NCBI RefSeq assembly: GCF_024266585.1
Contig: NZ_CP100647.1
Location: 2,027,001-2,091,000, forward strand
DNA: 64,000 nt
Direction of reading: 5' to 3'
DNA from: Xanthomonas sacchari
GTDB taxonomy: Bacteria > Pseudomonadota > Gammaproteobacteria > Xanthomonadales > Xanthomonadaceae
Of the stretch, positions 1 through 64,000 are shown in pieces. The notes beneath the pieces are model-generated. The model was not told the DNA's origin. It saw only the letters and a program-made list of their open reading frames with translations, and made no database searches. The position numbers and the translations under genes are program-made. Numbering within the stretch: position 1 is the stretch's first letter; each line of letters opens with the position of its first letter.

Positions 1-1255
1 CGCTGCCCAGCGTGTCGGTGCGGGCGAAGTCGGCCAGGCCCAGGTTCAGCGCGCCCGGCAACTGCGCGGCCCAGCGCAGCGCCAGCGCGCTGCCGTCCGC
101 CTCGTGCTGCAGGATCGGGCCGTAGGCGGTGTCCTCCACCTGCAGCACGGTGTCGGCGGCGCCAGAGACCCGGATCCGTTCGCGGTGCACGCTCACCGGC
201 GTGCAGCCGGGCTGCGGCGTCGCCGCGCAGGGCGTGAGCCGGTACCAGTCGGCGGTATCGGCATAGCTGTTGGTGAAGCCCCAGGCGATGTGACCGTTGC
301 TGCCGACGATCACCGCCGGCAGGCCCGGCAGCGAGAAGCCGGACACGTCCACGCGGCCGCCGGGGGCCTGCGCATTGGCATAGCGCAGGCGCACCCGGAA
401 CCACAGGCTGGGCGCGCGCAGCGCCAGGTGCATGTCGTTGGCGACGATGGCGCGGCCGTCGGCGGTGCGGCTGCCGGCGATGGCCCAGTTGTTGCTGCCG
501 GGCGCGGTAGTGGCCACCGCGTCCGCAGCGGCGCGCGCGGGCGCGTCCGCCAGGCGCCGCAGATCGACCTGGGCGGCAGCGGGCAGCGCCGCGTCGCCGC
601 GCACGCTGCCGTCCAGGGCCGCGTCCCAACTGCTGCCCTCGTGGCGCAGCAGCGCGTACAGCGGCGCCGGCAAGCGCTGCTGCAGGCGGTACAGCGCCAG
701 CTTGCGCTCGAGCTGCTGGCCCTGCAGGTCGAAGTACATCGCCTGGCCGGCCAGCGCCGAATCCACCGGCTGCCAGTCGCGCGGCGTGGCGAACAGCAGC
801 AGATACGGCCACGGCCGCACCCGCAGCGCGTGCAGGCCCTGGTTGACGCCGGCGCTGTAGGCCTGCAGCGTCGCCGCGTGCGTGCCGGCGAAGGCGGCCA
901 GCTGCGCGCTGCTGCGGGCGCGCAGGCGATGCGCACGCCGCGCCTTGTCCACGCCCAGCGCGTGCGGGCCGACCAGCTCGGACAGTTCGCCGGCGGCGGC
1001 GCGGCGCAGCAGGTCCATTTCGAAGAAGCGCTCCTGCGCATGCACGTAGCCGAGCGCGCGCATCGCATCTGCCTCGTCGGCTGCCTCGATGGTGACCACG
1101 CCCAGCGCGTCGCGCTGGATGCTCACTGGCGCCCGCAGGCCTTGCAGCGGGGCATTGCCGTCGAGCGTGGCCAGGCTGCCGCGCAGCAGCAGCCAGACGC
1201 CCAGCGCCAAGGCCACCGCCAGCAGCAGCGTGCCCAGCAGCACAGGCGTTTCCAT
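1..1255 (-). CDS. Penicillin acylase family protein, N-terminal part (runs off the window start)
   Basis: Ntn-hydrolase of the penicillin amidase family, which cleaves amide bonds of beta-lactams or N-acyl homoserine lactones; the substrate cannot be told from sequence. About 418 residues are present. An N-terminal hydrophobic segment (residues 4-24) should serve as a signal peptide or anchor. The A-chain features ALGYVHAQERFFEMDLLRR at about residues 66-84. The autocatalytic nucleophile lies in GSNNWAIAG with Ser254 (codon 494-496), followed by the conserved beta-chain stretches NDMHL and HIAWGFTN. The C-terminal part lies upstream of base 1. ATG at 1255 is the only start that gives the complete export signal. 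Family call is firm; substrate is open. Confidence 0.9.
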   Translation of the reverse strand, partial: METPVLLGTLLLAVALALGVWLLLRGSLATLDGNAPLQGLRAPVSIQRDALGVVTIEAADEADAMRALGYVHAQERFFEMDLLRRAAAGELSELVGPHALGVDKARRAHRLRARSSAQLAAFAGTHAATLQAYSAGVNQGLHALRVRPWPYLLLFATPRDWQPVDSALAGQAMYFDLQGQQLERKLALYRLQQRLPAPLYALLRHEGSSWDAALDGSVRGDAALPAAAQVDLRRLADAPARAAADAVATTAPGSNNWAIAGSRTADGRAIVANDMHLALRAPSLWFRVRLRYANAQAPGGRVDVSGFSLPGLPAVIVGSNGHIAWGFTNSYADTADWYRLTPCAATPQPGCTPVSVHRERIRVSGAADTVLQVEDTAYGPILQHEADGSALALRWAAQLPGALNLGLADFARTDTLGS

Positions 1256-1457
1256 CGACCGCGCATCGTCTCTCTCCGGTGGGTACGCTCCCGATTCTAG
1301 ACGCGACTGCGTGTCGTTCCCGTGTGGGTGCGATGCGCTGTGCGCGGGGTCACGCATCGCGCGCCTGCGACTCGGGATGTGAATGATTCCGATTGGAACG
1401 CGGCGCGGCGGCATCGGGCACTATGGCGCCCTCAGTCGACCCCACGGAGCCCGCCCC

Positions 1458-1949
1458 ATGAAGGGACACCCCGACGTTGTGCAATGCCTCAAGGAACTGT
1501 TGCGCGGCGAACTGGCCGCGCGCGACCAGTATTTCATCCACTCGCGGCGTTACGAGGACCAGGGCCTGCTGGCGCTGTACGAACGCATCAACCACGAAAT
1601 GGAAGAGGAAACCGAGCACGCCGATGCGCTGCTGCGACGCATCCTGTTCCTGGAAGGCGACCCGGACATGCGCCCGCATGCGTTCGAGCCCGGGCGCACG
1701 GTCGAGGAGATGCTGGAGAAGGATCTGAAGGTCGAGTACGAAGTGCGCGCCAATCTGGCCGCGGGCATGAAGCTGTGCGAACAGCATGGCGACTACGTCA
1801 GCCGCGACGTGCTGCTGGCGCAGTTGCGCGACACCGAGGAAGACCATGCCTGGTGGCTGGAACAGCAGCTTGGCCTGATCAAGCGCATCGGCATGGCGCT
1901 GTACCAGACCTCGAAGATCGACGGGCACGTGTCCGGCAAGGACGCCTGA
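1458..1949 (+). CDS. ftnA: Bacterial ferritin (FtnA/BfrA type) lacking the heme methionine
   Basis: A 163-residue cytoplasmic iron-storage protein of the bacterioferritin family. Ferroxidase-centre residues are in place: Glu18, Glu51, His54, Glu93, Glu127 and His130 (Escherichia coli Bfr pattern). The axial heme ligand Met52 of classical bacterioferritin is Thr here, within [11 protein letters not shown]. From memory this N-terminus resembles the Pseudomonas aeruginosa protein first called BfrA and later renamed FtnA, a non-heme ferritin of bacterioferritin sequence type. The start at 1458 gives the standard MKG N-terminus. It is transcribed away from the acylase gene and followed by a hairpin, so it is probably monocistronic. 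Confidence 0.9.
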
Positions 1950-1955
1950 TCCGCG

Positions 1956-1979
1956 CGCCTCCCGCGCAGGCGGGAGGCG
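1956..1979 (+). terminator. Hairpin terminator after ferritin gene
   Basis: Perfect 10-bp stem (CGCCTCCCGC at 1956-1965 with GCGGGAGGCG at 1970-1979) and 4-base loop, starting six bases after the ferritin stop. There is no T tract, so termination strength is uncertain. Confidence 0.6.
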
Positions 1980-2492
1980 TCATCGCTGGGCGGGGGTGTC
2001 CCCGCCACCGCGGCTGCGCATTGCCGGCCGTGGGCGACAGGGCGTACGCGCCTGTCGCCGCATTTTTCGCCTGACCGCATCGGCACGGCCGCCCTTCGCG
2101 CGCGGCGCTGCCTGTCATCGAGGCCGCCGCCTCCCGGCGGCAGCGGATGCCGAACCGTTGTTCCTTCTTCCTGACATAGCCGACCGCGTTCGGCCGCGCG
2201 CGCGTGGCGGCAGCGCTGGATGGTGCGGCTGAGGTATTGGCGCCTCTGCGGCGCGCTGCCATCGCTGCGCAGCGAGCCAATGCCGATCGCCGTGCTTGCC
2301 AGCGGCTGCTGCGATGCCGCAGAGATCGGCCGGTGCGCGCACTGCGCTGTTCGCGAAATTCCTTCGAATCCAGATGCTTGCGCGCCTGGCGAGGCACGCC
2401 ATGCGCGACATGTACGCGGCGCTTGCAAAACGGTAGCGATCGCTATACGGTAGTTTTCACTACCTGATTGCGCGATGGCGAGGGGGCATTCG
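1980..2492. other. Gap of about 510 bases without a convincing gene
   Basis: The open frames here have no family-like sequence and no good ribosome binding site. Near the right end are a 10-bp palindrome AGCGATCGCT (2435-2444) and a small hairpin GGTAG-N6-CTACC (2449-2464), placed where a promoter or operator for the DUF2147 gene would sit. Nothing else is recognisable. Confidence 0.5.
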
Positions 2493-2936
2493 ATGCAGGC
2501 GAGTCCGGGAATCAAGCGGTACGGCGCGGTGGGTGTGCTCGTCGCGGGAGCGACGCTGGTGCCGGCCACGGCATGCGCCGCACCGGCCTCGGCGCAGGGG
2601 CTGTGGCTGACCGCGGCCAAGGACGCGGTGGTGGCGTTCGCACCGTGCACGGATGCGGCCACCGCCTTGTGCGGGCGCATCGTCTGGGACAAGGACGCCG
2701 GTACCGCCAGCGATACCTGCGGCGTGCAGATCGCGCGCCTGGCGCGCGAGGACGGCGACACCTGGCGCGACGGCTGGGCCTTCGATCCGCGCAGCGGCAA
2801 GCGCTACAAGGCCACGCTGCGCGCCAGCGGCAGGTCGCTGGACCTGCGCGCCTTCGTCGGCGTGGAGGTGCTCGGCGAGACCGAACGCTTCACCCGCGTG
2901 CAGGCGCTGCCCAGCACGCCGGTCTGCGCCAAGTAG
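2493..2936 (+). CDS. DUF2147 family exported protein
   Basis: A 147-residue protein with an N-terminal export signal (about residues 1-35) followed by the DUF2147 pattern: GLWLTAAKDAVVAF at the start of the mature part, CGRIVWDKD, a DGW-FDPRSGKRYKA block and a C-terminal VGVEVLGETERFTR block. DUF2147 proteins are small periplasmic beta-sheet proteins of unknown function. ATG 2493 is preferred over the in-frame ATG at 2475 because a purine-rich GCGAGGGGG (2478-2485) sits at Shine-Dalgarno distance. Two cysteine pairs could form disulfides. It stands upstream of the porin gene but with a gap of about 100 bases, so co-transcription is uncertain. Confidence 0.8.
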   Translation: MQASPGIKRYGAVGVLVAGATLVPATACAAPASAQGLWLTAAKDAVVAFAPCTDAATALCGRIVWDKDAGTASDTCGVQIARLAREDGDTWRDGWAFDPRSGKRYKATLRASGRSLDLRAFVGVEVLGETERFTRVQALPSTPVCAK

Positions 2937-3033
2937 TCACCCGCCGCGCGCAATGCGCCGGCGCCATCGACGTGCGGGGCCGCCGCCGGCCGCCGCGCGT
3001 CCCACCTTCCTCAGCGAACCAGGGGAGATCGAG

Positions 3034-3945
3034 ATGACTGCAGTCCGCTTCATGGCGACCCTCGCGGGCGCACTGGCCCTGCACGGCGCGTGCTGCGCCC
3101 AGGCCCACGCCCAGCAGGCCGACACCGATGGCACGGTCGACTACCAGTTCCAGAACCAGCTCAAGCTGATGAGCGAGCAGCGCACGCGCGGCGTGTCCGA
3201 CTCGCTGATGCGCCCGTCGCTGAAGTGGACCACTCAGTTCGTGCACGCCAGCGGCTTCGTCGCGCTGCTGGAGGTGGCCAAGGTCAGCAAGAAGCAGTTC
3301 CTCGACGGCGACGGTCTGGGCATCACCGCCGCGGCCGGCTACCGCTTCGGCAACCCCGATGCCTGGCATGCCGGCATCGGCCTGGCCACCGAACGCTTCC
3401 CCGGCGCCAGCTTCCTGGCCCCGCACCGGATCGACCTGCAGACCGGCACGCCGGAGGACATCCGCCGCACCGACTACGACAGCAATTTCGGCGTGCTCGA
3501 ACTCGGCTACGGCGCGGTCGAGGGCCGCGTGCTGTACGTGTTCTCCAAGACCTACCGCGGTGCCGACACCGGCGGGGTGTGCGCGCAGATCCTGCAGTTC
3601 GCCGCCGACCCGAGCGCGGCGCTGCGCTGCTTCGCCCGCGGCGACCACGACTCGCGCGGCACCTTGCTGGGCGATCTGAACTACCAGACCCCGCTGCTGC
3701 CGTCGCTGCTGCCATCGACCACGCTGCGCCTGCACGCCGGCTACCAGAAACTGCGCAACTTCAGCGAGGGCAGCTTCGCCGACTACCAGATCGGCGTCAC
3801 CCACAAGCACTGGGGCCTGGACTGGAACCTGGACTGGGTCAGCACCCGGGTCAACGCGCACGAACTGTACTGGGTGCAGGACGGTGCGCGCATCCGCAAG
3901 ACCGACGGCGACACCCTGGTGGCCTCGGTCGGCTACACGTTCTGA
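3034..3945 (+). CDS. TorF-type putative outer-membrane porin
   Basis: A 303-residue protein with a cleavable signal peptide ending near AHAQQA (about residue 27). The mature part is a series of amphipathic beta-strands ending in VASVGYTF, a typical outer-membrane C-terminus with terminal Phe. The opening NQLKLMSEQRTRGVSDSLMRPSL resembles the start of TorF/Gcw_chp putative porins. Strong Shine-Dalgarno AGGGGAGA lies 7 bases upstream. The kinase gene begins three bases after its stop, so the porin is probably the outer-membrane entry or exit point of the following pathway. Family call is by resemblance only; substrate unknown. Confidence 0.7.
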   Translation: MTAVRFMATLAGALALHGACCAQAHAQQADTDGTVDYQFQNQLKLMSEQRTRGVSDSLMRPSLKWTTQFVHASGFVALLEVAKVSKKQFLDGDGLGITAAAGYRFGNPDAWHAGIGLATERFPGASFLAPHRIDLQTGTPEDIRRTDYDSNFGVLELGYGAVEGRVLYVFSKTYRGADTGGVCAQILQFAADPSAALRCFARGDHDSRGTLLGDLNYQTPLLPSLLPSTTLRLHAGYQKLRNFSEGSFADYQIGVTHKHWGLDWNLDWVSTRVNAHELYWVQDGARIRKTDGDTLVASVGYTF

Positions 3946-3948
3946 GCC

Positions 3949-5592
3949 ATGCGTAGCGAACTGCTCGATGCCGACCGTGGCGGCGACCAGCCGCTGGTGC
4001 TGGCGGTGGACCTGGGCACCTCCGGCTGCAAGTGCGCGCTGGTCACCCTGGACGGCCAGGTGATCGCCTGGGCGTTCGAGCCGGTGCCGCTGCACGTGCA
4101 CGGGGTCTGCGCCGAGCAGGATCCGCGCGACTGGTGGAACGCGCTACTGGTCACCGCCGCGGCGGTGCTGCAGGGCGGCGAGGCGCTGCGCCGGCGGGTG
4201 ACCGCGGTGTGCTGTTCGACCCAGGGCGAGTGCACCGTGTGCGTGGACCGCGACGGCCGCGCGCTGGGCAACGCGATGCTGTGGCTGGACATGCGCGGGC
4301 AGGCGGCGATCGCGCGGCGCCTGCGCGGACGCTGGCTCAACCTGCGCGGCTATGCGCCACTGAAGTTGCTGCGCTGGCTGCGCCTGAGCGGCGGTGCGCC
4401 GGCCGGCAGCGGCAAGGATTGCGCCGGCCACATCGCCTACCTGCGCGACCACGAACCGCAGCGCTACCAGCGCACGCACAAGTTCCTCAACGCGCTGGAC
4501 TATCTCAACCTGCGCCTGACCGGGCGCTTCTGCGCCACCGCCGATTCGGTGCTCACCACCTGGGTCACCGACAACCGCGACCCGATGCGGATCCGCTACG
4601 ACGACGGCTTGCTGCGCCTGCTCGGCATCGAACGCGACAAGCTGCCGGACCTGGTGGCCTCCACCGAGGTGCTGGGGCCGCTGCTGCCGCAGGTGGCGGC
4701 GCAGCTGGGTCTGTCGCCGCAGACCCGGGTGGTCGCCGGCGCCATCGACAACTCGGCGGTGGCGGTGGCCGCGGCGGTCGAGGACTACGCCGCGCATCTG
4801 TACCTGGGCACCTCGTCGTGGCTGGGCGCGCACGTGCCGCGGATGAAGACCGACGTGTTCAGCAACATCGCCGCGGTGCCGTGCGCGGTGAGCGGGCGCT
4901 ATCTGGCCACCGCGCTGCAGTCCACCGCCGGCGCCAACCTGTCGTTCCTACGCGACCGCATCCTGTTCCATCCCGACGAATTGCTGCGCGACGAAGAACG
5001 CCCGGACGTGTACGAGGTGCTCAACGTCATCGCCGCGCGGGTGCCGGCGGGCGCCAACGGCCTGCTGTACATGCCGTGGCTGTTCGGCGAGCGCACCCCG
5101 GTGGAGGACCACAGCCTGCGCGCCGGGCTGGTCAACCTGTCGCTGATGCACACCCGCGAGGACATCATCCGTGCCTTCATGGAAGGCGTGGCCTTGAACA
5201 CGCGCTGGATGATGGAGCCGTTCGCGCGCCTGCTCGGCCGCGATCCCGGCGTGATCGCCGCGGTCGGCGGCGGCGCGCAGTCGGACCTGTGGTGCCAGAT
5301 CATCGCCGATGTCAGCGGCCAGCCGATCCGGCAACTGCACAACCCGATCCAGGCCAATGCGATCGGCGCCACCTTCATCGCCGGTGTGGGCCTGGGCCGG
5401 CTGCGCTTCGCCGACCTGCCGGCGCTGCAACGTGCGCGCCGGGTGTACGAACCGTCTGCGGCCACGCGCGCGCTGTACGACGACCGCTATGCGACGTTCC
5501 GCGAGTTGCAGCGTACCCTGGCGCCGATCTACCGGCGCATGAATCCCCTTCCCGAGTGCGTGCCGGAGGTTTCCCAGCATGTTTGCGCATGA
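3949..5592 (+). CDS. FGGY-family carbohydrate kinase
   Basis: A 547-residue cytoplasmic sugar kinase of the xylulokinase/gluconokinase superfamily that transfers phosphate from ATP to a sugar or polyol. The phosphate-1 motif DLGTSGCK lies at residues 21-28. The catalytic aspartate is likely Asp267 in GAIDNSAVA. The adenosine region GGGAQSDLWCQIIADVSGQP starts near residue 440. Length fits the family. It overlaps the following aldolase gene by 14 bases, which argues for translational coupling. A kinase followed by a class II aldolase is the classic order for phosphorylation then retro-aldol cleavage, but the substrate cannot be named. Confidence 0.88.
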   Translation: MRSELLDADRGGDQPLVLAVDLGTSGCKCALVTLDGQVIAWAFEPVPLHVHGVCAEQDPRDWWNALLVTAAAVLQGGEALRRRVTAVCCSTQGECTVCVDRDGRALGNAMLWLDMRGQAAIARRLRGRWLNLRGYAPLKLLRWLRLSGGAPAGSGKDCAGHIAYLRDHEPQRYQRTHKFLNALDYLNLRLTGRFCATADSVLTTWVTDNRDPMRIRYDDGLLRLLGIERDKLPDLVASTEVLGPLLPQVAAQLGLSPQTRVVAGAIDNSAVAVAAAVEDYAAHLYLGTSSWLGAHVPRMKTDVFSNIAAVPCAVSGRYLATALQSTAGANLSFLRDRILFHPDELLRDEERPDVYEVLNVIAARVPAGANGLLYMPWLFGERTPVEDHSLRAGLVNLSLMHTREDIIRAFMEGVALNTRWMMEPFARLLGRDPGVIAAVGGGAQSDLWCQIIADVSGQPIRQLHNPIQANAIGATFIAGVGLGRLRFADLPALQRARRVYEPSAATRALYDDRYATFRELQRTLAPIYRRMNPLPECVPEVSQHVCA

Positions 5593-6220
5593 ACAACGCG
5601 CACGCGTGGTCGCGCTGTGTGTGGAGTTGTCGCGACGCGGCTATCTGGCCGGCACCGGCGGCAACGTCGCGCTGCGTCTGGATGCCGAGCGCTTCGCGGT
5701 GACGCCGTCGGCCACCGACTACCTGGCGATGCGTGCCGAGGACATCTGCGTGGTGCGCCTGGCCGACCTGCGGCAACTGGATGGCGCCGCCACGCCGTCG
5801 GTGGAGACCGGGCTGCATGCGCAGGTGCTGCGCCGCCGGCCCGACATGGCCTGCAGCATCCACACCCATCAGCCGGTGGCCAGCGCCTGCGCGCTGCTCG
5901 GTGCGGCGCTGCCGGTGGAGGACCCGGCGTTGCAGGTGGCGATCGGCCACAGCGTGCCGATGGTCGGCTACTTCCCGTCCGGCACCGGGCTGTTGGCCTG
6001 GCTGCTGGCGCGGCAACTGCGCCCATCGCGCAATGCCTATCTGATGCGCAACCACGGCGTGCTGTGCTGCGGCCGCAGCCTGGAGCAGGCGGTGGCGGCG
6101 GTCGATGCGCTGGAGCAGGTGGCGCGCGAACACCTGACACGCCGCATCCGCCGCCGCGCCCTGCACGACACCGGCCTGGCCGCGCCGTTGCGCGCCGTTC
6201 TGACTGCCCTGGAGGCCTGA
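5579..6220 (+). CDS. Class II aldolase/adducin family protein with intact zinc site
   Basis: A 213-residue protein of the fuculose-phosphate/ribulose-phosphate epimerase fold. The catalytic acid Glu76 (SVETGLHAQV), the zinc ligands His95 and His97 (SIHTHQ) and His159 (MRNHGVLCCG) are all visible. The GTGGNVALR phosphate-binding loop is near the N-terminus, and CSIHTHQPVASACALLG follows the family pattern. It should cleave or form a C-C bond in a phosphorylated sugar, acting on the product of the upstream kinase whose gene it overlaps. Compare the paralogue at 7722, which lost every one of these residues. Confidence 0.88.
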   Translation: MFAHEQRARVVALCVELSRRGYLAGTGGNVALRLDAERFAVTPSATDYLAMRAEDICVVRLADLRQLDGAATPSVETGLHAQVLRRRPDMACSIHTHQPVASACALLGAALPVEDPALQVAIGHSVPMVGYFPSGTGLLAWLLARQLRPSRNAYLMRNHGVLCCGRSLEQAVAAVDALEQVAREHLTRRIRRRALHDTGLAAPLRAVLTALEA

Positions 6221-6224
6221 GCGC

Positions 6225-7718
6225 ATGCACGCCCTTTCCGTTTCAGTTCCCCCGAGCCCGGCACCGACCATGAGCCAGACCCCCGCCATTTCGCAATGGC
6301 CCGATGTGGACCAGTTGTACGCACGCTTCCACGCGTTGGTGAACCAGCCGATGCGGCCGATCGGCGCCGCCGGCATGGCCAAGGTGATGCGCTACTTCGA
6401 CGAGCGCTGCCAGGGTTCCAGGCGCCTGGGCGAGGCGGCCAAGCAGGTGATCCCCGGCGGCGTGCAGCACAACCTGGCGTTCAACCATCCGTTCCCGCTG
6501 GCCATGCACAGCGCCGAGGGCGCGTACCTGACCGACGTGGACGGCAACCGCTACATCGACTTCCTGCAGGCCGGCGGCCCGACCCTGCTCGGGTCCAATC
6601 CGCCGGAGCTGCGCGAGCACGTGCAGGCGGTGCTGGACCAGTGCGGCCCGGTGACCGGCCTGCTGCACGAGTACGAGGTCAAGCTTGCCGAACTGGTCTG
6701 CGCCAGCATGCCGGCGGTGGAGATGCTGCGCCTGCTCGGCTCCGGCACCGAGGCGGTGATGGGCGCGGTGCGCCTGGCCCGCACCCACACCCGCAAGAAA
6801 TGGATCATCAAGATCGGCGGCGCTTACCACGGCTGGAGCGACCAGTTGGTGTACGGCATGCGCCTGCCGGGCACCGGGCGCATGGAGGCGATCGGCATCC
6901 CGCGCGGTGCCACCGCCTATACCCAGGAATGCCATCCCAACGATCTGGATGCGCTGCGCCGCAAGCTGCAGTTCAATCGCCTGCGCGGCGGTACCGCGGC
7001 GGTGCTGGTGGAGCCGCTGGGGCCGGAGAGCGGCACGCGGCCGGTGCACCACGACTACAACCGGCAGGTGCGCACGTTGTGCGACGAGTTCGGCGCGCTG
7101 CTGATCTTCGACGAAGTGGTCACCGGCTTCCGGCTCGGCCCGGGCGGTGCACAGGGCTACTTCGGGGTGATGCCGGACATCACCGTGCTCGGCAAATGCC
7201 TGGCCGGCGGCTATCCGATGGCCGGGGCGATCGGCGGCCGCCGCGAGGTGATGATGAGCCTGGTCGGCGGCATCGGCACCACCGCGCGGCGCGCCTTCGT
7301 CGGCGGCACGCTGTCGGCCAATCCGCTGTCCTGCGTGGCCGGCTACCACGCCTTGCTGGAGGCGCAGCGCAGCGATGCCGCCGGCAAGGCCGGCCGCGCC
7401 GGCGATCGCCTGCGCCAGGGGCTGGAGACGATCATCCGCCGTCTCGGCCTGCCGTACGTGGTCTACAACATGGGCTCGATCGTGCACCTGCAGACCTCCG
7501 GCGTGCTGCTGCTGGACACCGGCAACCTGTACAAGCTGTGGCGCGTGCGCAACGAGGCCAAGCAGCGCAAGCACATGATGGAGGAGATGGGCGCGGCGTA
7601 TTCCGCGCACGGGCTGATCACCCTGGCCGGCAGCCGCCTCTACACCAGCCGCGCCGATACCGATGCGGTGGTCGACGAGGCGCTGAACCGCTTCGACGAC
7701 GTGTTCAAGCTGGTGTAG
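6225..7718 (+). CDS. Class III aminotransferase, glutamate-1-semialdehyde mutase-like
   Basis: A 497-residue PLP enzyme of the glutamate-1-semialdehyde aminomutase branch. Visible are GSGTEAVMGAVRLAR (phosphate-binding), the aspartate of LIFDEVVTGFR and the Schiff-base lysine Lys324 in LGKCLAGGYPMAG. It is longer than true HemL (about 430 residues) and sits in a sugar-type operon, so it is unlikely to be the heme-pathway enzyme. It probably moves an amino group onto a carbonyl compound made by the aldolase. ATG 6225 is chosen because GGAGG ends 9 bases before it; an internal ATG at 6270 is an alternative. Confidence 0.85.
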   Translation: MHALSVSVPPSPAPTMSQTPAISQWPDVDQLYARFHALVNQPMRPIGAAGMAKVMRYFDERCQGSRRLGEAAKQVIPGGVQHNLAFNHPFPLAMHSAEGAYLTDVDGNRYIDFLQAGGPTLLGSNPPELREHVQAVLDQCGPVTGLLHEYEVKLAELVCASMPAVEMLRLLGSGTEAVMGAVRLARTHTRKKWIIKIGGAYHGWSDQLVYGMRLPGTGRMEAIGIPRGATAYTQECHPNDLDALRRKLQFNRLRGGTAAVLVEPLGPESGTRPVHHDYNRQVRTLCDEFGALLIFDEVVTGFRLGPGGAQGYFGVMPDITVLGKCLAGGYPMAGAIGGRREVMMSLVGGIGTTARRAFVGGTLSANPLSCVAGYHALLEAQRSDAAGKAGRAGDRLRQGLETIIRRLGLPYVVYNMGSIVHLQTSGVLLLDTGNLYKLWRVRNEAKQRKHMMEEMGAAYSAHGLITLAGSRLYTSRADTDAVVDEALNRFDDVFKLV

Positions 7719-7721
7719 CGC

Positions 7722-8360
7722 ATGCCCACCGTCTCGCAGATCGAAGCACTGTGGCGGCACACCCGCGAGCGGCTCGCGACCAAGCGCCTGCTCGGCGACG
7801 ACGCGGCAGCGCTTTCGCTGCGCTGCCCGGGCAGCACGGCGATGTGCTGCGGCGCGCTCGATGCGGAGCGGCCGCAGTGGCTGGACTGGCGCGACCCGGC
7901 GTTGCCGGCGTCGGCGCAGGTGCACGCGCAGGTGTACCTGCGGCGTCCCGATGTCGGCGCCAGCGCCTGGTCGGCGGGCGCGTTCGGCCATCGTCTGGCC
8001 GATGTCGGCGGCGTGCTGCCGCAGGTGTTCGACGAGCAGGCCCGGCACATCGGGCCGATGCCGGCGCCGCTGGCGGCTGCGGACCGGTTGACCAGCGGGC
8101 CGCCGCAGATCGGCAACGCCCTGCTGCTGGGCGGGCGCCCGCTGTGCCTGGGGAGCAGTGCGCAGCGGTTGGCGCTGAACCTGGAACTGTTCGAAAAATG
8201 CGCCAAGGCCTATGTGCTTGCCGCGGCCACCGGCGGGCAGGTGCGGGAACTGCCATGGTGGGTCCGGCGCATCGCCAACGGGCGCTTGCGCAAGGACCAG
8301 ACGCGGGCCGCCGCGGCGTTTGCCGCAGGCGAACTGCCGGCCGAAAGTACCGGGTATTGA
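7722..8360 (+). CDS. Degenerate class II aldolase paralogue without zinc ligands
   Basis: A 212-residue protein that I align by eye to the true aldolase of the same operon: VHAQVYLRRPDVGA matches LHAQVLRRRPDMAC, and IGNALLLGG-RPLCLG matches RNAYLMRNHGVLCCG. At the catalytic Glu there is Ser, the His-x-His pair is Trp83-x-Ala85, and the third zinc His is absent. The fold is probably kept but the usual lyase chemistry is not possible. It may be a regulatory or structural partner of the active aldolase, or carry a new activity. It starts 3 bases after the aminotransferase stop and precedes the transporter by 12 bases, so it is a full operon member. Confidence 0.7.
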   Translation: MPTVSQIEALWRHTRERLATKRLLGDDAAALSLRCPGSTAMCCGALDAERPQWLDWRDPALPASAQVHAQVYLRRPDVGASAWSAGAFGHRLADVGGVLPQVFDEQARHIGPMPAPLAAADRLTSGPPQIGNALLLGGRPLCLGSSAQRLALNLELFEKCAKAYVLAAATGGQVRELPWWVRRIANGRLRKDQTRAAAAFAAGELPAESTGY

Positions 8361-8372
8361 GGAAGCGCTGCG

Positions 8373-9596
8373 ATGACCGCCATGCCGTCCCCATCGTCCA
8401 TGCCGCCGGCGGCCGTGCAGGCGGCGCGTCCGCTCGCCGCGGCCTTGTCGATCGGCGCGATCGCGCTGCTGATCCTCGGCGTGCAGCCGATCGTGCTCGG
8501 CGCGCTGGTCGAGCAGCGCCTGATCACCCTGCCCGGGGTGGGCGTGGTGGCGATGGGCGAGATCATCGCCCTGGGCATCGGCGTGGCGCTGGGCGATGCG
8601 CTGCTGCCGGTGTCCTGGCAGCGACGCACCGCGATCGTGGCGGCGCTGCTGGCCGCGCTGCTGAACCTGGCCACGCTGCAGACGCAGGGCGATGCGGCCT
8701 TCGTCGCGCTGCGCGCGGCCGCCGGCCTGGCCGAGGGCCTGCTGGTGTGGGTGGCCACGGTCAGCATCGTGCGCGCGGCCGCCCCGGACCGGATCACCGC
8801 GGTGTTCATGGTGTTGCAGGCGCTGGCGCAGATCGCGCTGGCGGCGGCGCTGGCGCTGTGGGTGTTGCCGGCGGCCGGCTGGAAGGGCGGCTTCGCCGCC
8901 ATGGCCGCGACCTGCCTGCTGGTGTTGCCGCTGGCGGCGGCCCTGCCGGCGCCGGCAAGCCTGGCCGCGGCGGCCGGTGTCCCGTGCGCGGCGAGCGCCA
9001 CCGCCCGGCTGCGCTGGTCGCCGGCGACGCTGGCGCCGCTGCTGGTGGCGTTCCTGCAGATGGCGGCGATCGGCGCGCTGTGGGCCTACCTGGAGCCGCT
9101 GGCGCTGCGCGCCGGGCTGGATGCGCATGCGGCGCAGCTGCAGACCTCGTGGGTGTTGGGCATGCAGATCGTCGGCGGGCTGGCGGCGATCTACTGGGTG
9201 CGCCGGTTGTCGGTGACGGCGACGCTGACCCTGGGCAGCGTCGCGTTGTGCCTGGTGGCTGCGGCGATGTACCGGGTTCCCGGGCATCCGGCACCGGGTT
9301 TCGCGGCGGTGTGCGTGGCGTTCGGCTTCGCCTGGATGTTCCTGATGCCGTTCCATGTCGGCCTGGCGCTGCGCGCCGATGCGCAGGGGCGGGTGGCGGT
9401 GCTGGTGCCGGCCGCGCAGTTGATCGGATCGGCGTGCGGACCGTTGCTGGCGTCGCTGCTGCTGCACGCAGACGATCCGGCGCCGGTGCCGCTGGTCGGG
9501 CTGGGCTTCGCGCTGGCCGCGGCCTTGCTGGCGCTGTGGATCGGCCGGCGGCAGCGCCACCCGGCCGTCGTGCAGGCGGGCTCGCATGCCGGGTAA
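8373..9596 (+). CDS. MFS transporter
   Basis: A 407-residue integral inner-membrane protein with about 12 hydrophobic segments (for example residues 22-45, 56-76, 84-101 and 140-165) and short polar loops, as in sugar-efflux and drug/H+ antiporter members of the major facilitator superfamily. No substrate signature is visible. It follows the aldolase-like gene by 12 bases. In this operon it should either bring in the kinase substrate or export the amino product. Confidence 0.8.
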   Translation: MTAMPSPSSMPPAAVQAARPLAAALSIGAIALLILGVQPIVLGALVEQRLITLPGVGVVAMGEIIALGIGVALGDALLPVSWQRRTAIVAALLAALLNLATLQTQGDAAFVALRAAAGLAEGLLVWVATVSIVRAAAPDRITAVFMVLQALAQIALAAALALWVLPAAGWKGGFAAMAATCLLVLPLAAALPAPASLAAAAGVPCAASATARLRWSPATLAPLLVAFLQMAAIGALWAYLEPLALRAGLDAHAAQLQTSWVLGMQIVGGLAAIYWVRRLSVTATLTLGSVALCLVAAAMYRVPGHPAPGFAAVCVAFGFAWMFLMPFHVGLALRADAQGRVAVLVPAAQLIGSACGPLLASLLLHADDPAPVPLVGLGFALAAALLALWIGRRQRHPAVVQAGSHAG

Positions 9597-9718
9597 TGGC
9601 GGCCGCTCCTGCGCGCTGGTCGCCGCCGCGGCGCAGGGCGGCCTGCGCCGCGTGGCGCAGGGCAGGGCACTGCCACACGCAGGCTGGCGGCCGACGCTCC
9701 ACACGCAGGAGAAGTGCG

Positions 9719-11161
9719 ATGTCGCCTGAGCCCGTGCAGGACACTGCGCCGGAGACGATCGCGGCGCTGTTCGCCGCGCAGCAGGCCACCGCGCTGGCCT
9801 GGCGCGGCTCCTCGGCAAACGCGCGGCGCGCACATCTGCGTGCGTTGCGCGATGCGTTGCTGGCGCGGCGGCAGGCGTTGATCGCCGCCTTCGCCGCCGA
9901 TTTCGCCAAGCCCGCACTGGAAGTGGAACTGACCGAGCTGCTGCCGGTGGTCGACGAGATCGCCACCGCCATCGCGCAGCTGCCGCGCTGGATGCGGCCG
10001 CGCAAGGTCGCGCCGACCCTGCTGGCCCTGGGCACGCGCGCGCGCATCGCGTTCCAACCCAAGGGCCGCTGCCTGATCATCGGGCCCTGGAACTATCCGG
10101 TGGCCACCGTGCTGGGGCCGCTGGTGTCGGCGCTGGCCGCCGGCAACACCGCGCTGATCAAGCCGTCCGAATTCACGCCGCAGGTCAACGCGGTGCTGCA
10201 TGCGGTGCTGGAGGAAGCGTTCGCGCCGGAGGAGGTGGCGCTGGTGCAGGGCGGCGCGGCGACCGCGCAGGCCTTGCTGGCGTGTCCGTTCGACCATGTG
10301 TTCTTCACCGGCTCGGCGTCGGTGGGCCGGCAGGTGATGGCCGCGGCGGCGCGGCAGTTGACCCCGGTGACGCTGGAGCTGGGCGGCAAGTCGCCGGTCA
10401 TCGTCGACCGCAGCGCCGACCTGCGCCGCGCCGCCGAGGTGATCGTCTGGGCCAAGCTGGTCAATGCCGGACAGACCTGCATCGCCCCGGATACCTTGTT
10501 CGTGCATCGCGATGTCAGCGCGCGTCTGCTCGACCACTGCCGCGCCCTGTTGGCGCAGCGCTACGGTGCCGATGCGCAGGCGGTCGCCGCCAGCCCGCAC
10601 CTGGCGCGCATGATTCATCCGGCGCATGCCGCGCGCGTGGCCGTCCTGATCGACGAGGCGCGCGCCGGCGGCGCGCAGCTGCTGGCCGGTGGCGAGCACG
10701 ACGCGGCGCGGCGCTACGTGGCGCCGACGCTGCTGGGCCAGGTGCCGGCGCAGGCGCGGATCGCGCAGGAAGAGATCTTCGGCCCGGTGCTGCCGGTGGT
10801 CGAGTTCGCGCGCCTGGACGAGGTGCTGGATCGGCTCGATGCCGCGCCCAAGCCGCTGGCGCTGTACCTGTGGAGCCGCGACCGCGCCGGCGTGGCGCGG
10901 GTGCTGGCGCGCACCAGTTCCGGCAGCGCGGTGGTCAACCATTGCCTGCAGCAGTTCGTGCACAGCGGTTTGCCGTTCGGCGGCGTTGGCGCTTCGGGGT
11001 TCGGCAGCGCGCACGGCGTGCACGGCTTCCGCGCCTTCTCGCACGAGCGCGCGTTGCTGCAGGGCGGGCGCCTGCCGATCGTCAAGGCGTTCTTTCCTCC
11101 GTACACCAGGTTGCAACAACGATTGGCGGCCGGCCTCAGCGCGTGGCTGGCACGACGCTGA
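9719..11161 (+). CDS. Aldehyde dehydrogenase family protein (coniferyl-aldehyde type)
   Basis: A 480-residue NAD(P)-dependent aldehyde dehydrogenase. Motifs: GPWNYP near residue 121, FTGSASVGR, the general base Glu220 in LELGGKSP, and the nucleophile Cys254 in NAGQTCIAPD. The C-terminal hydrophobic PIVKAFFPPYTRLQ is typical of the coniferyl/fatty-aldehyde subgroup. Shine-Dalgarno AGGAGAAG lies 7 bases before ATG. A gap of 122 bases separates it from the transporter gene, so it may have its own promoter, yet it is on the same strand and flanked by a likely local regulator. It could oxidise an aldehyde released by the aldolase or transaminase step. Confidence 0.88.
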   Translation: MSPEPVQDTAPETIAALFAAQQATALAWRGSSANARRAHLRALRDALLARRQALIAAFAADFAKPALEVELTELLPVVDEIATAIAQLPRWMRPRKVAPTLLALGTRARIAFQPKGRCLIIGPWNYPVATVLGPLVSALAAGNTALIKPSEFTPQVNAVLHAVLEEAFAPEEVALVQGGAATAQALLACPFDHVFFTGSASVGRQVMAAAARQLTPVTLELGGKSPVIVDRSADLRRAAEVIVWAKLVNAGQTCIAPDTLFVHRDVSARLLDHCRALLAQRYGADAQAVAASPHLARMIHPAHAARVAVLIDEARAGGAQLLAGGEHDAARRYVAPTLLGQVPAQARIAQEEIFGPVLPVVEFARLDEVLDRLDAAPKPLALYLWSRDRAGVARVLARTSSGSAVVNHCLQQFVHSGLPFGGVGASGFGSAHGVHGFRAFSHERALLQGGRLPIVKAFFPPYTRLQQRLAAGLSAWLARR

Positions 11162-11324
11162 GCGACGCTACGGTGTGTCAGGTGCGGGCGCGGTAAGATG
11201 CGATGTCGGCGCGTGCAACGACGTTGCGGCGTAGTCCGCGCACCATTGCCGCGGCGATGCGTGCCGTGAGGCTGGCGTAGTGCCGCCACCGCGGCGCCTG
11301 CCGCTTCACCACCATCGAGATCCC

Positions 11325-12029
11325 ATGCCCGCCGACACGCCGCGTCCCTCCGCACCGCACCGCCCGCGCCTGACCGGGAACAAGGTGCCGGCCCAGCATC
11401 GCGCCACCGAGACCTACGAACAGATCCTCTCGGTCACCGCGCAACTGCTCGGGGACGTCGGTGTGGAGCGGCTGTCCACCAACCTGGTGTGCGCGCGTGC
11501 CGGGCTGACGCCACCGGCGTTGTACCGCTACTTCCCCAACAAGTACGCGCTGCTGTCGGAACTGGGCCGGCGGCTGATGGAGCGGCAGAACCAGCTCATC
11601 CCCAAGTGGATCACCCTGTCGGCGATGAGCGGCACGCGCGAGGAACTGCAGCGTGCGCTGGCCGGGCTGGTGCTGGATACCTACCGCGTCACCAAGGCAA
11701 CCGAGGGCGGGGTGTGGGTGCTGCGCGCGCTACGTGCGGTGCCGGCGCTGCAGCAGGTGCGGCTGGAGTCGCACGCGCAGGTCACCAAGGGCCAGGTGCG
11801 CTTCCTCAGCGAGGCCTTCCCCGACGCCGATCCGCGCCAGCTGCGGCTGGTCAGCCGCATCGTGGTCGACCTGATCTATGCGACCGTGGAGTTGCTGTTC
11901 GACACCCGCCTGAGCGCCCGCGCGGTGGCCGATACGGTGGCGGCGATGATCGCCAGCCATATCGAGCAGCTGCGCGACGGAGCGGCGGCGGATGACAGCG
12001 CGAAGCAGGCGTCGACAGACGCCGCCTGA
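11325..12029 (+). CDS. TetR/AcrR family transcriptional regulator
   Basis: A 234-residue protein with an N-terminal TetR DNA-binding domain: TYEQILSVTAQLLGDVGVERLSTNLVCARAGLTPPALYRYFPNK carried at about residues 29-72, ending in the diagnostic LYRYFPNK. The C-terminal ligand-binding half is unlike any family I can name. It is the last gene on the strand after the kinase-aldolase-transaminase-dehydrogenase genes and most simply regulates them, as an inference. ATG 11325 is chosen over 11280 because the extra residues are low-complexity. Confidence 0.8.
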   Translation: MPADTPRPSAPHRPRLTGNKVPAQHRATETYEQILSVTAQLLGDVGVERLSTNLVCARAGLTPPALYRYFPNKYALLSELGRRLMERQNQLIPKWITLSAMSGTREELQRALAGLVLDTYRVTKATEGGVWVLRALRAVPALQQVRLESHAQVTKGQVRFLSEAFPDADPRQLRLVSRIVVDLIYATVELLFDTRLSARAVADTVAAMIASHIEQLRDGAAADDSAKQASTDAA

Positions 12030-12101
12030 GGCAGCAGCGAAGCGTCCGCAGACAAGGCGCGGTACCCGCAGGACGCTGCACGTGCCGCCCCGACCGCGCG
12101 A

Positions 12102-12992
12102 CTAGGCGGCGAACTTGCCTGCATCGAGATCCGCGATCAGCGTCGGGCCGGTCGGCGTCCAGCCGAGCCTGGCCTGGGTCAGCGCGCTCGAGGCCGGCAT
12201 GTCGAGTTGCACGAACATCGCCATCCAGCCGAAATGCGCGGCCGCCTCGCCGGGCGCGATCGACACTACCGGCAACTTCAGACCGCGCCCCAACGCCTCG
12301 GCGATCTCGCGGCTGCGGATGCCTTCCTCGCCCACCGCGTGATAACGCGCGCCCGGCTGCGCCCTCTCGATCGCAAGACGGTACAGCCGCACCACGTCGG
12401 ACAGGTGGCCGGCCGGCCAGCGGTTGCGGCCGTCGCCGACATAGGCGACCACGCCCTTGTCGCGCGCGATCGCCACCAGCGGGGTTACCAGCCCTTGCCG
12501 ATACGGGGTATGGACCTGCGGCAGCCGCAGCACCGAGACATTGACGCCGGCCTCGAGCAACGCGTTGCCGGCCTGCTCGGAGGCGATGCGCGGATTCGGG
12601 TGGGTGGCGTTGAACACGTCCTCGCTGGCCGGCTCGCCGTGTTCGCCGCTGCCCACGCCGGTGCCCGAGGTGATCAGCAGCGGGCGATCGGAACCCCGCA
12701 GCGCCGCGCCGAGGGCCGCGATCGCGCGTCCGTCCTTCTCGCAGTTGGCGGCGAAGTTGCTGAAATCATGGTCGAACGCCGCGTGGATCACGGCATCGGC
12801 CTGGGCGGCGCCACGCGCCAGACTGTCCGGATCCTCGAGCGTGCCGTGGTGGACCTCGGCGCCGGCCGCGCGCAGCGCCTGCGATCCGGCCTCCGATCGG
12901 GTCATGCCGAGCACGCGATGGCCGGCCTGGAGCAGTTCGGGAACCAGGGCCGAACCGATGAAACCGGTCGCGCCCGTCAGAAAGATACGCAT
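12102..12992 (-). CDS. NAD(P)-dependent epimerase/dehydratase-like SDR protein
   Basis: A 296-residue extended or atypical short-chain dehydrogenase. The N-terminal nucleotide-binding loop GATGFIG (residues 7-13) directly follows the first strand MRIFLT. Similar proteins are annotated as NAD-dependent epimerases or nucleotide-sugar-like oxidoreductases; the canonical Tyr-x3-Lys pair is not evident. ATG 12992 has a GGAG ahead of it. The gene diverges from the XRE regulator at 13090, a common pairing in which the regulator controls the oxidoreductase. Confidence 0.8.
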   Translation of the reverse strand: MRIFLTGATGFIGSALVPELLQAGHRVLGMTRSEAGSQALRAAGAEVHHGTLEDPDSLARGAAQADAVIHAAFDHDFSNFAANCEKDGRAIAALGAALRGSDRPLLITSGTGVGSGEHGEPASEDVFNATHPNPRIASEQAGNALLEAGVNVSVLRLPQVHTPYRQGLVTPLVAIARDKGVVAYVGDGRNRWPAGHLSDVVRLYRLAIERAQPGARYHAVGEEGIRSREIAEALGRGLKLPVVSIAPGEAAAHFGWMAMFVQLDMPASSALTQARLGWTPTGPTLIADLDAGKFAA

Positions 12993-13053
12993 GGTGCACT
13001 CCGTCGTGTCAGTGCGGACCACTCTCCGGCATCGGCATATCCCGTTAAAGTAG

Positions 13054-13061
13054 TGACGTCA
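13054..13061. promoter_or_regulatory. TGACGTCA palindrome in divergent intergenic region
   Basis: Perfect 8-bp palindrome in the 97-base gap between the divergent epimerase and XRE genes. The surrounding AGTAGTGACGTCATCGTAGTAAAG is AT-richer than the genome and carries a GTAGT repeat either side. Candidate operator for the regulator, inferred from position. Confidence 0.35.
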
Positions 13062-13089
13062 TCGTAGTAAAGCGACTAACAGGCTTGCC

Positions 13090-13980
13090 ATGCATTCCGA
13101 TCCGGCCAATTCCCTGGGCGACTTCCTGCGCAGCCGGCGGACCCGGCTCGATCCTGCCAGCTTCGGCTTCTCCGGCCGTCGGCGCACACCGGGCCTGCGC
13201 CGCGAGGAAGTCGCGCAGCGCGCCAACATCAGCCCGACCTGGTACACCTGGCTGGAACAAGGGCGCGGGGGCGCGCCGTCGGCGCAGGTGCTGGAGCGCA
13301 TCGCCGGCGCGCTGCTGCTGACCGAGGCCGAACGCGACCACTTGTTCATGGTCGCGCTGGGGCGCCGGCCGGAGGTGCGTTACCGTGTGGTGGCGGGGGT
13401 CGACCCGCGGCTGCAGCGCGTCCTCGATGCGCTGGAAACGAGCCCGGCCATCGTCAAGACCCCGACCTGGGACGTGGTGGCCTGGAATCGCGCGGCGGCG
13501 GTGGTGCTGACCGACTACGGCCAGCTCCCCGTCGGCGAGCGCAACATCCTGCGCTTCCTGTTCTGTCATCCCGCCACGCGCGCCAAGCAGCACGATTGGG
13601 CGAGGGTGGCGCGCTTCGTGGTGGGCGCGTTTCGTGCCGACGTGGTGCGTGCGGGCATCGCGTCGGACGCGGCGGCCCTGGTGACCGAACTGTGCGCGCG
13701 CAGCGCCGAGTTCGCGGCCCTGTGGCACGACCACGAGGTGTTGAGCCACGGCGAGGGCGATGGCGAAAAGCGTCTCAGGCATCCGCTGCTAGGCGAGATC
13801 GCGCTGGAGTACTCGGCCTTCGCCGTGGACGGCCGGCCGGACCTGGGCATGATCGTCTACACGCCCGTCGATGCCGGCGTAGCCGCACGGATTCGCGCGC
13901 TGGCGGCCGTGCATGGTACGGCCGATGGCGCGCGGATCGATGCGGCGCCGGCATCCGTGCGACTTGGCGACACGACTTAG
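13090..13980 (+). CDS. XRE-type regulator with MmyB-like ligand domain
   Basis: A 296-residue transcription factor. The N-terminal helix-turn-helix (about residues 35-75) contains TPGLRREEVAQRANISPTW and YTWLEQGR, the hallmark of the MmyB-like XRE group found in actinobacteria and proteobacteria. The C-terminal domain (about 100-285) carries TPTWDVVAWNRAAA, typical of the MmyB-like ligand-binding domain thought to bind small hydrophobic molecules. It is transcribed divergently from the epimerase gene and probably represses it. No operon partner downstream; the next gene is convergent parC. Confidence 0.85.
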   Translation: MHSDPANSLGDFLRSRRTRLDPASFGFSGRRRTPGLRREEVAQRANISPTWYTWLEQGRGGAPSAQVLERIAGALLLTEAERDHLFMVALGRRPEVRYRVVAGVDPRLQRVLDALETSPAIVKTPTWDVVAWNRAAAVVLTDYGQLPVGERNILRFLFCHPATRAKQHDWARVARFVVGAFRADVVRAGIASDAAALVTELCARSAEFAALWHDHEVLSHGEGDGEKRLRHPLLGEIALEYSAFAVDGRPDLGMIVYTPVDAGVAARIRALAAVHGTADGARIDAAPASVRLGDTT

Positions 13981-14036
13981 GATAAGCGGCGCGCACGCTG
14001 TCGCGCCGTCCTCTGGGCTCTTGCCTGCGCGGCGGC

Positions 14037-16280
14037 TTACTCAACCGCCAGATCGTCGACCTTCTGCCAGCCGCGCGGCAGCAGCCCGCCGCGGCTGGCG
14101 CGGGCGCCCAGGTAGGCGTCCAGGTCCTTGAACGACAGCGACATGGTGCGCTGGCCGCTCTTGACCAGCAGCGTGTTGCCCGGCGCCACCGCGGCGATCG
14201 CCACCACCCGTTCGGTGCTGAGCTTGGCCTTGGGGATGTCGATGATCTTGTTGCCCTTGCCCTTGTCCAGCTCGGGTAGGTCGGCGACCGGGAACGCCAG
14301 CAGGTGGCCGGCGCTGGTGACCGCGACGATGCGGTCGCTGCCGGCGCCGCTCACCGGGGCCGGCGGCAGCACCTTGGCGTTCGGGGTCAGGTTGAGCATG
14401 GCCTTGCCGGCCTTGTTGCGGCTGGTCAGGTTCTCGAAGCGGGTGACGAAGCCGTAGCCGTGCGAGGACGCCAGCACCAGGCGACTGTCGTGCTCGCCGC
14501 TGGCGATGGCCTGGAACGACGCGCCGGCCGCGGGCGAGAAGCGTCCGGTCAGCGGCTCGCCATTGCCGCGCGCCGAGGGCAGGGTGTGGATCAGGGTCGA
14601 GTAGGCGCGGCCTTCCGAATCCAGGAACGCCACCTGCTGGGTGCTGCGCCCGCGCACCGCCGCCAGCAGGCTGTCGCCGTCGCGATAGGACAGCGCCGCT
14701 GGGTCCACGTCGTGGCCCTTGGCCGCGCGGATCCAGCCCTTCTCCGACATCACCACGGTCATCGGCTCGCTCGGCACCAGCTCGGTCTCGTCGATGGCCT
14801 GGGCCGCGTCGCGCTGCACCAGCGGCGAACGCCGCGCATCGCCGAACTTCTTGGCGTCGGCCATCAGTTCGTCCTTGATCAGCTTCTTCAGCTTGGTCTT
14901 GCTGGCCAGCACCGCCTGCAACTGCTCGCGTTCCTTGGCCAGCGCGTCCTGCTCGCCGCGGATCTTCATCTCTTCCAGCCGCGCCAGTTGGCGCAGGCGG
15001 GTTTCCAGGATGTAGTCGGCCTGTTCCTCGCTGAGCGCGAAGCGCGCGATCAGCGCCGGCTTCGGCTCGTCCTCGCTACGGATGATGCGGATCACTTCGT
15101 CCAGGTTGAGGAACGCGGTCAGCAGGCCTTCCAACAGGTGCAGGCGGCGCTCGACCTTCTCCAGCCGATGGTTGAGGCGGCGCACCACGGTGTCGCTGCG
15201 GAAGCGCAGCCATTCCTCCAGCAGGGTCTTGAGGTTCTTGACCTGCGGGCGGCCGTCCAGGCCGATCACGTTGAGGTTGACCCGGTAGCTGCGCTCCAGG
15301 TCGGTGGTGGCGAACAGGTGGCCCATCAGCTGCTCGGCGTCGACCCGGTTGGAGCGCGGCACCAGCACCACCCGCACCGGGTTGGCGTGGTCGGACTCGT
15401 CGCGGATGTCTTCCAGCCACGGCAGCTTCTTGGCGCGCATCTGCTGCGCGATCTGCTCGATCACCTTGGACGGCGACACCTGGTAGGGCAGCGCGGTCAC
15501 CACAATGTTGGTGTTTTCCTTCTGGTAGGTGGCGCGGGCGCGCACGCTGCCATGGCCGGTTTCGTAAATGGTGCGCAGGTCGGCGGCCGGGGTGATGATC
15601 TCGGCGGTAGTTGGGTAGTCGGGGCCGCGCACGTGCTCGCACAGGTCGGCGACGCTCGCATCGGGGTCGTCGAGCAGGCGGATCAGCGCGCTGACGATCT
15701 CGTTGAGGTTGTGCGGCGGCACGTCGGTGGCCATGCCCACGGCGATGCCGGTGGTGCCGTTGAGCAGCAGGTGCGGCAGCCGCGCCGGCATCCAGGTCGG
15801 CTCGTCCAGGGTGCCGTCGAAGTTCGGCGACCAGTCCACCGTGCCCTGGCCCAGTTCGCCCAGCAGCACTTCGGCGATCGGGGTCAGCTTGGACTCGGTG
15901 TAGCGCATCGCCGCGAACGACTTCGGGTCGTCGGTGGAGCCGAAGTTGCCCTGGCCCTCGATCAGCGGATAGCGGTAGGAGAACGGCTGCGCCATCAGCA
16001 CCAGCGCTTCGTAGCAGGCGCTGTCGCCGTGCGGATGGTACTTGCCGATCACGTCGCCGACGGTGCGCGCGGACTTCTTCGGCTTGGCCGCGGCATTGAG
16101 CCCCAGCTCGCTCATCGCGTAGATGATGCGCCGCTGCACCGGCTTGAGCCCGTCGCCGAGGAACGGCAGGGCGCGGTCCAGCACCACGTACATGGAGTAG
16201 TCGAGGTAGGCGCGTTCGGCGTATTCGCGCAGCGGCAGCTGTTCGAAGCCATGGAAGGCGGGGCGGGCGAGATCGGTCAT
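14037..16280 (-). CDS. parC: DNA topoisomerase IV subunit A
   Basis: A 747-residue type IIA topoisomerase subunit that with ParE decatenates replicated chromosomes. The active-site tyrosine is Tyr127 in AAMRYTES. The quinolone-resistance region [12 protein letters not shown] has the sensitive-type residues Ser87 and Glu91, matching Escherichia coli Ser80 and Glu84. The C-terminal part (about 500 to the end) is a beta-pinwheel DNA-wrapping domain. Shorter than GyrA and starting [19 protein letters not shown] as ParC does. parE is not in the window. Next to it, on the same strand upstream, are only the remains of an AraC gene. Confidence 0.97.
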
Positions 16281-16337
16281 GCGCAGGGAACACCTATAGG
16301 GGAACGCGGCGCCAGGCGCCGCAGGTCAGCCGGTCGA

Positions 16338-17221
16338 TTATCCGGATGCGGCCGGCGATGCCAAGCCGCGCGTGCCGCCGGCGCTGGCCAGGTAGCGAGC
16401 CGGAGGATGACCGAAGCGGCCGCGGAAGGCGGTGACGAAGGCGCTGGAGCTGCTGTAGCCGAGTTGATAGGCGGTGTCGGCGACGCTGGCGCCGTCGCTC
16501 AGGCGGCGCAGGGCTTCGGCTAGCCGCGCCTGCTGGCGCCAGCCGGCGAAGCCGAAGCCGGTCTCGTCGCGGAAGTGCCGGCTCAGGCTGCGTGAGGACA
16601 GGCCGGCCCAATCGGCCATTGCGCCAGCGAGCGGTCGTCGGCGGGGGTCTCCAGCAACTGGGTGGCGATGCGCAGCAGGCGCCGGTCGCGGGGCATCGGC
16701 AGGTGCAGATGCTCGACCGGAGCGTTGCGCACCTCGTCCAACAGCACGCCACACAGGCGCTGCTGTTCGGCGTCCAGCGCCGCCGGCACGCCCCATTGGG
16801 TCATGCGCCGCAGCAGTTCCCGGAACAGGCCGTTCATGCCGATCACGCAGGTCCGCGGCGGCAGGTCGGCGCAGACGTCGGGGCGGATCAGCACCAGGTA
16901 GCTGCGCACCCGCCCGGACACTTGCACGGTGTGCAGTTCCTGCGGCGGCATCCAGCCGGCGCAGCCCGGCGGCAGCGACCACTGGCCGTGCGCGGTACAG
17001 GTGCCGAGCACGCCCTCCTCGACGTAGATCAGCTGGCCGCGCACGTGGCGGTGCCAGTCCACCTCGCGCCGCAGCGACACCGACGAGTGCGCCATGAATG
17101 CCAGCGCGGGCGGGCCGTCGGCGCGCTCGAACCAGTGCAGGGCGCGCGGGTCCAGGGCGCTGTCGGAGGCGACGGCAGGGGAGGGAGGGGCGGGAGCGAT
17201 TGGCCCGATTTTGATATCCAT
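16338..17221 (-). pseudogene. AraC-family regulator broken by a single-base frameshift
   Basis: Two overlapping frames together encode one AraC protein. The first frame from ATG 17221 (MDIKIGPIAPAPPSP) gives an N-terminal cupin domain with HRHVRGQLIYVEEG and continues to LLETPADDRSLAQWPIG, then stops at 16583. The second frame carries the DNA-binding half: ADWAGLSSRSLSRHFRDETG and LGYSSSSAFVTAFRGRFG, ending at 16338. Restoring one base near 16617 (TGGCC to TGGGCC on the coding strand) gives SLAQWADWAGLSSRSLSR, the normal family sequence. Either a real recent pseudogene or a homopolymer sequencing error. It diverges from the MarR efflux operon. Confidence 0.85.
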
Positions 17222-17320
17222 TGTCCTGATTGTAATACCGGGCCACGCGCCGCGGCCGCTAGAGTGCGCACCGTCACCAGTGTTCCTTCGCTGCAACGCA
17301 GCATCTACTTTCCTTGGGGA

Positions 17321-17355
17321 TATTTTCTTGACATATATTTCTAGATGAAAATAAT
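17321..17355 (+). promoter_or_regulatory. MarR promoter with overlapping inverted repeat
   Basis: TTGACA (17328-17333), a 16-base spacer and AATAAT (17350-17355, five of six bases of TATAAT) form a strong sigma-70 promoter. An inverted repeat TATTTTC (17321-17327) / GAAAATA (17347-17353) brackets it, the layout expected of an autorepressing MarR operator. The predicted transcript start is at or next to the marR ATG at 17364, so the message would be nearly leaderless. Confidence 0.65.
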
Positions 17356-17363
17356 AGGCGCCC

Positions 17364-17813
17364 ATGAACTGCGCTCCCAATCTGCCCGGTCCGCCCTCGT
17401 TCGGCCTGCTCCTGCGCCAGGTGCGTGACGGCCTGATGCGGCGCCTGGACGACGCCATGGCCGGGTTGGAACTGGACCTGTGCTTCAGCCACTACCTCGG
17501 CATGAAGGCCTTGGCCTACATGTCGCCGTGCACCGCCAACGAACTGGCCCAGGCCCTCGACCAGAACCCCAGCGCGGTGACGCGCCTGCTGGACAAGCTG
17601 GAAGACCTGGGCTGGGTGCGCCGCGAGGCGCATGCGCAGGACCGCCGCGCGCTGCAGATCGTGCTCACCGACGACGGCCGCGCGCTGTGGCAGCAACTCA
17701 AGCAGCGCGGCGACGACGCCATCGCCGACGCGCTGCGCGATCTGTCCGCCGAGGAGCGCGAGCACCTGTTTTCGCTGTTGGCCCGCGTCCGCGACTCCCT
17801 CAATTCGCCCTGA
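17364..17813 (+). CDS. MarR-family regulator of the efflux operon
   Basis: A 149-residue winged-helix regulator. The winged-helix core is CTANELAQALDQNPSAVTRLLDKLEDLGWVRRE (about residues 54-87), followed by the wing residues DRRALQIVLTDDGRALW. MarR proteins bind as dimers to palindromes and release DNA when they bind phenolic compounds or drugs. It is followed after 11 bases by the outer-membrane factor gene, then the membrane-fusion and inner-membrane pump genes, the order seen in emrRAB-type loci. It therefore most likely represses its own operon through the inverted repeat at 17321-17353. Confidence 0.9.
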   Translation: MNCAPNLPGPPSFGLLLRQVRDGLMRRLDDAMAGLELDLCFSHYLGMKALAYMSPCTANELAQALDQNPSAVTRLLDKLEDLGWVRREAHAQDRRALQIVLTDDGRALWQQLKQRGDDAIADALRDLSAEEREHLFSLLARVRDSLNSP

Positions 17814-17824
17814 AACCCGCCCAC

Positions 17825-19309
17825 ATGAACCTGTCTCCCGCACTCTCCCGCCTGCGTCCGTTCGCGGTCGCGGCCCTCACCCTGGCGCTGGCGGCCTGTG
17901 CCAGCAGCCGTGGCCTGGAACCGCAGGGGCGCCGGCTCGACGCCGACCGCCAACTGCACATCGGCAAGACCCTGGCCGCCGACGCGCTGGCGCCGGCGCC
18001 GTGGCCGCAGCAGGACTGGTGGAAGGCGCTGGGCGATCCGCAGCTCGACGCGCTGATCGCCGAGGCCCTGCAGGGCACGCCCAGCCTCGACGCCGCCGAT
18101 GCGCGGCTGCGCCTGGCGCAGGCGCAGGCCGGTGCCGCCGATGCGGACCGCGGCGCCAAGCTGTCGCTGTCGGCCGGCTATACCGGCCTGCAGCTGCCCA
18201 AGGGCCTGGCTGGCGACGAGATCGGCGGCAAGTACCTCCACAACGAACAGGCGCTGCTGAACTTCAGCTACGGCTTCGACCTGTGGGGCGGCAAGCGCGC
18301 CGCGTGGGAAGCGGCGGTGGACCAGGCGCATGCGGCCGAGGTCGATGCGCAGGCCGCGCGCCTGGACCTGTCGGCCGCGGTGGCGAGCGCCTACGCGCAG
18401 CTCGGCTACGCCTGGCATCTGTACGACCTGGCCGGCGCCGAACTGGCGCGCTCGGAGAACAGCCTGGCGCTGGTGCGGCAGCGCCGCGATGCCGGCATCG
18501 ACAACAACCTGCAACTGCGCCAGGCCGAGGCCCGGGTCCCGGCGGCGCGCCAGCAGCAGGCCGCGGCGCAGCAGCAGATCGACGAAGCGCGCACCGCGCT
18601 GGCGGCCCTGCTCGGGCGCGGCCCGGACCGCGGGCTGCAGATCGGGCGGCCGCGGCTGTTGGATCCGCAGGCCGCGCGGGTGCCGTCGGTGCTGCCCAGC
18701 GACCTGCTCGGCCGCCGCCCCGACGTGGTCGCCGCGCGCTGGCGGGTCGAGGCCGCCTCGCAGGGCATCCATGCGGCCAAGGCGCAGTTCTATCCCAGCA
18801 TCAACCTGACCCTGCTGGGCGGCGTCGCCGCCACCAATCCGGGCGACCTGTTCAAGAGTTCGTCGGTGCTCGGCCTGCTCAGCCCGGGCGTGAGCCTGCC
18901 GCTGTTCGACAGCGGGCGGCTGCGCAGCCAGCTGGCCGAGCGCGATGCGCAGTACGACCTGGCGGTGGCCAACTACAACCAGACCCTGGTGGCGGCGCTG
19001 CGCGAGGTGGCCGACCAGGTCAACGCGGCGCGCTCGCTGGCGCAGCAGGTGCAGCAGCAGGCGCAGGCGCTGGAGACCGCGCAGGCCGCCTTCGACCTGT
19101 CGCAGCAGCGCTATCGCGCCGGCATCGGCAACTACCTGGACGTGCTCAGCGCGCAGCAGCAGTTGCTGGAGGCGCAGCAGCGCCTGGCCTCCCTGCAATC
19201 CAACCAGCTCCTGGTCTCGGTGCGCCTGAATCAGGCGCTGGGCGGCGGCTACGACGCCACCTCCGCCGCCGACGCGCCGAGTTCTTCTTCCGCACCTTCG
19301 CATTCCTGA
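17825..19309 (+). CDS. NodT-family outer-membrane efflux lipoprotein
   Basis: A 494-residue outer-membrane channel of the TolC/NodT (RND outer-membrane factor) family. The signal peptide ends in a lipobox LALAAC with Cys at about residue 21, so it should be lipidated. It contains the two repeated OEP domains with heptad-rich coiled helices, and the family signatures WWKALGDPQLDALIAEAL, LLGRRPDVVAARWRVEAA and QFYPSINLTLLGG. It provides the outer-membrane exit for the HlyD and EmrB proteins encoded directly downstream. It precedes emrA by 10 bases. Confidence 0.92.
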   Translation: MNLSPALSRLRPFAVAALTLALAACASSRGLEPQGRRLDADRQLHIGKTLAADALAPAPWPQQDWWKALGDPQLDALIAEALQGTPSLDAADARLRLAQAQAGAADADRGAKLSLSAGYTGLQLPKGLAGDEIGGKYLHNEQALLNFSYGFDLWGGKRAAWEAAVDQAHAAEVDAQAARLDLSAAVASAYAQLGYAWHLYDLAGAELARSENSLALVRQRRDAGIDNNLQLRQAEARVPAARQQQAAAQQQIDEARTALAALLGRGPDRGLQIGRPRLLDPQAARVPSVLPSDLLGRRPDVVAARWRVEAASQGIHAAKAQFYPSINLTLLGGVAATNPGDLFKSSSVLGLLSPGVSLPLFDSGRLRSQLAERDAQYDLAVANYNQTLVAALREVADQVNAARSLAQQVQQQAQALETAQAAFDLSQQRYRAGIGNYLDVLSAQQQLLEAQQRLASLQSNQLLVSVRLNQALGGGYDATSAADAPSSSSAPSHS

Positions 19310-19319
19310 GATCGCTGCA

Positions 19320-20501
19320 ATGAATCAGACAACGACCCCCGCTTCCTCCGCTCCCGCCCCCAGCCGGCGCGGCAAGCTGCTGCGCGGCCTGGCCGTGGTA
19401 GTGGTGCTGGTGCTGATCGCGCTGGCGATCTGGTACTTCCTGGTCGGCCGCTGGCACGAGGACACCGACGACGCCTACGTGCAGGGCAACCTGGTGCAGA
19501 TCACGCCGATGGTGGCCGGCACCGTGGTGCGCATCGACGCCGACGACGGCATGCGCGTGGAGCGTGGCCAGCCGCTGGTCAAGCTTGACCCGGCCGACAC
19601 CGAGGTCGCGCTGCAGCAGGCCGAGGCCAATCTGGCGCGCACCGTGCGCCAGGTGCGCGGTCTGTACCGCTCGGTCGAGGGTGCCCAGGCCGAACTGTCC
19701 GCGCAGCAGGTGACCCTGCAGCGCGCCCGCGCCGACGTCGCCCGCCGCGCCAGCCTGGTCGCCACCGGCGCCATCTCCGCCGAAGAGCTGGCGCACGCCC
19801 GCGACCAGTTGGCCGCCGCCGAGGCCGCGGTCAGCGGTTCGCGCGAGACCCTGGCGCGCAACCGCGCGCTGATCGACGAGAGCGGCGTGGCCGACCAGCC
19901 CGACGTGAAGGCCGCCGCTGCGCAGATGCGCCAGGCCTTCCTCAACAACACCCGCAGCGCCATCGTCGCGCCGGTGTCCGGCTATGTCGCGCGGCGCTCG
20001 GTGCAGGTCGGCCAGCGCGTGCAGCCCGGCACCGCGCTGATGGCGGTGGTACCGCTGAACCAGGTCTGGGTGGACGCCAACTTCAAGGAAACCCAGCTCA
20101 AGCACATGCGCCTGGGCCAGCCGGTGGAACTGGAGTCGGATCTGTACGGCAGTGCGGTGACCTACCACGGCACCGTGCAGAGCCTGGGCATCGGCACCGG
20201 CAGCGCGTTCTCGCTGCTGCCGGCGCAGAACGCCAGCGGCAACTGGATCAAGATCGTGCAGCGCGTCCCGGTGCGCATCGCCATCGACGCCAAGCAGTTG
20301 CAGCAGCACCCGCTGCGCATCGGCCTGTCGATGAAGGCCGACGTCAATCTGCACGACCAGAACGGCTCGGTGCTGCCGAGCAAGCCGGCCAGCGGTGTGC
20401 TGCTGGATACCGATGTCTACGCCCAGCAGCTGCAGCAGGCCGATGCGGCCGTGAAGCAGATCATCCACGCCAACCTGCCTGACGCCGCCAAGGCGGACTG
20501 A
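19320..20501 (+). CDS. emrA: EmrA-like membrane fusion protein (HlyD family)
   Basis: A 393-residue periplasmic adaptor with one N-terminal transmembrane helix (about residues 21-42). After it come the lipoyl half-motif DTDDAYVQGNLVQITPMVAGTV, a long alpha-helical hairpin rich in Ala, Gln and Arg (about 95-200), and the second lipoyl/beta-barrel half with APVSGYVARRSVQVGQRVQPG and VDANFKETQL. That last motif is characteristic of EmrA. It should join the EmrB antiporter to the NodT channel in a tripartite pump exporting hydrophobic drugs or phenolics. Confidence 0.92.
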   Translation: MNQTTTPASSAPAPSRRGKLLRGLAVVVVLVLIALAIWYFLVGRWHEDTDDAYVQGNLVQITPMVAGTVVRIDADDGMRVERGQPLVKLDPADTEVALQQAEANLARTVRQVRGLYRSVEGAQAELSAQQVTLQRARADVARRASLVATGAISAEELAHARDQLAAAEAAVSGSRETLARNRALIDESGVADQPDVKAAAAQMRQAFLNNTRSAIVAPVSGYVARRSVQVGQRVQPGTALMAVVPLNQVWVDANFKETQLKHMRLGQPVELESDLYGSAVTYHGTVQSLGIGTGSAFSLLPAQNASGNWIKIVQRVPVRIAIDAKQLQQHPLRIGLSMKADVNLHDQNGSVLPSKPASGVLLDTDVYAQQLQQADAAVKQIIHANLPDAAKAD

Positions 20502-20509
20502 GCCCGGTC

Positions 20510-22087
20510 ATGTCCAACGAAGCTGTCGCTCCTGCCGCGCCCGGGGTCCCGGGCGCACCGGCCGCCGGGTTCCGCCCGGCCAGTGTGGCACTGTGCACGG
20601 TGGGCCTGGCGCTGGCCTCGTTCATGCAGGTGCTCGATACCACCATCGCCAACGTCTCGCTGCCCACCATCGCCGGCAACCTCGGCGCCAGTTCGCAGCA
20701 GGCGACCTGGGTGATCACCTCGTTCGCGGTCAGCAACGCCATCGCGCTGCCGCTGACCGGCTTCCTCAGCCGCCGTTTCGGCGAGACCAAGCTGTTCGTG
20801 TGGGCCACGCTGGCCTTCACCGCGGCCTCGCTGCTGTGCGGCCTGGCGCAGAGCATGGGCATGCTGGTGGTCTCGCGCGCGCTGCAGGGCTTCGTCTGCG
20901 GCCCGATGTACCCGATCACCCAGAGCCTGCTGGTGTCGATCTATCCGCGCGAGAAACGCGGCCAGGCGCTGGCGCTGCTGGCGATGATCACCGTGGTCGC
21001 GCCAATCGCCGGGCCGATCCTCGGCGGCTGGATCACCGACAACTACAGCTGGGAATGGATCTTCCTGATCAACGTGCCGCTGGGCATCATCGCCGCGACC
21101 GTGGTCGGCTCGCAGCTGCGCGACCGTCCCGAGCCGATCGAACGTCCGCGCATGGATTACGTCGGCCTGATCACCCTGATCATCGGCGTGGGCTGCCTGC
21201 AGGTGGTGCTGGACCTGGGCAACGACGAGGACTGGTTCAGTTCGACCAAGATCGTGGTGCTGGCCGCGATCTCGGCGGTGGCGCTGGCGGTGTTCCTGAT
21301 CTGGGAACTGACCGACAAGGATCCGATCGTCGACCTGCGGCTGTTCCGCCACCGCAACTTCCGCGCCGGCACCATGGCGCTGATCGTGGCCTACGCGGCG
21401 TTCTTCAGCGTGTCGCTGCTGATCCCGCAGTGGCTGCAGCGCGACATGGGCTACACCGCGATCTGGGCCGGCCTGGCCACCGCGCCGATCGGCATCCTGC
21501 CGGTGATCATGACCCCGTTCGTCGGCAAGTACGCTTCGCGCTTCGATCTGCGGCTGCTGGCCAGCATCGCCTTCATCTTCATGGCCGTCACCAGCTTCAT
21601 GCGCTCGGACTTCAACCTGCAGGTGGATTTCCCGCACGTGGCCGGGGTGCAGTTGCTGATGGGCGTGGGCGTGGCGCTGTTCTTCATGCCGGTGCTGCAG
21701 ATTTTGCTGTCGGACCTGGACGGCCGCGAGATCGCCGCCGGCTCCGGCCTGGCCACGTTCCTGCGCACGCTGGGCGGCAGCTTCGCCGCCTCGCTGACCA
21801 CCTACCTGTGGGCCAAGCGCACCCAGCTGCACCACGCGAACCTGACCGAGCATATCTCCAGCTACACGCCGGGCATGCAGGAACAGGTGCAGATGATGGG
21901 CAACGGCAGCCTGCAGAACGGCGCGGCGGTGCTCAACAACACCATCAACCACCAGGCCTCGCAGATGGGCTTCAACGACATCTTCTACCTGCTGGGCTGG
22001 ACCTTCCTGGCGATCATCTTCTTCCTGTGGCTGGCCAAGCCGCCGTTCGGCGGCGGTGGCGGCGCGGCGGCTGCCGGCGGCCACTGA
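20510..22087 (+). CDS. emrB: EmrB-like DHA2 family drug/H+ antiporter
   Basis: A 525-residue inner-membrane antiporter of the 14-helix DHA2 group. The DHA2 signature LDTTIANVSLPTIAGNLG is in the first helix, followed by QATWVITSFAVSNAIALPLTG, and an antiporter motif C-like segment GPILGGWI. The C-terminus ends in a Gly/Ala-rich tail. It uses the proton gradient to export hydrophobic compounds. Start ATG 20510 is 8 bases after emrA. Last gene of the MarR-headed operon; the next gene is 240 bases on. Confidence 0.92.
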   Translation: MSNEAVAPAAPGVPGAPAAGFRPASVALCTVGLALASFMQVLDTTIANVSLPTIAGNLGASSQQATWVITSFAVSNAIALPLTGFLSRRFGETKLFVWATLAFTAASLLCGLAQSMGMLVVSRALQGFVCGPMYPITQSLLVSIYPREKRGQALALLAMITVVAPIAGPILGGWITDNYSWEWIFLINVPLGIIAATVVGSQLRDRPEPIERPRMDYVGLITLIIGVGCLQVVLDLGNDEDWFSSTKIVVLAAISAVALAVFLIWELTDKDPIVDLRLFRHRNFRAGTMALIVAYAAFFSVSLLIPQWLQRDMGYTAIWAGLATAPIGILPVIMTPFVGKYASRFDLRLLASIAFIFMAVTSFMRSDFNLQVDFPHVAGVQLLMGVGVALFFMPVLQILLSDLDGREIAAGSGLATFLRTLGGSFAASLTTYLWAKRTQLHHANLTEHISSYTPGMQEQVQMMGNGSLQNGAAVLNNTINHQASQMGFNDIFYLLGWTFLAIIFFLWLAKPPFGGGGGAAAAGGH

Positions 22088-22327
22088 GCCAGGCGGCGAC
22101 GCGGCGTCCGGCCGGCGCGGACGCGGACCGTCGGCGCCGGGTCCGCGCCGCTGCTGCGCTGGCCTCGCGGATGGCCTGGGATGCGGTGGCGGGCGAGTCC
22201 GGCACGCCGTCCAACGCCGCCGGTGCGGCCTGCGTGCCCGGCGGCGCGCTCCGCCGCCGGGACACTTGCCGCTGCCGCGGCCCGCGCACCAGAATGCGGC
22301 TCTTCGCAGGCTTCTGCAGCCCCGCAC

Positions 22328-23860
22328 ATGCAGCGTTCTCTCCGCGCCCTCGGCGCCCGCTTCGCCGCGTCGCTTCCGCGTGCGGCCGTCCTCGCACTGC
22401 TGTGCCTCGGTGCGCATCCAGGCAACGCCCAGGCCGCGCCGCCGCCCGCGGCCTCGCCGGTTGCGGTGACCCCGGCCGATCGCCTGCACGAAGCCTGGTG
22501 GGCCGCGCGCCACCAGCAGGTGCTGGCGCAGGTGCGCGCGCAGCCGGATGCGCCGTTGCTGCTGATCGGCGATTCGATCACCCAGAACTACGAGAAGGCG
22601 CAGGCGCCGGACCAGGACTTCCAGTCGACCTGGCAGACCTTCTACGGCAGCCGTGGCGCGCTCAACCTCGGTTTCAGCGGCGACGCCACCGAACACGTGC
22701 TGTGGCGCCTGCAGCACGGCGAAGTCGACGGCCTGCGGCCCAAGGTCGCGGTTCTGCTGATCGGCACCAACAACACCGGCCACGAAGGGCAGAGCGCGGC
22801 GGACACGGTGCGCGGCATCGATGCGGTGATCGCCACGTTGGAGCAGCGCCTTCCGCACACGCGCATCCTGTTGCTGGGCCTGCTGCCCAGTGCGCTGTCG
22901 GCGCAGAAGCGCGCGCGCGATGCCGAGGTCAACCGCACGCTGGCGGTGCGCTACGGCGACAACCCGCGCGTGGCCTACCTGGACATCGGCACGGTGTTCC
23001 AGCGCGCCGACGGCACGCTGCAGCAGGACCTGTTCTACGATCCGCGGCAGCGGCCCGGCAGCGGCGCGCTGCACCCGGACACGCGCGGGCAGCGGCGCAT
23101 GGCCGAGGCGATCGAGCCGACCCTGGCGCGGCTGCTCGATGAAGCGCCGCGCGTGCCACTGGAGGCGATGACCGATGTCGACACCGCACGCATCGCAGTG
23201 CCCTGGCTGGAGCAGGATTCCTACGACTGGTACGGCCGCCACCATGCGGCGCTGGAGGCCGCACGCCAACTGCGGCCGCAGGTGGTGATGCTCGGCGATT
23301 CGATCACCCATTTCTGGGCGGGCGAACCGCAGGGCATCCGGGTGAATGGGCCGCAGGCCTGGCAGCGCACCTTCGGCGCCGCGCCGGTGCTGAACCTGGG
23401 CTTCGGCTGGGACCGCACCCAGAACGTGCTGTGGCGGCTGCGCCAGGGCGAGGTCGATGGCCTGGCGCCACGTTGGGTGGTGATCAACCTCGGCACCAAC
23501 AATCTCGCCGGCACCGAGCATGCGCGCAGCAACACGCCGCAGGAGACCGCCGACGGCGTGGCGGCGGTGGTCGCCGAGGTCCGACGTCGCCTGCCGCGCA
23601 GCCGGATCGTGCTGATGGGCATCTTCCCGCGCGGCTTGGCCGCCGATGCGCCGCAACGCGCGCCGATCCTGCTGACCAACCGCCTGCTCGCCGCGCGCTT
23701 CGGCCACGACCCGCAGGTGCAGTGGCTGGACATCGGTGCGCGCTTCCTGCAGGCGGACGGCACGCTGCCGGCAACGCTGATGCCCGACGGCACCCATCCC
23801 AGCGAGGCGGGCTACCGCATCTGGGGCGACGCCCTGCGCGAGATCGGCGTCGGCGGCTAA
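22328..23860 (+). CDS. Exported protein with two tandem SGNH hydrolase domains
   Basis: A 510-residue protein with a signal peptide (to about residue 36) and two copies of a GDSL/SGNH domain resembling platelet-activating-factor acetylhydrolase. Domain 1 (about 40-280) has GDSIT with Ser83, LNLGFSGDATEHVLWRL and GTNN. Domain 2 (about 290-510) has GDSIT with Ser325, LNLGFGWDRTQNVLWRL, GTNN and DGTHP. Domain 2 keeps the catalytic Asp-x-x-His, whereas domain 1 reads GALHP, so the Asp three before His249 is Gly. Likely a periplasmic or secreted esterase, perhaps deacetylating polysaccharide; substrate unknown. ATG 22328 is chosen for the full signal peptide. Confidence 0.85.
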   Translation: MQRSLRALGARFAASLPRAAVLALLCLGAHPGNAQAAPPPAASPVAVTPADRLHEAWWAARHQQVLAQVRAQPDAPLLLIGDSITQNYEKAQAPDQDFQSTWQTFYGSRGALNLGFSGDATEHVLWRLQHGEVDGLRPKVAVLLIGTNNTGHEGQSAADTVRGIDAVIATLEQRLPHTRILLLGLLPSALSAQKRARDAEVNRTLAVRYGDNPRVAYLDIGTVFQRADGTLQQDLFYDPRQRPGSGALHPDTRGQRRMAEAIEPTLARLLDEAPRVPLEAMTDVDTARIAVPWLEQDSYDWYGRHHAALEAARQLRPQVVMLGDSITHFWAGEPQGIRVNGPQAWQRTFGAAPVLNLGFGWDRTQNVLWRLRQGEVDGLAPRWVVINLGTNNLAGTEHARSNTPQETADGVAAVVAEVRRRLPRSRIVLMGIFPRGLAADAPQRAPILLTNRLLAARFGHDPQVQWLDIGARFLQADGTLPATLMPDGTHPSEAGYRIWGDALREIGVGG

Positions 23861-23917
23861 ACGGCGGCTTCAAACAACGCGTTTTGCCGCGGCTCGGCGG
23901 GAGACGTTGGTGTCCTC

Positions 23918-23985
23918 GCAGGAGCGGCTTCAGCCGTTGCGAGGCATGACAGGGAGCGGCTCGTCGCGGCTGAAGCCGCTCCTGC
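23918..23985. repeat. Palindromic repeat, GCAGGAGCGGCTTCAGCC type
   Basis: Perfect 18-bp inverted arms at 23918-23935 and 23968-23985 around a 32-base centre. One of several copies in the window of the REP-like element common in Xanthomonas and Stenotrophomonas intergenic DNA. It lies between the convergent SGNH and XRE genes. Confidence 0.85.
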
Positions 23986-24044
23986 GAATGGCGTTTGCGT
24001 CGTTGCCAGCGGTGCTGGAAAGCCCAGCCGCCGCCGGCGCGACC

Positions 24045-24392
24045 TCAGCCGTTGCTGGGCTTGAGCAGTTCCAGCACGGCGTCGCGGTGGCCCGGCGGCG
24101 CGTTGCGATAGCGCGCCAACAGCGCGCGTTCCTGCGCATCCTGGGCCAGCAACGGATAGTCGGAGGGTAGGTCCTGCACGCGCTTGCCCGGGCCCACGCC
24201 GCACACCAGTTCGTCGAGCGAGCGGTTCAGCACGCTGCGCAGCGTCGGCAGCAGGCGGAAGCTCGGCGTTTCGCGGTCGTTCTCCCAGGCCGACACCGAT
24301 GACTTGGTCACGTCCAGCGCGAAGCCGAGCTGCTCCTGGGTGAGCCCGGCGGCTTTTCTGGCTTCGCGCAAACGGTCGCCGAAGCTATTCAT
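24045..24392 (-). CDS. Small XRE-family transcriptional regulator
   Basis: A 115-residue protein with an N-terminal Cro/CI helix-turn-helix: FGDRLREARKAAGLTQEQLG and KSSVSAWENDRETPSF (residues 4-45). The C-terminal tail (about 70-115) is Arg/Leu-rich and may serve dimerisation. There is no toxin-like partner next to it, so an antitoxin role is unsupported. Target unknown. Confidence 0.85.
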   Translation of the reverse strand: MNSFGDRLREARKAAGLTQEQLGFALDVTKSSVSAWENDRETPSFRLLPTLRSVLNRSLDELVCGVGPGKRVQDLPSDYPLLAQDAQERALLARYRNAPPGHRDAVLELLKPSNG

Positions 24393-24643
24393 CGCGGTGG
24401 GCCTTGGGGGACGGCGGGCCTACCAAGATATGGAGCATCCGCCGGCTTGTCGTACAGTCACGCTTGACTCCAATTGTTCGGAAACTCAATACTCGGGCGG
24501 TGCGGAACGCACGGACGCGCGAGGGGGCGCATGCGGGACATGGACGTGATGAAGAGGAGGGTGTCGGCGCCGCGGTGCGCCGCCGCCATGCGCTGGCCGA
24601 CAGCGGCACGACGCGGCGCCTGCCGGTGCGTGGGGGAGGGCGC

Positions 24644-24841
24644 ATGGCCACCTACGAAGTGAGACTCCGGCGCGTCGCGCAACTGGAGCCGACCTTGCAG
24701 GTGCTGGTGCATGCGGCCAATGCCTACCTGGCCGCGCGGGCGGCCGAACGCCACAACCCGGGCTACCGTGCCTACAAGGTGGAGGTGTGGGTGAAGGGCG
24801 TGCGCGTGGACATCGGTCCATTGCGTCCGCCGCAGCGTTGA
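24644..24841 (+). CDS. Hypothetical 65-residue protein
   Basis: Short frame starting MATYEVRLRRVAQLEPTLQ and ending in IGPLRPPQR, with a strong purine tract TGGGGGAGGG just before ATG 24644. It is followed 27 bases later by a rho-independent terminator. No domain is recognised. The conditions (good ribosome binding site, terminator, sensible composition) favour a real gene; the longer in-frame extension upstream looks like noise. Confidence 0.5.
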   Translation: MATYEVRLRRVAQLEPTLQVLVHAANAYLAARAAERHNPGYRAYKVEVWVKGVRVDIGPLRPPQR

Positions 24842-24866
24842 ACGCTGCGGCCTGCACGCAGCCAAC

Positions 24867-24890
24867 AAAAAACCCGCCGAAGCGGGTTTT
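24867..24890. terminator. Bidirectional rho-independent terminator
   Basis: Stem AACCCGC (24871-24877) with GCGGGTT (24882-24888), flanked by an A run on the left and a T run on the right. It can serve both the plus-strand small gene ending at 24841 and the minus-strand tRNA-Leu ending at 24916. Confidence 0.8.
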
Positions 24891-24915
24891 GAGATCTTTC
24901 TCGACCTGTCGGTCG

Positions 24916-25000
<85 letters not shown>

Positions 25001-25014
25001 AACTCAGAACGAGA

Positions 25015-25043
25015 ATTCTGCGGCCGCGCCGGCTTGTTGTCAA
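25015..25043 (-). promoter_or_regulatory. tRNA-Leu promoter, copy 1
   Basis: On the minus strand TTGACA (25043-25038), a 17-base spacer and CAGAAT (25020-25015), 15 bases before the tRNA. Same two hexamers and spacing as at 27591. Confidence 0.75.
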
Positions 25044-25175
25044 GCGGTTTTGTTCTGCCGACGTGCGTGGTCGGTTCGAGGGCATGCACGCAGGTGCGGT
25101 CGACGCAGCGGCATGGTGGGCGACGCCATCGAAGCGAGGTTCCGCTGCGCCTGGCGGTGTTGGCGTGGGACGCCT

Positions 25176-26681
25176 TCAATAGCGCAACAAGGCGGCCCGG
25201 ATCTTCGCCGTGCGCTCGGGGCCCAGCTCCCCGGCGCGTTCGGCTGCGGCCTCCAGCAACGTGCGCTTGCGCAGGTTGCCCAACGGTGTGTACGTCTCGC
25301 TTCGTCCGATCCAGTCGTCGACGGCAGCGAGCCACCATGGACGATTCGAGTCGGCAGGCAACGCCAGCAGCCGTGTCAGGCAATCCCAGAGACTGCTGGT
25401 CCCCACGAGTTTGCGCAACCGTGCTCTGCCCTCATCGTCGACAGCTGCATCGCCGAGGATGTGCAGGATCAGCGGGGTGTCGAGCGCAATCGCGCTGTCC
25501 CGCACGGCAACGGCCAGCGTCTCCAATACCCTGCCGCCCCCGCACTGGAGAAGACGGCCGATGTCGTTGGGCGAGACCGTTTGCCCGATGCGCAGCAGAC
25601 CCTTCAGCGCATGCTGGCGCATGGCCGCGCGCGTCGCGAACAGGTAGCAACGCAACCGGGTCGCGTCCTCGGGTTCGGCTTCCTGTGCAAGCGAGGCCAG
25701 GGCGCCATCGGTGCCAGCCTGATCGAGTGCGCGGCGCCACACCGTGCGCGGGTCGGCGCCGTGCTCGCGCGTCAGGTAGGCCGCAAGACGACGCACGCCG
25801 GCGGCGCGATCGAGCAAGGCGTGTGGCAGCGCTGCCGCCGCCGCTGCCGGATCCGCCAATGCGAGCGTGCGCAGGCATTCCCTGCGCACGGCAGGATGCG
25901 GTGCATGCAGTCCGGCCGTGGCAATCGCCGCGATGGCGGCGCTAGCGCACGTCGCCTGGGCATGGCGCAGCGCATGCAGGCCGATGCGCGGGTCGGGTTG
26001 CATCGTCGCCTCGACGTGCAACGGTGCTGCGCCGCGTTCGATCGATCTGCGATAGGCCCAAGCGCGGACGACGGGATCGGCGGCTGCACGCGCGCGTTGC
26101 AGGACGTCGCGATTGGACGCCTCCAGCATCCACTGCTCGACGTTCTCCTCGAGCCACCCATCGGACACGCGCACCCATCGCTGCAACCGCAGGACCATGG
26201 GCCACGCCGCCAGGGCATCGTCGGCGGTGCTGGTCCGTAGCAGTTGCGTGGCCGCTTCGCGCGCTGCGATTCGCACCTGCGGTACCCAGTCGGCGCAACG
26301 GATCAACGCGGCGACCAGGCTCAGATAGCCGGGGAATGCGCCGAGCCTCGCCACGGCCTTTTGCCGTTCCCTGCCGTCGTAGTGCGCGCTCGCCACGAAC
26401 AGCAGCGACTGCCGCGCGTCGTCCGTCATCGGGCACGTCAGGATGCACTGCAACGTGTCGGCAGCCCATGTCGCGTAGGCTGTGCTGGTGCATGCCCGCA
26501 GCCGTTGATCGATGGCCCCCAGGTCGCTCGCGTTGGTGGTGGGCAGGAACGTTTCCGGGACTTCCGGACGGCGATCGCCCATCAGCGGGGCGATCGCCTC
26601 CAGCAGGCGTTGCGGCAGCCTGCCGCAGGATTCCTGCGCCTGCGGCGGCTTGGCTTTCCGGAACGGGGCGCGCCAATCCAT
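25176..26681 (-). CDS. Unknown protein, alpha-solenoid (HEAT-like)
   Basis: A 501-residue soluble protein made almost entirely of Ala/Leu/Arg-rich helices. Repeated units such as VPQVRIAAREAATQLL, PHPAVRRECLRTLALADP and AAGVRRLAAYL have the spacing and hydrophobic pattern of HEAT repeats. No catalytic motif and no signal peptide. It may be a scaffold or binding protein. ATG 26681 (MDWRAPFRKAK) is preferred over the longer frame whose first 42 residues are low-complexity. It lies alone between two inverted tRNA-Leu genes next to virK, a setting common for accessory genes. Confidence 0.6.
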   Translation of the reverse strand: MDWRAPFRKAKPPQAQESCGRLPQRLLEAIAPLMGDRRPEVPETFLPTTNASDLGAIDQRLRACTSTAYATWAADTLQCILTCPMTDDARQSLLFVASAHYDGRERQKAVARLGAFPGYLSLVAALIRCADWVPQVRIAAREAATQLLRTSTADDALAAWPMVLRLQRWVRVSDGWLEENVEQWMLEASNRDVLQRARAAADPVVRAWAYRRSIERGAAPLHVEATMQPDPRIGLHALRHAQATCASAAIAAIATAGLHAPHPAVRRECLRTLALADPAAAAAALPHALLDRAAGVRRLAAYLTREHGADPRTVWRRALDQAGTDGALASLAQEAEPEDATRLRCYLFATRAAMRQHALKGLLRIGQTVSPNDIGRLLQCGGGRVLETLAVAVRDSAIALDTPLILHILGDAAVDDEGRARLRKLVGTSSLWDCLTRLLALPADSNRPWWLAAVDDWIGRSETYTPLGNLRKRTLLEAAAERAGELGPERTAKIRAALLRY

Positions 26682-26825
26682 GGAATGGGGCAGATGTCGA
26701 CGAAGCCCGGACTGTGACACTGGCAGGCGCAGTTGCCAAGGACGACAGGCCGGTAGGTGCGCAGCGCTCCGTGCTTGCGGCAGGCCCGCGCGGGGCGCCT
26801 GCCGCAAGGCGCTGGCGTGTGGGCC

Positions 26826-27281
26826 TCAGTAGCCGACGTTGAAGCGCAGGCCCTGGTTGATCGCGCAGCGATAGCCCAGGGTGTTGCCGGTCTGCTGGTA
26901 GCTGGGCAGGGCGAACACGAACATGGTGAAGTCCACCGTGTTGTCCGGATGCACCTGGTAGCGCAGGAACTGCTGGATCGGCTTGCCGTCGCGGCCGACG
27001 GTCACGTGTTCGTCGGCGAACGACAGGGTGCCGTCGGCGGTGACGCGGTAGGCGCCGATGCGCAGGCCGCCGCGGGTCTGGCTGGGCGTGGCGCCGCCGG
27101 AGGTGGGCGTGCATTGGCTCAGGTCGATCGCCACGGCGACCGAGGCGCCGCTGTCCAGGGCGCGTTGGATCTGGGTGAGCGAGCCGAGCGTGGCGTCGTC
27201 GGCGCCGGCCGTGGCGGCGGAGGCGCTGGTGGCGCTGGCGAACAGGGCAGCGGCGAGCAGGGAGGTGGACAGGCTGTGCAT
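26826..27281 (-). CDS. virK: VirK-family exported protein
   Basis: A 151-residue protein with a clear signal peptide (MHSLSTSLLAAALFASATSASA, cleaved near residue 23). The mature part has the VirK pattern: SGASVAVAIDLSQC, RGGLRIGAYRV, DGTLSFADEHVTV and KPIQQFLRYQV. VirK proteins occur in plant-associated bacteria such as Agrobacterium and Xanthomonas; the molecular function is not known. Two Cys residues may form a disulfide in the periplasm. Same strand as the solenoid gene, 144 bases upstream of it. Confidence 0.75.
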   Translation of the reverse strand: MHSLSTSLLAAALFASATSASAATAGADDATLGSLTQIQRALDSGASVAVAIDLSQCTPTSGGATPSQTRGGLRIGAYRVTADGTLSFADEHVTVGRDGKPIQQFLRYQVHPDNTVDFTMFVFALPSYQQTGNTLGYRCAINQGLRFNVGY

Positions 27282-27590
27282 GGGGGATGCTCCGGAGCGT
27301 GGGGGAGGGCGACGGATTGCCGGATGCAAACTAGCGGGGTGCCGCGCCGGGTCAACCGACAAAATCGCGAACTCCCGTTGCCGTCACGGCGCATCTTCGA
27401 AGCCGGTCCGTTTGTGACAGCGCCGTGTCGGAATCGGCCCCGCGCGTGCGGTTTTTCGCCCGATCCGCGCGCCGCTCGAACGTGCGCGGGTGCACGGCCG
27501 CGCGGCGCCGGTGCGTGCGTGGCGCCGCCGCATGGCGTGCGCGGATCCCTTCGTCGACGCAGGCGATCGCGGCCGCACGCAAAATAGGCG
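27282..27590. other. Gap of about 310 bases, no gene seen
   Basis: Sequence between the VirK start and the promoter of tRNA-Leu copy 2. High-GC, with frames that have no family resemblance. Nothing recognisable beyond the presumed virK promoter region. Confidence 0.5.
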
Positions 27591-27619
27591 TTGACAAGGT
27601 CGCGCAGGCACCGCAGAAT
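27591..27619 (+). promoter_or_regulatory. tRNA-Leu promoter, copy 2
   Basis: TTGACA (27591-27596), 17-base spacer, CAGAAT (27614-27619), 14 bases before the tRNA. Matches copy 1 in both hexamers and spacing. Confidence 0.75.
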
Positions 27620-27633
27620 TCGCGGCCTTCAGC

Positions 27634-27718
<85 letters not shown>

Positions 27719-27758
27719 CAGGCAACATCGCGAGAGCGCTGAACTCTCGCACCGACCG

Positions 27759-27788
27759 GCCCGCTGACGCGGGCTTCGTCGTTTCTGG
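27759..27788 (+). terminator. Probable terminator after tRNA-Leu copy 2
   Basis: Stem GCCCGC (27759-27764), loop TGAC, GCGGGC (27769-27774), then TTCGTCGTTTCT. The T content is interrupted, so confidence is moderate. Confidence 0.5.
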
Positions 27789-27858
27789 GGTGCGCGTTCG
27801 TGGCGGCGGCACGGCCCGGTTCCGGTGGCGGCCACCTGCATGGGAGTACCATGCCCGG

Positions 27859-30285
27859 ATGACAACTCGCAAAAGCAAGTCCGGCAAGCCCGGCAACTCC
27901 CCGTCCAACGACACCCCCGCCGCCGAGACGCCGAAGAAATCGCGTCTGCCCGCCTGGATGCCCAGTTTCCTGCGCCGCGGCCCCAAGCCGCCGCTGCAGC
28001 CCCTGCACCCCACCTCGCCGCCGCCCGCCGCACCGGCCGGCACGCCCGCGCCGATCCATGATCCCTATGCCGCGCGCGAGGCCGAGCGCTACGCCGAACC
28101 GATCGCCAGCCGCGAGGCGATCCTGCAACTGCTCGAACGCTGCGATGGCCCGCAGACCCTGGACGAACTGGCCGAACAGCTCGGCCTGACCGAGCCGGCG
28201 CGCAAGGAAGCGCTGAGCAAGCGCCTGGGCGCGATGCTGCGCGAGGCGCAGCTGGTGCAGAACCGCCGCGGCGGCTACGCGCCGCTGCAGCAGACCAACC
28301 TGATCGCCGGCGTGGTGATCGCCAATCCGGACGGCTTCGGCTTCCTGCGCCCGGACGAGGGCGGCGACGACCTGTTCCTGCCGCCCTACGAGATGCGCAA
28401 GGTGCTGCATGGCGACCGTGCGCTGGCCAACGTCATCGGCATCGACCGCCGCGGCCGCCGCGAGGGCAGCATCGCGCGCGTGCTCGAGCGTGGCCTGACC
28501 CGGCTGATCGGCCGTTTCAGCCTGGAAGCCGGCATCGCGTTCGTGGTGCCGGACGACAAGCGCATCCAGCGCAACGTGCAGATCCCCGCCGACGCCGTCG
28601 GCGAGGCCCGCGACGGGCAGCTGGTGGTGTGCGAACTCACTTCCGCGCCGGATGCGCGGCGCCCGCCGATCGGCAAGATCATCGCGGTGCTGGGCGACAA
28701 GCTGACCCCGTCGCTGTTGGTGGAGGCGGCGATCCACGGCCACGAACTGCCCTACGAATTCCCGCAGGCGGTGCTGGACGAAGCCGCGGCGGTGCCGCTG
28801 ACGGTGGAGCCGGCGGCGATCAAGGGCCGCGTGGACCTGCGGCAGACGCCGCTGGTGACCATCGACGGCGCCGACGCCAAGGACTTCGACGACGCGGTGT
28901 TCTGCGAGTCCAATGCCGACGGTTTCCGCCTGGTGGTGGCGATCGCCGACGTGTCGCACTACGTGCGTCCGGGCACGCCGCTGGATACCGAGGCGGTGAG
29001 GCGCGCGACGTCGGTGTACTTCCCCGGCTTCGTGGTGCCGATGCTGCCGGAGACGCTGTCCAACGGCATCTGCTCGCTCAACCCCAAGGTCGACCGCATG
29101 TGCTTCGTCTGCGACATGCAGATCGACCGCCAGGGCGAGGTGAGCGGCGCGCGCTTCTACGAGGCGGTGATGAACTCGCACGCGCGGCTCACCTACGAAC
29201 AGGTGTGGCAGGCGGTGGGCGAGAAGGACGAGCAGGTGCGCAAGGACGTGGCGGCGGTGCTGCCGCAGCTGGAGCGCCTGCATCAGCTCTACCAGATCCT
29301 GGCCAAGGCGCGTGCGCGCCGCGGCGCGATCGAGTTCGAGTCCTCGGAAGTGCGCTTCGTGCTGGACAACACCGGCGAGGTGACCCAGGCCGGCATGCTG
29401 GTGCGCAACGACGCGCACAAGCTGATCGAGGAATGCATGATCGCCGCCAACGTGGCCGCGGCGCGCTACCTGCTGGAGACGCGCGTGCCGGCGCCGTTCC
29501 GCGTGCACGAGCGGCCGCCGGAATCCAAGTACGCCGACCTGCTGGAGTTCCTCAAGGAATTCAAGCTGAGCCTGCCGGCGTGGAGCAAGGTGGTGCCGGG
29601 CGATTTCACCAAGCTGCTGAAGAAGGTGCGCGAGCGCCCGGACGCGGCGCTGCTGGAATCGGTGCTGCTGCGCAGCCAGAGCATGGCGGTGTACTCGCCC
29701 GACAACGCCGGCCACTTCGGCCTGGCGCTGGAGGCGTATGCGCACTTCACCTCGCCGATCCGCCGCTATCCGGATCTGCTGGTGCACCGTGCGATCAAGT
29801 ACGCGCTGACCCGCGGCGCGCCGGACAAGTACCTGTATGCACCGCGCGAGATGGCGGCGCTGGCGCTGCAGTGCTCCGAGCGCGAGCGCCGCGCCGACGA
29901 GGCCGAGCGCGAGGTCGACGAGCGCTACCGCGCGGCGTGGATGGAGAAGCACGTCGGCGGGCAGTTCGACGGCGTGGTCAGCGGCGTGACCAGCTTCGGC
30001 CTGTTCGTCGAGTTGGACCAGTCCAAGGTCAACGGCCTGATCCACGTGACCCAGTTGCCGCAGGACTATTACCAGTTCGATGCCACCCGCAAGACCCTCA
30101 CCGGCGAGCGCCGCGGGCGCGAGTTCCGCCTGGGCGACCGCGTGCGCATCCTGGTGCTGAAGGCGAGCATGGAGGAACGCAAGATCGACTTCCGGCTGGT
30201 CGAGGAGGGCTCGTCGGCTCACGAGGCGTTGCCGCCGCCGCCGCCGCGCGGGCAGCCGGCCAAGCGGAAGAAAAAGAAGTACTGA
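27859..30285 (+). CDS. rnr: Ribonuclease R
   Basis: An 808-residue 3'-5' exoribonuclease of the RNase II/R family that degrades structured RNA. Order: basic Pro-rich N-terminus, winged-helix region (about 85-150), cold-shock domains (GFGFLRPDEGGDDLFLPPYEM near 177), the RNB domain with the metal-binding aspartates of TIDGADAKDFDDAVF (near 334), S1 domain (GVVSGVTSFGLFVEL near 708), and a Lys-rich tail KRKKKKY. The first 75 residues are an unusually long extension with SFLRRGPKPPLQPLHP. ATG 27859 lies after the GGAGTACC context; an upstream in-frame start is less likely. Confidence 0.95.
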   Translation: MTTRKSKSGKPGNSPSNDTPAAETPKKSRLPAWMPSFLRRGPKPPLQPLHPTSPPPAAPAGTPAPIHDPYAAREAERYAEPIASREAILQLLERCDGPQTLDELAEQLGLTEPARKEALSKRLGAMLREAQLVQNRRGGYAPLQQTNLIAGVVIANPDGFGFLRPDEGGDDLFLPPYEMRKVLHGDRALANVIGIDRRGRREGSIARVLERGLTRLIGRFSLEAGIAFVVPDDKRIQRNVQIPADAVGEARDGQLVVCELTSAPDARRPPIGKIIAVLGDKLTPSLLVEAAIHGHELPYEFPQAVLDEAAAVPLTVEPAAIKGRVDLRQTPLVTIDGADAKDFDDAVFCESNADGFRLVVAIADVSHYVRPGTPLDTEAVRRATSVYFPGFVVPMLPETLSNGICSLNPKVDRMCFVCDMQIDRQGEVSGARFYEAVMNSHARLTYEQVWQAVGEKDEQVRKDVAAVLPQLERLHQLYQILAKARARRGAIEFESSEVRFVLDNTGEVTQAGMLVRNDAHKLIEECMIAANVAAARYLLETRVPAPFRVHERPPESKYADLLEFLKEFKLSLPAWSKVVPGDFTKLLKKVRERPDAALLESVLLRSQSMAVYSPDNAGHFGLALEAYAHFTSPIRRYPDLLVHRAIKYALTRGAPDKYLYAPREMAALALQCSERERRADEAEREVDERYRAAWMEKHVGGQFDGVVSGVTSFGLFVELDQSKVNGLIHVTQLPQDYYQFDATRKTLTGERRGREFRLGDRVRILVLKASMEERKIDFRLVEEGSSAHEALPPPPPRGQPAKRKKKKY

Positions 30286-30392
30286 CGGCGCAGCGTCGCG
30301 GCGGACCGCCTGGCGGCCGCCGCGCTCGCGCCTCCCCACGCCTGGTGCGGGAGGCGCCGACTGCGCGATGCGGTTCGCAACGGAGAGCAGAC

Positions 30393-30860
30393 ATGGAGCA
30401 GGAGTACAGTGGCGGTTGCCAATGCGGCGCGGTGCGCTTCCGGGTGCGCGGACGGCTGCACGACGCCTCGATCTGCCATTGCCGGATGTGCCAGAAGGCG
30501 TTCGGCGCCTACTACGCACCGCTGGTCTCCACCCGCGGCGCGGAACTGACCTGGACCCGCGGCGCGCCCAGGCGCTTCGCCTCGTCCAACCTGGTGCAGC
30601 GCGGCTTCTGCGCCGACTGCGGCACGCCGCTGACCTACGAGGCCCCGGACGGCGTCGCCATCGCGGCCGGCGCCTTCGACCATCCGGAGGCCTTGCCGCC
30701 GACCATCCAGTACGGCGTCGAAGCGAAGCTGCCGTTCGTGGACACCCTGCATCGCCTGTCGGCGACCCGCACCGAAGGCGATCTGGCCGCCGCGCCGTTC
30801 CTGGCCGATATCGTCTCGCGCCAGCATCCGGACCACGATACCGAGCATTGGCCGGCCTGA
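30393..30860 (+). CDS. GFA-family (CENP-V/GFA domain) protein
   Basis: A 155-residue protein of the GFA family, named for glutathione-dependent formaldehyde activation, though most members have unproven activity. Zinc-binding cysteines are in GGCQCGAVRF (residues 7-16), CHCRMCQKAFGAY (near 30) and FCADCGTPLTYE (near 72). Good Shine-Dalgarno GGAGAG before ATG. Gap of 107 bases after rnr, so co-transcription is possible. Cytoplasmic. Confidence 0.88.
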   Translation: MEQEYSGGCQCGAVRFRVRGRLHDASICHCRMCQKAFGAYYAPLVSTRGAELTWTRGAPRRFASSNLVQRGFCADCGTPLTYEAPDGVAIAAGAFDHPEALPPTIQYGVEAKLPFVDTLHRLSATRTEGDLAAAPFLADIVSRQHPDHDTEHWPA

Positions 30861-31167
30861 TAGGAAGGCGCGCGTCTGCCGCCACCGCCGCGGCCCGCGG
30901 CGATGCTGTCGCAGGCGACAGGTGGCGGCCGGCAAGCGGGCAGGCATTCAGGCCGCCCGTCGTCGGGACTGAAGTCCCTCCCACAACATTTGCTCAGTTG
31001 GATGTCCGCTGTCGTGTAGGCGCCAGACAGCAACCGCGAAGCATCGAGGCGGCAGCCCCCCGCTTTTGCCAATCCCGAATCCTCAATCCCCGATCCCGGC
31101 CCCCAGGCATGACGCCAGCGGCCACAACCCCTACCATGCCCGCTTTCCTTTCGCGTAGTCCCGCCTC
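30861..31167. other. Gap of about 300 bases with a partial palindromic repeat
   Basis: Contains TCGGGACTGAAGTCCCTCCCACAA (about 30963-30986), a variant arm of the repeat family seen at 50754-50839, and upstream sequence of rlmB. No gene seen. Confidence 0.55.
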
Positions 31168-31914
31168 ATGAGCAAGCAGAACCAGTGGATCGTCGGCGTC
31201 AATGCCGTGGCCTCGTCGATCGAGAACGACGCGGACAACGTGCGCGAGGTGCTGGTGGAGGCGGGCAGCAAGAATCCGCGCCTGCAGGAGATCGAGGAGA
31301 ACGCGCGGCGCAAGGGCATCGACGTGCGACGGGTGAACACCCAGGCGCTGGACGGCGTCGGCGGCGCGGTACGGCACCAGGGCGTGGCCGCGCGCTACGC
31401 CGCGGCGCGGACCTGGGCCGAGAGCGAACTGGAAGGCCTGGTCAGCGCCGCCGAGGGCCGCGCCCTGCTGCTGGTGCTGGACGGCGTGCAGGACCCGCAC
31501 AACCTCGGCGCCTGCCTGCGCAGCGCCGCCGCGGCCGGGGTCACCGCGGTGGTGATTCCCAAGGACAAGTCGGCCCCGGTCAACGCCACCGTGCGCAAGA
31601 CCTCGGCCGGCGCCGCCGACCGCCTGCCGATCGTGGCGGTGACCAACCTGGCGCGCTGCCTGCGCGACCTGCAGAAGCAGGGCGTGTGGATCTACGGCCT
31701 GGCAGGCGAGGCCGAGACCTCGCTGTACGCGCAGGACCTGCGCGGCAACGTGGCGCTGGTCCTGGGCGGCGAGTCCGACGGCCTGCGCCGGCTGACCCGC
31801 GAGCATTGCGACGGCCTGGTGCGGATCCCGATGCCGGGCGAGATCGAGAGCCTCAACGTCTCGGTCGCCGCCGGCGTGACCCTGTTCGAGGCGGTGCGCC
31901 AGCGCATGGGCTGA
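31168..31914 (+). CDS. rlmB: 23S rRNA (guanosine-2'-O-)-methyltransferase RlmB
   Basis: A 248-residue SPOUT-fold methyltransferase that methylates G2251 of 23S rRNA with S-adenosylmethionine. The N-terminal substrate-binding domain opens WIVGVNAVASSIEND. The C-terminal knot carries LDGVQDPHNLGACLRSAAAAG, NATVRKTSAGAA, LGGESDGLRRL and IPMPGEIESLNVSVAAG, all signature blocks of the TrmH/RlmB group. Acts in the cytoplasm during large-subunit maturation. It often follows rnr in proteobacteria, as here with one gene between. Confidence 0.96.
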   Translation: MSKQNQWIVGVNAVASSIENDADNVREVLVEAGSKNPRLQEIEENARRKGIDVRRVNTQALDGVGGAVRHQGVAARYAAARTWAESELEGLVSAAEGRALLLVLDGVQDPHNLGACLRSAAAAGVTAVVIPKDKSAPVNATVRKTSAGAADRLPIVAVTNLARCLRDLQKQGVWIYGLAGEAETSLYAQDLRGNVALVLGGESDGLRRLTREHCDGLVRIPMPGEIESLNVSVAAGVTLFEAVRQRMG

Positions 31915-31966
31915 GCGCGGCGGCATGCGATGTCGGCGGCGCGCCTCATTGCCGGGCGCAAACAAA

Positions 31967-32306
31967 GCCCCTCTCCCCCCGGGAGCGGGGTTGGGGTGAG
32001 GGTACGGGGGCGAAGCCCCTCGCGCATCCGGGCGCCACCAGGCTTCGCCCGCACCCTCATCCGCCCCTGCGGGGCACCTTCTCCCGAGGGGAGAAGGAGA
32101 CGCCACTGCCCCTCTCCCCCCGGGAGAGGGGTTGGGGTGAGGGTAAGGGGGTGAAGCCCCTCGCGCATCTGGGCGCCACCAGGCTTCGCCCGCACCCTCA
32201 TCCGCCCCTGCGGGGCACCTTCTCCCGAGGGGAGAAGGAGACGCCATCGCCCCTCTCCCCCCGGGAGAGGGGTTGGGGTGAGGGTACGGGGGCGAAGCCC
32301 CTCGCG
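31967..32306. repeat. 141-bp tandem repeat, about 2.4 copies
   Basis: Copies begin at 31967, 32108 and 32249, each exactly 141 bases apart and differing at only a few positions. Each unit holds two internal inverted repeats: CCCCTCTCCC/GGGAGAGGGG and CCTTCTCCC/GGGGAGAAGG. The third copy breaks off at 32306. This lies between rlmB and the GGDEF sensor gene and is non-coding. Confidence 0.9.
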
Positions 32307-32557
32307 GACACCAAGCCGCCCCGGGCTTAACCGCCGAGCAATCTTCACATGCCCTTTGCCGGGGCTCTGCTACGGCCTACACACGCGGCGCCGCTTTTTT
32401 GCCTACCATGGGCGCTCGTCCCGTGTTCCGTTCCTGTAATGAGTCTGCGTCGCCCCCGTCCCCTCGACTCTGGCCCCCCGCGCCAGGGTTCTGTCGCGCC
32501 CCGCCTGCGCCGGATCGGGTCGGGACAGTGACCGTTGCCAGGGGGAGGGGGGAGGCG
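32307..32557. other. Leader region before the sensor gene
   Basis: Rest of the 640-base gap between rlmB and the GGDEF sensor; the open frame continues upstream of my chosen start but reads as Pro/Arg-rich low-complexity sequence. A strong purine tract (about 32541-32554) marks the likely ribosome binding site. No separate gene is seen. Confidence 0.45.
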
Positions 32558-35542
32558 GTGCTCGCGTGTGACCGCAGGCGCACGTGGCCGTTCGCCTGGC
32601 CGTTGCTGCTGATCCTGCTGCTGGCGCTGGGCGTGGCCTGGCGCGCCGCCGCCGAAGGCACCGCCGACGGCGTGCCGCCGCTGCGCGACTACGCGATCGA
32701 TTCCTGGACCTCGCGCAACGGCCTGCCGCACAACTCCCTGCGCGATCTGGCGCAGACCCCGGACGGCCGCCTGTGGTTCGCCACCTGGGAAGGGCTGGTG
32801 CGCTACAACGGCCTGGACTTCACCGTCATCGACCGCAGCACCCGGCCGGGCCTGCCCGACAACGGCGTCGGTTCGCTGTACGTGGATCGCGCCGGCGCGC
32901 TGTGGCTCAGCGACTCGCGCGGCAATCTCGGCCGCCACGATGCGACCGGCCGCTGGCGCTTCTGGCTGCAGCCGCCGGGCTGGCCGCGCGCGCTGATCCA
33001 CGCCATGACCCAGGACCGCGACGGCCGCATGTGGCTGCTGTTCGAGGGCAACGGCCTGGGCTGCCTGTGGCCGGACGGACGCTTCGATTACCAGCCGGCG
33101 CCGCGCGACCTGCCGTTGGCGGCGAGCTTCCCGCATCTGGCCGCCGACGACCAGGGGCGGGTCTGGATCGGCAGTCTCGATGGCCTGCTGTACCGCGACC
33201 GGCAGGGCGTGCTGCGGCGCGCGCCGGCCGCGTTCGGTCTGCCGCCGGGACTGGCCTGGCCGTACCGGGCGCCGGACGGCTCGCTGTGGCTGGTGGCCGG
33301 GGAGAACCTGTACCGGTTGCAGGGCGAGCGCGCGGTGCTGGTGCAGCACCTGCCGGGCTATGGCCATTTCACCTCGATGCTGCGCGACCGCGACGGCGCG
33401 ACCTGGCTGGGTACGGAGAACCAGGGGCTGCTGCGGATCAGTGCGCACGGCATCGAGCGCATGCTGCCGGGCGACGTGCTGCCCAACGGGCGCATCGTCA
33501 GCCTGCTGCAGGATGCCGAGGGCAGCATCTGGATCGGCGCCAACGGCGGCCTGTTCCGCCTGCGCGAGACCCTGTTCGCCGGCTACACCCGCCGCGACGG
33601 GCTCAGCGGCGACTACGTGCGCGCGCTGCTGGAGACCCCGGATGGCGCGCTGTGGATCGGCAGCGCCGCCGGCCTGGACCGGATGGCGCCGGACGGCCGC
33701 ATCAGCCCGGTCGCGCTGCGCGACGCGCCATCGGTGCTGAGTCTGGCGCGCGGCAGCGACGGCGACCTGTGGATGGGCACCTATGCCGACGGCGTGTTCC
33801 GCTTGCGCGATGGCCGCGTGGTGCGCCACTACGGGCCGGGCGACGGCCTGCCCAGCGGCCAGGTGCGCGCGCTCAGCGTCGATGCCGCCGGCACGGTCTG
33901 GATCGGCACGCGCAGCGGAGTGAGGCGCATCGACGGCGACCGGCTGTCGGTGCCGGACGTGCCCGGCCTGCCGCGCGGCCTGATCACCGCCCTGGCCAGC
34001 GTCGACGGTGCGCTGTGGATCGGCTCGGTCGAAGGCGCGGCGGTGCTGCGCGACGGGCAGGTGCGGAAGTTGGCGCTGGAACCGCTGGGCGGCGCGCGCA
34101 CCGTGTTCGGCTTCCAGGCGTTGGGCCGGGACATGTGGATCTCCACCGACCGCGGCCTGTACCGCGACCGCGACGGCCGCCTGGCGCGGGTCGGACTGGA
34201 GCAGGGCATGCCGGTGGATACGGTGTTCCAGCTCGTCCGCGACCGTCTCGGCAACGTCTGGATCAGCAGCAACCGCGGCGTGCTGCGCACCACCGCGGCG
34301 GCGCTGGACGCGGTCGCCGACGGCCGCCAGGCGCGGCTGCAGGTGAGCCGCTACGACGAGATCGACGGCATGTCCAACGCCCAGGGCAACGGCAGCTCCG
34401 GGCCATCGATGATCGTGCGCCACGACGGCAGCGTGTGGCTGGTCACCGCCGGCGGCGTCAGCATGGTCGATCCGCGGCGCCTGGCACGCTTCCGCGATCG
34501 GTTGCCGCCGCCGGCGGCGATCGAGAACGTGCTGCTGGACGGTCAGCCGTTTCCCTGGCGGGGCAGGTCGCAGCTGCCTGGCGCCAAGCGCATCAGCGTG
34601 TCCTATGTCGGCCTGAGCTATCTGCTGCCCGAGCGCATCCGCTACCGCACCCGGCTCGACGGTCTGGACAGCGATTGGGTCGAGCGCGGCAACCAGCGCA
34701 GCGTGGAGTTCGTCGGCCTGCCGCCGGGCGACTACACCCTGCACGTGGCCGCGGCGCATCCGGACGGCGTCTGGAGCACCCGCGAGGCGGTGTGGCACTT
34801 CAGCGTCGCGCCGCTATGGTGGCAGCGGCACAGCGTGCAGGCGGCAGCCTTGGCGGCGCTGCTGCTGGCGCTGGTGCTGCTGTACCGCTACCTGATTGCG
34901 CGCTACAAGCGTCGCGCCCTGCGCCTGGAACGGCTGGTGGAGCGGCGCACCAGCGCGCTGCGCCTGCAGACCGAGCGCCTGTTGCAGGCCGATGCCGAAA
35001 AGAGCCAGTTGCTGGCGGAACTGCAGCGGCAGGCCGCCGCGTTCGAGCGCCTGGCGCACGAGGATGCGCTGACCGCGTTGCCGAACCGGCGTCACTTCGA
35101 CGAAGTGCTGGTGCGCAGCATGCAGCGCGCGCAGCGCAGCGGCACGCCGCTGTGCCTGCTGGTGATGGACATCGACCGCTTCAAGCAGATCAACGACGGC
35201 TACTCGCATGCCACCGGCGATGCGGTGCTGCGCGAGGTCGGGCAACTGCTGCTGAGCGCCTGCCGCGCCTCCGACCTGCCGGCGCGCCTGGGCGGCGAGG
35301 AGTTCGTGGTACTGCTCGGCGACACCACGCTGGCCGATGCCGAGCGCATGGCCGCGCGCCTGCGCGACCTGTTCCATGCGCGCCTGCAGTGGGCGCCCGA
35401 GGCACCGGCGCTGCGCGTCACCTTCAGCGGCGGCCTGGTCGCGCTGCGCGCGGACGAGACGCCGAGCCAGTGGCTGCAGCGCGCCGACGGCGCCCTGTAC
35501 CGGGCCAAGGGAATGGGGCGCGATCGGGTGTGCGTGGGCTGA
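32558..35542 (+). CDS. Sensor diguanylate cyclase with ligand-binding beta-propeller and Y_Y_Y domain
   Basis: A 994-residue membrane sensor that should make cyclic di-GMP. An N-terminal signal/anchor (WPFAWPLLLILLLALGVAW) is followed by about 700 periplasmic residues of two-component-regulator propeller repeats (LWFATWEG, VWIGSL, IWIGANGGLFRL, LWIGSAAGLDRM), a Y_Y_Y domain (RISVSYVGLSYL and PPGDYTLHV), a transmembrane helix, a coiled coil and a C-terminal GGDEF domain. The active-site motif is GGEEF, and an RASD inhibitory site lies five residues before it. GTG 32558 is chosen because AGGGGGGAGG precedes it by 5 bases; TTG or ATG starts near 32400 are alternatives. Confidence 0.85.
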   Translation: MLACDRRRTWPFAWPLLLILLLALGVAWRAAAEGTADGVPPLRDYAIDSWTSRNGLPHNSLRDLAQTPDGRLWFATWEGLVRYNGLDFTVIDRSTRPGLPDNGVGSLYVDRAGALWLSDSRGNLGRHDATGRWRFWLQPPGWPRALIHAMTQDRDGRMWLLFEGNGLGCLWPDGRFDYQPAPRDLPLAASFPHLAADDQGRVWIGSLDGLLYRDRQGVLRRAPAAFGLPPGLAWPYRAPDGSLWLVAGENLYRLQGERAVLVQHLPGYGHFTSMLRDRDGATWLGTENQGLLRISAHGIERMLPGDVLPNGRIVSLLQDAEGSIWIGANGGLFRLRETLFAGYTRRDGLSGDYVRALLETPDGALWIGSAAGLDRMAPDGRISPVALRDAPSVLSLARGSDGDLWMGTYADGVFRLRDGRVVRHYGPGDGLPSGQVRALSVDAAGTVWIGTRSGVRRIDGDRLSVPDVPGLPRGLITALASVDGALWIGSVEGAAVLRDGQVRKLALEPLGGARTVFGFQALGRDMWISTDRGLYRDRDGRLARVGLEQGMPVDTVFQLVRDRLGNVWISSNRGVLRTTAAALDAVADGRQARLQVSRYDEIDGMSNAQGNGSSGPSMIVRHDGSVWLVTAGGVSMVDPRRLARFRDRLPPPAAIENVLLDGQPFPWRGRSQLPGAKRISVSYVGLSYLLPERIRYRTRLDGLDSDWVERGNQRSVEFVGLPPGDYTLHVAAAHPDGVWSTREAVWHFSVAPLWWQRHSVQAAALAALLLALVLLYRYLIARYKRRALRLERLVERRTSALRLQTERLLQADAEKSQLLAELQRQAAAFERLAHEDALTALPNRRHFDEVLVRSMQRAQRSGTPLCLLVMDIDRFKQINDGYSHATGDAVLREVGQLLLSACRASDLPARLGGEEFVVLLGDTTLADAERMAARLRDLFHARLQWAPEAPALRVTFSGGLVALRADETPSQWLQRADGALYRAKGMGRDRVCVG

Positions 35543-35611
35543 GAACGCGGACGGCTGCGGATCGGGCGCTGTCGTTAGGCGCTGCACGTCCTGGGCACCA
35601 CAAACCGTTAT

Positions 35612-36070
35612 TCAGTGCGGGCCGGGGTCGTCCAGCAGTTCTAGCGCCATCTGCGCGGCCTCGCGGGTGTCCGCATGGTCCGACCGCAACGACAGGGCCA
35701 GGCCTCCGCGCATAGCCGGATCCGCAAAGGCCGCCGACAACTGCGTGATCCAGTAGCGGCTGCCGTCGGGCAGCGTGGGATCTTCCAGCGCCTCCCGGAT
35801 CGCGGCGACGGCGTCGCTGCGGTCGCAGGCATGGAACACGTCCTCGACCAACGGATAGACGCCCCAGCCATCGCCGGTGCCGAAGGAGCGCAGGAACAGC
35901 GGCAGCGCGGCGCGATCGGGATCGGCGACAAACAGCCGTCTCGCCGCCTCATAGGCGTCGATCAGGTGCTGGGTGAGCTTGTCGTCGTCGGGCAGCGGTT
36001 GCTGCGCGCGCAGCAAGGTCAGGGCGTTGGTTTTGTTCACTGGGGTACGTTCGGTGTCACGGCTCGCCAT
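35612..36070 (-). CDS. Unknown 152-residue protein
   Basis: Soluble, acidic, helix-rich protein with the repeated helical pattern VYPLVEDVFHACDRSDAVAAIREAL and SDHADTREAAQMALELLDD. The pattern resembles HEAT-repeat immunity-type proteins, but I cannot assign a family. ATG 36070 lies inside the end of the upstream membrane-protein gene (14-base overlap), showing translational coupling. Function unknown. Confidence 0.6.
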   Translation of the reverse strand: MASRDTERTPVNKTNALTLLRAQQPLPDDDKLTQHLIDAYEAARRLFVADPDRAALPLFLRSFGTGDGWGVYPLVEDVFHACDRSDAVAAIREALEDPTLPDGSRYWITQLSAAFADPAMRGGLALSLRSDHADTREAAQMALELLDDPGPH

Positions 36071-36566
36071 GAGGCGCGTTGTCGTGCGGTGGTGCAGTGA
36101 CTGCTTCGGTCCCGGCATCAGTGCGGCGGCGCAGTTGCTGCGCCAGGACCAGGGCGATCGCCAGCGCGAACAGGTTCAGCCCCAAGAAGCTCGCGCCCTC
36201 CGGCCGGAACAGGGTGAACATGAAGCGGCTGCCGAGCATGAAGTTCGCGCCAAACTTGAGCGGGGCGAACTCCACGCCGGCGGTGAGATGAAAGCCGCAG
36301 GTGAACACGTAGCTGACCCACGGACTGTTGAAGGCCGGCACCTGCGCCAGCCAGAACGCCCGATTGGCGCGGGCCGCGTTCGGCCGGCCTTCCAGCAGCT
36401 GTGTGCCGCAGTAGATACCCCAGCCATAGAGCGCGGCGAATGCGGCACAGATGATCCAGTCGGCCGGTTGCCGCAGGTGCGGCACCTGGCTGAGGATGGC
36501 AAGGATGCCGATGCCGGATCCGCCAATGTCGAGAATGCCGATGCTGCGGCGCTTCCATGCCTGCAT
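36057..36566 (-). CDS. Small membrane protein, unknown function
   Basis: A 169-residue protein with about four hydrophobic segments (for example SIGILDIGGSGIGILAILSQ, WIICAAFAALYGWGIYCG, WVSYVFTCGFHLTAGV and FLGLNLFALAIALVLAQQL), so probably an inner-membrane protein. ATG 36566 (MQAWKRRS) has AAGGA 10 bases ahead; longer starts at 36593 and 36656 exist. No family recognised. Coupled by overlap to the 152-residue gene downstream. Confidence 0.6.
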   Translation of the reverse strand: MQAWKRRSIGILDIGGSGIGILAILSQVPHLRQPADWIICAAFAALYGWGIYCGTQLLEGRPNAARANRAFWLAQVPAFNSPWVSYVFTCGFHLTAGVEFAPLKFGANFMLGSRFMFTLFRPEGASFLGLNLFALAIALVLAQQLRRRTDAGTEAVTAPPHDNAPHGEP

Positions 36567-36675
36567 GATGCCGTTGTCCTTGTAAGCGCCCATGCCGGCG
36601 CGGCGGCGAGCGTAGCACGCGCGCAGAGCGCCGATGCCGGTTGCGCGGCGCTGCATGCAGCGGGCGAGCGCCGGA

Positions 36676-37008
36676 TCAGCGCGCCGGCAGGTGCCGCGAC
36701 ACCTTCGCGGTCAGCACCTGCACCAGCGCCGGATCCATGTAGCCGTAGTCGTCGGGGATGTCGAGGCAGACGATGCGTGCGCGGCCGAGGTGGCGCTTGA
36801 AGCGGCGCGACAGCTTGGCGCGATGCGCCGGTTCCATGACGAAGACGATGTCCGCCCAGGCCAGCAATTCCGGGGTGATTGGGGTGTCCGCGTCGTGGTC
36901 GACCCCGGCCGAGGCGGTTTCCACGCCGGGCCAGGTGGCGAACACCTGTTCGGCGGTGGGGCTGCGCAGCCGGTTGCGGCTGCAGACGAACAGCAGGTGG
37001 CGGGTCAT
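36676..37008 (-). CDS. Small low-molecular-weight protein tyrosine phosphatase family protein
   Basis: A 110-residue protein beginning MTRHLLFVCSRNRLRSPTAE, where Cys9 and Arg15 form the C-x5-R phosphate loop of low-molecular-weight phosphatases. It is much shorter than the usual 150 residues and lacks the classical C-terminal DP motif in its normal context; a DPAL segment near residue 92 may substitute. Similar short proteins are annotated as tyrosine phosphatase family members. Substrate unknown; cytoplasmic. Confidence 0.75.
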   Translation of the reverse strand: MTRHLLFVCSRNRLRSPTAEQVFATWPGVETASAGVDHDADTPITPELLAWADIVFVMEPAHRAKLSRRFKRHLGRARIVCLDIPDDYGYMDPALVQVLTAKVSRHLPAR

Positions 37009-37113
37009 GCGAGCCGCTGCCGGCGAGCGCGCGGCTCTACCAGGGGGCGTTCGGCCGCAATGCCGCCGGGCCGACGCGACGGCGGCGCGCGTGTCGTGCA
37101 ATACACGCCGCGG

Positions 37114-37767
37114 CTATGGCGCCGCCCCGACCGGCGGCGCCGGCCAGGCGTTGGCGATCTTGCAGAACAGGCGTGCGGTCTGCTCGGTGTCGTAGACCGC
37201 GCTGTGCGCGTCGGCGGCGTTCCAGTCGAAGCCGGCGGCCTGCACCGCGCGCGCCAGCACGGTCTGGCCGTAGGCGATGCCGGCCAGGGTGACGGTGTCG
37301 AACACGCTGAAGGGATGGAACGGATTGCGCTTGTGGCCGCAGCGGGCGACCGTGGCGTTGAGGAAGTTGAGGTCGAAATGGGCGTTGTGGCCGACCAGGA
37401 TGGCGCGCTGGCACCCGTACTTCTTCACCGCCGCGCGCACCGGCGCGAACACGTGGTCCAGCGCCTCGCGTTCGGGCTTGGCGAAGCGGAACGGGTGGTC
37501 CAGGACGATGCCGGTGACCTCCAGCGACTTGGGGTCGATCAGGGTGCCGGGCGCCGGCACCACGTGCGCGCTGGCGGTGACGCCGGGGTAGAGCTGGCCG
37601 AAATCGTCCATCTCGATCGGCACCACCGCGATCTCCAGCAGCGCATGCTTGTTCCAGTCGAAACCGCCGGTTTCCACGTCCACCACCACCGGCAGATAGC
37701 CGCGGAAACGCCGCGACATCGGGGTGATGACCAAAGGTTGCGAGGGGCTGTCGACCGAATCGTTCAT
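37114..37767 (-). CDS. rnt: Ribonuclease T
   Basis: A 217-residue DEDDh exoribonuclease that trims 3' ends of tRNA, 5S and 23S rRNA. The DEDD motifs are visible: [21 protein letters not shown] (Asp and Glu of motif I), [13 protein letters not shown] (motif II) and [16 protein letters not shown] (motif III with His). Basic patches typical of RNase T are present near [16 protein letters not shown]. Length matches the family. Next to hvfC on the same strand but 41 bases apart. Confidence 0.96.
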
Positions 37768-37808
37768 CCGCCAAGGTTAGCAGAGCGCGGCGGGCGGCCG
37801 CCGCCGCG

Positions 37809-38555
37809 TCACCCCGGCGGACGCGTGCCGAGCACGCTGCCCTGCGCGCGCAGCCGCTCCAGCAGGGCCGCGCCCTCGTGCAGCAGGGCGTCCGGTGCGA
37901 GGCCGTGCGCGGCGGCGAGGTCCAGCAGCAGCGCCCGCCCACTGCGCGTGCCGGGCTGCAGCGCCGCCAGCACGGCGTAGGCCAGCGGCGCCAGTTCGGC
38001 GAAGCGCACCTGGCCGTCGGCCTCGCGCCGCGCCAGCAGGCAGGTCGGCTGCGCCGGCGCCGTGTCCGGCTGCCAGGCCGGGCCGATGCGCTGCACCGGC
38101 CAGCGATAGCGCAGCAGGCGCAGCCAGGGCGACAGTTGCGGGATGCCGTCGAGCAGGTCGCCCTGCGGATCGTGCGGCGGCAGTGCGGCATCGTCGATCT
38201 GCACCTGCAGTTCCACGGTTTCGTAGTGCGCCAGCTCGGCCAGCCAGGGACGCTGCGGATCGGGCGGGCGCTGCTCCAGGAACGCCACCAGTTCCTCGCC
38301 CAGGCGCGGGAACAGCGGCGTGCGAGCGCGGTGCTCGGCGCAGAACGCGCGCAGCAGCGCCGTCCAGTCGGCCTGCCCGAGGGTGGCGCGCAGGACCGGG
38401 AACTGCCCGCCCAGCAGCTGCGCCAGGTTGTCGAAGAACAGGGCGCGGTACACCGCCAGCCGCCGCGGCGGGATGTCCGCCGGCGGCGGGTACCGCTGCG
38501 GATCGCGCAAATGCAGGGTCAGTGCGAACTGCTGCGCGCGCAGGGTCTCGCTCAT
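37809..38555 (-). CDS. hvfC: HvfC-like DUF2063 partner protein
   Basis: A 248-residue DUF2063 protein. N-terminal domain: [30 protein letters not shown] (about residues 31-60) followed by FLEQRPP and [14 protein letters not shown]. Family knowledge: DUF2063 proteins pair with DUF692 iron enzymes and bring the precursor peptide to them; in Haemophilus, HvfB and HvfC together convert Cys residues of HvfA into oxazolone/thioamide pairs that bind copper. ATG 38555 overlaps the hvfB stop by four bases (ATGA), so the two are translationally coupled. Confidence 0.88.
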
Positions 38556-39397
38556 GCGTGAGGCGACTGCGCCTGCACGGCGCGGATGCGCTGCACTTCG
38601 TCCAGCAGCTCGCCCAGCGGTGGGAACTGGCCGTCGCGCTCGAGCACGGTCGGGCGCACCCCGTGCAGGCGGTAGGCGGCGGCAAGCAGCGCCCACACCG
38701 GGTCGGCCACCGGCGCGGCATGGGTGTCGATCTTCAGCCCGCTGGCGGCGTCGTCGCGGTGGCCGGCGACGTGGTACGAGGCGATGCGCGCGCTGGGCAT
38801 GGCGGCGAGGAAGGCCAGCGCGTCGTCGCCGTGGTTGCAGGCGTTGACGTGCACGTTGTTGACGTCCAGCAGCAGGTCGCAGTCGGCCTCGGCGAGCACT
38901 GCGGTCACGAAGGCGGCTTCGCTCATCGCCTGTCCCGGCGCCGCGTAATAGGACACGTTTTCCACCGCGATGCGGCGGCCCAGCGCGTCCTGCACCTGGG
39001 CGATGCGTGCGCCGACGTGGCGCACCGCCTCGTCGGTGAACGGCAGCGGCAGCAGTTCGTAGAGTTGGCCGTCGTCGGCGCTGTAGCTGAGGTGTTCGCT
39101 GTATAGCGCGACCCGATGCCGGTCGAGGAACTGCCGGGTCTGCTGCAGCAGGGTGGTGTCCAGCGCGGCCACGCCGCCCAGCGACAGCGACAGGCCGTGG
39201 CAACTGAGCGGATGGCGCGCGCTCAGCGTCTGCAGCAGTTCCCCCGGGCGGCCGCCGACACCGATCCAGTTGTCCGGCGCGCATTCGAGGAAATCGAACG
39301 CGTCCGCCGGCGCCTGCAGCAACTCCTGCAGCAGGCCGCGGCGCAGCCCGAGGCCGGCGCTGGCCGCGGCCAGCGGCCGCGATTCAGTGGCTGCCAC
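38552..39397 (-). CDS. hvfB: HvfB-like DUF692 multinuclear iron enzyme
   Basis: A 281-residue TIM-barrel enzyme of the DUF692 (MbnB-type) family. Visible family blocks: [81 protein letters not shown] and SYHVAGH. The conserved His, Glu, Asp and Asn in these blocks are iron ligands in known members. It should oxidise Cys residues of the adjacent HvfA peptide with O2. No ATG fits; GTG 39397 overlaps the end of hvfA by 14 bases, giving a coupled start. Confidence 0.9.
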
Positions 39398-39785
39398 CGC
39401 ATTTGCCCTCGCCGCACTTGCCTTCGGCCATGCCTTTGTCGTCGTGCTTGGCCTGGGGCGTGGCCGCGGCAGCGGCCGCCGCGGGCTTGGCCGGTGTCGC
39501 CGCCGGCGCGTGCGCGCCGCAACTGCCGTCGCCGGCCTTGGCGCCGCAGCCGCCTTCGCTGGCCTTGGCCGGATCGGCGGCCTGGGTGGTCTGCGCCGGC
39601 GACGCCGGTGTCGGCGCGGCCTGCGCGCTGGCCTGCGCGCCCTGTGGCGGCGTGGCGGCGGCCTGCGCGCCCAGCGCATAGCCCTGGGCCAGGTCGGTCA
39701 TGGCCAGGGCGGAAGCGGACAGGCCGATCCCGCCCAGCAGGACCGCACCGGCGAGCACGGAGGACGGACGAGAGGTGGTGGACAT
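39384..39785 (-). CDS. hvfA: HvfA-like RiPP precursor, Cys-modified copper-binding peptide
   Basis: A 133-residue precursor with an N-terminal hydrophobic signal (residues about 10-28), a low-complexity Ala/Pro linker, and four cysteines. Cys124 and Cys129 sit in two adjacent EGKCG motifs ([13 protein letters not shown] at the end), the motif known to be modified in Haemophilus HvfA. Cys80 (EGGCG) and Cys89 (DGSCG) lie in variant motifs. The gene is followed by overlapping hvfB and hvfC. Expected role is binding of copper after export; this is inference from the family. ATG 39785 is supported by a GGAG 7 bases upstream; ATG 39803 is the alternative. Confidence 0.85.
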
Positions 39786-39945
39786 GCGCGGGCTCCTGGC
39801 CATGGACGGGTGAGTCCGCCAAGCCTACCCGTTGCCGCCGCGCGCTGCATGCGGCGGTGCGCGACGACGCGACAGGCCCCGTCGCGCACGGCGCGCCGGA
39901 GACGCCCGGCGGCGGAGCGGCGCCTGGCTGGTTCGCGCGGCGGGA

Positions 39946-40656
39946 TCAGATGCCGCTGGTGGAACTGGTCTCGTCGCGCTTGTCGCGCGGCGGCAGCGGC
40001 TGGTCGCCGTGGACCAGGAACCACACGTTCTCGGCGATGTTGGTGGCGTGGTCGCCGATCCGCTCCAGGTTCTTGGCCATGAACAGCAGGTGCGTGCACG
40101 GGGTGATGTTGCGCGGGTCTTCCATCATGTAGGTCAGCAGCTCGCGGAACAGCGCGGTGTACTGCGCATCGAGCTGCGCGTCGCCCTGGCGTACCCGCAG
40201 CGCGGCGTCGGCGTCGTTGTGCTGGTAGGCGGCCAGCGCCGCGCGTACCTGTTCGGCGGCGAGCTTGCCGAGCTGGCGCAGGCCCAGGGTCTGCGGCATC
40301 GGCGGCGACATGTTCAGCGCGATCGAGCGCTTGGCCACGTTGGCGGCGTAGTCGCCGATGCGTTCGACGTCGGCGGGAATGCGCAGGCCGGCGAGGATCT
40401 CGCGCAGGTCGCGCGCCATCGGCCCGCGCAGCGCCAGGCGCATCACGTCATGGCTGATGGAATGCTCGAGCGCGTCGATCGCTTCGTCGTTGACGACGAT
40501 ACGCAGCGCGGCGTTGTCGTCGCGGCGTTCGACCACGTCCAGTGCCGCTTCCAACTGCGCCACCGCGGTCTCGCCCATGCGCACGATCTCGGCGGCGAGG
40601 CGATGCTGTTCTTCGTCGTAGCTCTTCACGATGTGCTCGTTGGGCTGAGTGTTCAT
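39946..40656 (-). CDS. phoU: Phosphate transport regulator PhoU
   Basis: A 236-residue all-helical protein with two PhoU repeats, each ending in the metal-binding E/D-x-x-x-D pattern: LRIPADVERIGDYAANVAK and LFMAKNLERIGDHATNIAE. It links the Pst transporter to PhoR and signals phosphate sufficiency. Located downstream of pstB in the usual order, 130 bases apart. Acts in the cytoplasm at the membrane with PstB and PhoR. phoBR is not in the window. Confidence 0.96.
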   Translation of the reverse strand: MNTQPNEHIVKSYDEEQHRLAAEIVRMGETAVAQLEAALDVVERRDDNAALRIVVNDEAIDALEHSISHDVMRLALRGPMARDLREILAGLRIPADVERIGDYAANVAKRSIALNMSPPMPQTLGLRQLGKLAAEQVRAALAAYQHNDADAALRVRQGDAQLDAQYTALFRELLTYMMEDPRNITPCTHLLFMAKNLERIGDHATNIAENVWFLVHGDQPLPPRDKRDETSSTSGI

Positions 40657-40786
40657 GTGGTAGGTCCAATAAGTGCGTTGGTGTCGCCGCGGCCATGCCT
40701 GGCGGTGCGGTGCTGGCGTCGCCGTGCGCCCGTCCCGCGCGGGAAGGGCGCGACCGCTGCGGCGAGGCAGCGGCGGCCGCAGCGGC

Positions 40787-41614
40787 TCAGCCGAAACGGC
40801 CGGTGATGTAGTCTTCGGTCTGCTGCTTGTTCGGCTGCGAGAAGATGATTTCGGTGCGGTCGTGCTCGATCAGGTCGCCCAGGTACATGAAGGCGGTGTA
40901 GTCGGACACGCGCGCGGCCTGCTGCATGTTGTGGGTGACGATGACGATGGTGTAGTCGTTCTTCAGCTCTTCCACCAATTGCTCGATGCGGCTGGTCGAG
41001 ATCGGGTCCAGCGCCGAGGTCGGCTCGTCGAGCAGCAGCACGTCCGGGCGCAGCGCCACCGCGCGGGCGATGCACAGGCGCTGCTGCTGGCCGCCGGACA
41101 GGCCCAGCGCGCTCTGCCCGAGCTTGTCCTTGACCTCGTCCCACAGCGCGCCCTGGCGCAGCGCGTGCTCGACCCGGTCGGCCATGTCCGCCTTGGACAG
41201 CTTCTCGTGGTGGCGGATGCCGTAGGCCACGTTCTCGAAGATGGTCATCGGGAACGGCACCGGCTTCTGGAACACCATGCCGACCTTGCTGCGCAGGCGG
41301 TTCATCGGGTACTTCGGCGACAGGATGTTCTCGCCGTCCAGCATCACTTCGCCGCGCGCCTCCAGCTTCGGGTACAGCGCGTAGATGCGGTTGAAGATGC
41401 GCAGCAGGGTGGACTTGCCGCAGCCGGATGGGCCGATCAGCGCGGTGACGCGCTTCTCCGGCACTTCCAGGTTGATGCCCTTCAGCGCGTGGTACTTGTC
41501 GTAGTAGAAGTCCAGGCCGCGCGCGGCGATCTTGACCGGCGACGGCGCCAGTGCGGTGTGCCCATGGGGCATGGCGATGCGGTGCATCGGTGCGGCGTTG
41601 TGGTGATCGTTCAT
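40787..41614 (-). CDS. pstB: Phosphate ABC transporter ATPase PstB
   Basis: ATPase of the high-affinity phosphate uptake system. Walker [10 protein letters not shown], signature [14 protein letters not shown], Walker [12 protein letters not shown] and the switch His of [13 protein letters not shown] are all present. It energises the PstCA permease. The start is 41614 or 41626; the shorter form (MNDHHNAAP) is listed. It follows pstA by about 20 bases. The stop at 40787 is followed by a GC-rich gap before phoU. Confidence 0.96.
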
Positions 41615-41633
41615 GGCCGGGTCCATAGGGGGC

Positions 41634-42500
41634 TCAATCGTTGGATGTCTTGTAGCGCCGCAGAATGCCGCGCGCGCCGAGGCTGACCAGCAGCACGAAC
41701 ACGGTCAGCACCAGGGCGCCCGACCAGGCCAGTTGCTGCCAGGTGGGGTAGGGGCTGCCGGCGAAGGAGTTCATCACCACCGGGACGCTCGCCATCGGCT
41801 GCATGATGTTGTTGTTCCAGTACTGGTTGCCGAACGCGGTGAACAGCAGCGGCGCGGTCTCGCCGCTGATCCGCGCCAGCGCCAGCAGCACGCCGGTGAC
41901 GATGCCGGCCGAGGCGCTGCGATACAGCACCTGGATGGTCACCTTCCATTGCGGAATGCCCAAGGACAGCGCCGCTTCGCGCATCTGCGCCGGCACCAGG
42001 CGCAGCATCTCGTCGGTGGTGCGCACCACCACCGGCAGCACGATGAAGGCCAGCGACAGCGCACCGGCCAGCGCCGAGAAGCGCCCGCCGGTCTGCATCA
42101 CGTACAACGTGTACACGAACAGGCCGAGCACGATCGACGGCGCCGACAGCAGGATGTCGTTGACGAAGCGCACCACCTGGCCGGTCTTGCGCGCGTTGCC
42201 GTATTCGGCCAGCCAGGTACCGGCGGCCACGCCCAGCGGGGTGCCGATCAGCAGCGCCAGGCCGCACATCACCGCGCTGCCGAAGAACGCATTGGCCAGG
42301 CCGCCTTCTTCGCCAGGCGGCGGGGTCATGCGGGTGAACAGGTCGAGGTTGATGCCGGCGATGCCCTTGGCCAGCAGCGTCCACAGGATCCAGCCCAGGA
42401 ACACCAGCCCGAACAGTGCGGTGAGGCAGGACAGCAGCAGCGCGAACACGTTGACCACGCGGCGGCGGTTGTACAGGCGGTGGGCGACGTCGGCGGCCAT
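41634..42500 (-). CDS. pstA: Phosphate ABC transporter permease PstA
   Basis: A 288-residue inner-membrane permease with about six helices and the ABC permease EAA loop region [18 protein letters not shown]. Pairs with PstC to form the channel energised by PstB. The start is one base after the pstC stop, so the two are translationally coupled. Confidence 0.95.
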
Positions 42501-42501
42501 C

Positions 42502-43476
42502 TCAGTTGCCCTCCTTGCGCGACAGTTGCGCCAGCATCAGGCGGGCGATCGCCAGCACGATGAAGGTCACGATGAACAGCACGAAGCCGAGCAGCAGCAG
42601 CGCCGAGCGGTAGGTCTCGGTGGCTTCACCGAAGTCGTTGGCGATCAGCGCGGCGATGGTGGTGCCCGGCTCCAGCAGCGACGGCGACAGCCGCACCGTG
42701 TTGCCGACCACGAACGCCACCGCCATGGTCTCGCCGAGCGCGCGGCCCAGGCCCAGGAAGATGCCGCCGATCACCGCCGAGCGGGTGTAGGGCAGCACGA
42801 TGTCCCAACTCACTTCCCATCTGGTCGAGCCCAGCGCATAGGCCGATTCCTTCAGCCGCGTCGGCACGGTCAGGAACACTTCGCGCATCACCGAGGAGAT
42901 GAACGGAATCACCATGATCGCCAGCACGAAACCGGCGGTGAGCAGGCCGATGCCCAGTGGCGGGCCCTGGAACATCGGGCCGATCAGCGGCAGCGTGCCG
43001 AGGTGGTCGTTGAGCCACGGCGTGCCGTACTCGGTCATCACCGGCACCAGCACGAACAGGCCCCACATGCCGTAGATGATCGAGGGAATGCCGGCCAGCA
43101 GTTCGATCGCGGTCCCGATCGGGCCGCGCAGCCAGCGTGGCGATACCTCGGTGAGGAAGAAGGCGATGCCGTAGCTCACCGGCACCGCGATCAGCATCGC
43201 GATCAGCGCGGTGACCAGGGTGCCGTAGATCGGCGCCAGCGCGCCGTACTTGTTCTCGACCGGATTCCATTCGCTGGAATAGAAGAAGCTCAGGCCCTGC
43301 AACTGCAGGGCGTGGCGGCCGCCCCACAGCATCGACAGCGCCGCGCTGGCCAGGGCGACGAGGACGAACACGACGGTGGCGGTGAGGATCCAGCGGAACA
43401 GACGGTCGGCACGGGCGTCGCGCAGGTCGCGTCCGCGGGGCGCGGTGATCGCTTCGGGAATGACGGTGGCGTTCAT
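42502..43476 (-). CDS. pstC: Phosphate ABC transporter permease PstC
   Basis: A 324-residue inner-membrane permease with about six helices. The long periplasmic segment FYSSEWNPVENKYGALAPIYG and the EAA region VPTRLKESAYALGSTRWEVS are typical of PstC. First permease gene of the Pst unit, 238 bases after pstS; that gap holds an inverted repeat (43681-43704). Confidence 0.95.
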   Translation of the reverse strand: MNATVIPEAITAPRGRDLRDARADRLFRWILTATVVFVLVALASAALSMLWGGRHALQLQGLSFFYSSEWNPVENKYGALAPIYGTLVTALIAMLIAVPVSYGIAFFLTEVSPRWLRGPIGTAIELLAGIPSIIYGMWGLFVLVPVMTEYGTPWLNDHLGTLPLIGPMFQGPPLGIGLLTAGFVLAIMVIPFISSVMREVFLTVPTRLKESAYALGSTRWEVSWDIVLPYTRSAVIGGIFLGLGRALGETMAVAFVVGNTVRLSPSLLEPGTTIAALIANDFGEATETYRSALLLLGFVLFIVTFIVLAIARLMLAQLSRKEGN

Positions 43477-43680
43477 GGGCTCGGTATGTGTCGGAGCGCG
43501 CGGCGGCGCGATCCGATCGTGGCCGCGGCGGGGGGGGCCGCGCGCGGTGGGTGGCTGCGTCGCTCCCGCACAGGCGGGAACCCGAAAGTCCGAAGTACGT
43601 GATGCCGAGACGGCGACCGGCGCTGCACGGTGCAGCGCCGGTGCCGGCGCGCGCGCGACGCCTCACGCGTCCGCGCGCGT

Positions 43681-43704
43681 GCTTCCGCCGACAAGGGCGG
43701 AAGC
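43681..43704 (-). terminator. Hairpin between pstS and pstC, possible attenuator
   Basis: Nine-base stem GCTTCCGCC (43681-43689) with GGCGGAAGC (43696-43704), loop of 6, beginning 10 bases after the pstS stop. No T run, so it may reduce transcription or protect the pstS 3' end, giving more PstS than permease. The role is inference. Confidence 0.45.
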
Positions 43705-43714
43705 GGTGTCGCGC

Positions 43715-44812
43715 TTACTTGAACTCCTTGGCCCAGTACGCTTCGATCTGCTGCACCAGCGCCGGCGGCAGCGGTACGTAGTGCAGGGCGTCGGCCTGCG
43801 GCTGGCCCTTCTCGAAGGCCCACTTGAAGAAGTCCAGGGTCGCCTTGCTGCGCGCCGGGTCCTTGGCCTGCTTGTGCATCAGCATGAAGTTGGTGGCGGT
43901 GATCGGCCACGCCTGCGCGCCCGTGGCGTTGGTGATGACCAGGTTGAAGTCCTTGGCGTTGGCCCAGTCGGCCGACTGGGCGGCCGCGGCGAAGCTCTCG
44001 GCGTTGGGCTGCACCCAGTTGCCGGCGGCGTTCTGCATCGACGCGTACGGCATCTTGTTCTGCAGCGCGTAGGCCAGTTCGACGTAGCCGATCGCGCCCT
44101 TGATCTGCTGCACGTACGAGGCCACGCCTTCGTTGCCCTTGCCGCCGACGCCGCCCGGCCACTGCACCGAGGTGCCTTCGCCGACCTTGCCCTTCCACTC
44201 CGGGCTGACCTTGGACAGGTAGTTGGTGAAGTTGAAGCTGGTGCCCGAGCCGTCGGAGCGGTGCACCAGGTTGATCTTGGTGTCGGGCAGGGTCACGCCC
44301 GGGTTCAGCGCGGTCAGCGCCGGGTCGTTCCACTTGCTGATCTTGCCCAGGAAGATGTCGGCCAGCACTGGGCCGGTCAGCCGCAGCTTGCCCGCGTCCA
44401 TGCCGTCGAGGTTGACCACCGGCACCACCCCCCCAATCGCCGAGGGGAACTGGCCCAGGCCGGCCGCGGCCAGTTCGGCGCTGTCCAGCGGCTTGTCGGA
44501 GGAGCCGAAATCGACCGTGCCGGCCTTGATCTGGGCGATGCCGCCGCCGGAGCCGATCGACTGGTAGTTGATCTTGTTGCCGGTGGCCGCGTTGTAGTCG
44601 GCCGACCACTTGGAGATCAGCGGATAGATGAAGGAGGCACCGGCGCCGGAAATCTCCGCCGTGGTCTTGGCGCCGGCGGCCGGGGCAGCAGCGGGCGTCC
44701 CGCCTGCCGCGTCGGCGGCGCCCTGCTTGTCGCCGTTGCCGGGCTGGCAGGCAGTGACGGCGAAGGCCAGGGCGAGGGACAGGACGGCAATGCGTGCCGG
44801 CTGCAGTTTCAT
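43715..44812 (-). CDS. pstS: Phosphate-binding protein PstS, lipoprotein type
   Basis: A 365-residue phosphate-binding protein. The lipobox AVTAC (Cys22) means it should be anchored to the membrane, followed by an Ala/Gly linker and the PstS core: ISGAGASFIYPLISKWSADY, YQSIGSGGGIAQIKAG, FGSSDKPLDSAEL, VHRSDGSGTSFNFTNYLSKVSPEW and NAYVQ-type ending. These carry the phosphate-contacting Thr/Ser/Asp/Arg residues of the family. It delivers phosphate to the PstCA channel encoded 238 bases downstream. A second pstS follows at 45094-46107. Confidence 0.95.
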   Translation of the reverse strand: MKLQPARIAVLSLALAFAVTACQPGNGDKQGAADAAGGTPAAAPAAGAKTTAEISGAGASFIYPLISKWSADYNAATGNKINYQSIGSGGGIAQIKAGTVDFGSSDKPLDSAELAAAGLGQFPSAIGGVVPVVNLDGMDAGKLRLTGPVLADIFLGKISKWNDPALTALNPGVTLPDTKINLVHRSDGSGTSFNFTNYLSKVSPEWKGKVGEGTSVQWPGGVGGKGNEGVASYVQQIKGAIGYVELAYALQNKMPYASMQNAAGNWVQPNAESFAAAAQSADWANAKDFNLVITNATGAQAWPITATNFMLMHKQAKDPARSKATLDFFKWAFEKGQPQADALHYVPLPPALVQQIEAYWAKEFK

Positions 44813-45009
44813 GGGGTCACTCCGTAGCGAAGAGCGCCGGGACATCCGGCGGATGCTCGCTATGAAATGATATTTTTGTTACAGCCAGATGACTTGCGAG
44901 GTGGTTGGCGGACGCCATCACGGGATGCGCTGGGCGCGCCATTCCGCAGGCGTATGCCATGCGGCTGGCGGGTGCCGATGGCGGACCGGCAAGGCCTCGC
45001 GATCGGGGA

Positions 45010-45038
45010 CAAAAAAGACGCGGACCCTGCGGTCCGCG
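45010..45038 (-). terminator. Rho-independent terminator after second pstS
   Basis: On the minus strand an 8-bp stem CGCGGACC/GGTCCGCG (45019-45026 with 45031-45038) is followed by a run of six T (45016-45011). It lies about 55 bases after the end of the second pstS gene and separates it from the first pstS. Confidence 0.85.
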
Positions 45039-45093
45039 CCTGCGGGTGTCGCGCTGTGCCGGGCGAGTGCGCCGGCACGGGCGGGACGCCGGC

Positions 45094-46107
45094 TTACTTC
45101 ATGTTCTGCGCCCAGTAGGCTTCGATCTGCTTGACCAGCGGCTCCGGCAGCGGCACATAGTCCAGCGCCTTGGCCTGCGCCTGGCCCTGCTCGAACGACC
45201 ACTTGAAGAAGTCCAGCGCGGCCTTCGACGACACCGGCTTCTTGGCCTTCTTGTACATGATGGCCCAGGTGGTGGCGGTGATCGGCCACGCGTCCTGGCC
45301 CGGGGCGTTGGTCATGATCAGGTTGAAGTCCTTGGCCGACTTCCAGTCCGCGGTGGCGGCGGCGGCGGAGAAGGTCTTGTCGTCGGGCATCACGAAACGG
45401 CCGGCGGCGTTCTTCATGCCGGCGTAGCTGAGCTTGTTCTGCAGCGCGTAGGCGTACTCGACGTAGCCGATGCCGCCGCGGATCTGCTTGACGTAGGCGG
45501 CCACGCCTTCGTTGCCCTTGCCGCCGATGCCGGCCGGCCACTGCACGGCGGTGCCTTCGCCGACCTTGCTCTTCCACTCCGGGCTGACCTTGGACAGGTA
45601 GTTGGTGAAGTTGAAGCTGGTGCCCGAACCGTCGGAGCGGTGCACGATGGTGATCTTCAGGTCGGGCAGGGCCAGGCCCGGGTTAAGCGCGGCGATCGCC
45701 GGGTCGTTCCACTTGCTGATCTTGCCGAGGAAGATGTTGGCCAGCGTGGTGCCGTCGAGCTTCATCGCGCCCGGGGCCACGCCCGCCACGTTGAACACCG
45801 GCACGATGCCGCCGATCACGACCGGGAACTGGCCCAGGCCGAACTTGTCCAGCTCCGCGCCGCTCAGCGGCTTGTCGGAGGCGCCGAAATCGACCGTGGC
45901 CGCCTGGATCTGCGCGATGCCGCCGCCGGAACCGATCGACTGGTAGTTGACGCGGTTGCCGCTTTTCTCGGCATAGGCAGCCGACCACTTCGACAGCACC
46001 GGATAGACGAAGCTGGAGCCTGCGCCAGTGACATCGGTGGCTTGCGCCGCGAGCGAAAACGAAGCGACCGCGGCGGCTGCCAGCAGTCGGAGCTTGAGGG
46101 AACGCAT
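45094..46107 (-). CDS. pstS: Second phosphate-binding protein PstS, soluble periplasmic type
   Basis: A 337-residue paralogue of the neighbouring PstS, with most core motifs identical: TGAGSSFVYPVLSKWSAAY, YQSIGSGGGIAQIQA, VHRSDGSGTSFNFTNYLSKVSPEW. It has an ordinary signal peptide (MRSLKLRLLAAAAVASFSLAAQA) cleaved before T/D and no lipobox cysteine, so it should be free in the periplasm. It has its own terminator and is divergent from the porin gene at 46366. It is also close in sequence to proteins described as secreted phosphate-binding or alkaline-phosphatase-associated PstS homologues. Confidence 0.93.
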   Translation of the reverse strand: MRSLKLRLLAAAAVASFSLAAQATDVTGAGSSFVYPVLSKWSAAYAEKSGNRVNYQSIGSGGGIAQIQAATVDFGASDKPLSGAELDKFGLGQFPVVIGGIVPVFNVAGVAPGAMKLDGTTLANIFLGKISKWNDPAIAALNPGLALPDLKITIVHRSDGSGTSFNFTNYLSKVSPEWKSKVGEGTAVQWPAGIGGKGNEGVAAYVKQIRGGIGYVEYAYALQNKLSYAGMKNAAGRFVMPDDKTFSAAAATADWKSAKDFNLIMTNAPGQDAWPITATTWAIMYKKAKKPVSSKAALDFFKWSFEQGQAQAKALDYVPLPEPLVKQIEAYWAQNMK

Positions 46108-46199
46108 CGGGAGAACTCCTGAAATAGGTGGGATGTCGGCACCCCTGCCGGCATCGGCTGCATTCCAAGACTTTTTCATGAACGTCTGAAGAAAACCGG

Positions 46200-46217
46200 A
46201 TGTCAGTCCGGTGACAA
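46200..46217 (-). promoter_or_regulatory. Candidate Pho box upstream of the second pstS
   Basis: On the minus strand two 7-base half-sites TTGTCAC and CTGACAT separated by 4 bases (CGGA), the spacing of PhoB boxes (consensus CTGTCAT-N4-CTGTCAY). It lies about 95 bases before the second pstS start, in the divergent gap shared with the porin gene. The match is partial, and PhoB control is inference. Confidence 0.5.
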
Positions 46218-46365
46218 CCAGGCCGGGCGGGGATGCCTTCGTTCCGACACGAAGCTGACTCAAAAACGTCATGTCTTTGACGGAATCTTTACAAATGGTC
46301 GGGCCATCGCACTGGGGCCGCACCGCACCCATACCACCCTGCCACCACCCATCGGAGACATCCCA

Positions 46366-47616
46366 ATGCGTTCTCATCTTCTCGCCACGGCGATCCTCGC
46401 CAGCCTCGGCCTGGCGTCGGCGCCGCAGGCGTTCGCGGCGAAGGCCAAGGCCAGCAGCAACCCGCCCGCCGTCAGCGCTGCCCAGCTGCAACAGCTGCAG
46501 GCGCAGATCGAAGCGCTGCAGACCCAGGTCCAGCAGCTGCAGGCGCAGTCGGAGGCCTTGCAGGCGCAGTCCGACGCGCAGTCGGAAGTGAATGTCGTGC
46601 AGGCCCAGGCGACCGAATCGGCGCAGGCCAGCGCCGCCAAGGTCGACAAGCTCGCCAAGCTGGTCAACGACAACAAGATCGGCGGCCGCATGTTCTTCGA
46701 CCTGACCAACATCGACCGCACCAGCGGCGGCGCCAAGACCGCCGCCAGCGGCACCGGCCTGGACGTCAAGCGTTTCTACCTGACCGTCGACCACAGCTTC
46801 AACGAGATCTGGTCGGCCAACCTGACCACCGACTTCCAGTACAGCTCGGCGCTGTCCAACACCCAGCTGTTCGTCAAGAAGGCCTACGTGCAGGGCAAGT
46901 TCGACGACGCCTTCGCGCTGCGCATCGGTGCCGCCGACATGCCGTGGGTGCCGTTCGTCGAGAAGTTCTACGGCTACCGCTACGTCGAGAACACCCTGAC
47001 CGACCGCCTGAAGTACGCCAACTCCTCCGACTGGGGCCTGCATGCCTTCGGCGACCTGGGTTCGCAGGTCAACTACGCGATGTCGGTGGTCAACGGCGCC
47101 GGCTACAAGAACCCGACCCGCGGCAAGGGCATGGACGTGGAAGGCCGCGTCGCCTACATGCCGATGCAGAACCTGGCCATCGCCGTCGGCGCCTACTCGG
47201 GCAAGCTGGGCAAGGAAACCGACATCCTCGACGCGCAGCACGACTACACCCGCGCCGACGCGATGGTCGCCTACGCCGACTCCAACTTCCGCCTGGGCGG
47301 CGAGTACTTCCAGGCCAAGAACCTCAACAACGTGCTGACCGCGGCGAGCGACAAGTCCAGCGGCTGGTCGGTGTGGGGCAGCGTGGCGCTGACCGACGGC
47401 GGCATCAACGCCTTCGCCCGCTACGACAAGACCGACCTGAGCAAGACCATCGACCCGACCCTCAACGACAAGTACTGGAACGTCGGCGTCGAGTTCCCGG
47501 TGTTGAAGAACCTGAAGCTGGCCACCGTGTACAAGTACACGCACCAGGAAAACGCCAGCGCCAAGACCGACGTGGAGACCAAGGAATTCGGCGTCTGGGG
47601 CGACCTGTCGTTCTGA
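46366..47616 (+). CDS. Phosphate-selective-type porin (OprO/OprP family)
   Basis: A 416-residue outer-membrane porin. Signal peptide to about residue 24, then a Gln/Leu heptad coiled coil (about 37-75, LQQLQAQIEALQTQVQQLQA), then a beta-barrel beginning IGGRMFFDLTNIDR and ending in a terminal Phe (VWGDLSF). The N-terminal coiled coil is a trimer-forming feature of this family. Divergent from the second pstS, sharing a candidate Pho box region, it most likely lets phosphate or polyphosphate through the outer membrane. Followed by a strong terminator. Confidence 0.85.
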   Translation: MRSHLLATAILASLGLASAPQAFAAKAKASSNPPAVSAAQLQQLQAQIEALQTQVQQLQAQSEALQAQSDAQSEVNVVQAQATESAQASAAKVDKLAKLVNDNKIGGRMFFDLTNIDRTSGGAKTAASGTGLDVKRFYLTVDHSFNEIWSANLTTDFQYSSALSNTQLFVKKAYVQGKFDDAFALRIGAADMPWVPFVEKFYGYRYVENTLTDRLKYANSSDWGLHAFGDLGSQVNYAMSVVNGAGYKNPTRGKGMDVEGRVAYMPMQNLAIAVGAYSGKLGKETDILDAQHDYTRADAMVAYADSNFRLGGEYFQAKNLNNVLTAASDKSSGWSVWGSVALTDGGINAFARYDKTDLSKTIDPTLNDKYWNVGVEFPVLKNLKLATVYKYTHQENASAKTDVETKEFGVWGDLSF

Positions 47617-47642
47617 TCGGCGCCACCGCGCACGCTGTACCC

Positions 47643-47673
47643 GAAGGCGACGCACTGCGTCGCCTTCTTTTTT
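47643..47673 (+). terminator. Rho-independent terminator after porin
   Basis: 11-bp stem GAAGGCGACGC (47643-47653) with GCGTCGCCTTC (47657-47667), 3-base loop and six T residues. Strong terminator. Confidence 0.92.
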
Positions 47674-47812
47674 GCGTCGCGATCACGCAGGCACCCGCGG
47701 CGCGACAGTGCCCGGGGTGGCCTTCACGGTTCGCGTCGACAGCGGTGGACGATGCGGCAAATTGTGCGGCGCAGCACTTGTCATCGCCGAGGCGCCTTCC
47801 TACTGTCGAGGC

Positions 47813-48130
47813 ATGCTCGCTCGTCTGTCCATGCTGGTGTTGTCCGCGTTGCTGGCGCTGTCCGCGATCCGTGCAGGATCGGTCGCGGCGGCGGCACCGG
47901 TGGCGCTGTGCGCGAGCGCCTGCGCCAGCGAAGTCGACGCTGACATCGACCTCGACCCGCCCGAGCTGGAAGCGCCAGCCGCCGATGCAGACCCGCACGA
48001 CGTGCCGCTCGCGGTCGCGCCCGCGCTGTTTCCGCCACTGCCCCTGATCCGGCCTGTCTTGCCGGGGCCGGCGGCCGCGCCTTGCCGCGGCTATCGGCGC
48101 CCGGCGCTGCGTCCTCCCGCCGTCGCCTGA
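47813..48130 (+). CDS. Small putative exported protein
   Basis: A 105-residue frame with an N-terminal hydrophobic signal (MLARLSMLVLSALLALSAIR) and a Cys-x3-Cys motif in the mature part, followed by an acidic then Pro-rich tail. No family recognised; the composition of the tail resembles non-coding sequence of this genome, so it may be spurious. Confidence 0.4.
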   Translation: MLARLSMLVLSALLALSAIRAGSVAAAAPVALCASACASEVDADIDLDPPELEAPAADADPHDVPLAVAPALFPPLPLIRPVLPGPAAAPCRGYRRPALRPPAVA

Positions 48131-48237
48131 CGCCCCGCATCGCCGCTGGCGATGCCGATCCTGCTGTGCTGCTGCTTGCGTCTGCGTCGTACCGAATGCG
48201 GTGCGGCCTCTGTCCCCCCGTGCCTGGAGATCCCCCC

Positions 48238-48927
48238 ATGCAACGTCTGCTCGACGGTTTCCGCCACTTCCGCAACGAGGTCTATCCGCGCCAGCGTGGA
48301 CTGTTCCGGCAACTCGCCGCCGGCCAGACCCCGCACACGCTGTTCATCACCTGCGCCGATTCGCGGGTGATGCCGGAACTGATGTTCGCCGCCCAGCCCG
48401 GCGAGCTGTTCGTCTACCGCAACATCGGCAACGTGGTCCCGCCGTACTCGCAGCACGTCAGCGGCGTGGTCGCGGCGATCGAGTACGCGGTGGCGGTGCT
48501 GCAGGTCGAGCACATCGTGATCTGCGGCCATACCGATTGCGGCGCGATGAAGGCGGTGCTCAATCCCGCCGCGCTGCAGGACGTGCCGACCGTGGCCGCC
48601 TGGCTCAAGCACACCGACAGCGCACGCCACGTCGCCGCGCAGCACGGCCATGCCGCGCATGGCGAGGACGCGTTGCACTGCCTGACCGAGGAGAACGTGG
48701 TGGCGCAGCTGGACCACCTGCGCACGCAGCCGGTGGTGGCGGCGCGGCTGGCGCGCGGCACGCTGCGTCTGCACGGCTGGATCTACGACATCGGCCATGG
48801 CGAGATCCGCGCCTTCGATGTCGAGCAGGGGCGTTTCCTGCCGCTGCTGCCGGAAGCCGGGCGGCGCCCGCCCGATGCCACGCCGCGGCCGCGCCTGGCC
48901 CCGGCCCTGCGCAACGTCGCCGTCTGA
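48238..48927 (+). CDS. can: Beta-class carbonic anhydrase
   Basis: A 229-residue zinc enzyme interconverting CO2 and bicarbonate. Zinc ligands are the Cys of ITCADSRV (about residue 39) and the His and Cys of CGHTDCGAM (near 98-101); the active-site Asp-Arg dyad is the DSR of CADSRV. The start at 48238 begins MQRLLDGFRHFRNEVYP as in bacterial CynT-type enzymes. Cytoplasmic. Ten bases before the SulP transporter, so the pair forms an operon. Confidence 0.94.
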   Translation: MQRLLDGFRHFRNEVYPRQRGLFRQLAAGQTPHTLFITCADSRVMPELMFAAQPGELFVYRNIGNVVPPYSQHVSGVVAAIEYAVAVLQVEHIVICGHTDCGAMKAVLNPAALQDVPTVAAWLKHTDSARHVAAQHGHAAHGEDALHCLTEENVVAQLDHLRTQPVVAARLARGTLRLHGWIYDIGHGEIRAFDVEQGRFLPLLPEAGRRPPDATPRPRLAPALRNVAV

Positions 48928-48937
48928 GGAGCCGCCC

Positions 48938-50500
48938 ATGCACACCATGACAGAGCACGCTCCGGCCGGCGCCTCCGCGCTGGCCCGTTACCTGCGCGGC
49001 GGCGCCTTCGGCCGCGACCTGCTGGCCTCGGTGGTGGTCTTCCTGGTCGCGTTGCCGCTGTGCATGGGGATCGCGATCGCCTCGGGCATGCCGCCGGCCG
49101 CCGGGCTGATCACCGGCATCGTCGGCGGCCTGGTGGTCGGGCTGATCGCCGGCTCGCCGCTGCAGGTCAGCGGCCCGGCCGCGGGATTGGCGGTGCTGGT
49201 GTTCGAACTGGTCCGCGCGCATGGCGTGGCGGCGCTGGGGCCGGTGATCCTGCTGGCCGGCGCGATCCAGCTGGTGGCCGGAGTGTGCCGGGCCGGCGTG
49301 TGGTTCCGCATGACCTCGCCGGCGGTGGTGGCCGGCATGCTCTCGGGCATCGGCATCCTGATCGTCGCCTCGCAATCGCACGTGTTGCTGGATGCGGCGC
49401 CGAAGGCCCGCGGCCTGGAGAACTTCGCCGCGTTGCCCACGGCGCTGTGGCGCGCGCTGGACGCCGGCGTGGGCCGCGCCGCCTTGCTGGTCGGCCTGGG
49501 CACCATCGCGATCATGCTGGCGTGGGAGCGGCTGCGTCCGCAGCGCCTGCGTTTCGTGCCCGGCGCGCTGCTGGCGGTGGTGGCGATGACCGCGCTGGTG
49601 CAGGTGCAGGCATTGGACGTGCGCAAGGTCGACGTGCCGGCCAACCTGCTCTCGGCGATCCGGGTGCCGAGCCTGGACGACATGCTCGGCGTGTTCGACG
49701 CCACGCTGCTGCTGTCGGCGTTCACCTTCGCCTTCATCGCCAGCGCCGAGACCTTGCTGTCGGCGGCGGCGGTGGACCGCATGCACCAGGGCCCGCGCAC
49801 CCAGTACGACCGCGAACTGGCCGCGCAGGGCGTGGGCAACATGCTGTGCGGTTTGCTCGGCGCGTTGCCGATGACCGGGGTGATCGTGCGCAGTGCGGCC
49901 AACGTGCAGGCCGGCGCGGCGACGCGCGTGTCCACCATGCTGCACGCGGCGTGGCTGCTGGTGTTCGCGTTGCTGCTGCCGTGGCTGCTGCGGATGACGC
50001 CGGTGGCGTGCCTGGCCGGCATCCTGGTCTATACCGGGCTGAAGATGGTCAAGCTCGGGCAGGTGCGCGAACTGGCCGCCTACGGCCGCGGCACCGCCGC
50101 GATCTACCTGGCGACCACCTTCGCCATCGTCGCCACCGACCTGCTGACCGGCGTGCTGATCGGCTTTGCGTTGTCGCTGCTGCGGCTGGCGCTGCAGCAG
50201 TCGCGGCTGACGGTCGGGGTGCATGCGCACGAAGACGGTGCCGGCGCCGGTGCCGGCAAGCTGCGCCTGTCGCTGGAGGGCTCGGCCACGTTCCTGCGCG
50301 TGCCGACGATGGCGCGGACCCTGGAGCGGCTGCCGCCGAACACCGAACTGCACCTGGACGTGGCGCGACTGCGCCATGTCGACCACGCGTGCCTGGAACT
50401 GCTGCGCGACTGGAGCCGCAATGCCGCGGCCCGCGGCTGTGCCCTGGTGGTGGACTGGAAGGAACTGGACCGGCGCGTGGAAGGGCAACGTGCGGCGTAG
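48938..50500 (+). CDS. SulP (SLC26) family anion transporter with STAS domain
   Basis: A 520-residue inner-membrane transporter with about 11-12 hydrophobic segments, including the family region MGIAIASGMPPAAGLITGIVGGLVVG and SGPAAGLAVLVF, and the conserved FIASAETLLSAAAVDRMHQG. The C-terminal soluble STAS domain (about 425-520) has FLRVPTMARTLERLP and HVDHACLELLRDW. SulP proteins move sulfate or bicarbonate. The adjoining carbonic anhydrase argues for bicarbonate, as inference. Operon with the anhydrase. Confidence 0.9.
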   Translation: MHTMTEHAPAGASALARYLRGGAFGRDLLASVVVFLVALPLCMGIAIASGMPPAAGLITGIVGGLVVGLIAGSPLQVSGPAAGLAVLVFELVRAHGVAALGPVILLAGAIQLVAGVCRAGVWFRMTSPAVVAGMLSGIGILIVASQSHVLLDAAPKARGLENFAALPTALWRALDAGVGRAALLVGLGTIAIMLAWERLRPQRLRFVPGALLAVVAMTALVQVQALDVRKVDVPANLLSAIRVPSLDDMLGVFDATLLLSAFTFAFIASAETLLSAAAVDRMHQGPRTQYDRELAAQGVGNMLCGLLGALPMTGVIVRSAANVQAGAATRVSTMLHAAWLLVFALLLPWLLRMTPVACLAGILVYTGLKMVKLGQVRELAAYGRGTAAIYLATTFAIVATDLLTGVLIGFALSLLRLALQQSRLTVGVHAHEDGAGAGAGKLRLSLEGSATFLRVPTMARTLERLPPNTELHLDVARLRHVDHACLELLRDWSRNAAARGCALVVDWKELDRRVEGQRAA

Positions 50501-50547
50501 TCTGTGGTGTGGCCGGCAGTGCTTTCGCCTGGCCAGTCGACAACATC

Positions 50548-50630
50548 CTGTAGGAGCGGTTTCAACCGCGATGCGGGCAGGCGAGGCCGTGTAGCGACGG
50601 AAACTGTCGCGGCTGAAGCCGCTCCTACAG
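50548..50630. repeat. Palindromic repeat 1 of cluster
   Basis: CTGTAGGAGCGGTTTCAACC at one end and the near-perfect inverse ending GCCGCTCCTACAG at the other, 83 bases in all. Confidence 0.85.
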
Positions 50631-50649
50631 TGCAATCAGGCGGCGTTCC

Positions 50650-50726
50650 GCTAGCGGTTTCGACCGTGGCGAGCGCGGCAGGCGATGTCGGCGACGGAGA
50701 TTGTCGTGGCTGACGCCGCTCCTGCA
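50650..50726. repeat. Palindromic repeat 2 of cluster, diverged
   Basis: GCTAGCGGTTTCGACC on the left and GACGCCGCTCCTGCAAT on the right; a more diverged copy of the same element. Confidence 0.65.
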
Positions 50727-50753
50727 ATGCCGCAGGCGACGGCTTGGGAAGCA

Positions 50754-50839
50754 CTGTAGGAGCGGTTTCAACCGCGACGAGCGCAGCGATAGGCTCCGGG
50801 TGTTAGCTGCTGTCGGGGCTGAAGCCCCTCCCACAACAG
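50754..50839. repeat. Palindromic repeat 3 of cluster, two arm types
   Basis: Left arm CTGTAGGAGCGGTTTCAACC, right arm GGCTGAAGCCCCTCCCACAA; the arms belong to two sequence variants of the family. Confidence 0.8.
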
Positions 50840-50861
50840 CAGGTTCCGGCTTGCGGAACGC

Positions 50862-50899
50862 CATTGTGGGAGCGACTTCAGTCGCGACGAGCGGAGCGG
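50862..50899. repeat. Palindromic repeat 4 of cluster, half element
   Basis: CATTGTGGGAGCGACTTCAG followed by TCGCGACGAGCGGAGCGG; a half element with the GTGGGAGCGACTTCAGTCGC arm variant. Confidence 0.75.
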
Positions 50900-51013
50900 C
50901 GGACCTCGCGTGCCGCGCTGGTTGCCGGAGCCGATGTCCCCAGTCCCGCACCAACCGGCGCTCAAGGCTGTGGTGCAGACAATGACGCGCGCGCCTGCCT
51001 GCGACTGCGCCGC

Positions 51014-51697
51014 TCACCCCGGCGTCTTGTCCTTGTACCGGCACAGGTCGCGGATCGCGCACTGCGGACAGTCGGGCTTGCGTGCCTTGCACACGTAGCG
51101 GCCGTGCAGGATCAGCCAGTGGTGGGCATCGTGCAGGAACTGCGCCGGCACCCGCTTGAGCAGGGAATCCTCGACCGCGCGCACGTCCTTGCCCGGCGCC
51201 AGCCCGGTGCGGTTGGCGACGCGGAAGATGTGCGTGTCCACCGCCATGGTCGGTTCGCCGAAGGCGGTGTTGAGCACCACGTTGGCGGTCTTGCGGCCGA
51301 CCCCGGGCAGCGCCTCCAGCGCGGCGCGCGCATGCGGCACCTCGCCGCCGTGCTGCTCGACCAGGATCCGGCAGGTGGCGATGACGTTCTTGGCCTTGGC
51401 GTTGAACAGGCCGATGGTGGAGATGTAGCGCTTCAGCCCGTCCTCGCCCAGTGCCAGGATCGCGGCCGGGGTGTTCGCCACCGGGTACAGGCGGCGGGTG
51501 GCCTTGTTGACGCCGACGTCGGTGGCCTGCGCCGAGAGGATCACCGCGATCAGCAGTTCGAACGGGGTGGTGTACTCCAGCTCGGTGGTCGGGCTGGGAT
51601 TGAGTTCGGACAGGCGCGAGAACAGCTCCTGGATCTCGTCCCTGCTCAGCAGGCGTCCGCGCCGCGCTGGCGCTGGCGCGGTGGCGGTGGCGCTCAT
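51014..51697 (-). CDS. nth: Endonuclease III
   Basis: A 227-residue base-excision-repair DNA glycosylase/AP lyase acting on oxidised pyrimidines. Helix-hairpin-helix motif LPGVGRKTANVVL with catalytic Lys, the catalytic Asp in VDTHIFRVANR, and the [4Fe-4S] cluster motif with four Cys in CKARKPDCPQCAIRDLC (spacing 6-2-5). Its ATG overlaps the stop of the upstream unknown gene by four bases (ATGA), so the genes are coupled. Confidence 0.97.
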   Translation of the reverse strand: MSATATAPAPARRGRLLSRDEIQELFSRLSELNPSPTTELEYTTPFELLIAVILSAQATDVGVNKATRRLYPVANTPAAILALGEDGLKRYISTIGLFNAKAKNVIATCRILVEQHGGEVPHARAALEALPGVGRKTANVVLNTAFGEPTMAVDTHIFRVANRTGLAPGKDVRAVEDSLLKRVPAQFLHDAHHWLILHGRYVCKARKPDCPQCAIRDLCRYKDKTPG

Positions 51698-52080
51698 CGG
51701 CCACCCCGCTGCGCGGCCTTGGCCTTGGCCCGGGCCAGGATCGCCGCGGCCGCCGCCGGCAGGGCCGGCGCGCTCGGCGCGGTTGCTGTGGCCGCGGCCG
51801 GCACCGGTCCGGCGCGGCGCGCCTGGCGTGCCGCGGCGCGGCGTTCCAGCCGCGCGGCGCGCGCCCGGTAGCGCGCCCGCGCAGCCCAGGCATCGCGCAG
51901 GCGGTGCTGCGCGGCGCGCAACTGCGCGCGCAGCTGCGGATGCGCCGGATCCAGGCGATCGTCGCCGGGATCGTCGCCGCGGTAGTCCATCAGGCCGCCG
52001 TCGATCGCGGCGTCCAGATCGTCGTCCAGGATCCAGCGCAGCAACTGCAGCGGCGTGGCGGGCGTGGGGGCGTGCGACAT
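51694..52080 (-). CDS. Unknown 128-residue protein upstream of nth
   Basis: Starts MSHAPTPATPLQLLRWILDDDLDAAIDGGLMDYRG, then an Arg/Ala-rich helical stretch (about residues 47-128, likely helix). No family recognised; the acidic N-terminus followed by a highly basic, coiled-coil-like tail suggests a nucleic-acid or partner-binding protein, speculation only. Its ATG at 52080 is 11 bases after the enoyl-CoA hydratase stop and its stop overlaps nth, so it is part of one transcript. Confidence 0.65.
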   Translation of the reverse strand: MSHAPTPATPLQLLRWILDDDLDAAIDGGLMDYRGDDPGDDRLDPAHPQLRAQLRAAQHRLRDAWAARARYRARAARLERRAAARQARRAGPVPAAATATAPSAPALPAAAAAILARAKAKAAQRGGR

Positions 52081-52091
52081 CGTGCGCGGGC

Positions 52092-52880
52092 TCAGCGGTT
52101 GCGGAAGTGCGGCCGGCGCCGCTCCAGGAAGGCGCGGGTGCCTTCGCGCATGTCCTCGCTGGAGAACAGCAGGCCGAACTGCGCGGTCTCGTACTCCAGC
52201 CCCTGTTCGATCGCGCTCTCGCCGCCGATCTGGATCGCGTCGAGGATGCCGCGCAGCGCCAGCGGCGCGGCCTCGGCCAGTTGCTGCGCCAGCTGCAGCG
52301 TGGTCGCGCGCAGTTCGGCGGCGGCCACCACCCGGTTGACCAGGCCCAGTTGCAACGCGCGCGCCGCGTCGATCGGCGCGCCGAGCAGACACAGTTCCAG
52401 CGCCGCGGCGCGGCCGGCCAGCCGCAGCAGGCGCTGGGTGCCGCCGAAGCCGGGGATCAGCCCGAGGTTGATCTCCGGCTGGCCCAGGCGGGCGCTCTCG
52501 GCGGCCACGCGCAGGTGGCAGGCCATCGCCAGTTCCAGGCCGCCGCCGAGGGCGAAGCCGTTGACCATCGCCAGCACCGGCTTGGGCATGCGCTCGATCC
52601 GGCGCATCAGGCGCTGGCCCAGTTGCGAGAAGTCGCGGCCCTGCACCGGTGTCAGTTCGTTCATTTCGGCGATGTCGGCGCCGGCCACGAAGGCCTTCTC
52701 GCCGGCGCCGGTCAGCACCACCACGCGGATCTGCGGGTCCTCGGCGGCCGTGGCGAAGGCCGCATCCAGCGCCTGCAATACCTGGCGATTCAAGGCGTTG
52801 AGCTTGTCGGCTCGATTCACGGTGAGGATGCGGATCGCACCCTGGGTATCGGCGAGGACCGGCGTGCCGGACATGTGCAT
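52092..52880 (-). CDS. Enoyl-CoA hydratase/isomerase family protein
   Basis: A 262-residue crotonase-fold enzyme. Visible: the oxyanion-hole region AFVAGADIAEMNEL, then ALGGGLELAMACHLRVAAESARLGQPEINLGLIPGFGGTQRL with the catalytic Glu residues of GLELAMAC and GQPEINLG. It should hydrate 2-enoyl-CoA in fatty-acid or amino-acid breakdown. Last-stage partner genes for beta-oxidation are not nearby. Start ATG 52880 or 52874; an A-rich leader precedes it. Confidence 0.9.
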   Translation of the reverse strand: MHMSGTPVLADTQGAIRILTVNRADKLNALNRQVLQALDAAFATAAEDPQIRVVVLTGAGEKAFVAGADIAEMNELTPVQGRDFSQLGQRLMRRIERMPKPVLAMVNGFALGGGLELAMACHLRVAAESARLGQPEINLGLIPGFGGTQRLLRLAGRAAALELCLLGAPIDAARALQLGLVNRVVAAAELRATTLQLAQQLAEAAPLALRGILDAIQIGGESAIEQGLEYETAQFGLLFSSEDMREGTRAFLERRRPHFRNR

Positions 52881-53034
52881 TCCTGGTTGTTAAAAAAAAG
52901 TAATGGGAACTCTGGGCGGGCCGCAGCAGTCAGAGCAGCGTCGTCGGTAGCGGTTATGCGTCGCGGCGGCTATCCTAACGCGTCATCTCAGGCGGCACGG
53001 GCCGCCCTGTGCCACCACCCTGGAGAATTGTTTG

Positions 53035-53736
53035 ATGAAGTTGCGTTCTATTGCGGTCGCTGTCGCGGCCCTCGCCCTGAGCGGCAATGCGTTCGCCCAG
53101 GACACCTCGTCCGAGAAGGGCAAGCTGAGCTATTACTTCGGCTACGACTACGGCAACAACCTTGCCGAACTCACCGGCCGCGGCGAGCAGCTCGATATCA
53201 ATGCGGTGGTGAAGGGCTTGCAGGACGCCTACGCCAAGAAGCAGCCGGCGGTCAGCGCCGACCAGCTGAAGCCGGCGGTGGAAGCGTTCCAGAAGCGCGA
53301 GCAGGCCCGCGCCCAGCAGGCCAAGGCCGACTACGAGAAGGCCGCTGCCGAGAACAAGACCAAGAGCGACCAGTTCATGGCCCAGAACAAGGCCAAGCCC
53401 GGCGTGCAGACGCTGCCCAGCGGCGTGCAGTACCGCGTGATCGAGGCCGGTACCGGTCCCAAGCCGACCCAGGCCAGCACGGTGCAGCTGGAAGTGGCCG
53501 GTCCGTATCCGTTCGGCCAGCGCCCGGCGCAGGCGCGCCCGGCGCAGCAGATCCCGGCGATCAAGGTCAGCGAAGTCGAGATGCAGGCCATGCGCGACAC
53601 GCTGCTGCAGATGCCGGCCGGCTCCAAGTGGGAAGTGACCCTGCCGCCGGACAAGGCCTACGGCGCCGACCCGCGTACGCCGTTCCCGCCGAACGTGGCG
53701 GTGCAGTTCGAGATCAAGCTGGTCAGCGTCAAGTAA
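53035..53736 (+). CDS. Mip/FkpA-like FKBP protein with reduced catalytic domain
   Basis: A 233-residue exported protein. Signal peptide ends at ALSGNAFAQ (about residue 22). The N-terminal FKBP dimerisation domain (KLSYYFGYDYGNNLAE, then long helices to about residue 120) is complete. The C-terminal FKBP domain starts TLPSGVQYRVIEAGTGPKPT but lacks the usual VHYTGTLIDGTVFDSS block, and reads VQLEVAGPYPFGQRPAQARP instead before returning to GSKWEVTLPPDKAYG and FEIKLVSVK. Peptidyl-prolyl isomerase activity is thus doubtful; a chaperone role is plausible. Preceded by A-rich promoter DNA and followed by a terminator. Confidence 0.85.
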   Translation: MKLRSIAVAVAALALSGNAFAQDTSSEKGKLSYYFGYDYGNNLAELTGRGEQLDINAVVKGLQDAYAKKQPAVSADQLKPAVEAFQKREQARAQQAKADYEKAAAENKTKSDQFMAQNKAKPGVQTLPSGVQYRVIEAGTGPKPTQASTVQLEVAGPYPFGQRPAQARPAQQIPAIKVSEVEMQAMRDTLLQMPAGSKWEVTLPPDKAYGADPRTPFPPNVAVQFEIKLVSVK

Positions 53737-53760
53737 GCACGCCGCTCCAGTGCACGACGA

Positions 53761-53794
53761 TTGCGCCGGCAGCGATGCCGGCGCAATTTTTTTT
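53761..53794 (+). terminator. Rho-independent terminator after FKBP gene
   Basis: 10-bp stem TTGCGCCGGC/GCCGGCGCAA (53761-53770 with 53777-53786), loop of 6, followed by eight T residues. Confidence 0.93.
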
Positions 53795-53837
53795 GGCAGG
53801 CGACGACGGCGCCGACGAATCGCGCTAGGCTGGCAAG

Positions 53838-54650
53838 GTGTCGAATCCGATGGATCCCGTTCCGCATGCCCCGCTTACGCCCTGCATCGGTATCTGCCGT
53901 CTCGATGCGCAGGGCCATTGCGTGGGCTGCCTGCGCAGCGGCGACGAGATCGCACGCTGGCGCGGCATGAGCGACGCCGAACGCCGCCGCTACATGGACG
54001 AGGTGCTGCCGGGCCGCGGCTGGTCGCCGTCGCCGGCGCAGCGCCTGGCCGAACGCGCGCATCTGCTGCGTGCGCTGCACCCGTTGCAGCGGCCGCCGGC
54101 GGGGCCGGGCTGGAACCACCACGAACTGCAGGACCTGCTGCCGGACGGCGCGCCGGTGGAAGCCGCGGTGCTGGCCGGCCTGGTGCCGCGCGCCGACGGC
54201 ACCCACGTGCTGCTGACCCGGCGCACCGACAGCCTGCGCCACCACGGCGGCCAGGTCAGCTTTCCCGGCGGCCGCATCGAGGCCAGCGACGCCGACGCGG
54301 TGGCCGCGGCGCTGCGCGAGAGCGAGGAAGAGATCGCGCTGCCGGCGACCCAGGCCGAGCCGCTGGGCTACCTGGATCCGTTCGTCACCATCAGCGGCTT
54401 CCGGGTGATGCCGGTGGTCGCGGCGATCGATCCGCGCTTCGTGCCGCAGCCGCATCCGGGCGAGGTGGCGGAGGTGTTCGAGGTGCCGCTGGCCTATCTG
54501 ATGGCGCCGGACAACCTGCGCAGCATCGAGACCGATTACCGCGGACGCCCGCGGGTCGTGCTGGAGTACGGCTGGCCCGGCCAGCGGATCTGGGGCGCGA
54601 CCGCGGCGATCCTGCTCAACCTGCGCCGCCGACTGGAGCAAACCGCATGA
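53838..54650 (+). CDS. DUF1289-Nudix fusion protein, probable CoA pyrophosphatase
   Basis: A 270-residue protein with two domains. The N-terminal DUF1289 part (about residues 13-50) has TPCIGICRLDAQGHCVGCLR with four cysteines likely to bind metal. The C-terminal Nudix domain (about 85-265) follows the YeaB/CoA-pyrophosphatase pattern with HHGGQVSFPGGRIEASDAD and ALRESEEEIAL. DUF1289 is normally a separate protein. Start GTG 53838 is given; ATG 53850 is an alternative. Stop overlaps the next gene by four bases (ATGA). Confidence 0.8.
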   Translation: MSNPMDPVPHAPLTPCIGICRLDAQGHCVGCLRSGDEIARWRGMSDAERRRYMDEVLPGRGWSPSPAQRLAERAHLLRALHPLQRPPAGPGWNHHELQDLLPDGAPVEAAVLAGLVPRADGTHVLLTRRTDSLRHHGGQVSFPGGRIEASDADAVAAALRESEEEIALPATQAEPLGYLDPFVTISGFRVMPVVAAIDPRFVPQPHPGEVAEVFEVPLAYLMAPDNLRSIETDYRGRPRVVLEYGWPGQRIWGATAAILLNLRRRLEQTA

Positions 54651-55528
54651 CCACCGCGTCTCTCGAATGGCACACCCTGGTCGAGGCGTCGGCGTTGGCC
54701 GCCGCGCTCGGCGATCCCGCGCTGCGGCTAGTGGATGCGCGCTTCGCGCCGGCGGCACTGCTCGACCCCGCCGCCGCCGCGGCAGCGCGCCAGGCCTATC
54801 TGCAGTCGCACCTGCCCGGCGCGGTCTACGCCGATCTGAACACCGATCTGTCCGATCTCGGCCGTCGCGGCCTGGGCCGGCATCCGTTGCCGGACGCCGC
54901 GGCGTTCGCGCGCACCCTGGGCCAGTGGGGCATCGGCCGGCAGCACCAGGTGGTGGTCTACGACGCCGGCGACGGCAGCATGGCCGCGGCGCGGTTGTGG
55001 TGGATGCTGGGCCTGCTCGGCCATCGCCGTGTCGCCGTGCTCGACGGCGGCCTGGCCGAGTGGCGCCGGCTCGGCCTGCCGGAAACCGACGCGGCCACTG
55101 CGCCGTCGCCGTTGCCGCCGTATCCGCAGACCTTCGACGCGGCGCGCATCGTCTCGGCCGAGGAGGTCGCCGCGCGCCTGCACGAGGCGCCGGGCTGGCT
55201 GCTCGATGCGCGCGCCGGCGAACGCTTTCGCGGTGAAGTGGAGCCGATCGACCCGCTGCCCGGCCACGTCCCCGGCGCGCTCAACCGGCCGCTGGCGCAG
55301 AACCTGCGCGACGGCCGCCTGCGCCCGGCGCAGGAACTGCGCGCGGAGCTGCAGCCGCTGCTGCAGGGGCGCGATCCGCGCGAGGTGGTGCTGATGTGCG
55401 GCTCCGGCGTCACCGCCTGCCATCTGCTGCTGGCGCTGGAGCATGCCGGCCTGCACGGCGCGCGCGTGTATGCCGGCTCCTGGAGCGGCTGGATCGCCGA
55501 TCCGGCGCGGCCGCGCGCCACCGGCTAG
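54647..55528 (+). CDS. sseA: Mercaptopyruvate-type sulfurtransferase
   Basis: A 293-residue protein with two rhodanese domains. The N-terminal one is inactive; the C-terminal active loop is CGSGVTACHLLLAL, where CGSGVT is typical of 3-mercaptopyruvate sulfurtransferases rather than thiosulfate ones. It would transfer sulfur to cyanide or thiols. Coupled by a four-base overlap with the Nudix gene. Cytoplasmic. Confidence 0.9.
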   Translation: MTTASLEWHTLVEASALAAALGDPALRLVDARFAPAALLDPAAAAAARQAYLQSHLPGAVYADLNTDLSDLGRRGLGRHPLPDAAAFARTLGQWGIGRQHQVVVYDAGDGSMAAARLWWMLGLLGHRRVAVLDGGLAEWRRLGLPETDAATAPSPLPPYPQTFDAARIVSAEEVAARLHEAPGWLLDARAGERFRGEVEPIDPLPGHVPGALNRPLAQNLRDGRLRPAQELRAELQPLLQGRDPREVVLMCGSGVTACHLLLALEHAGLHGARVYAGSWSGWIADPARPRATG

Positions 55529-55584
55529 GCGCGCGGCATCGACACGGCGGACAGGCACGATGGTGGGCGACAGGGGGCGGACGC

Positions 55585-56520
55585 ATGCGGTGGCGTGAGA
55601 CTTGCGGGCTGGCGATGCTGCTGGGCCTGGCTGCCTGCGGCGACCGGCGTGCGGCGACCGATGGCGCCGATGCCTCGCCGCGTGCGCAATCGGCCACGCA
55701 CTATCGCGAGGCGGTGCAGCACAGCCGTGCGCAGCGCGTGGCGACGCTGCGCGCGCCGTCGGGCTGGTTGAGCTACACCGGCTCCGGCCGCCTGCACGGC
55801 GGCGTGCACCAGGTCGGCAGCGCCGCCGGCAACGACGTGCAGTTGCCGGCCGGCCCGGCGCATCTGGGCGTGCTGCAGGTGGATCCGCAGCAGGGCGTGC
55901 ATTTCCAGGCCGCGGCGGACGCGACGGTGCAGGTGAACGGCCAGCCGTTCCGCGGCGGCCGGCTGGAGACCGACACGGCGCATGGCACCCAGACCCGCCT
56001 GATGCTGGGCGCGCAGGAGTTCTACGTGGTGCGCACCGGCAACCTGTTCGGCTGGCGGTTCCGCGATCCGCAGGCGCCGGCGCGCGCGCGCTTCCGCGGC
56101 ATCGACTATTTCCCGATCGATCCGCAGTGGCGGGTGGTGGCCGACTGGCATCCGCTGCCGGCGCCGCGGGCGATGGTGCTGCTGACCTCGATCGGCACGC
56201 CGCAGCCGCTGGCCCTGGTCGGCAGCGCCGAATTCGTGCTGCACGGGCGGCACCATCGCCTGCAGGTCCTGCGCGACGGCGCCGGCCAGCGCCTGTTCCT
56301 GCCGTTCTCCGACCGCACCAGCGGCCGCGAGAGCTATGGCGGCGCCCGCTATCTGTTCGTGCCGCCGCCGCAGGGCGACCGCATCGTGCTGGATTTCAAC
56401 CTGGCGCAGAACCCGCCGTGCGCGTTCACCCCGCACGTGGTGTGTGCGCTGGCGCCGGTGGGCAATCGCCTGGACGTGGCGGTGACGGCCGGCGAGAAGA
56501 ACTACGTCGGCGCGCGCTGA
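55585..56520 (+). CDS. DUF1684 lipoprotein
   Basis: A 311-residue lipoprotein. The signal peptide ends in LLGLAAC, with the lipid Cys near residue 18. The mature part follows DUF1684: GWLSYTGSGRL, GHPRE-like segments, RARFRGIDYFPIDPQWRVVADW, PLALVGSAEFVLHGRHHRLQVL, and the C-terminal RTSGRESYGGARYLFVPPPQG, DFNLAQNPPCAFTPHVVC. Function of this family is not known; it occurs widely as periplasmic or membrane-anchored protein. Downstream is a palindromic repeat. Confidence 0.8.
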   Translation: MRWRETCGLAMLLGLAACGDRRAATDGADASPRAQSATHYREAVQHSRAQRVATLRAPSGWLSYTGSGRLHGGVHQVGSAAGNDVQLPAGPAHLGVLQVDPQQGVHFQAAADATVQVNGQPFRGGRLETDTAHGTQTRLMLGAQEFYVVRTGNLFGWRFRDPQAPARARFRGIDYFPIDPQWRVVADWHPLPAPRAMVLLTSIGTPQPLALVGSAEFVLHGRHHRLQVLRDGAGQRLFLPFSDRTSGRESYGGARYLFVPPPQGDRIVLDFNLAQNPPCAFTPHVVCALAPVGNRLDVAVTAGEKNYVGAR

Positions 56521-56525
56521 TATTT

Positions 56526-56617
56526 CGTAGGAGCGGCTCTTGTCCCCTTTTGCCGGATCAGCCGCGACCCGATTCGATCGGTGACGCCCGGTCGCGGCTG
56601 AAGCCGCTCCTGCGACG
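56526..56617. repeat. Palindromic repeat, GTAGGAGCGGCT type
   Basis: CGTAGGAGCGGCT at the left and the near-inverse GAAGCCGCTCCTGCGACG at the right, a further copy of the family at 23918 and 50548. Lies between the convergent DUF1684 and AmpD-type genes. Confidence 0.8.
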
Positions 56618-56625
56618 GGTCGCGA

Positions 56626-57201
56626 TCAGGCCGGCGGCGCATACGGCGCCAGCGCCACCGCCGCCAGCACCTGCGGCCACGGGAAGCGCGGCCCCGGATC
56701 CAGCTTGCGCTGCACCTGCCGCGTCGGATCGTCGCTGGCCGGTTCCAGGCTGCGGTCCAGCGCATCGTGCCCGGCGATGTGGCGCAGTTGCGGCAACTCC
56801 GCGCGCAGTTGCTGCAGCAGCCGGATCAGCGCCTGCAGTTGCGCCGGCGGGTAGGGCTCGGCCATCGCCTGGTGGCGCGAATCCAGCCACAGCGGATAAC
56901 GGCCGCGATTGACCAGTTCGATACCCAGCGACTGCCGGTTGTAGCCGCGCACGTGGTGCGCGATGCGCTGCAGCGGCACGTAGCGGTGCACGCTGCCGTC
57001 GCGGTCGATGTAGAAATGGCCGCTGTTGCCGGTGCCCGACGGATACAGCACGCGCTCGCCGTACAGGCGCGCGCTGGCCAGGTCCGGCAGCTCGGTGCAG
57101 TGGATCACCGCCAGGGTGATGCTCTCCGGCGCGCGCTCCTCCAGCAGTCCGACGTAGGGCAGGGGCGCATCGTGGATCGGCAACGGCGAGGTGGGCGGCA
57201 T
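56626..57201 (-). CDS. ampD: N-acetylmuramoyl-L-alanine amidase, AmpD type
   Basis: A 191-residue zinc amidase (amidase_2 fold). Zinc ligand His34 in AVIHCTELP, then GHFYIDRDGSVHRYVP, SLGIELVNRGRYP, and the second and third ligands in HIAGHDALD and LDPGPRFPW. No signal peptide, so likely the cytoplasmic anhydro-muropeptide amidase that recycles cell-wall fragments and influences beta-lactamase induction. Divergent from the MOSC gene. Confidence 0.85.
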   Translation of the reverse strand: MPPTSPLPIHDAPLPYVGLLEERAPESITLAVIHCTELPDLASARLYGERVLYPSGTGNSGHFYIDRDGSVHRYVPLQRIAHHVRGYNRQSLGIELVNRGRYPLWLDSRHQAMAEPYPPAQLQALIRLLQQLRAELPQLRHIAGHDALDRSLEPASDDPTRQVQRKLDPGPRFPWPQVLAAVALAPYAPPA

Positions 57202-57223
57202 GCGCGGATGCTAGCATTCGCCG

Positions 57224-57715
57224 ATGACCCTGAATTCCGAAAGCCCGCTGGCGACCCTGCTGGCCACACTGCCGCGCGCCGGACGCGTGGAATGGATCGG
57301 CCTGCGCCCGGCGCGCGACGTGCCGATGCACGCAGTCGACGCCGCCGCGGCGCAGACCGGGGGCGGCCTGCACGGCGACCGCTACGCCGGGCGCAACGGC
57401 AAGCGCGGGGTGACCCTGATCCAGGCCGAGCACCTGCCGGCGATCGCCGCGCTGGCCGGTCACGCGGCGGTGGCGCCGGCGACCCTGCGGCGCAACGTGG
57501 TGGTCTCGGGCATTCCGCTGATCGCGCTGAAGGGGCGCCGCTTCCGCATCGGCGAGGTCGAGCTGGAAGGCGTCGCGCCGTGCGATCCGTGCTCGCGCAT
57601 GGAACAGGCGCTTGGGCCGGGCGGCTACAACGCCATGCGCGGCCACGGCGGCCTGTGCGCACGCATCGTGCAGGGCGGCACGCTGCGGCTGGGCGATGCG
57701 GTGGTGGCGCTGTGA
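57224..57715 (+). CDS. MOSC-domain protein
   Basis: A 163-residue protein of the MOSC (molybdenum cofactor sulfurase C-terminal) family, with GGGLHGDRYAGRNGKRGVTLIQAEHL and RRNVVVSGIPLIALKGRRFRIGEVELEGVAPCDPCSRMEQAL. The Cys residues of CDPCSRM are positioned like the cofactor-binding cysteine of the family. Its stop overlaps the next gene (GTGA), so these are coupled. Exact substrate unknown. Confidence 0.85.
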   Translation: MTLNSESPLATLLATLPRAGRVEWIGLRPARDVPMHAVDAAAAQTGGGLHGDRYAGRNGKRGVTLIQAEHLPAIAALAGHAAVAPATLRRNVVVSGIPLIALKGRRFRIGEVELEGVAPCDPCSRMEQALGPGGYNAMRGHGGLCARIVQGGTLRLGDAVVAL

Positions 57716-58239
57716 GCCGCGGCCACTGCATCCTCTCGCACGGCTTCGAGAGCGGGCCGGACGCGATCAAGGTGACCGCGCTGGCCGAGGTCGCGCAGCG
57801 CCTGGGCTGGAGCCATTCGCGCCCTGACTACACCGACCTGGACGCGCGCCGCGACATCAGCCCGCTCGGCGACGTGCCGACCCGCCTGCAGCGCCTGCTG
57901 GAGCTGGCGCAGGCCGCGGCGCAGCGCGGGCCGCTGGTGCTGGCCGGTTCCAGCCTCGGCGCCTACATCGCCGCGCAGGTGTCGCTGCACGTGCCGGTGC
58001 GCGGCCTGTTCCTGATGGTGCCGCCGACGCGGATGGGCCACCTGCCGGCGCTGGACGCGGCACCGGTGCCGACCTCGGTGGTGCACGCCTGGCGCGACGA
58101 ACTGATTCCCGCCGGCGAGGTGATCGCCTGGGCGCAGGCGCGCGCCGCGCGGCTGCTGCTGGTCGACGACACGCATCGCCTGGGCGAGCACGTGGCGACC
58201 TCGGCGCAGGCCTTCGCCGAGCTGCTGGAGCGCCTGTGA
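57712..58239 (+). CDS. YqiA-like alpha/beta hydrolase
   Basis: A 175-residue alpha/beta-hydrolase of the YqiA/UPF0227 type. The opening CILSHGFESGPDAIKVTALAEVAQ gives the early HG element, and AGSSLGAYIAAQ is the nucleophile elbow with Ser of GSSLG. Start GTG 57712 overlaps the MOSC stop by four bases; the GNAT start overlaps its stop by four bases. Likely a small esterase. Confidence 0.8.
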   Translation: MSRGHCILSHGFESGPDAIKVTALAEVAQRLGWSHSRPDYTDLDARRDISPLGDVPTRLQRLLELAQAAAQRGPLVLAGSSLGAYIAAQVSLHVPVRGLFLMVPPTRMGHLPALDAAPVPTSVVHAWRDELIPAGEVIAWAQARAARLLLVDDTHRLGEHVATSAQAFAELLERL

Positions 58240-58757
58240 GCGCGTCCGACGCGTTGTCGGTGCGCGCCGCGCGGCCGGCCGACGCGGCGGCGATCGAGGC
58301 GCTGACCCTGGTCGCGTTCTTCCGCGTCGCGCACAGCCGCCACGACGAGCAGGACATCATCGAACGGTTGCGCGCCGATGGCGCGCTGACCCTGTCGCTG
58401 GTGATCGAGCATGAGGGCTATGTCGTCGGCCATGTCGCGGTGTCGCCGGTGAGCCTGTCCGACGGCAGCCGCGGCTGGTACGGCCTGGGGCCGCTGTCGG
58501 TGGGGCCGGGCCACCAGCGCCAGGGCCTGGGCGCGCGGCTGGTGCGCGAGGCATTGGCGCAGTTGCAAGCGCTGGGCGCGGCCGGCTGCGTGGTGCTGGG
58601 CGAGCCGGCGTACTACGCGCGCTTCGGCTTCCGTCCGGAGCCGGGGCTGACCCTGCCGGGCGTGCCGGTCGAGGCGTTCCAGGCGCTGGCCTTCGGCGAG
58701 CGCCTGCCGCCGATGGCCGAGGTGACCTACCACCCGGCGTTCCTGTCCGCTTCCTGA
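58236..58757 (+). CDS. GNAT-family N-acetyltransferase, YhbS type
   Basis: A 173-residue protein with the GNAT acetyl-CoA-binding motif PGHQRQGLGARLVREALAQL and the YhbS-type ending VVLGEPAYYARFGFRPE. It begins with GTG 58236 inside the previous stop. The acceptor substrate is unknown. Final member of the MOSC-hydrolase-acetyltransferase run. Confidence 0.85.
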   Translation: MSASDALSVRAARPADAAAIEALTLVAFFRVAHSRHDEQDIIERLRADGALTLSLVIEHEGYVVGHVAVSPVSLSDGSRGWYGLGPLSVGPGHQRQGLGARLVREALAQLQALGAAGCVVLGEPAYYARFGFRPEPGLTLPGVPVEAFQALAFGERLPPMAEVTYHPAFLSAS

Positions 58758-58924
58758 GCCATCGCGGCGCGACGTCGCCCGTCAGGGGCGGGGTGCGCTA
58801 GCATCGCCGCGCGCCCCCCTCGAGGATCCACGCCGATGCGCCATTGATGCCGCCGTCTTCGCGACGGCCTTCGTCCCACCTGCCGAGCGATCGGTGGGCA
58901 CGACCGGCATCCATGGAGGTTCCC

Positions 58925-60538
58925 ATGACGCATCCGCTGCTTGCGCTGGACAGCGCGACGCATGTCCTGCCCGATGGCAGGATCCTGTTTTCCGATCTGC
59001 ACTTCGCGCTCGACGCGCGCCGCTCCGGCCTGGTGGGGCGCAATGGCGTCGGCAAGAGCGTGTTTGCGCGCTTGCTGGCCGGCGAGTTGACGCCCAGCGC
59101 CGGGCGCTGCGTGCGCCACGGTCGCCTCCACTACGTGCCGCAGCAGATCGCGCCGCCAGCGCATGCCACCGTCGCCGACCTGGCCGGGGTGGGCGCGGCG
59201 CTGCAGGCGCTGGCGCGGATCGAGGCGGGCAGCGTCGACGCGGCCGACTTCGATGCGCTCGGCGAGCGTTGGGACATCGCCCAGCGGTTGCAGGCGCAGC
59301 TGCACGCCCACGGCCTGGGCGGGTTGCCGCCGCAACGCCTGGCCGCCACGCTCAGCGGCGGCGAAGCGATGCGGGTGGCGTTGATCGGCGCCTGGCTGGC
59401 CGATGCCGATGCGCTGATCCTCGACGAACCGACCCTGCACCTGGACGCGGCGCAGCGGCAGCGCCTGCGCGAAGCGCTGCAGCGCTGGCCGGGCGGCCTG
59501 CTGGTGATCAGCCACGATCCGTTGCTGCTGCAGGACATGCAGCGCACGCTGGAGCTGTCGCCCGGCGGGCTGCGCGACTACGGCGGCGACTACGCGTTCT
59601 ACCTGCAATGCCGGGCACGCGAGCGCGACGTCGCGCAGGCCGAACTGGCCCGGCACAAGCTGCAGCATGCGCGCGACAACGCCGCCTGGCAGGCGCAGCA
59701 CGAGCGACAGCAGCGGCGCAGCGCGCGCGGCCGGCAGCAGGCCGGCGTGGCCAACCAGGCGCCGGTCCTGCTCGGCCGCCAGAAGCAGCGCAGCCAGGAG
59801 AGCGCCGGCAAGCGCGTGCGCGACCACCAGGCGACGCAGGCGCGCACCCTGGCGCGCATCGCCGCGGCGGCGCGCCAGGTGCAGCCCGACGTGCCGGTGG
59901 CGCTGTTCGCGCCGCCGCCGGCCGATGCGGCGACCCGGCGCCTGGTCGAGTTGCAGGCGCTGCGGTTGCCGTTCGCGCCGGCGACGCGGCAGCCGCTGGA
60001 TCTGGTGGTGCAGGGCGGCGCACGGATCGGCGTGGTCGGGGCCAACGGCAGCGGCAAGTCGACCCTGCTGCGCGCGTTGGCCGGGCACGTGCAGGCACTG
60101 TCCGGCAGTTGCCGGGTGCGCGCGGCCAGCGCCTATCTGGACCAGTCGCTGACGCTGCTCGATCCGGCCGCCACCGCGCTGGCACAGGTGCAGGCCGCAG
60201 CGCCCGGCATCGCGCTGGCCGACCTGCGCACGCGGCTGGCCTTGCTCGGCCTGGACGCGCAACGCATCGGCGTGCCCTGCGCCCGACTCAGCGGCGGCGA
60301 ACGGCTGAAGACCGCGCTGGCCTGCGCGTTCTACCGCACGCCGCCGGCGGAGCTGCTGTTGCTGGACGAGCCGGACAACCATCTGGACCGCGAGGCCCGC
60401 GACGCGCTGCGTGCGGTGTTGCTGCAGTATCCCGGCGCGATGCTGGTGGTGTCGCACGATGCGGACTTCCTCGACACGCTGCGCCTGCAGCAGCGCTTGC
60501 AGGCCGATCCCGAGGCGTGGCGGCTGACGCCATGGTGA
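58925..60538 (+). CDS. ABC-F family ATPase
   Basis: A 537-residue protein with two ABC ATPase domains and no membrane segment. Domain 1: Walker A GRNGVGKS near residue 39, signature LSGGEAMRVAL, Walker B ILDEPTLHLD. Domain 2: Walker A GANGSGKS near residue 373, signature LSGGERLKTAL, and LLDEPDNHLD, a variant of the usual DEPTNHLD. The linker between (about 220-330) is Gln/Arg/Ala-rich and long. ABC-F proteins act on ribosomes, some giving antibiotic resistance. Shine-Dalgarno GGAGG is 6 bases before ATG 58925; MEVP start at 58913 is the alternative. Confidence 0.9.
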   Translation: MTHPLLALDSATHVLPDGRILFSDLHFALDARRSGLVGRNGVGKSVFARLLAGELTPSAGRCVRHGRLHYVPQQIAPPAHATVADLAGVGAALQALARIEAGSVDAADFDALGERWDIAQRLQAQLHAHGLGGLPPQRLAATLSGGEAMRVALIGAWLADADALILDEPTLHLDAAQRQRLREALQRWPGGLLVISHDPLLLQDMQRTLELSPGGLRDYGGDYAFYLQCRARERDVAQAELARHKLQHARDNAAWQAQHERQQRRSARGRQQAGVANQAPVLLGRQKQRSQESAGKRVRDHQATQARTLARIAAAARQVQPDVPVALFAPPPADAATRRLVELQALRLPFAPATRQPLDLVVQGGARIGVVGANGSGKSTLLRALAGHVQALSGSCRVRAASAYLDQSLTLLDPAATALAQVQAAAPGIALADLRTRLALLGLDAQRIGVPCARLSGGERLKTALACAFYRTPPAELLLLDEPDNHLDREARDALRAVLLQYPGAMLVVSHDADFLDTLRLQQRLQADPEAWRLTPW

Positions 60539-60715
60539 GTGGCGTGCGCTGCCGTCGACGGGGTCGGCCGCCGGGCGTTGCGCGGCGAGCTGGGGAGGGC
60601 ACTGACAGCGTCAGCGCCCTCGCCGCGATGATCTGCGCAGCCTGCAGCCTGCAGCCTGCATCGGTCCGTGCCGCGGTCGACGTTGTGCGTCGCAGGGCGG
60701 CGCGACGGCCGCCGC

Positions 60716-61546
60716 TCAGGCATCGGTGGAACGGCTCACGGCCTCCCAGGCCGCGATGTCCGCCTTCAGGTGGTCGAGCTTGTCACACACCAGGCCCAGG
60801 GCGTCGCTACCCAACAACAGATGTGCAGGCGGTGCAGGCGCGTCGATCAACGCTAGCATGGCCTGGGCGGCCTTGGCCGGGTCACCGAGCTGGCGGCCGC
60901 TCTTGGCCTGGCGGGCGTCGCGGATCGGATCGAACAGCGGATCGTAGTCGGCGATGCTGCGCGGCGTCCTGACCATCGAACGGCCCGCCCAGTCGGTGCG
61001 GAACGACCCCGGCGCCACCGCCGTCACGTGGATGCCCAGCGCGGCGACCTCCTGTCCCAACGCTTCGGAAATGCCCTCCAGCGCGAACTTGCTGCCGCAG
61101 TAGTAGGCGATGCCGGGCATGGTGATGAAGCCGCCCATCGAGGTGATGTTGACGATGTGCCCGCGGCCTCGTTGACGCATGGCGGGCAGCACCGCCTTCA
61201 TCATCGCCACCGCGCCGACCACGTTGACGTCGAGTTGGTGACGCAGGGCCTCCAGCGGGGATTCCTCCAGGATCCCTTCGTGGCCGTAGCCGGCATTGTT
61301 GACCAGCACGTCCAGCGGCCCGACCGTGGCTTCGATCTCGGCGACGATGCCGGGAATGGCCTCGACGTCGGTGACGTCCAGCACACGGGCGACCGCCCCG
61401 GCGCCGAGCGCCTCGAACTCCTGCCGCGCCTGCGCGCTGCGCACGGTGCCGACGACGCGATGTCCGGCCGTCAGCGCCGCTTGAGCCAGCGCGCGGCCGA
61501 GGCCGCTGCTGACGCCGGTGATGAGCAAGGTTTTTTCCGGTGCCAT
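60716..61546 (-). CDS. Short-chain dehydrogenase/reductase
   Basis: A 276-residue classical SDR. Cofactor loop TGVSSGLGRA (residues 10-19), the NNAG motif VLVNNAGYGHEG, and the catalytic Ser of NITSMGG with Tyr-x3-Lys in YYCGSK. It should use NADP to act on an alcohol or ketone of unknown structure. Divergent from the AraC gene with an 89-base gap, a typical regulator and target pair. Confidence 0.9.
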   Translation of the reverse strand: MAPEKTLLITGVSSGLGRALAQAALTAGHRVVGTVRSAQARQEFEALGAGAVARVLDVTDVEAIPGIVAEIEATVGPLDVLVNNAGYGHEGILEESPLEALRHQLDVNVVGAVAMMKAVLPAMRQRGRGHIVNITSMGGFITMPGIAYYCGSKFALEGISEALGQEVAALGIHVTAVAPGSFRTDWAGRSMVRTPRSIADYDPLFDPIRDARQAKSGRQLGDPAKAAQAMLALIDAPAPPAHLLLGSDALGLVCDKLDHLKADIAAWEAVSRSTDA

Positions 61547-61635
61547 GGCACGCTCCTGAGGGGATGAGCGGCGAATGATGCGATGATCAACGCGCCGCTC
61601 CGATGCCGCGATCTCTGCAATCCTTGCCTGTTTCT

Positions 61636-62557
61636 ATGACTGCCGTCGCCAGTTCCGTCGACTTGCTGCGTGCCCTGGCACCGCAGGAGGGCTACAACCT
61701 GACCGCATTGCCGGATGTCCGGGTGCTGCCGGCCGCTGACCGATACGCCGGTGCTGTACGACCCGGGCATCGTCATCGTCTGCCAGGGCGCCAAGCGCGG
61801 CCATTTCGGAGAGTCGGTGTTCGTCTACGACGAGCAGCACTATCTGTCCGTCGCCGTCCCGGTGCCCTTCACCATGCAATCCGACGGCAGCGCGGAGCGT
61901 CCGTTGCTGGCGCTGTACCTGCACCTGGACTTCCAGCTCGCGGCCGGGCTGCTGGTCGAGCTCGACCAGGCCGGTCCTGTGCCGCTGGCGCAGGCGCCGG
62001 CGAGCATGCTGTCCAGCCCGATGGACGACAGCATGCGACAGACCGTGCAGCGCCTGCTGCAGGCGCTGAGCCACCCGCTGGACGCGGCGATCCTCGGCCG
62101 CGCACTCGTGCGCGAGCTGTACTTCCGCGTGCTGACCGGGCCGCAAGGCCACGGGCTGCGCGCGGCCTTGGCGCAGCAAGGCCACTTCGGCCGCATCGGT
62201 CGTGCCCTGCAGCGCATCCACCGCGATCACGCCCGGCGGCTCGACGTCGCGCAGCTGGCGCGCGAGGCGGGGATGAGCACGCCCTCGTTCCATGCGCATT
62301 TTAAGGCGGTGACCCAGGTCGCGCCGATGCAGTACCTGAAATCGATCCGCCTGCACCAGGCGCGGCTGCTGATGGCGCGCGAGGGCATGACCGCCGCGGC
62401 CGCCGGTCACGCGGTCGGCTACGAGAGCGCGTCGCAGTTCACCCGCGAGTTCAAACGTCTGTTCGGCCGGCCGCCGATGGCGGAAGCACGGCGCATGCGC
62501 GCCGACTTCGCCGTGCCGCCGGCCATGGCCGGCGCGGCATTCGTCGCCTCGCATTGA
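61636..62557 (+). pseudogene. AraC-family regulator broken by a frameshift
   Basis: The first frame from ATG 61636 reads VDLLRALAPQEGYNLTALPDVRVL, then turns to nonsense; a second frame gives RPLTDTPVLYDPGIVIVCQG and continues intact to 62557. Together they match the AraC_N plus HTH domain of this family, where an unbroken reading RVL-xxx-RPLxxTPVLYDPG is expected. The break lies at about 61725-61745 and is consistent with loss of two, five or eight bases. The HTH half RRLDVAQLAREAGMSTPSFHAHF and VGYESASQFTREFKRLFG is complete. Divergent from the SDR gene it would have controlled. Confidence 0.75.
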
Positions 62558-62896
62558 GCGATGCGGTGCGCACCACGGCTACGGAGTGCGCGTCTGCAGC
62601 GTCAGCTGTCCCATAGCGGCGCGGGATCGGTCGCGAGGCGAGCGACGGCGGGCGAGGTCGCTGCGCCAGGCGCACGAGGCCGCTGACGGCCGCGGCGCAC
62701 GCTGCGCTATGGCGCCGCGCAGCAGGCAGGGGCGCACGGACCCTGTGGTATTCTGCGCGCCGTTGCGGTGCCGTGCGTTCGCGCGCTCACCGCCGATCCG
62801 CGGCCGCGGCCGCGGCAACGCCGGATCCGGCGCTGCGATGCGCCACGCGCGCGTCGTCCGCCGTGCCTCCCTCCCGTCCGTCCTGGTCCGCCTTCC
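62558..62896. other. Gap of about 340 bases, no gene seen
   Basis: Region between the AraC remnant and rlmKL. GC-rich with no family-like frames. A TATTCT hexamer near 62749 may be a -10 element for rlmKL, without a clear -35. Confidence 0.4.
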
Positions 62897-64000
62897 GTGA
62901 AATTCTTCGTCTCCTGCGCCAAGGGCCTGGAATACCTGCTTGTCGATGAACTGCTCGCGCTCGGCGTGGCGCAGGCCACCGCCACCGTCGCCGGGGTCAA
63001 TGCCGAAGGCACCCTGCAGGACGCGCAGCGCGCGGTGCTGTGGTCGCGCCTGGCCAGCCGCGTGCTGTGGCCGTTGCAGTCCTTCGACTGCCCCGACGAG
63101 GCGGCGCTGTACGCAGGCGTGGCGGCGCTGCCGTGGCGCAACCATCTGGCGCCGCAGCACACCCTGGCGGTGGACGCGCATGTGTCCGGCACCGGCATCA
63201 CTCACGCGCGCTTCGCCGCGCAGCGGGTCAAGGACGCGGTGGTGGACACGCTGCGCGGCGAGGGCCTGGAGCGGCCGTCGGTGGACGTGGAGCACCCGGA
63301 CCTGCGCCTGAACCTGTCGCTGCGCAAGGGCCGCGCCACGCTGTCGGTGGACCTGGGCGGCGGCTCGCTGCACCGGCGCGGCTGGCGCCAGGCGCAGAAC
63401 GAGGCGCCGCTGAAGGAGAACCTGGCCGCGGCGGTGCTGCTGCGCGGGCAGTGGCCGGCGCTGTACGCGCAGGGTGGCGGACTGCTGGATCCGATGTGCG
63501 GCAGCGGCACGCTGCTGATCGAAGGCGCGCTGATGGCCGCCGATGTCGCGCCGGGCCTGCTGCGCGGCGAGCTGGCGGCGCAGCAGCGCGGCGACACCGA
63601 CGCCGACGCCGCGCCGAGCCGCTGGCTGGGGTTCGACCTGGCGGCCTGGCGCACGCTGCTGGCCGAGGCGCGGCAGCGTGCCCAGGCCGGTCGCGCGGCG
63701 TTGCGGCCGGTGCTGTACGGCAGCGACATCGACCCGCACGCGCTGCGCGCGGCGCGCGAGAACGCGCAGGCCGCCGGCGTGGCCGAGGCGATCGTCTTCG
63801 CCGTGCACGACGTCGCCGACCTGCGCGCGCCGGCGCAGGCGCTGGGCACGGTGGTGTGCAATCCCCCCTACGACGAGCGCCTGGCCGCCGACGCGGCGCT
63901 GTACCGGCGCCTGGGCGATGCGCTCAAGCGCGCGGTGCCGCAGTGGCGCGCCAGCCTGCTGTGCGGCAGCGACGAACTGGCCTATGCCACCGGCCTGCGC
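62897..64000 (+). CDS. rlmL: 23S rRNA methyltransferase RlmKL, N-terminal part (cut by window end)
   Basis: The first 368 residues of a bifunctional 23S rRNA methyltransferase (G2445 and G2069 in Escherichia coli). GTG 62897 begins [29 protein letters not shown] domain follows (about 45-160), then the RlmL methyltransferase with [41 protein letters not shown] and the catalytic NPPY in [11 protein letters not shown]. The C-terminal RlmK half lies beyond the window. Confidence 0.93.

Follow-up and report, generated by a model that had tools for sequence, protein, structure and literature searches.

A zinc-less relative of class II aldolases in a conserved four-gene operon of Xanthomonas and other bacteria: a candidate aldolase partner in probable sphingoid-base degradation

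L-fuculose-1-phosphate aldolase (FucA) is a homotetrameric class II aldolase. Enzymes of this class bind phosphate through the loops GN, TPTG and SS. In FucA, the residues Tyr113, Phe131 and Tyr209 presumably extend to the neighbouring subunit's active site; mutants at these positions exist, as entry titles indicate. A non-catalytic aldolase domain is known from adducin, and in this fold the C-terminal helix contacts the adjacent protomer, according to the sections of PMC12599920 consulted. Adducin is a eukaryotic protein that binds actin and other proteins, whereas the protein described here is bacterial, consists of a single domain and is tied to an active aldolase. In an unrelated enzyme and pathway, the deoxyhypusine synthase of trypanosomatids, a dead paralog forms a heterotetramer with a 3000-fold increase in activity (abstract-level account in PMC3663545); there the complex is proven.

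Two further systems are relevant to the surrounding genes. In Pseudomonas aeruginosa, the genes sphBCD are induced by sphingosine via SphR, along with a ceramidase and a porin, and the proposed products are glycine and a long-chain aldehyde (PMC3900636, in part). An FGGY kinase, a class II aldolase, an aminotransferase and a zinc-less aldolase relative are all absent from the regulon table in the available part of that paper. Sphingosine metabolism requires the genes sphBC, as does normal growth with phytosphingosine, and the authors state in the part consulted that the product could not be identified (PMC11893366). The N-terminal aminotransferase domain of RtxA makes serinol phosphate from DHAP (PMC3222319, in part). 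By description alone, it resembles the proposed activity of the aminotransferase in our operon, in that a 2-amino-1,3-diol and the corresponding ketone are interconverted; it differs in that its reaction is an amination and its substrate has three carbons (C3), according to the same excerpt.

The four-gene block and its distribution

We analysed a stretch of 64,000 nucleotides from Xanthomonas sacchari (below, the window). The gene at 7722..8360 on the forward strand starts with ATG and encodes a protein of 212 residues, here named PSE, with the fold of class II aldolases and without their zinc ligands, catalytic Glu and phosphate loops. It is separated by 3 bases from the preceding aminotransferase gene and by 12 from the following MFS gene, the third-position GC content of the frame is 0.88, and a scan of genome contigs found relatives at 49 loci. 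Thus the frame is open and tightly coupled to its neighbours, as had been claimed in the first-pass annotation. A chance open reading frame is ruled out by the relatives, the dN/dS values and 22 invariant residues. Pfam gives no match for PSE with an E value of 1 or less, and the gathering cut-off of Aldolase_II (PF00596) is not reached; its sole NCBIfam match is PRK06208 (E 0.041). In the single annotated copy examined, on a Burkholderia ambifaria plasmid, PSE is called a hypothetical protein, and the four genes of the block carry family names only. PSE is a real and old family of pseudo-aldolases tied to one operon.

All the genes described here are on the forward strand. The FGGY-family carbohydrate kinase gene (3949..5592) overlaps by 14 bases with the gene of an intact class II aldolase of 213 residues, ALDO (5579..6220), which has E76, H95, H97 and H159, scores 143.7 bits with Pfam Aldolase_II and matches profiles of the FucA type; its structure model has a pLDDT of 93.6. 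Next is a class III aminotransferase gene, AT3 (6225..7718), nearest to glutamate-1-semialdehyde aminomutase; its true start may be the inner ATG at 6270. PSE is followed by genes for an MFS transporter (8373..9596; MFS_1, 35.2 bits), an aldehyde dehydrogenase (9719..11161), which is close to the block in many relatives though not in all, and a TetR-type regulator (11280..12029), which in many relatives is divergent and upstream of the block. The kinase gene is preceded by genes (2535-3945) for a small DUF2147 protein (matched stretch 2535..2933; tblastn 47% identity, E 9e-38; PF09917 in a relative) and a Gcw_chp (TorF-type) outer-membrane protein (3034..3945, with the start placed at ATG 3034; PF09694), one relative of which is annotated as a TorF family putative porin. 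Relatives of these two genes occur in 33 and 35 of 50 clustered sources.

By record titles, the 49 PSE loci belong to Xanthomonas, Pseudomonas, many Burkholderiales, Marinobacterium, Amphritea and one Rhizobiales contig. The gene order kinase-ALDO-AT3-PSE was observed at 48 of them, the remaining one ending at a contig edge. In the reverse search, started from AT3, PSE directly follows AT3 in all 43 loci, with the kinase and ALDO genes upstream in each. Four of these loci (the window's genome and three centre genomes) were already known to hold PSE, and some of the others may be from the same species as loci found with PSE. The cut-off was 1e-120 and, except in the search of the window's genus, at most 4 to 8 candidates per genome were scored, so that weaker AT3 relatives lacking PSE could have been missed. 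This family-wide search for operons with both an intact and a ligand-less aldolase, proposed in the first-pass annotation, thus found the pair throughout: ALDO and PSE co-occur obligately in the AT3 loci. The four-gene block as a whole, which the annotation had missed, is likewise obligate.

The distribution of the operon is patchy even within one genus: half of the genomes sampled from the genus of the window (10 of 20) have it. It was found in 13 of 349 genomes from the family of Acidovorax radicis, 15 of 249 from the genus of Pseudomonas congelans and 5 of 180 from the family of the Rhizobiales genome. A class-wide sample of 369 genomes, rather sparse for this purpose, yielded the window's own genome as the only positive, again indicating a patchy distribution. 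On the conjugative plasmid of B. ambifaria (NZ_CP152372.1, locus L114, 6206-16131), the whole block lies between two IS5 transposase genes and hence may move. At another locus (L104, 7737-10188), a divergent copy of the operon is followed by two genes on the opposite strand, whose products by eye are cytochrome-like and beta-helical.

Fold, lost ligands and conserved residues of PSE

BLASTP aligns only 34 residues of PSE and ALDO (13 identical, E 7e-4), and profile-profile comparison aligns 167 columns (97.1%, E 5.6e-11). In the latter alignment, E76 of ALDO corresponds to S64 of PSE, H95 to W83, H97 to A85, and H159 to a gap beside G138. The substitutions reported in the first-pass annotation, catalytic Glu by Ser and His-x-His by Trp-x-Ala with the third His absent, are therefore seen again. 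An unrelated family is excluded by the profile search and a VIA-align run, the structure comparison giving an aldolase fold.

The losses are general. For the residue counts, PSE and ALDO were deduplicated separately, giving 74 distinct sequences of each from 87 loci (86 with both proteins); five loci of the Rhizobiales group (L115-L119) are left out and L050 is included. No His is found at the first zinc-ligand position among the 73 residues listed of 74 PSE, and none of the 74 has His at the second position or contains NHG. His is seen in 1/74 and 4/74 sequences at the pair of positions around the third ligand. The column of the catalytic Glu (E73 of FucA), which adjoins a gapped stretch, has Glu in 8/74. 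The ALDO proteins retain HTHQ (86/86), NHG (84/86) and P[ST]VE (83/86); E76, H95, H97, H159 and GGN are present in all 74 distinct sequences, and TPSA at a frequency of at least 0.99. The phosphate-binding loops, represented by GGN and TPSA in ALDO, are also absent from PSE, a loss on which the first-pass annotation was silent. Thus PSE has the common fold of the class II aldolase/adducin superfamily and differs from FucA and other enzymes of the class in having neither the three His ligands, nor the catalytic Glu, nor the phosphate-binding loops.

The invariant residues of PSE are elsewhere. The 22 positions are constant in all 74 distinct sequences, whose identity to the PSE of the window goes down to 35%, and include F103-D104-E105-Q106, R108, G111, P178-W179, R188 and the C-terminal Y212, as well as H68, R75, K159 and C160; H109 is nearly invariant. 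Segment 100-111 has mean conservation 0.87 (rank 11 of 200 12-mers), compared with 0.48 for the aligned segment 112-123 of ALDO (rank 179 of 201). Through ALDO, the PSE helix 104-109 aligns with the H112-Y113 stretch of FucA, D104 falling on Y113. The last 20 residues have mean conservation 0.61 in PSE and 0.42 in ALDO; a C-terminal Tyr is present in 74/74 PSE, whereas 4/74 ALDO have any Tyr within the last 25 residues. The pattern suggests a split site, in which ALDO would supply the metal, the base and the phosphate grip, and PSE the part reaching over. On the other hand, Y131-P133-S134-G135 is invariant in ALDO, in the region of F131 of FucA, a loop facing the neighbouring subunit. The homomeric site of ALDO may thus be complete, its trans side being not wholly lost. 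H68 and E158 of PSE align with H80 and E179 of ALDO, which are invariant too, and hence are likely structural.

The PSE profile matches the operon aldolases, where it matches them, with about 12 to 20 bits, NovR with 30, FucA of S. pneumoniae with 26 and FucA of E. coli with 12; the ALDO profile matches four Rhizobiales PSE with 17 to 24 bits. In a tree of 13 PSE, 12 ALDO and 3 FucA sequences, all PSE group in a clade of their own, distinct from ALDO and FucA (support 100/100); the grouping of ALDO is weak (79/82). As PSE is a single clade, one early loss of the ligands is probable. PSE may descend from an ALDO of this operon, as the first-pass annotation implied, or from another aldolase; a recent duplication of ALDO within the operon is not borne out, PSE being an old separate clade.

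For ten Xanthomonas genomes (45 pairs each for PSE, ALDO and the kinase, 44 for AT3), the pooled dN/dS of PSE is 0.33 (0.13 to 0.67 in single pairs), that of ALDO 0.25, that of the kinase 0.16 and that of AT3 0.12. PSE is under constraint, yet evolves faster than the other genes of the block. The earlier statement that the gene is not decaying agrees with these values and with the invariant residues, which together with the 49 loci rule out a decaying copy.

Flanking genes and the candidate substrate

Among the genes flanking the block in relatives are those for a cytochrome c, an ALO-family FAD oxidase and a PLP enzyme with the alanine racemase fold. In the available flanks of 59 loci, short in some of them, sphC- and sphD-like genes were found together in 15 and a sphBCD-like trio in 11. 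By order and by the kinds of proteins (cytochrome c, FAD oxidase, PLP aldolase-like enzyme), the trio corresponds to sphBCD of P. aeruginosa, which makes the genes putative orthologues. A TAT signal was detected by Pfam in one of three oxidases tested.

The likeness to the P. aeruginosa sphA/sphBCD/cerN system extends to the ceramidase, which adjoins the operon in two genomes. Ceramidase genes occur in 4 of 249 Pseudomonas genomes, two of which also hold the operon, with the ceramidase about 7 kb from AT3 (C33:567107-568528 and C33:575142; C3:661436-662857 and C3:669670; Fisher p 0.019, uncorrected for relatedness). In the first of these (C33), Pfam-confirmed DUF1302, DUF1329 and AraC-type genes are between or beside the ceramidase and the operon; candidate counterparts in the second (C3) agree with them by size and place. 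DUF1302 and DUF1329 proteins are typical of hydrophobic substrates. At locus L106 (1-4011, in Pseudomonas genome G942), the operon adjoins a cluster on one strand of genes for ceramidase, DUF1329 and DUF1302 proteins, which hints that the DUF1302/DUF1329 pair may take part in sphingolipid uptake. Locus L109 (Pseudomonas genome G1047) has genes similar to those of L106 by size and place alone.

The association is not general. In the family of A. radicis, ceramidase was found in 5 of 349 genomes, namely 1 of 13 operon genomes, where it is on another contig, and 4 of 336 others (Fisher p 0.17), so that the link is unsupported there. None of 20 Xanthomonas genomes matched the ceramidase model, nor did the control genomes; the same model does match in Pseudomonas. 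No gene of the sphC (ALO) family was found in the window's own genome, and no sphBCD-like genes in the flanks of any Xanthomonas locus. In Xanthomonas, a sphingoid base would thus have to come ready-made or be released by other enzymes.

Taken with the flanking genes, the operon probably encodes a pathway of sphingoid-base degradation; this link, missed in the first-pass annotation, suggests the substrate. One possible scheme starts from phytosphingosine. AT3 would convert the 2-amino-1,3,4-triol head to a 1,3,4-trihydroxy-2-ketone, the FGGY kinase would form its 1-phosphate, ALDO would cleave the C3-C4 bond to yield DHAP and a C15 fatty aldehyde, and the aldehyde dehydrogenase would oxidise the latter. 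Transaminated phytosphingosine would be a ketose-like 2-ketone, on which the kinase and the FucA-like aldolase could act as they do on sugars. The DUF2147 and Gcw_chp/TorF-type proteins may be involved in substrate uptake. The sugar-type families of the kinase and aldolase would also fit a different amino-polyol, for instance an amino sugar or a serinol derivative, as does the lack of sphC-family and ceramidase matches in the window's genome. This alternative is possible but rather doubtful, given the sphBCD-like genes in relatives, the ceramidase beside the operon in two Pseudomonas and the DUF1302 and DUF1329 proteins in one of these.

Possible roles of the zinc-less protein

The first-pass annotation had left open a partner, a regulatory subunit or a new activity. 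Linkage and the conservation pattern make a partner of some kind the best reading, the other two being retained as rivals. That the partner is ALDO seems somewhat favoured; the complex is putative, the structure models being of single chains. The zinc, the catalytic Glu and the site for phosphate would be those of ALDO, and PSE would be adjacent to it in a mixed ring, lending in trans the helix F103-D104-E105-Q106-R108, placed like the trans Tyr113 of FucA, together with its C-terminal helix and the tail ending in Tyr, and perhaps room for a long alkyl chain. The full proposal, PSE as an obligate non-catalytic subunit of ALDO in the degradation of sphingoid bases, most likely phytosphingosine, is tentative, with slightly less than an even chance of being correct.

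PSE could instead be a subunit or escort of AT3, for example passing the lipid substrate to it. Indeed, the gene adjoins AT3 and not ALDO, invariably so in the AT3 loci and with a gap of 3 bases in the window, and AT3 shows the highest conservation in the block by identity and the lowest dN/dS. However, the four genes are inseparable to the same degree, and adjacency by itself does not decide between AT3 and ALDO. An aldolase fold pairs most readily with an aldolase, and the top PSE-specific residues are on the segments that FucA turns to the neighbouring aldolase subunit; we consider the AT3 partnership unlikely. If PSE were itself an enzyme for a further step of the pathway, with an active site that has been relocated and needs no metal, this would account for so many invariant residues, several of them charged, in such divergent sequences, but with H68 and E158 likely structural and no cofactor or metal site evident this reading is quite improbable. 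Least probable is a ligand-sensing or scaffolding regulator outside any active site. It agrees with a fold kept while all catalytic parts are gone, and adducin, in the portion of PMC12599920 consulted, is a precedent for an aldolase domain used for binding only; still, a TetR or AraC-type regulatory gene is already present at many loci, and PSE has no added domain.

Returning to PSE as the partner of ALDO, the combination of an undescribed phytosphingosine route with a hetero-oligomeric class II aldolase, whose active site would be split between zinc-bearing and zinc-less subunits, is at present a doubtful but possible outcome. Among the matches listed from the open-licence literature, no paper describes this pathway or a dead class II aldolase subunit, which is weak evidence. 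We know of no other obligate dead partner of a class II aldolase in bacteria. If the reading is correct, PSE and ALDO would be such a case, providing a testable example of the transition from a symmetric to a split enzyme. The operon would then allow bacteria, plant-associated ones among them, to process sphingoid bases in the manner of sugars.
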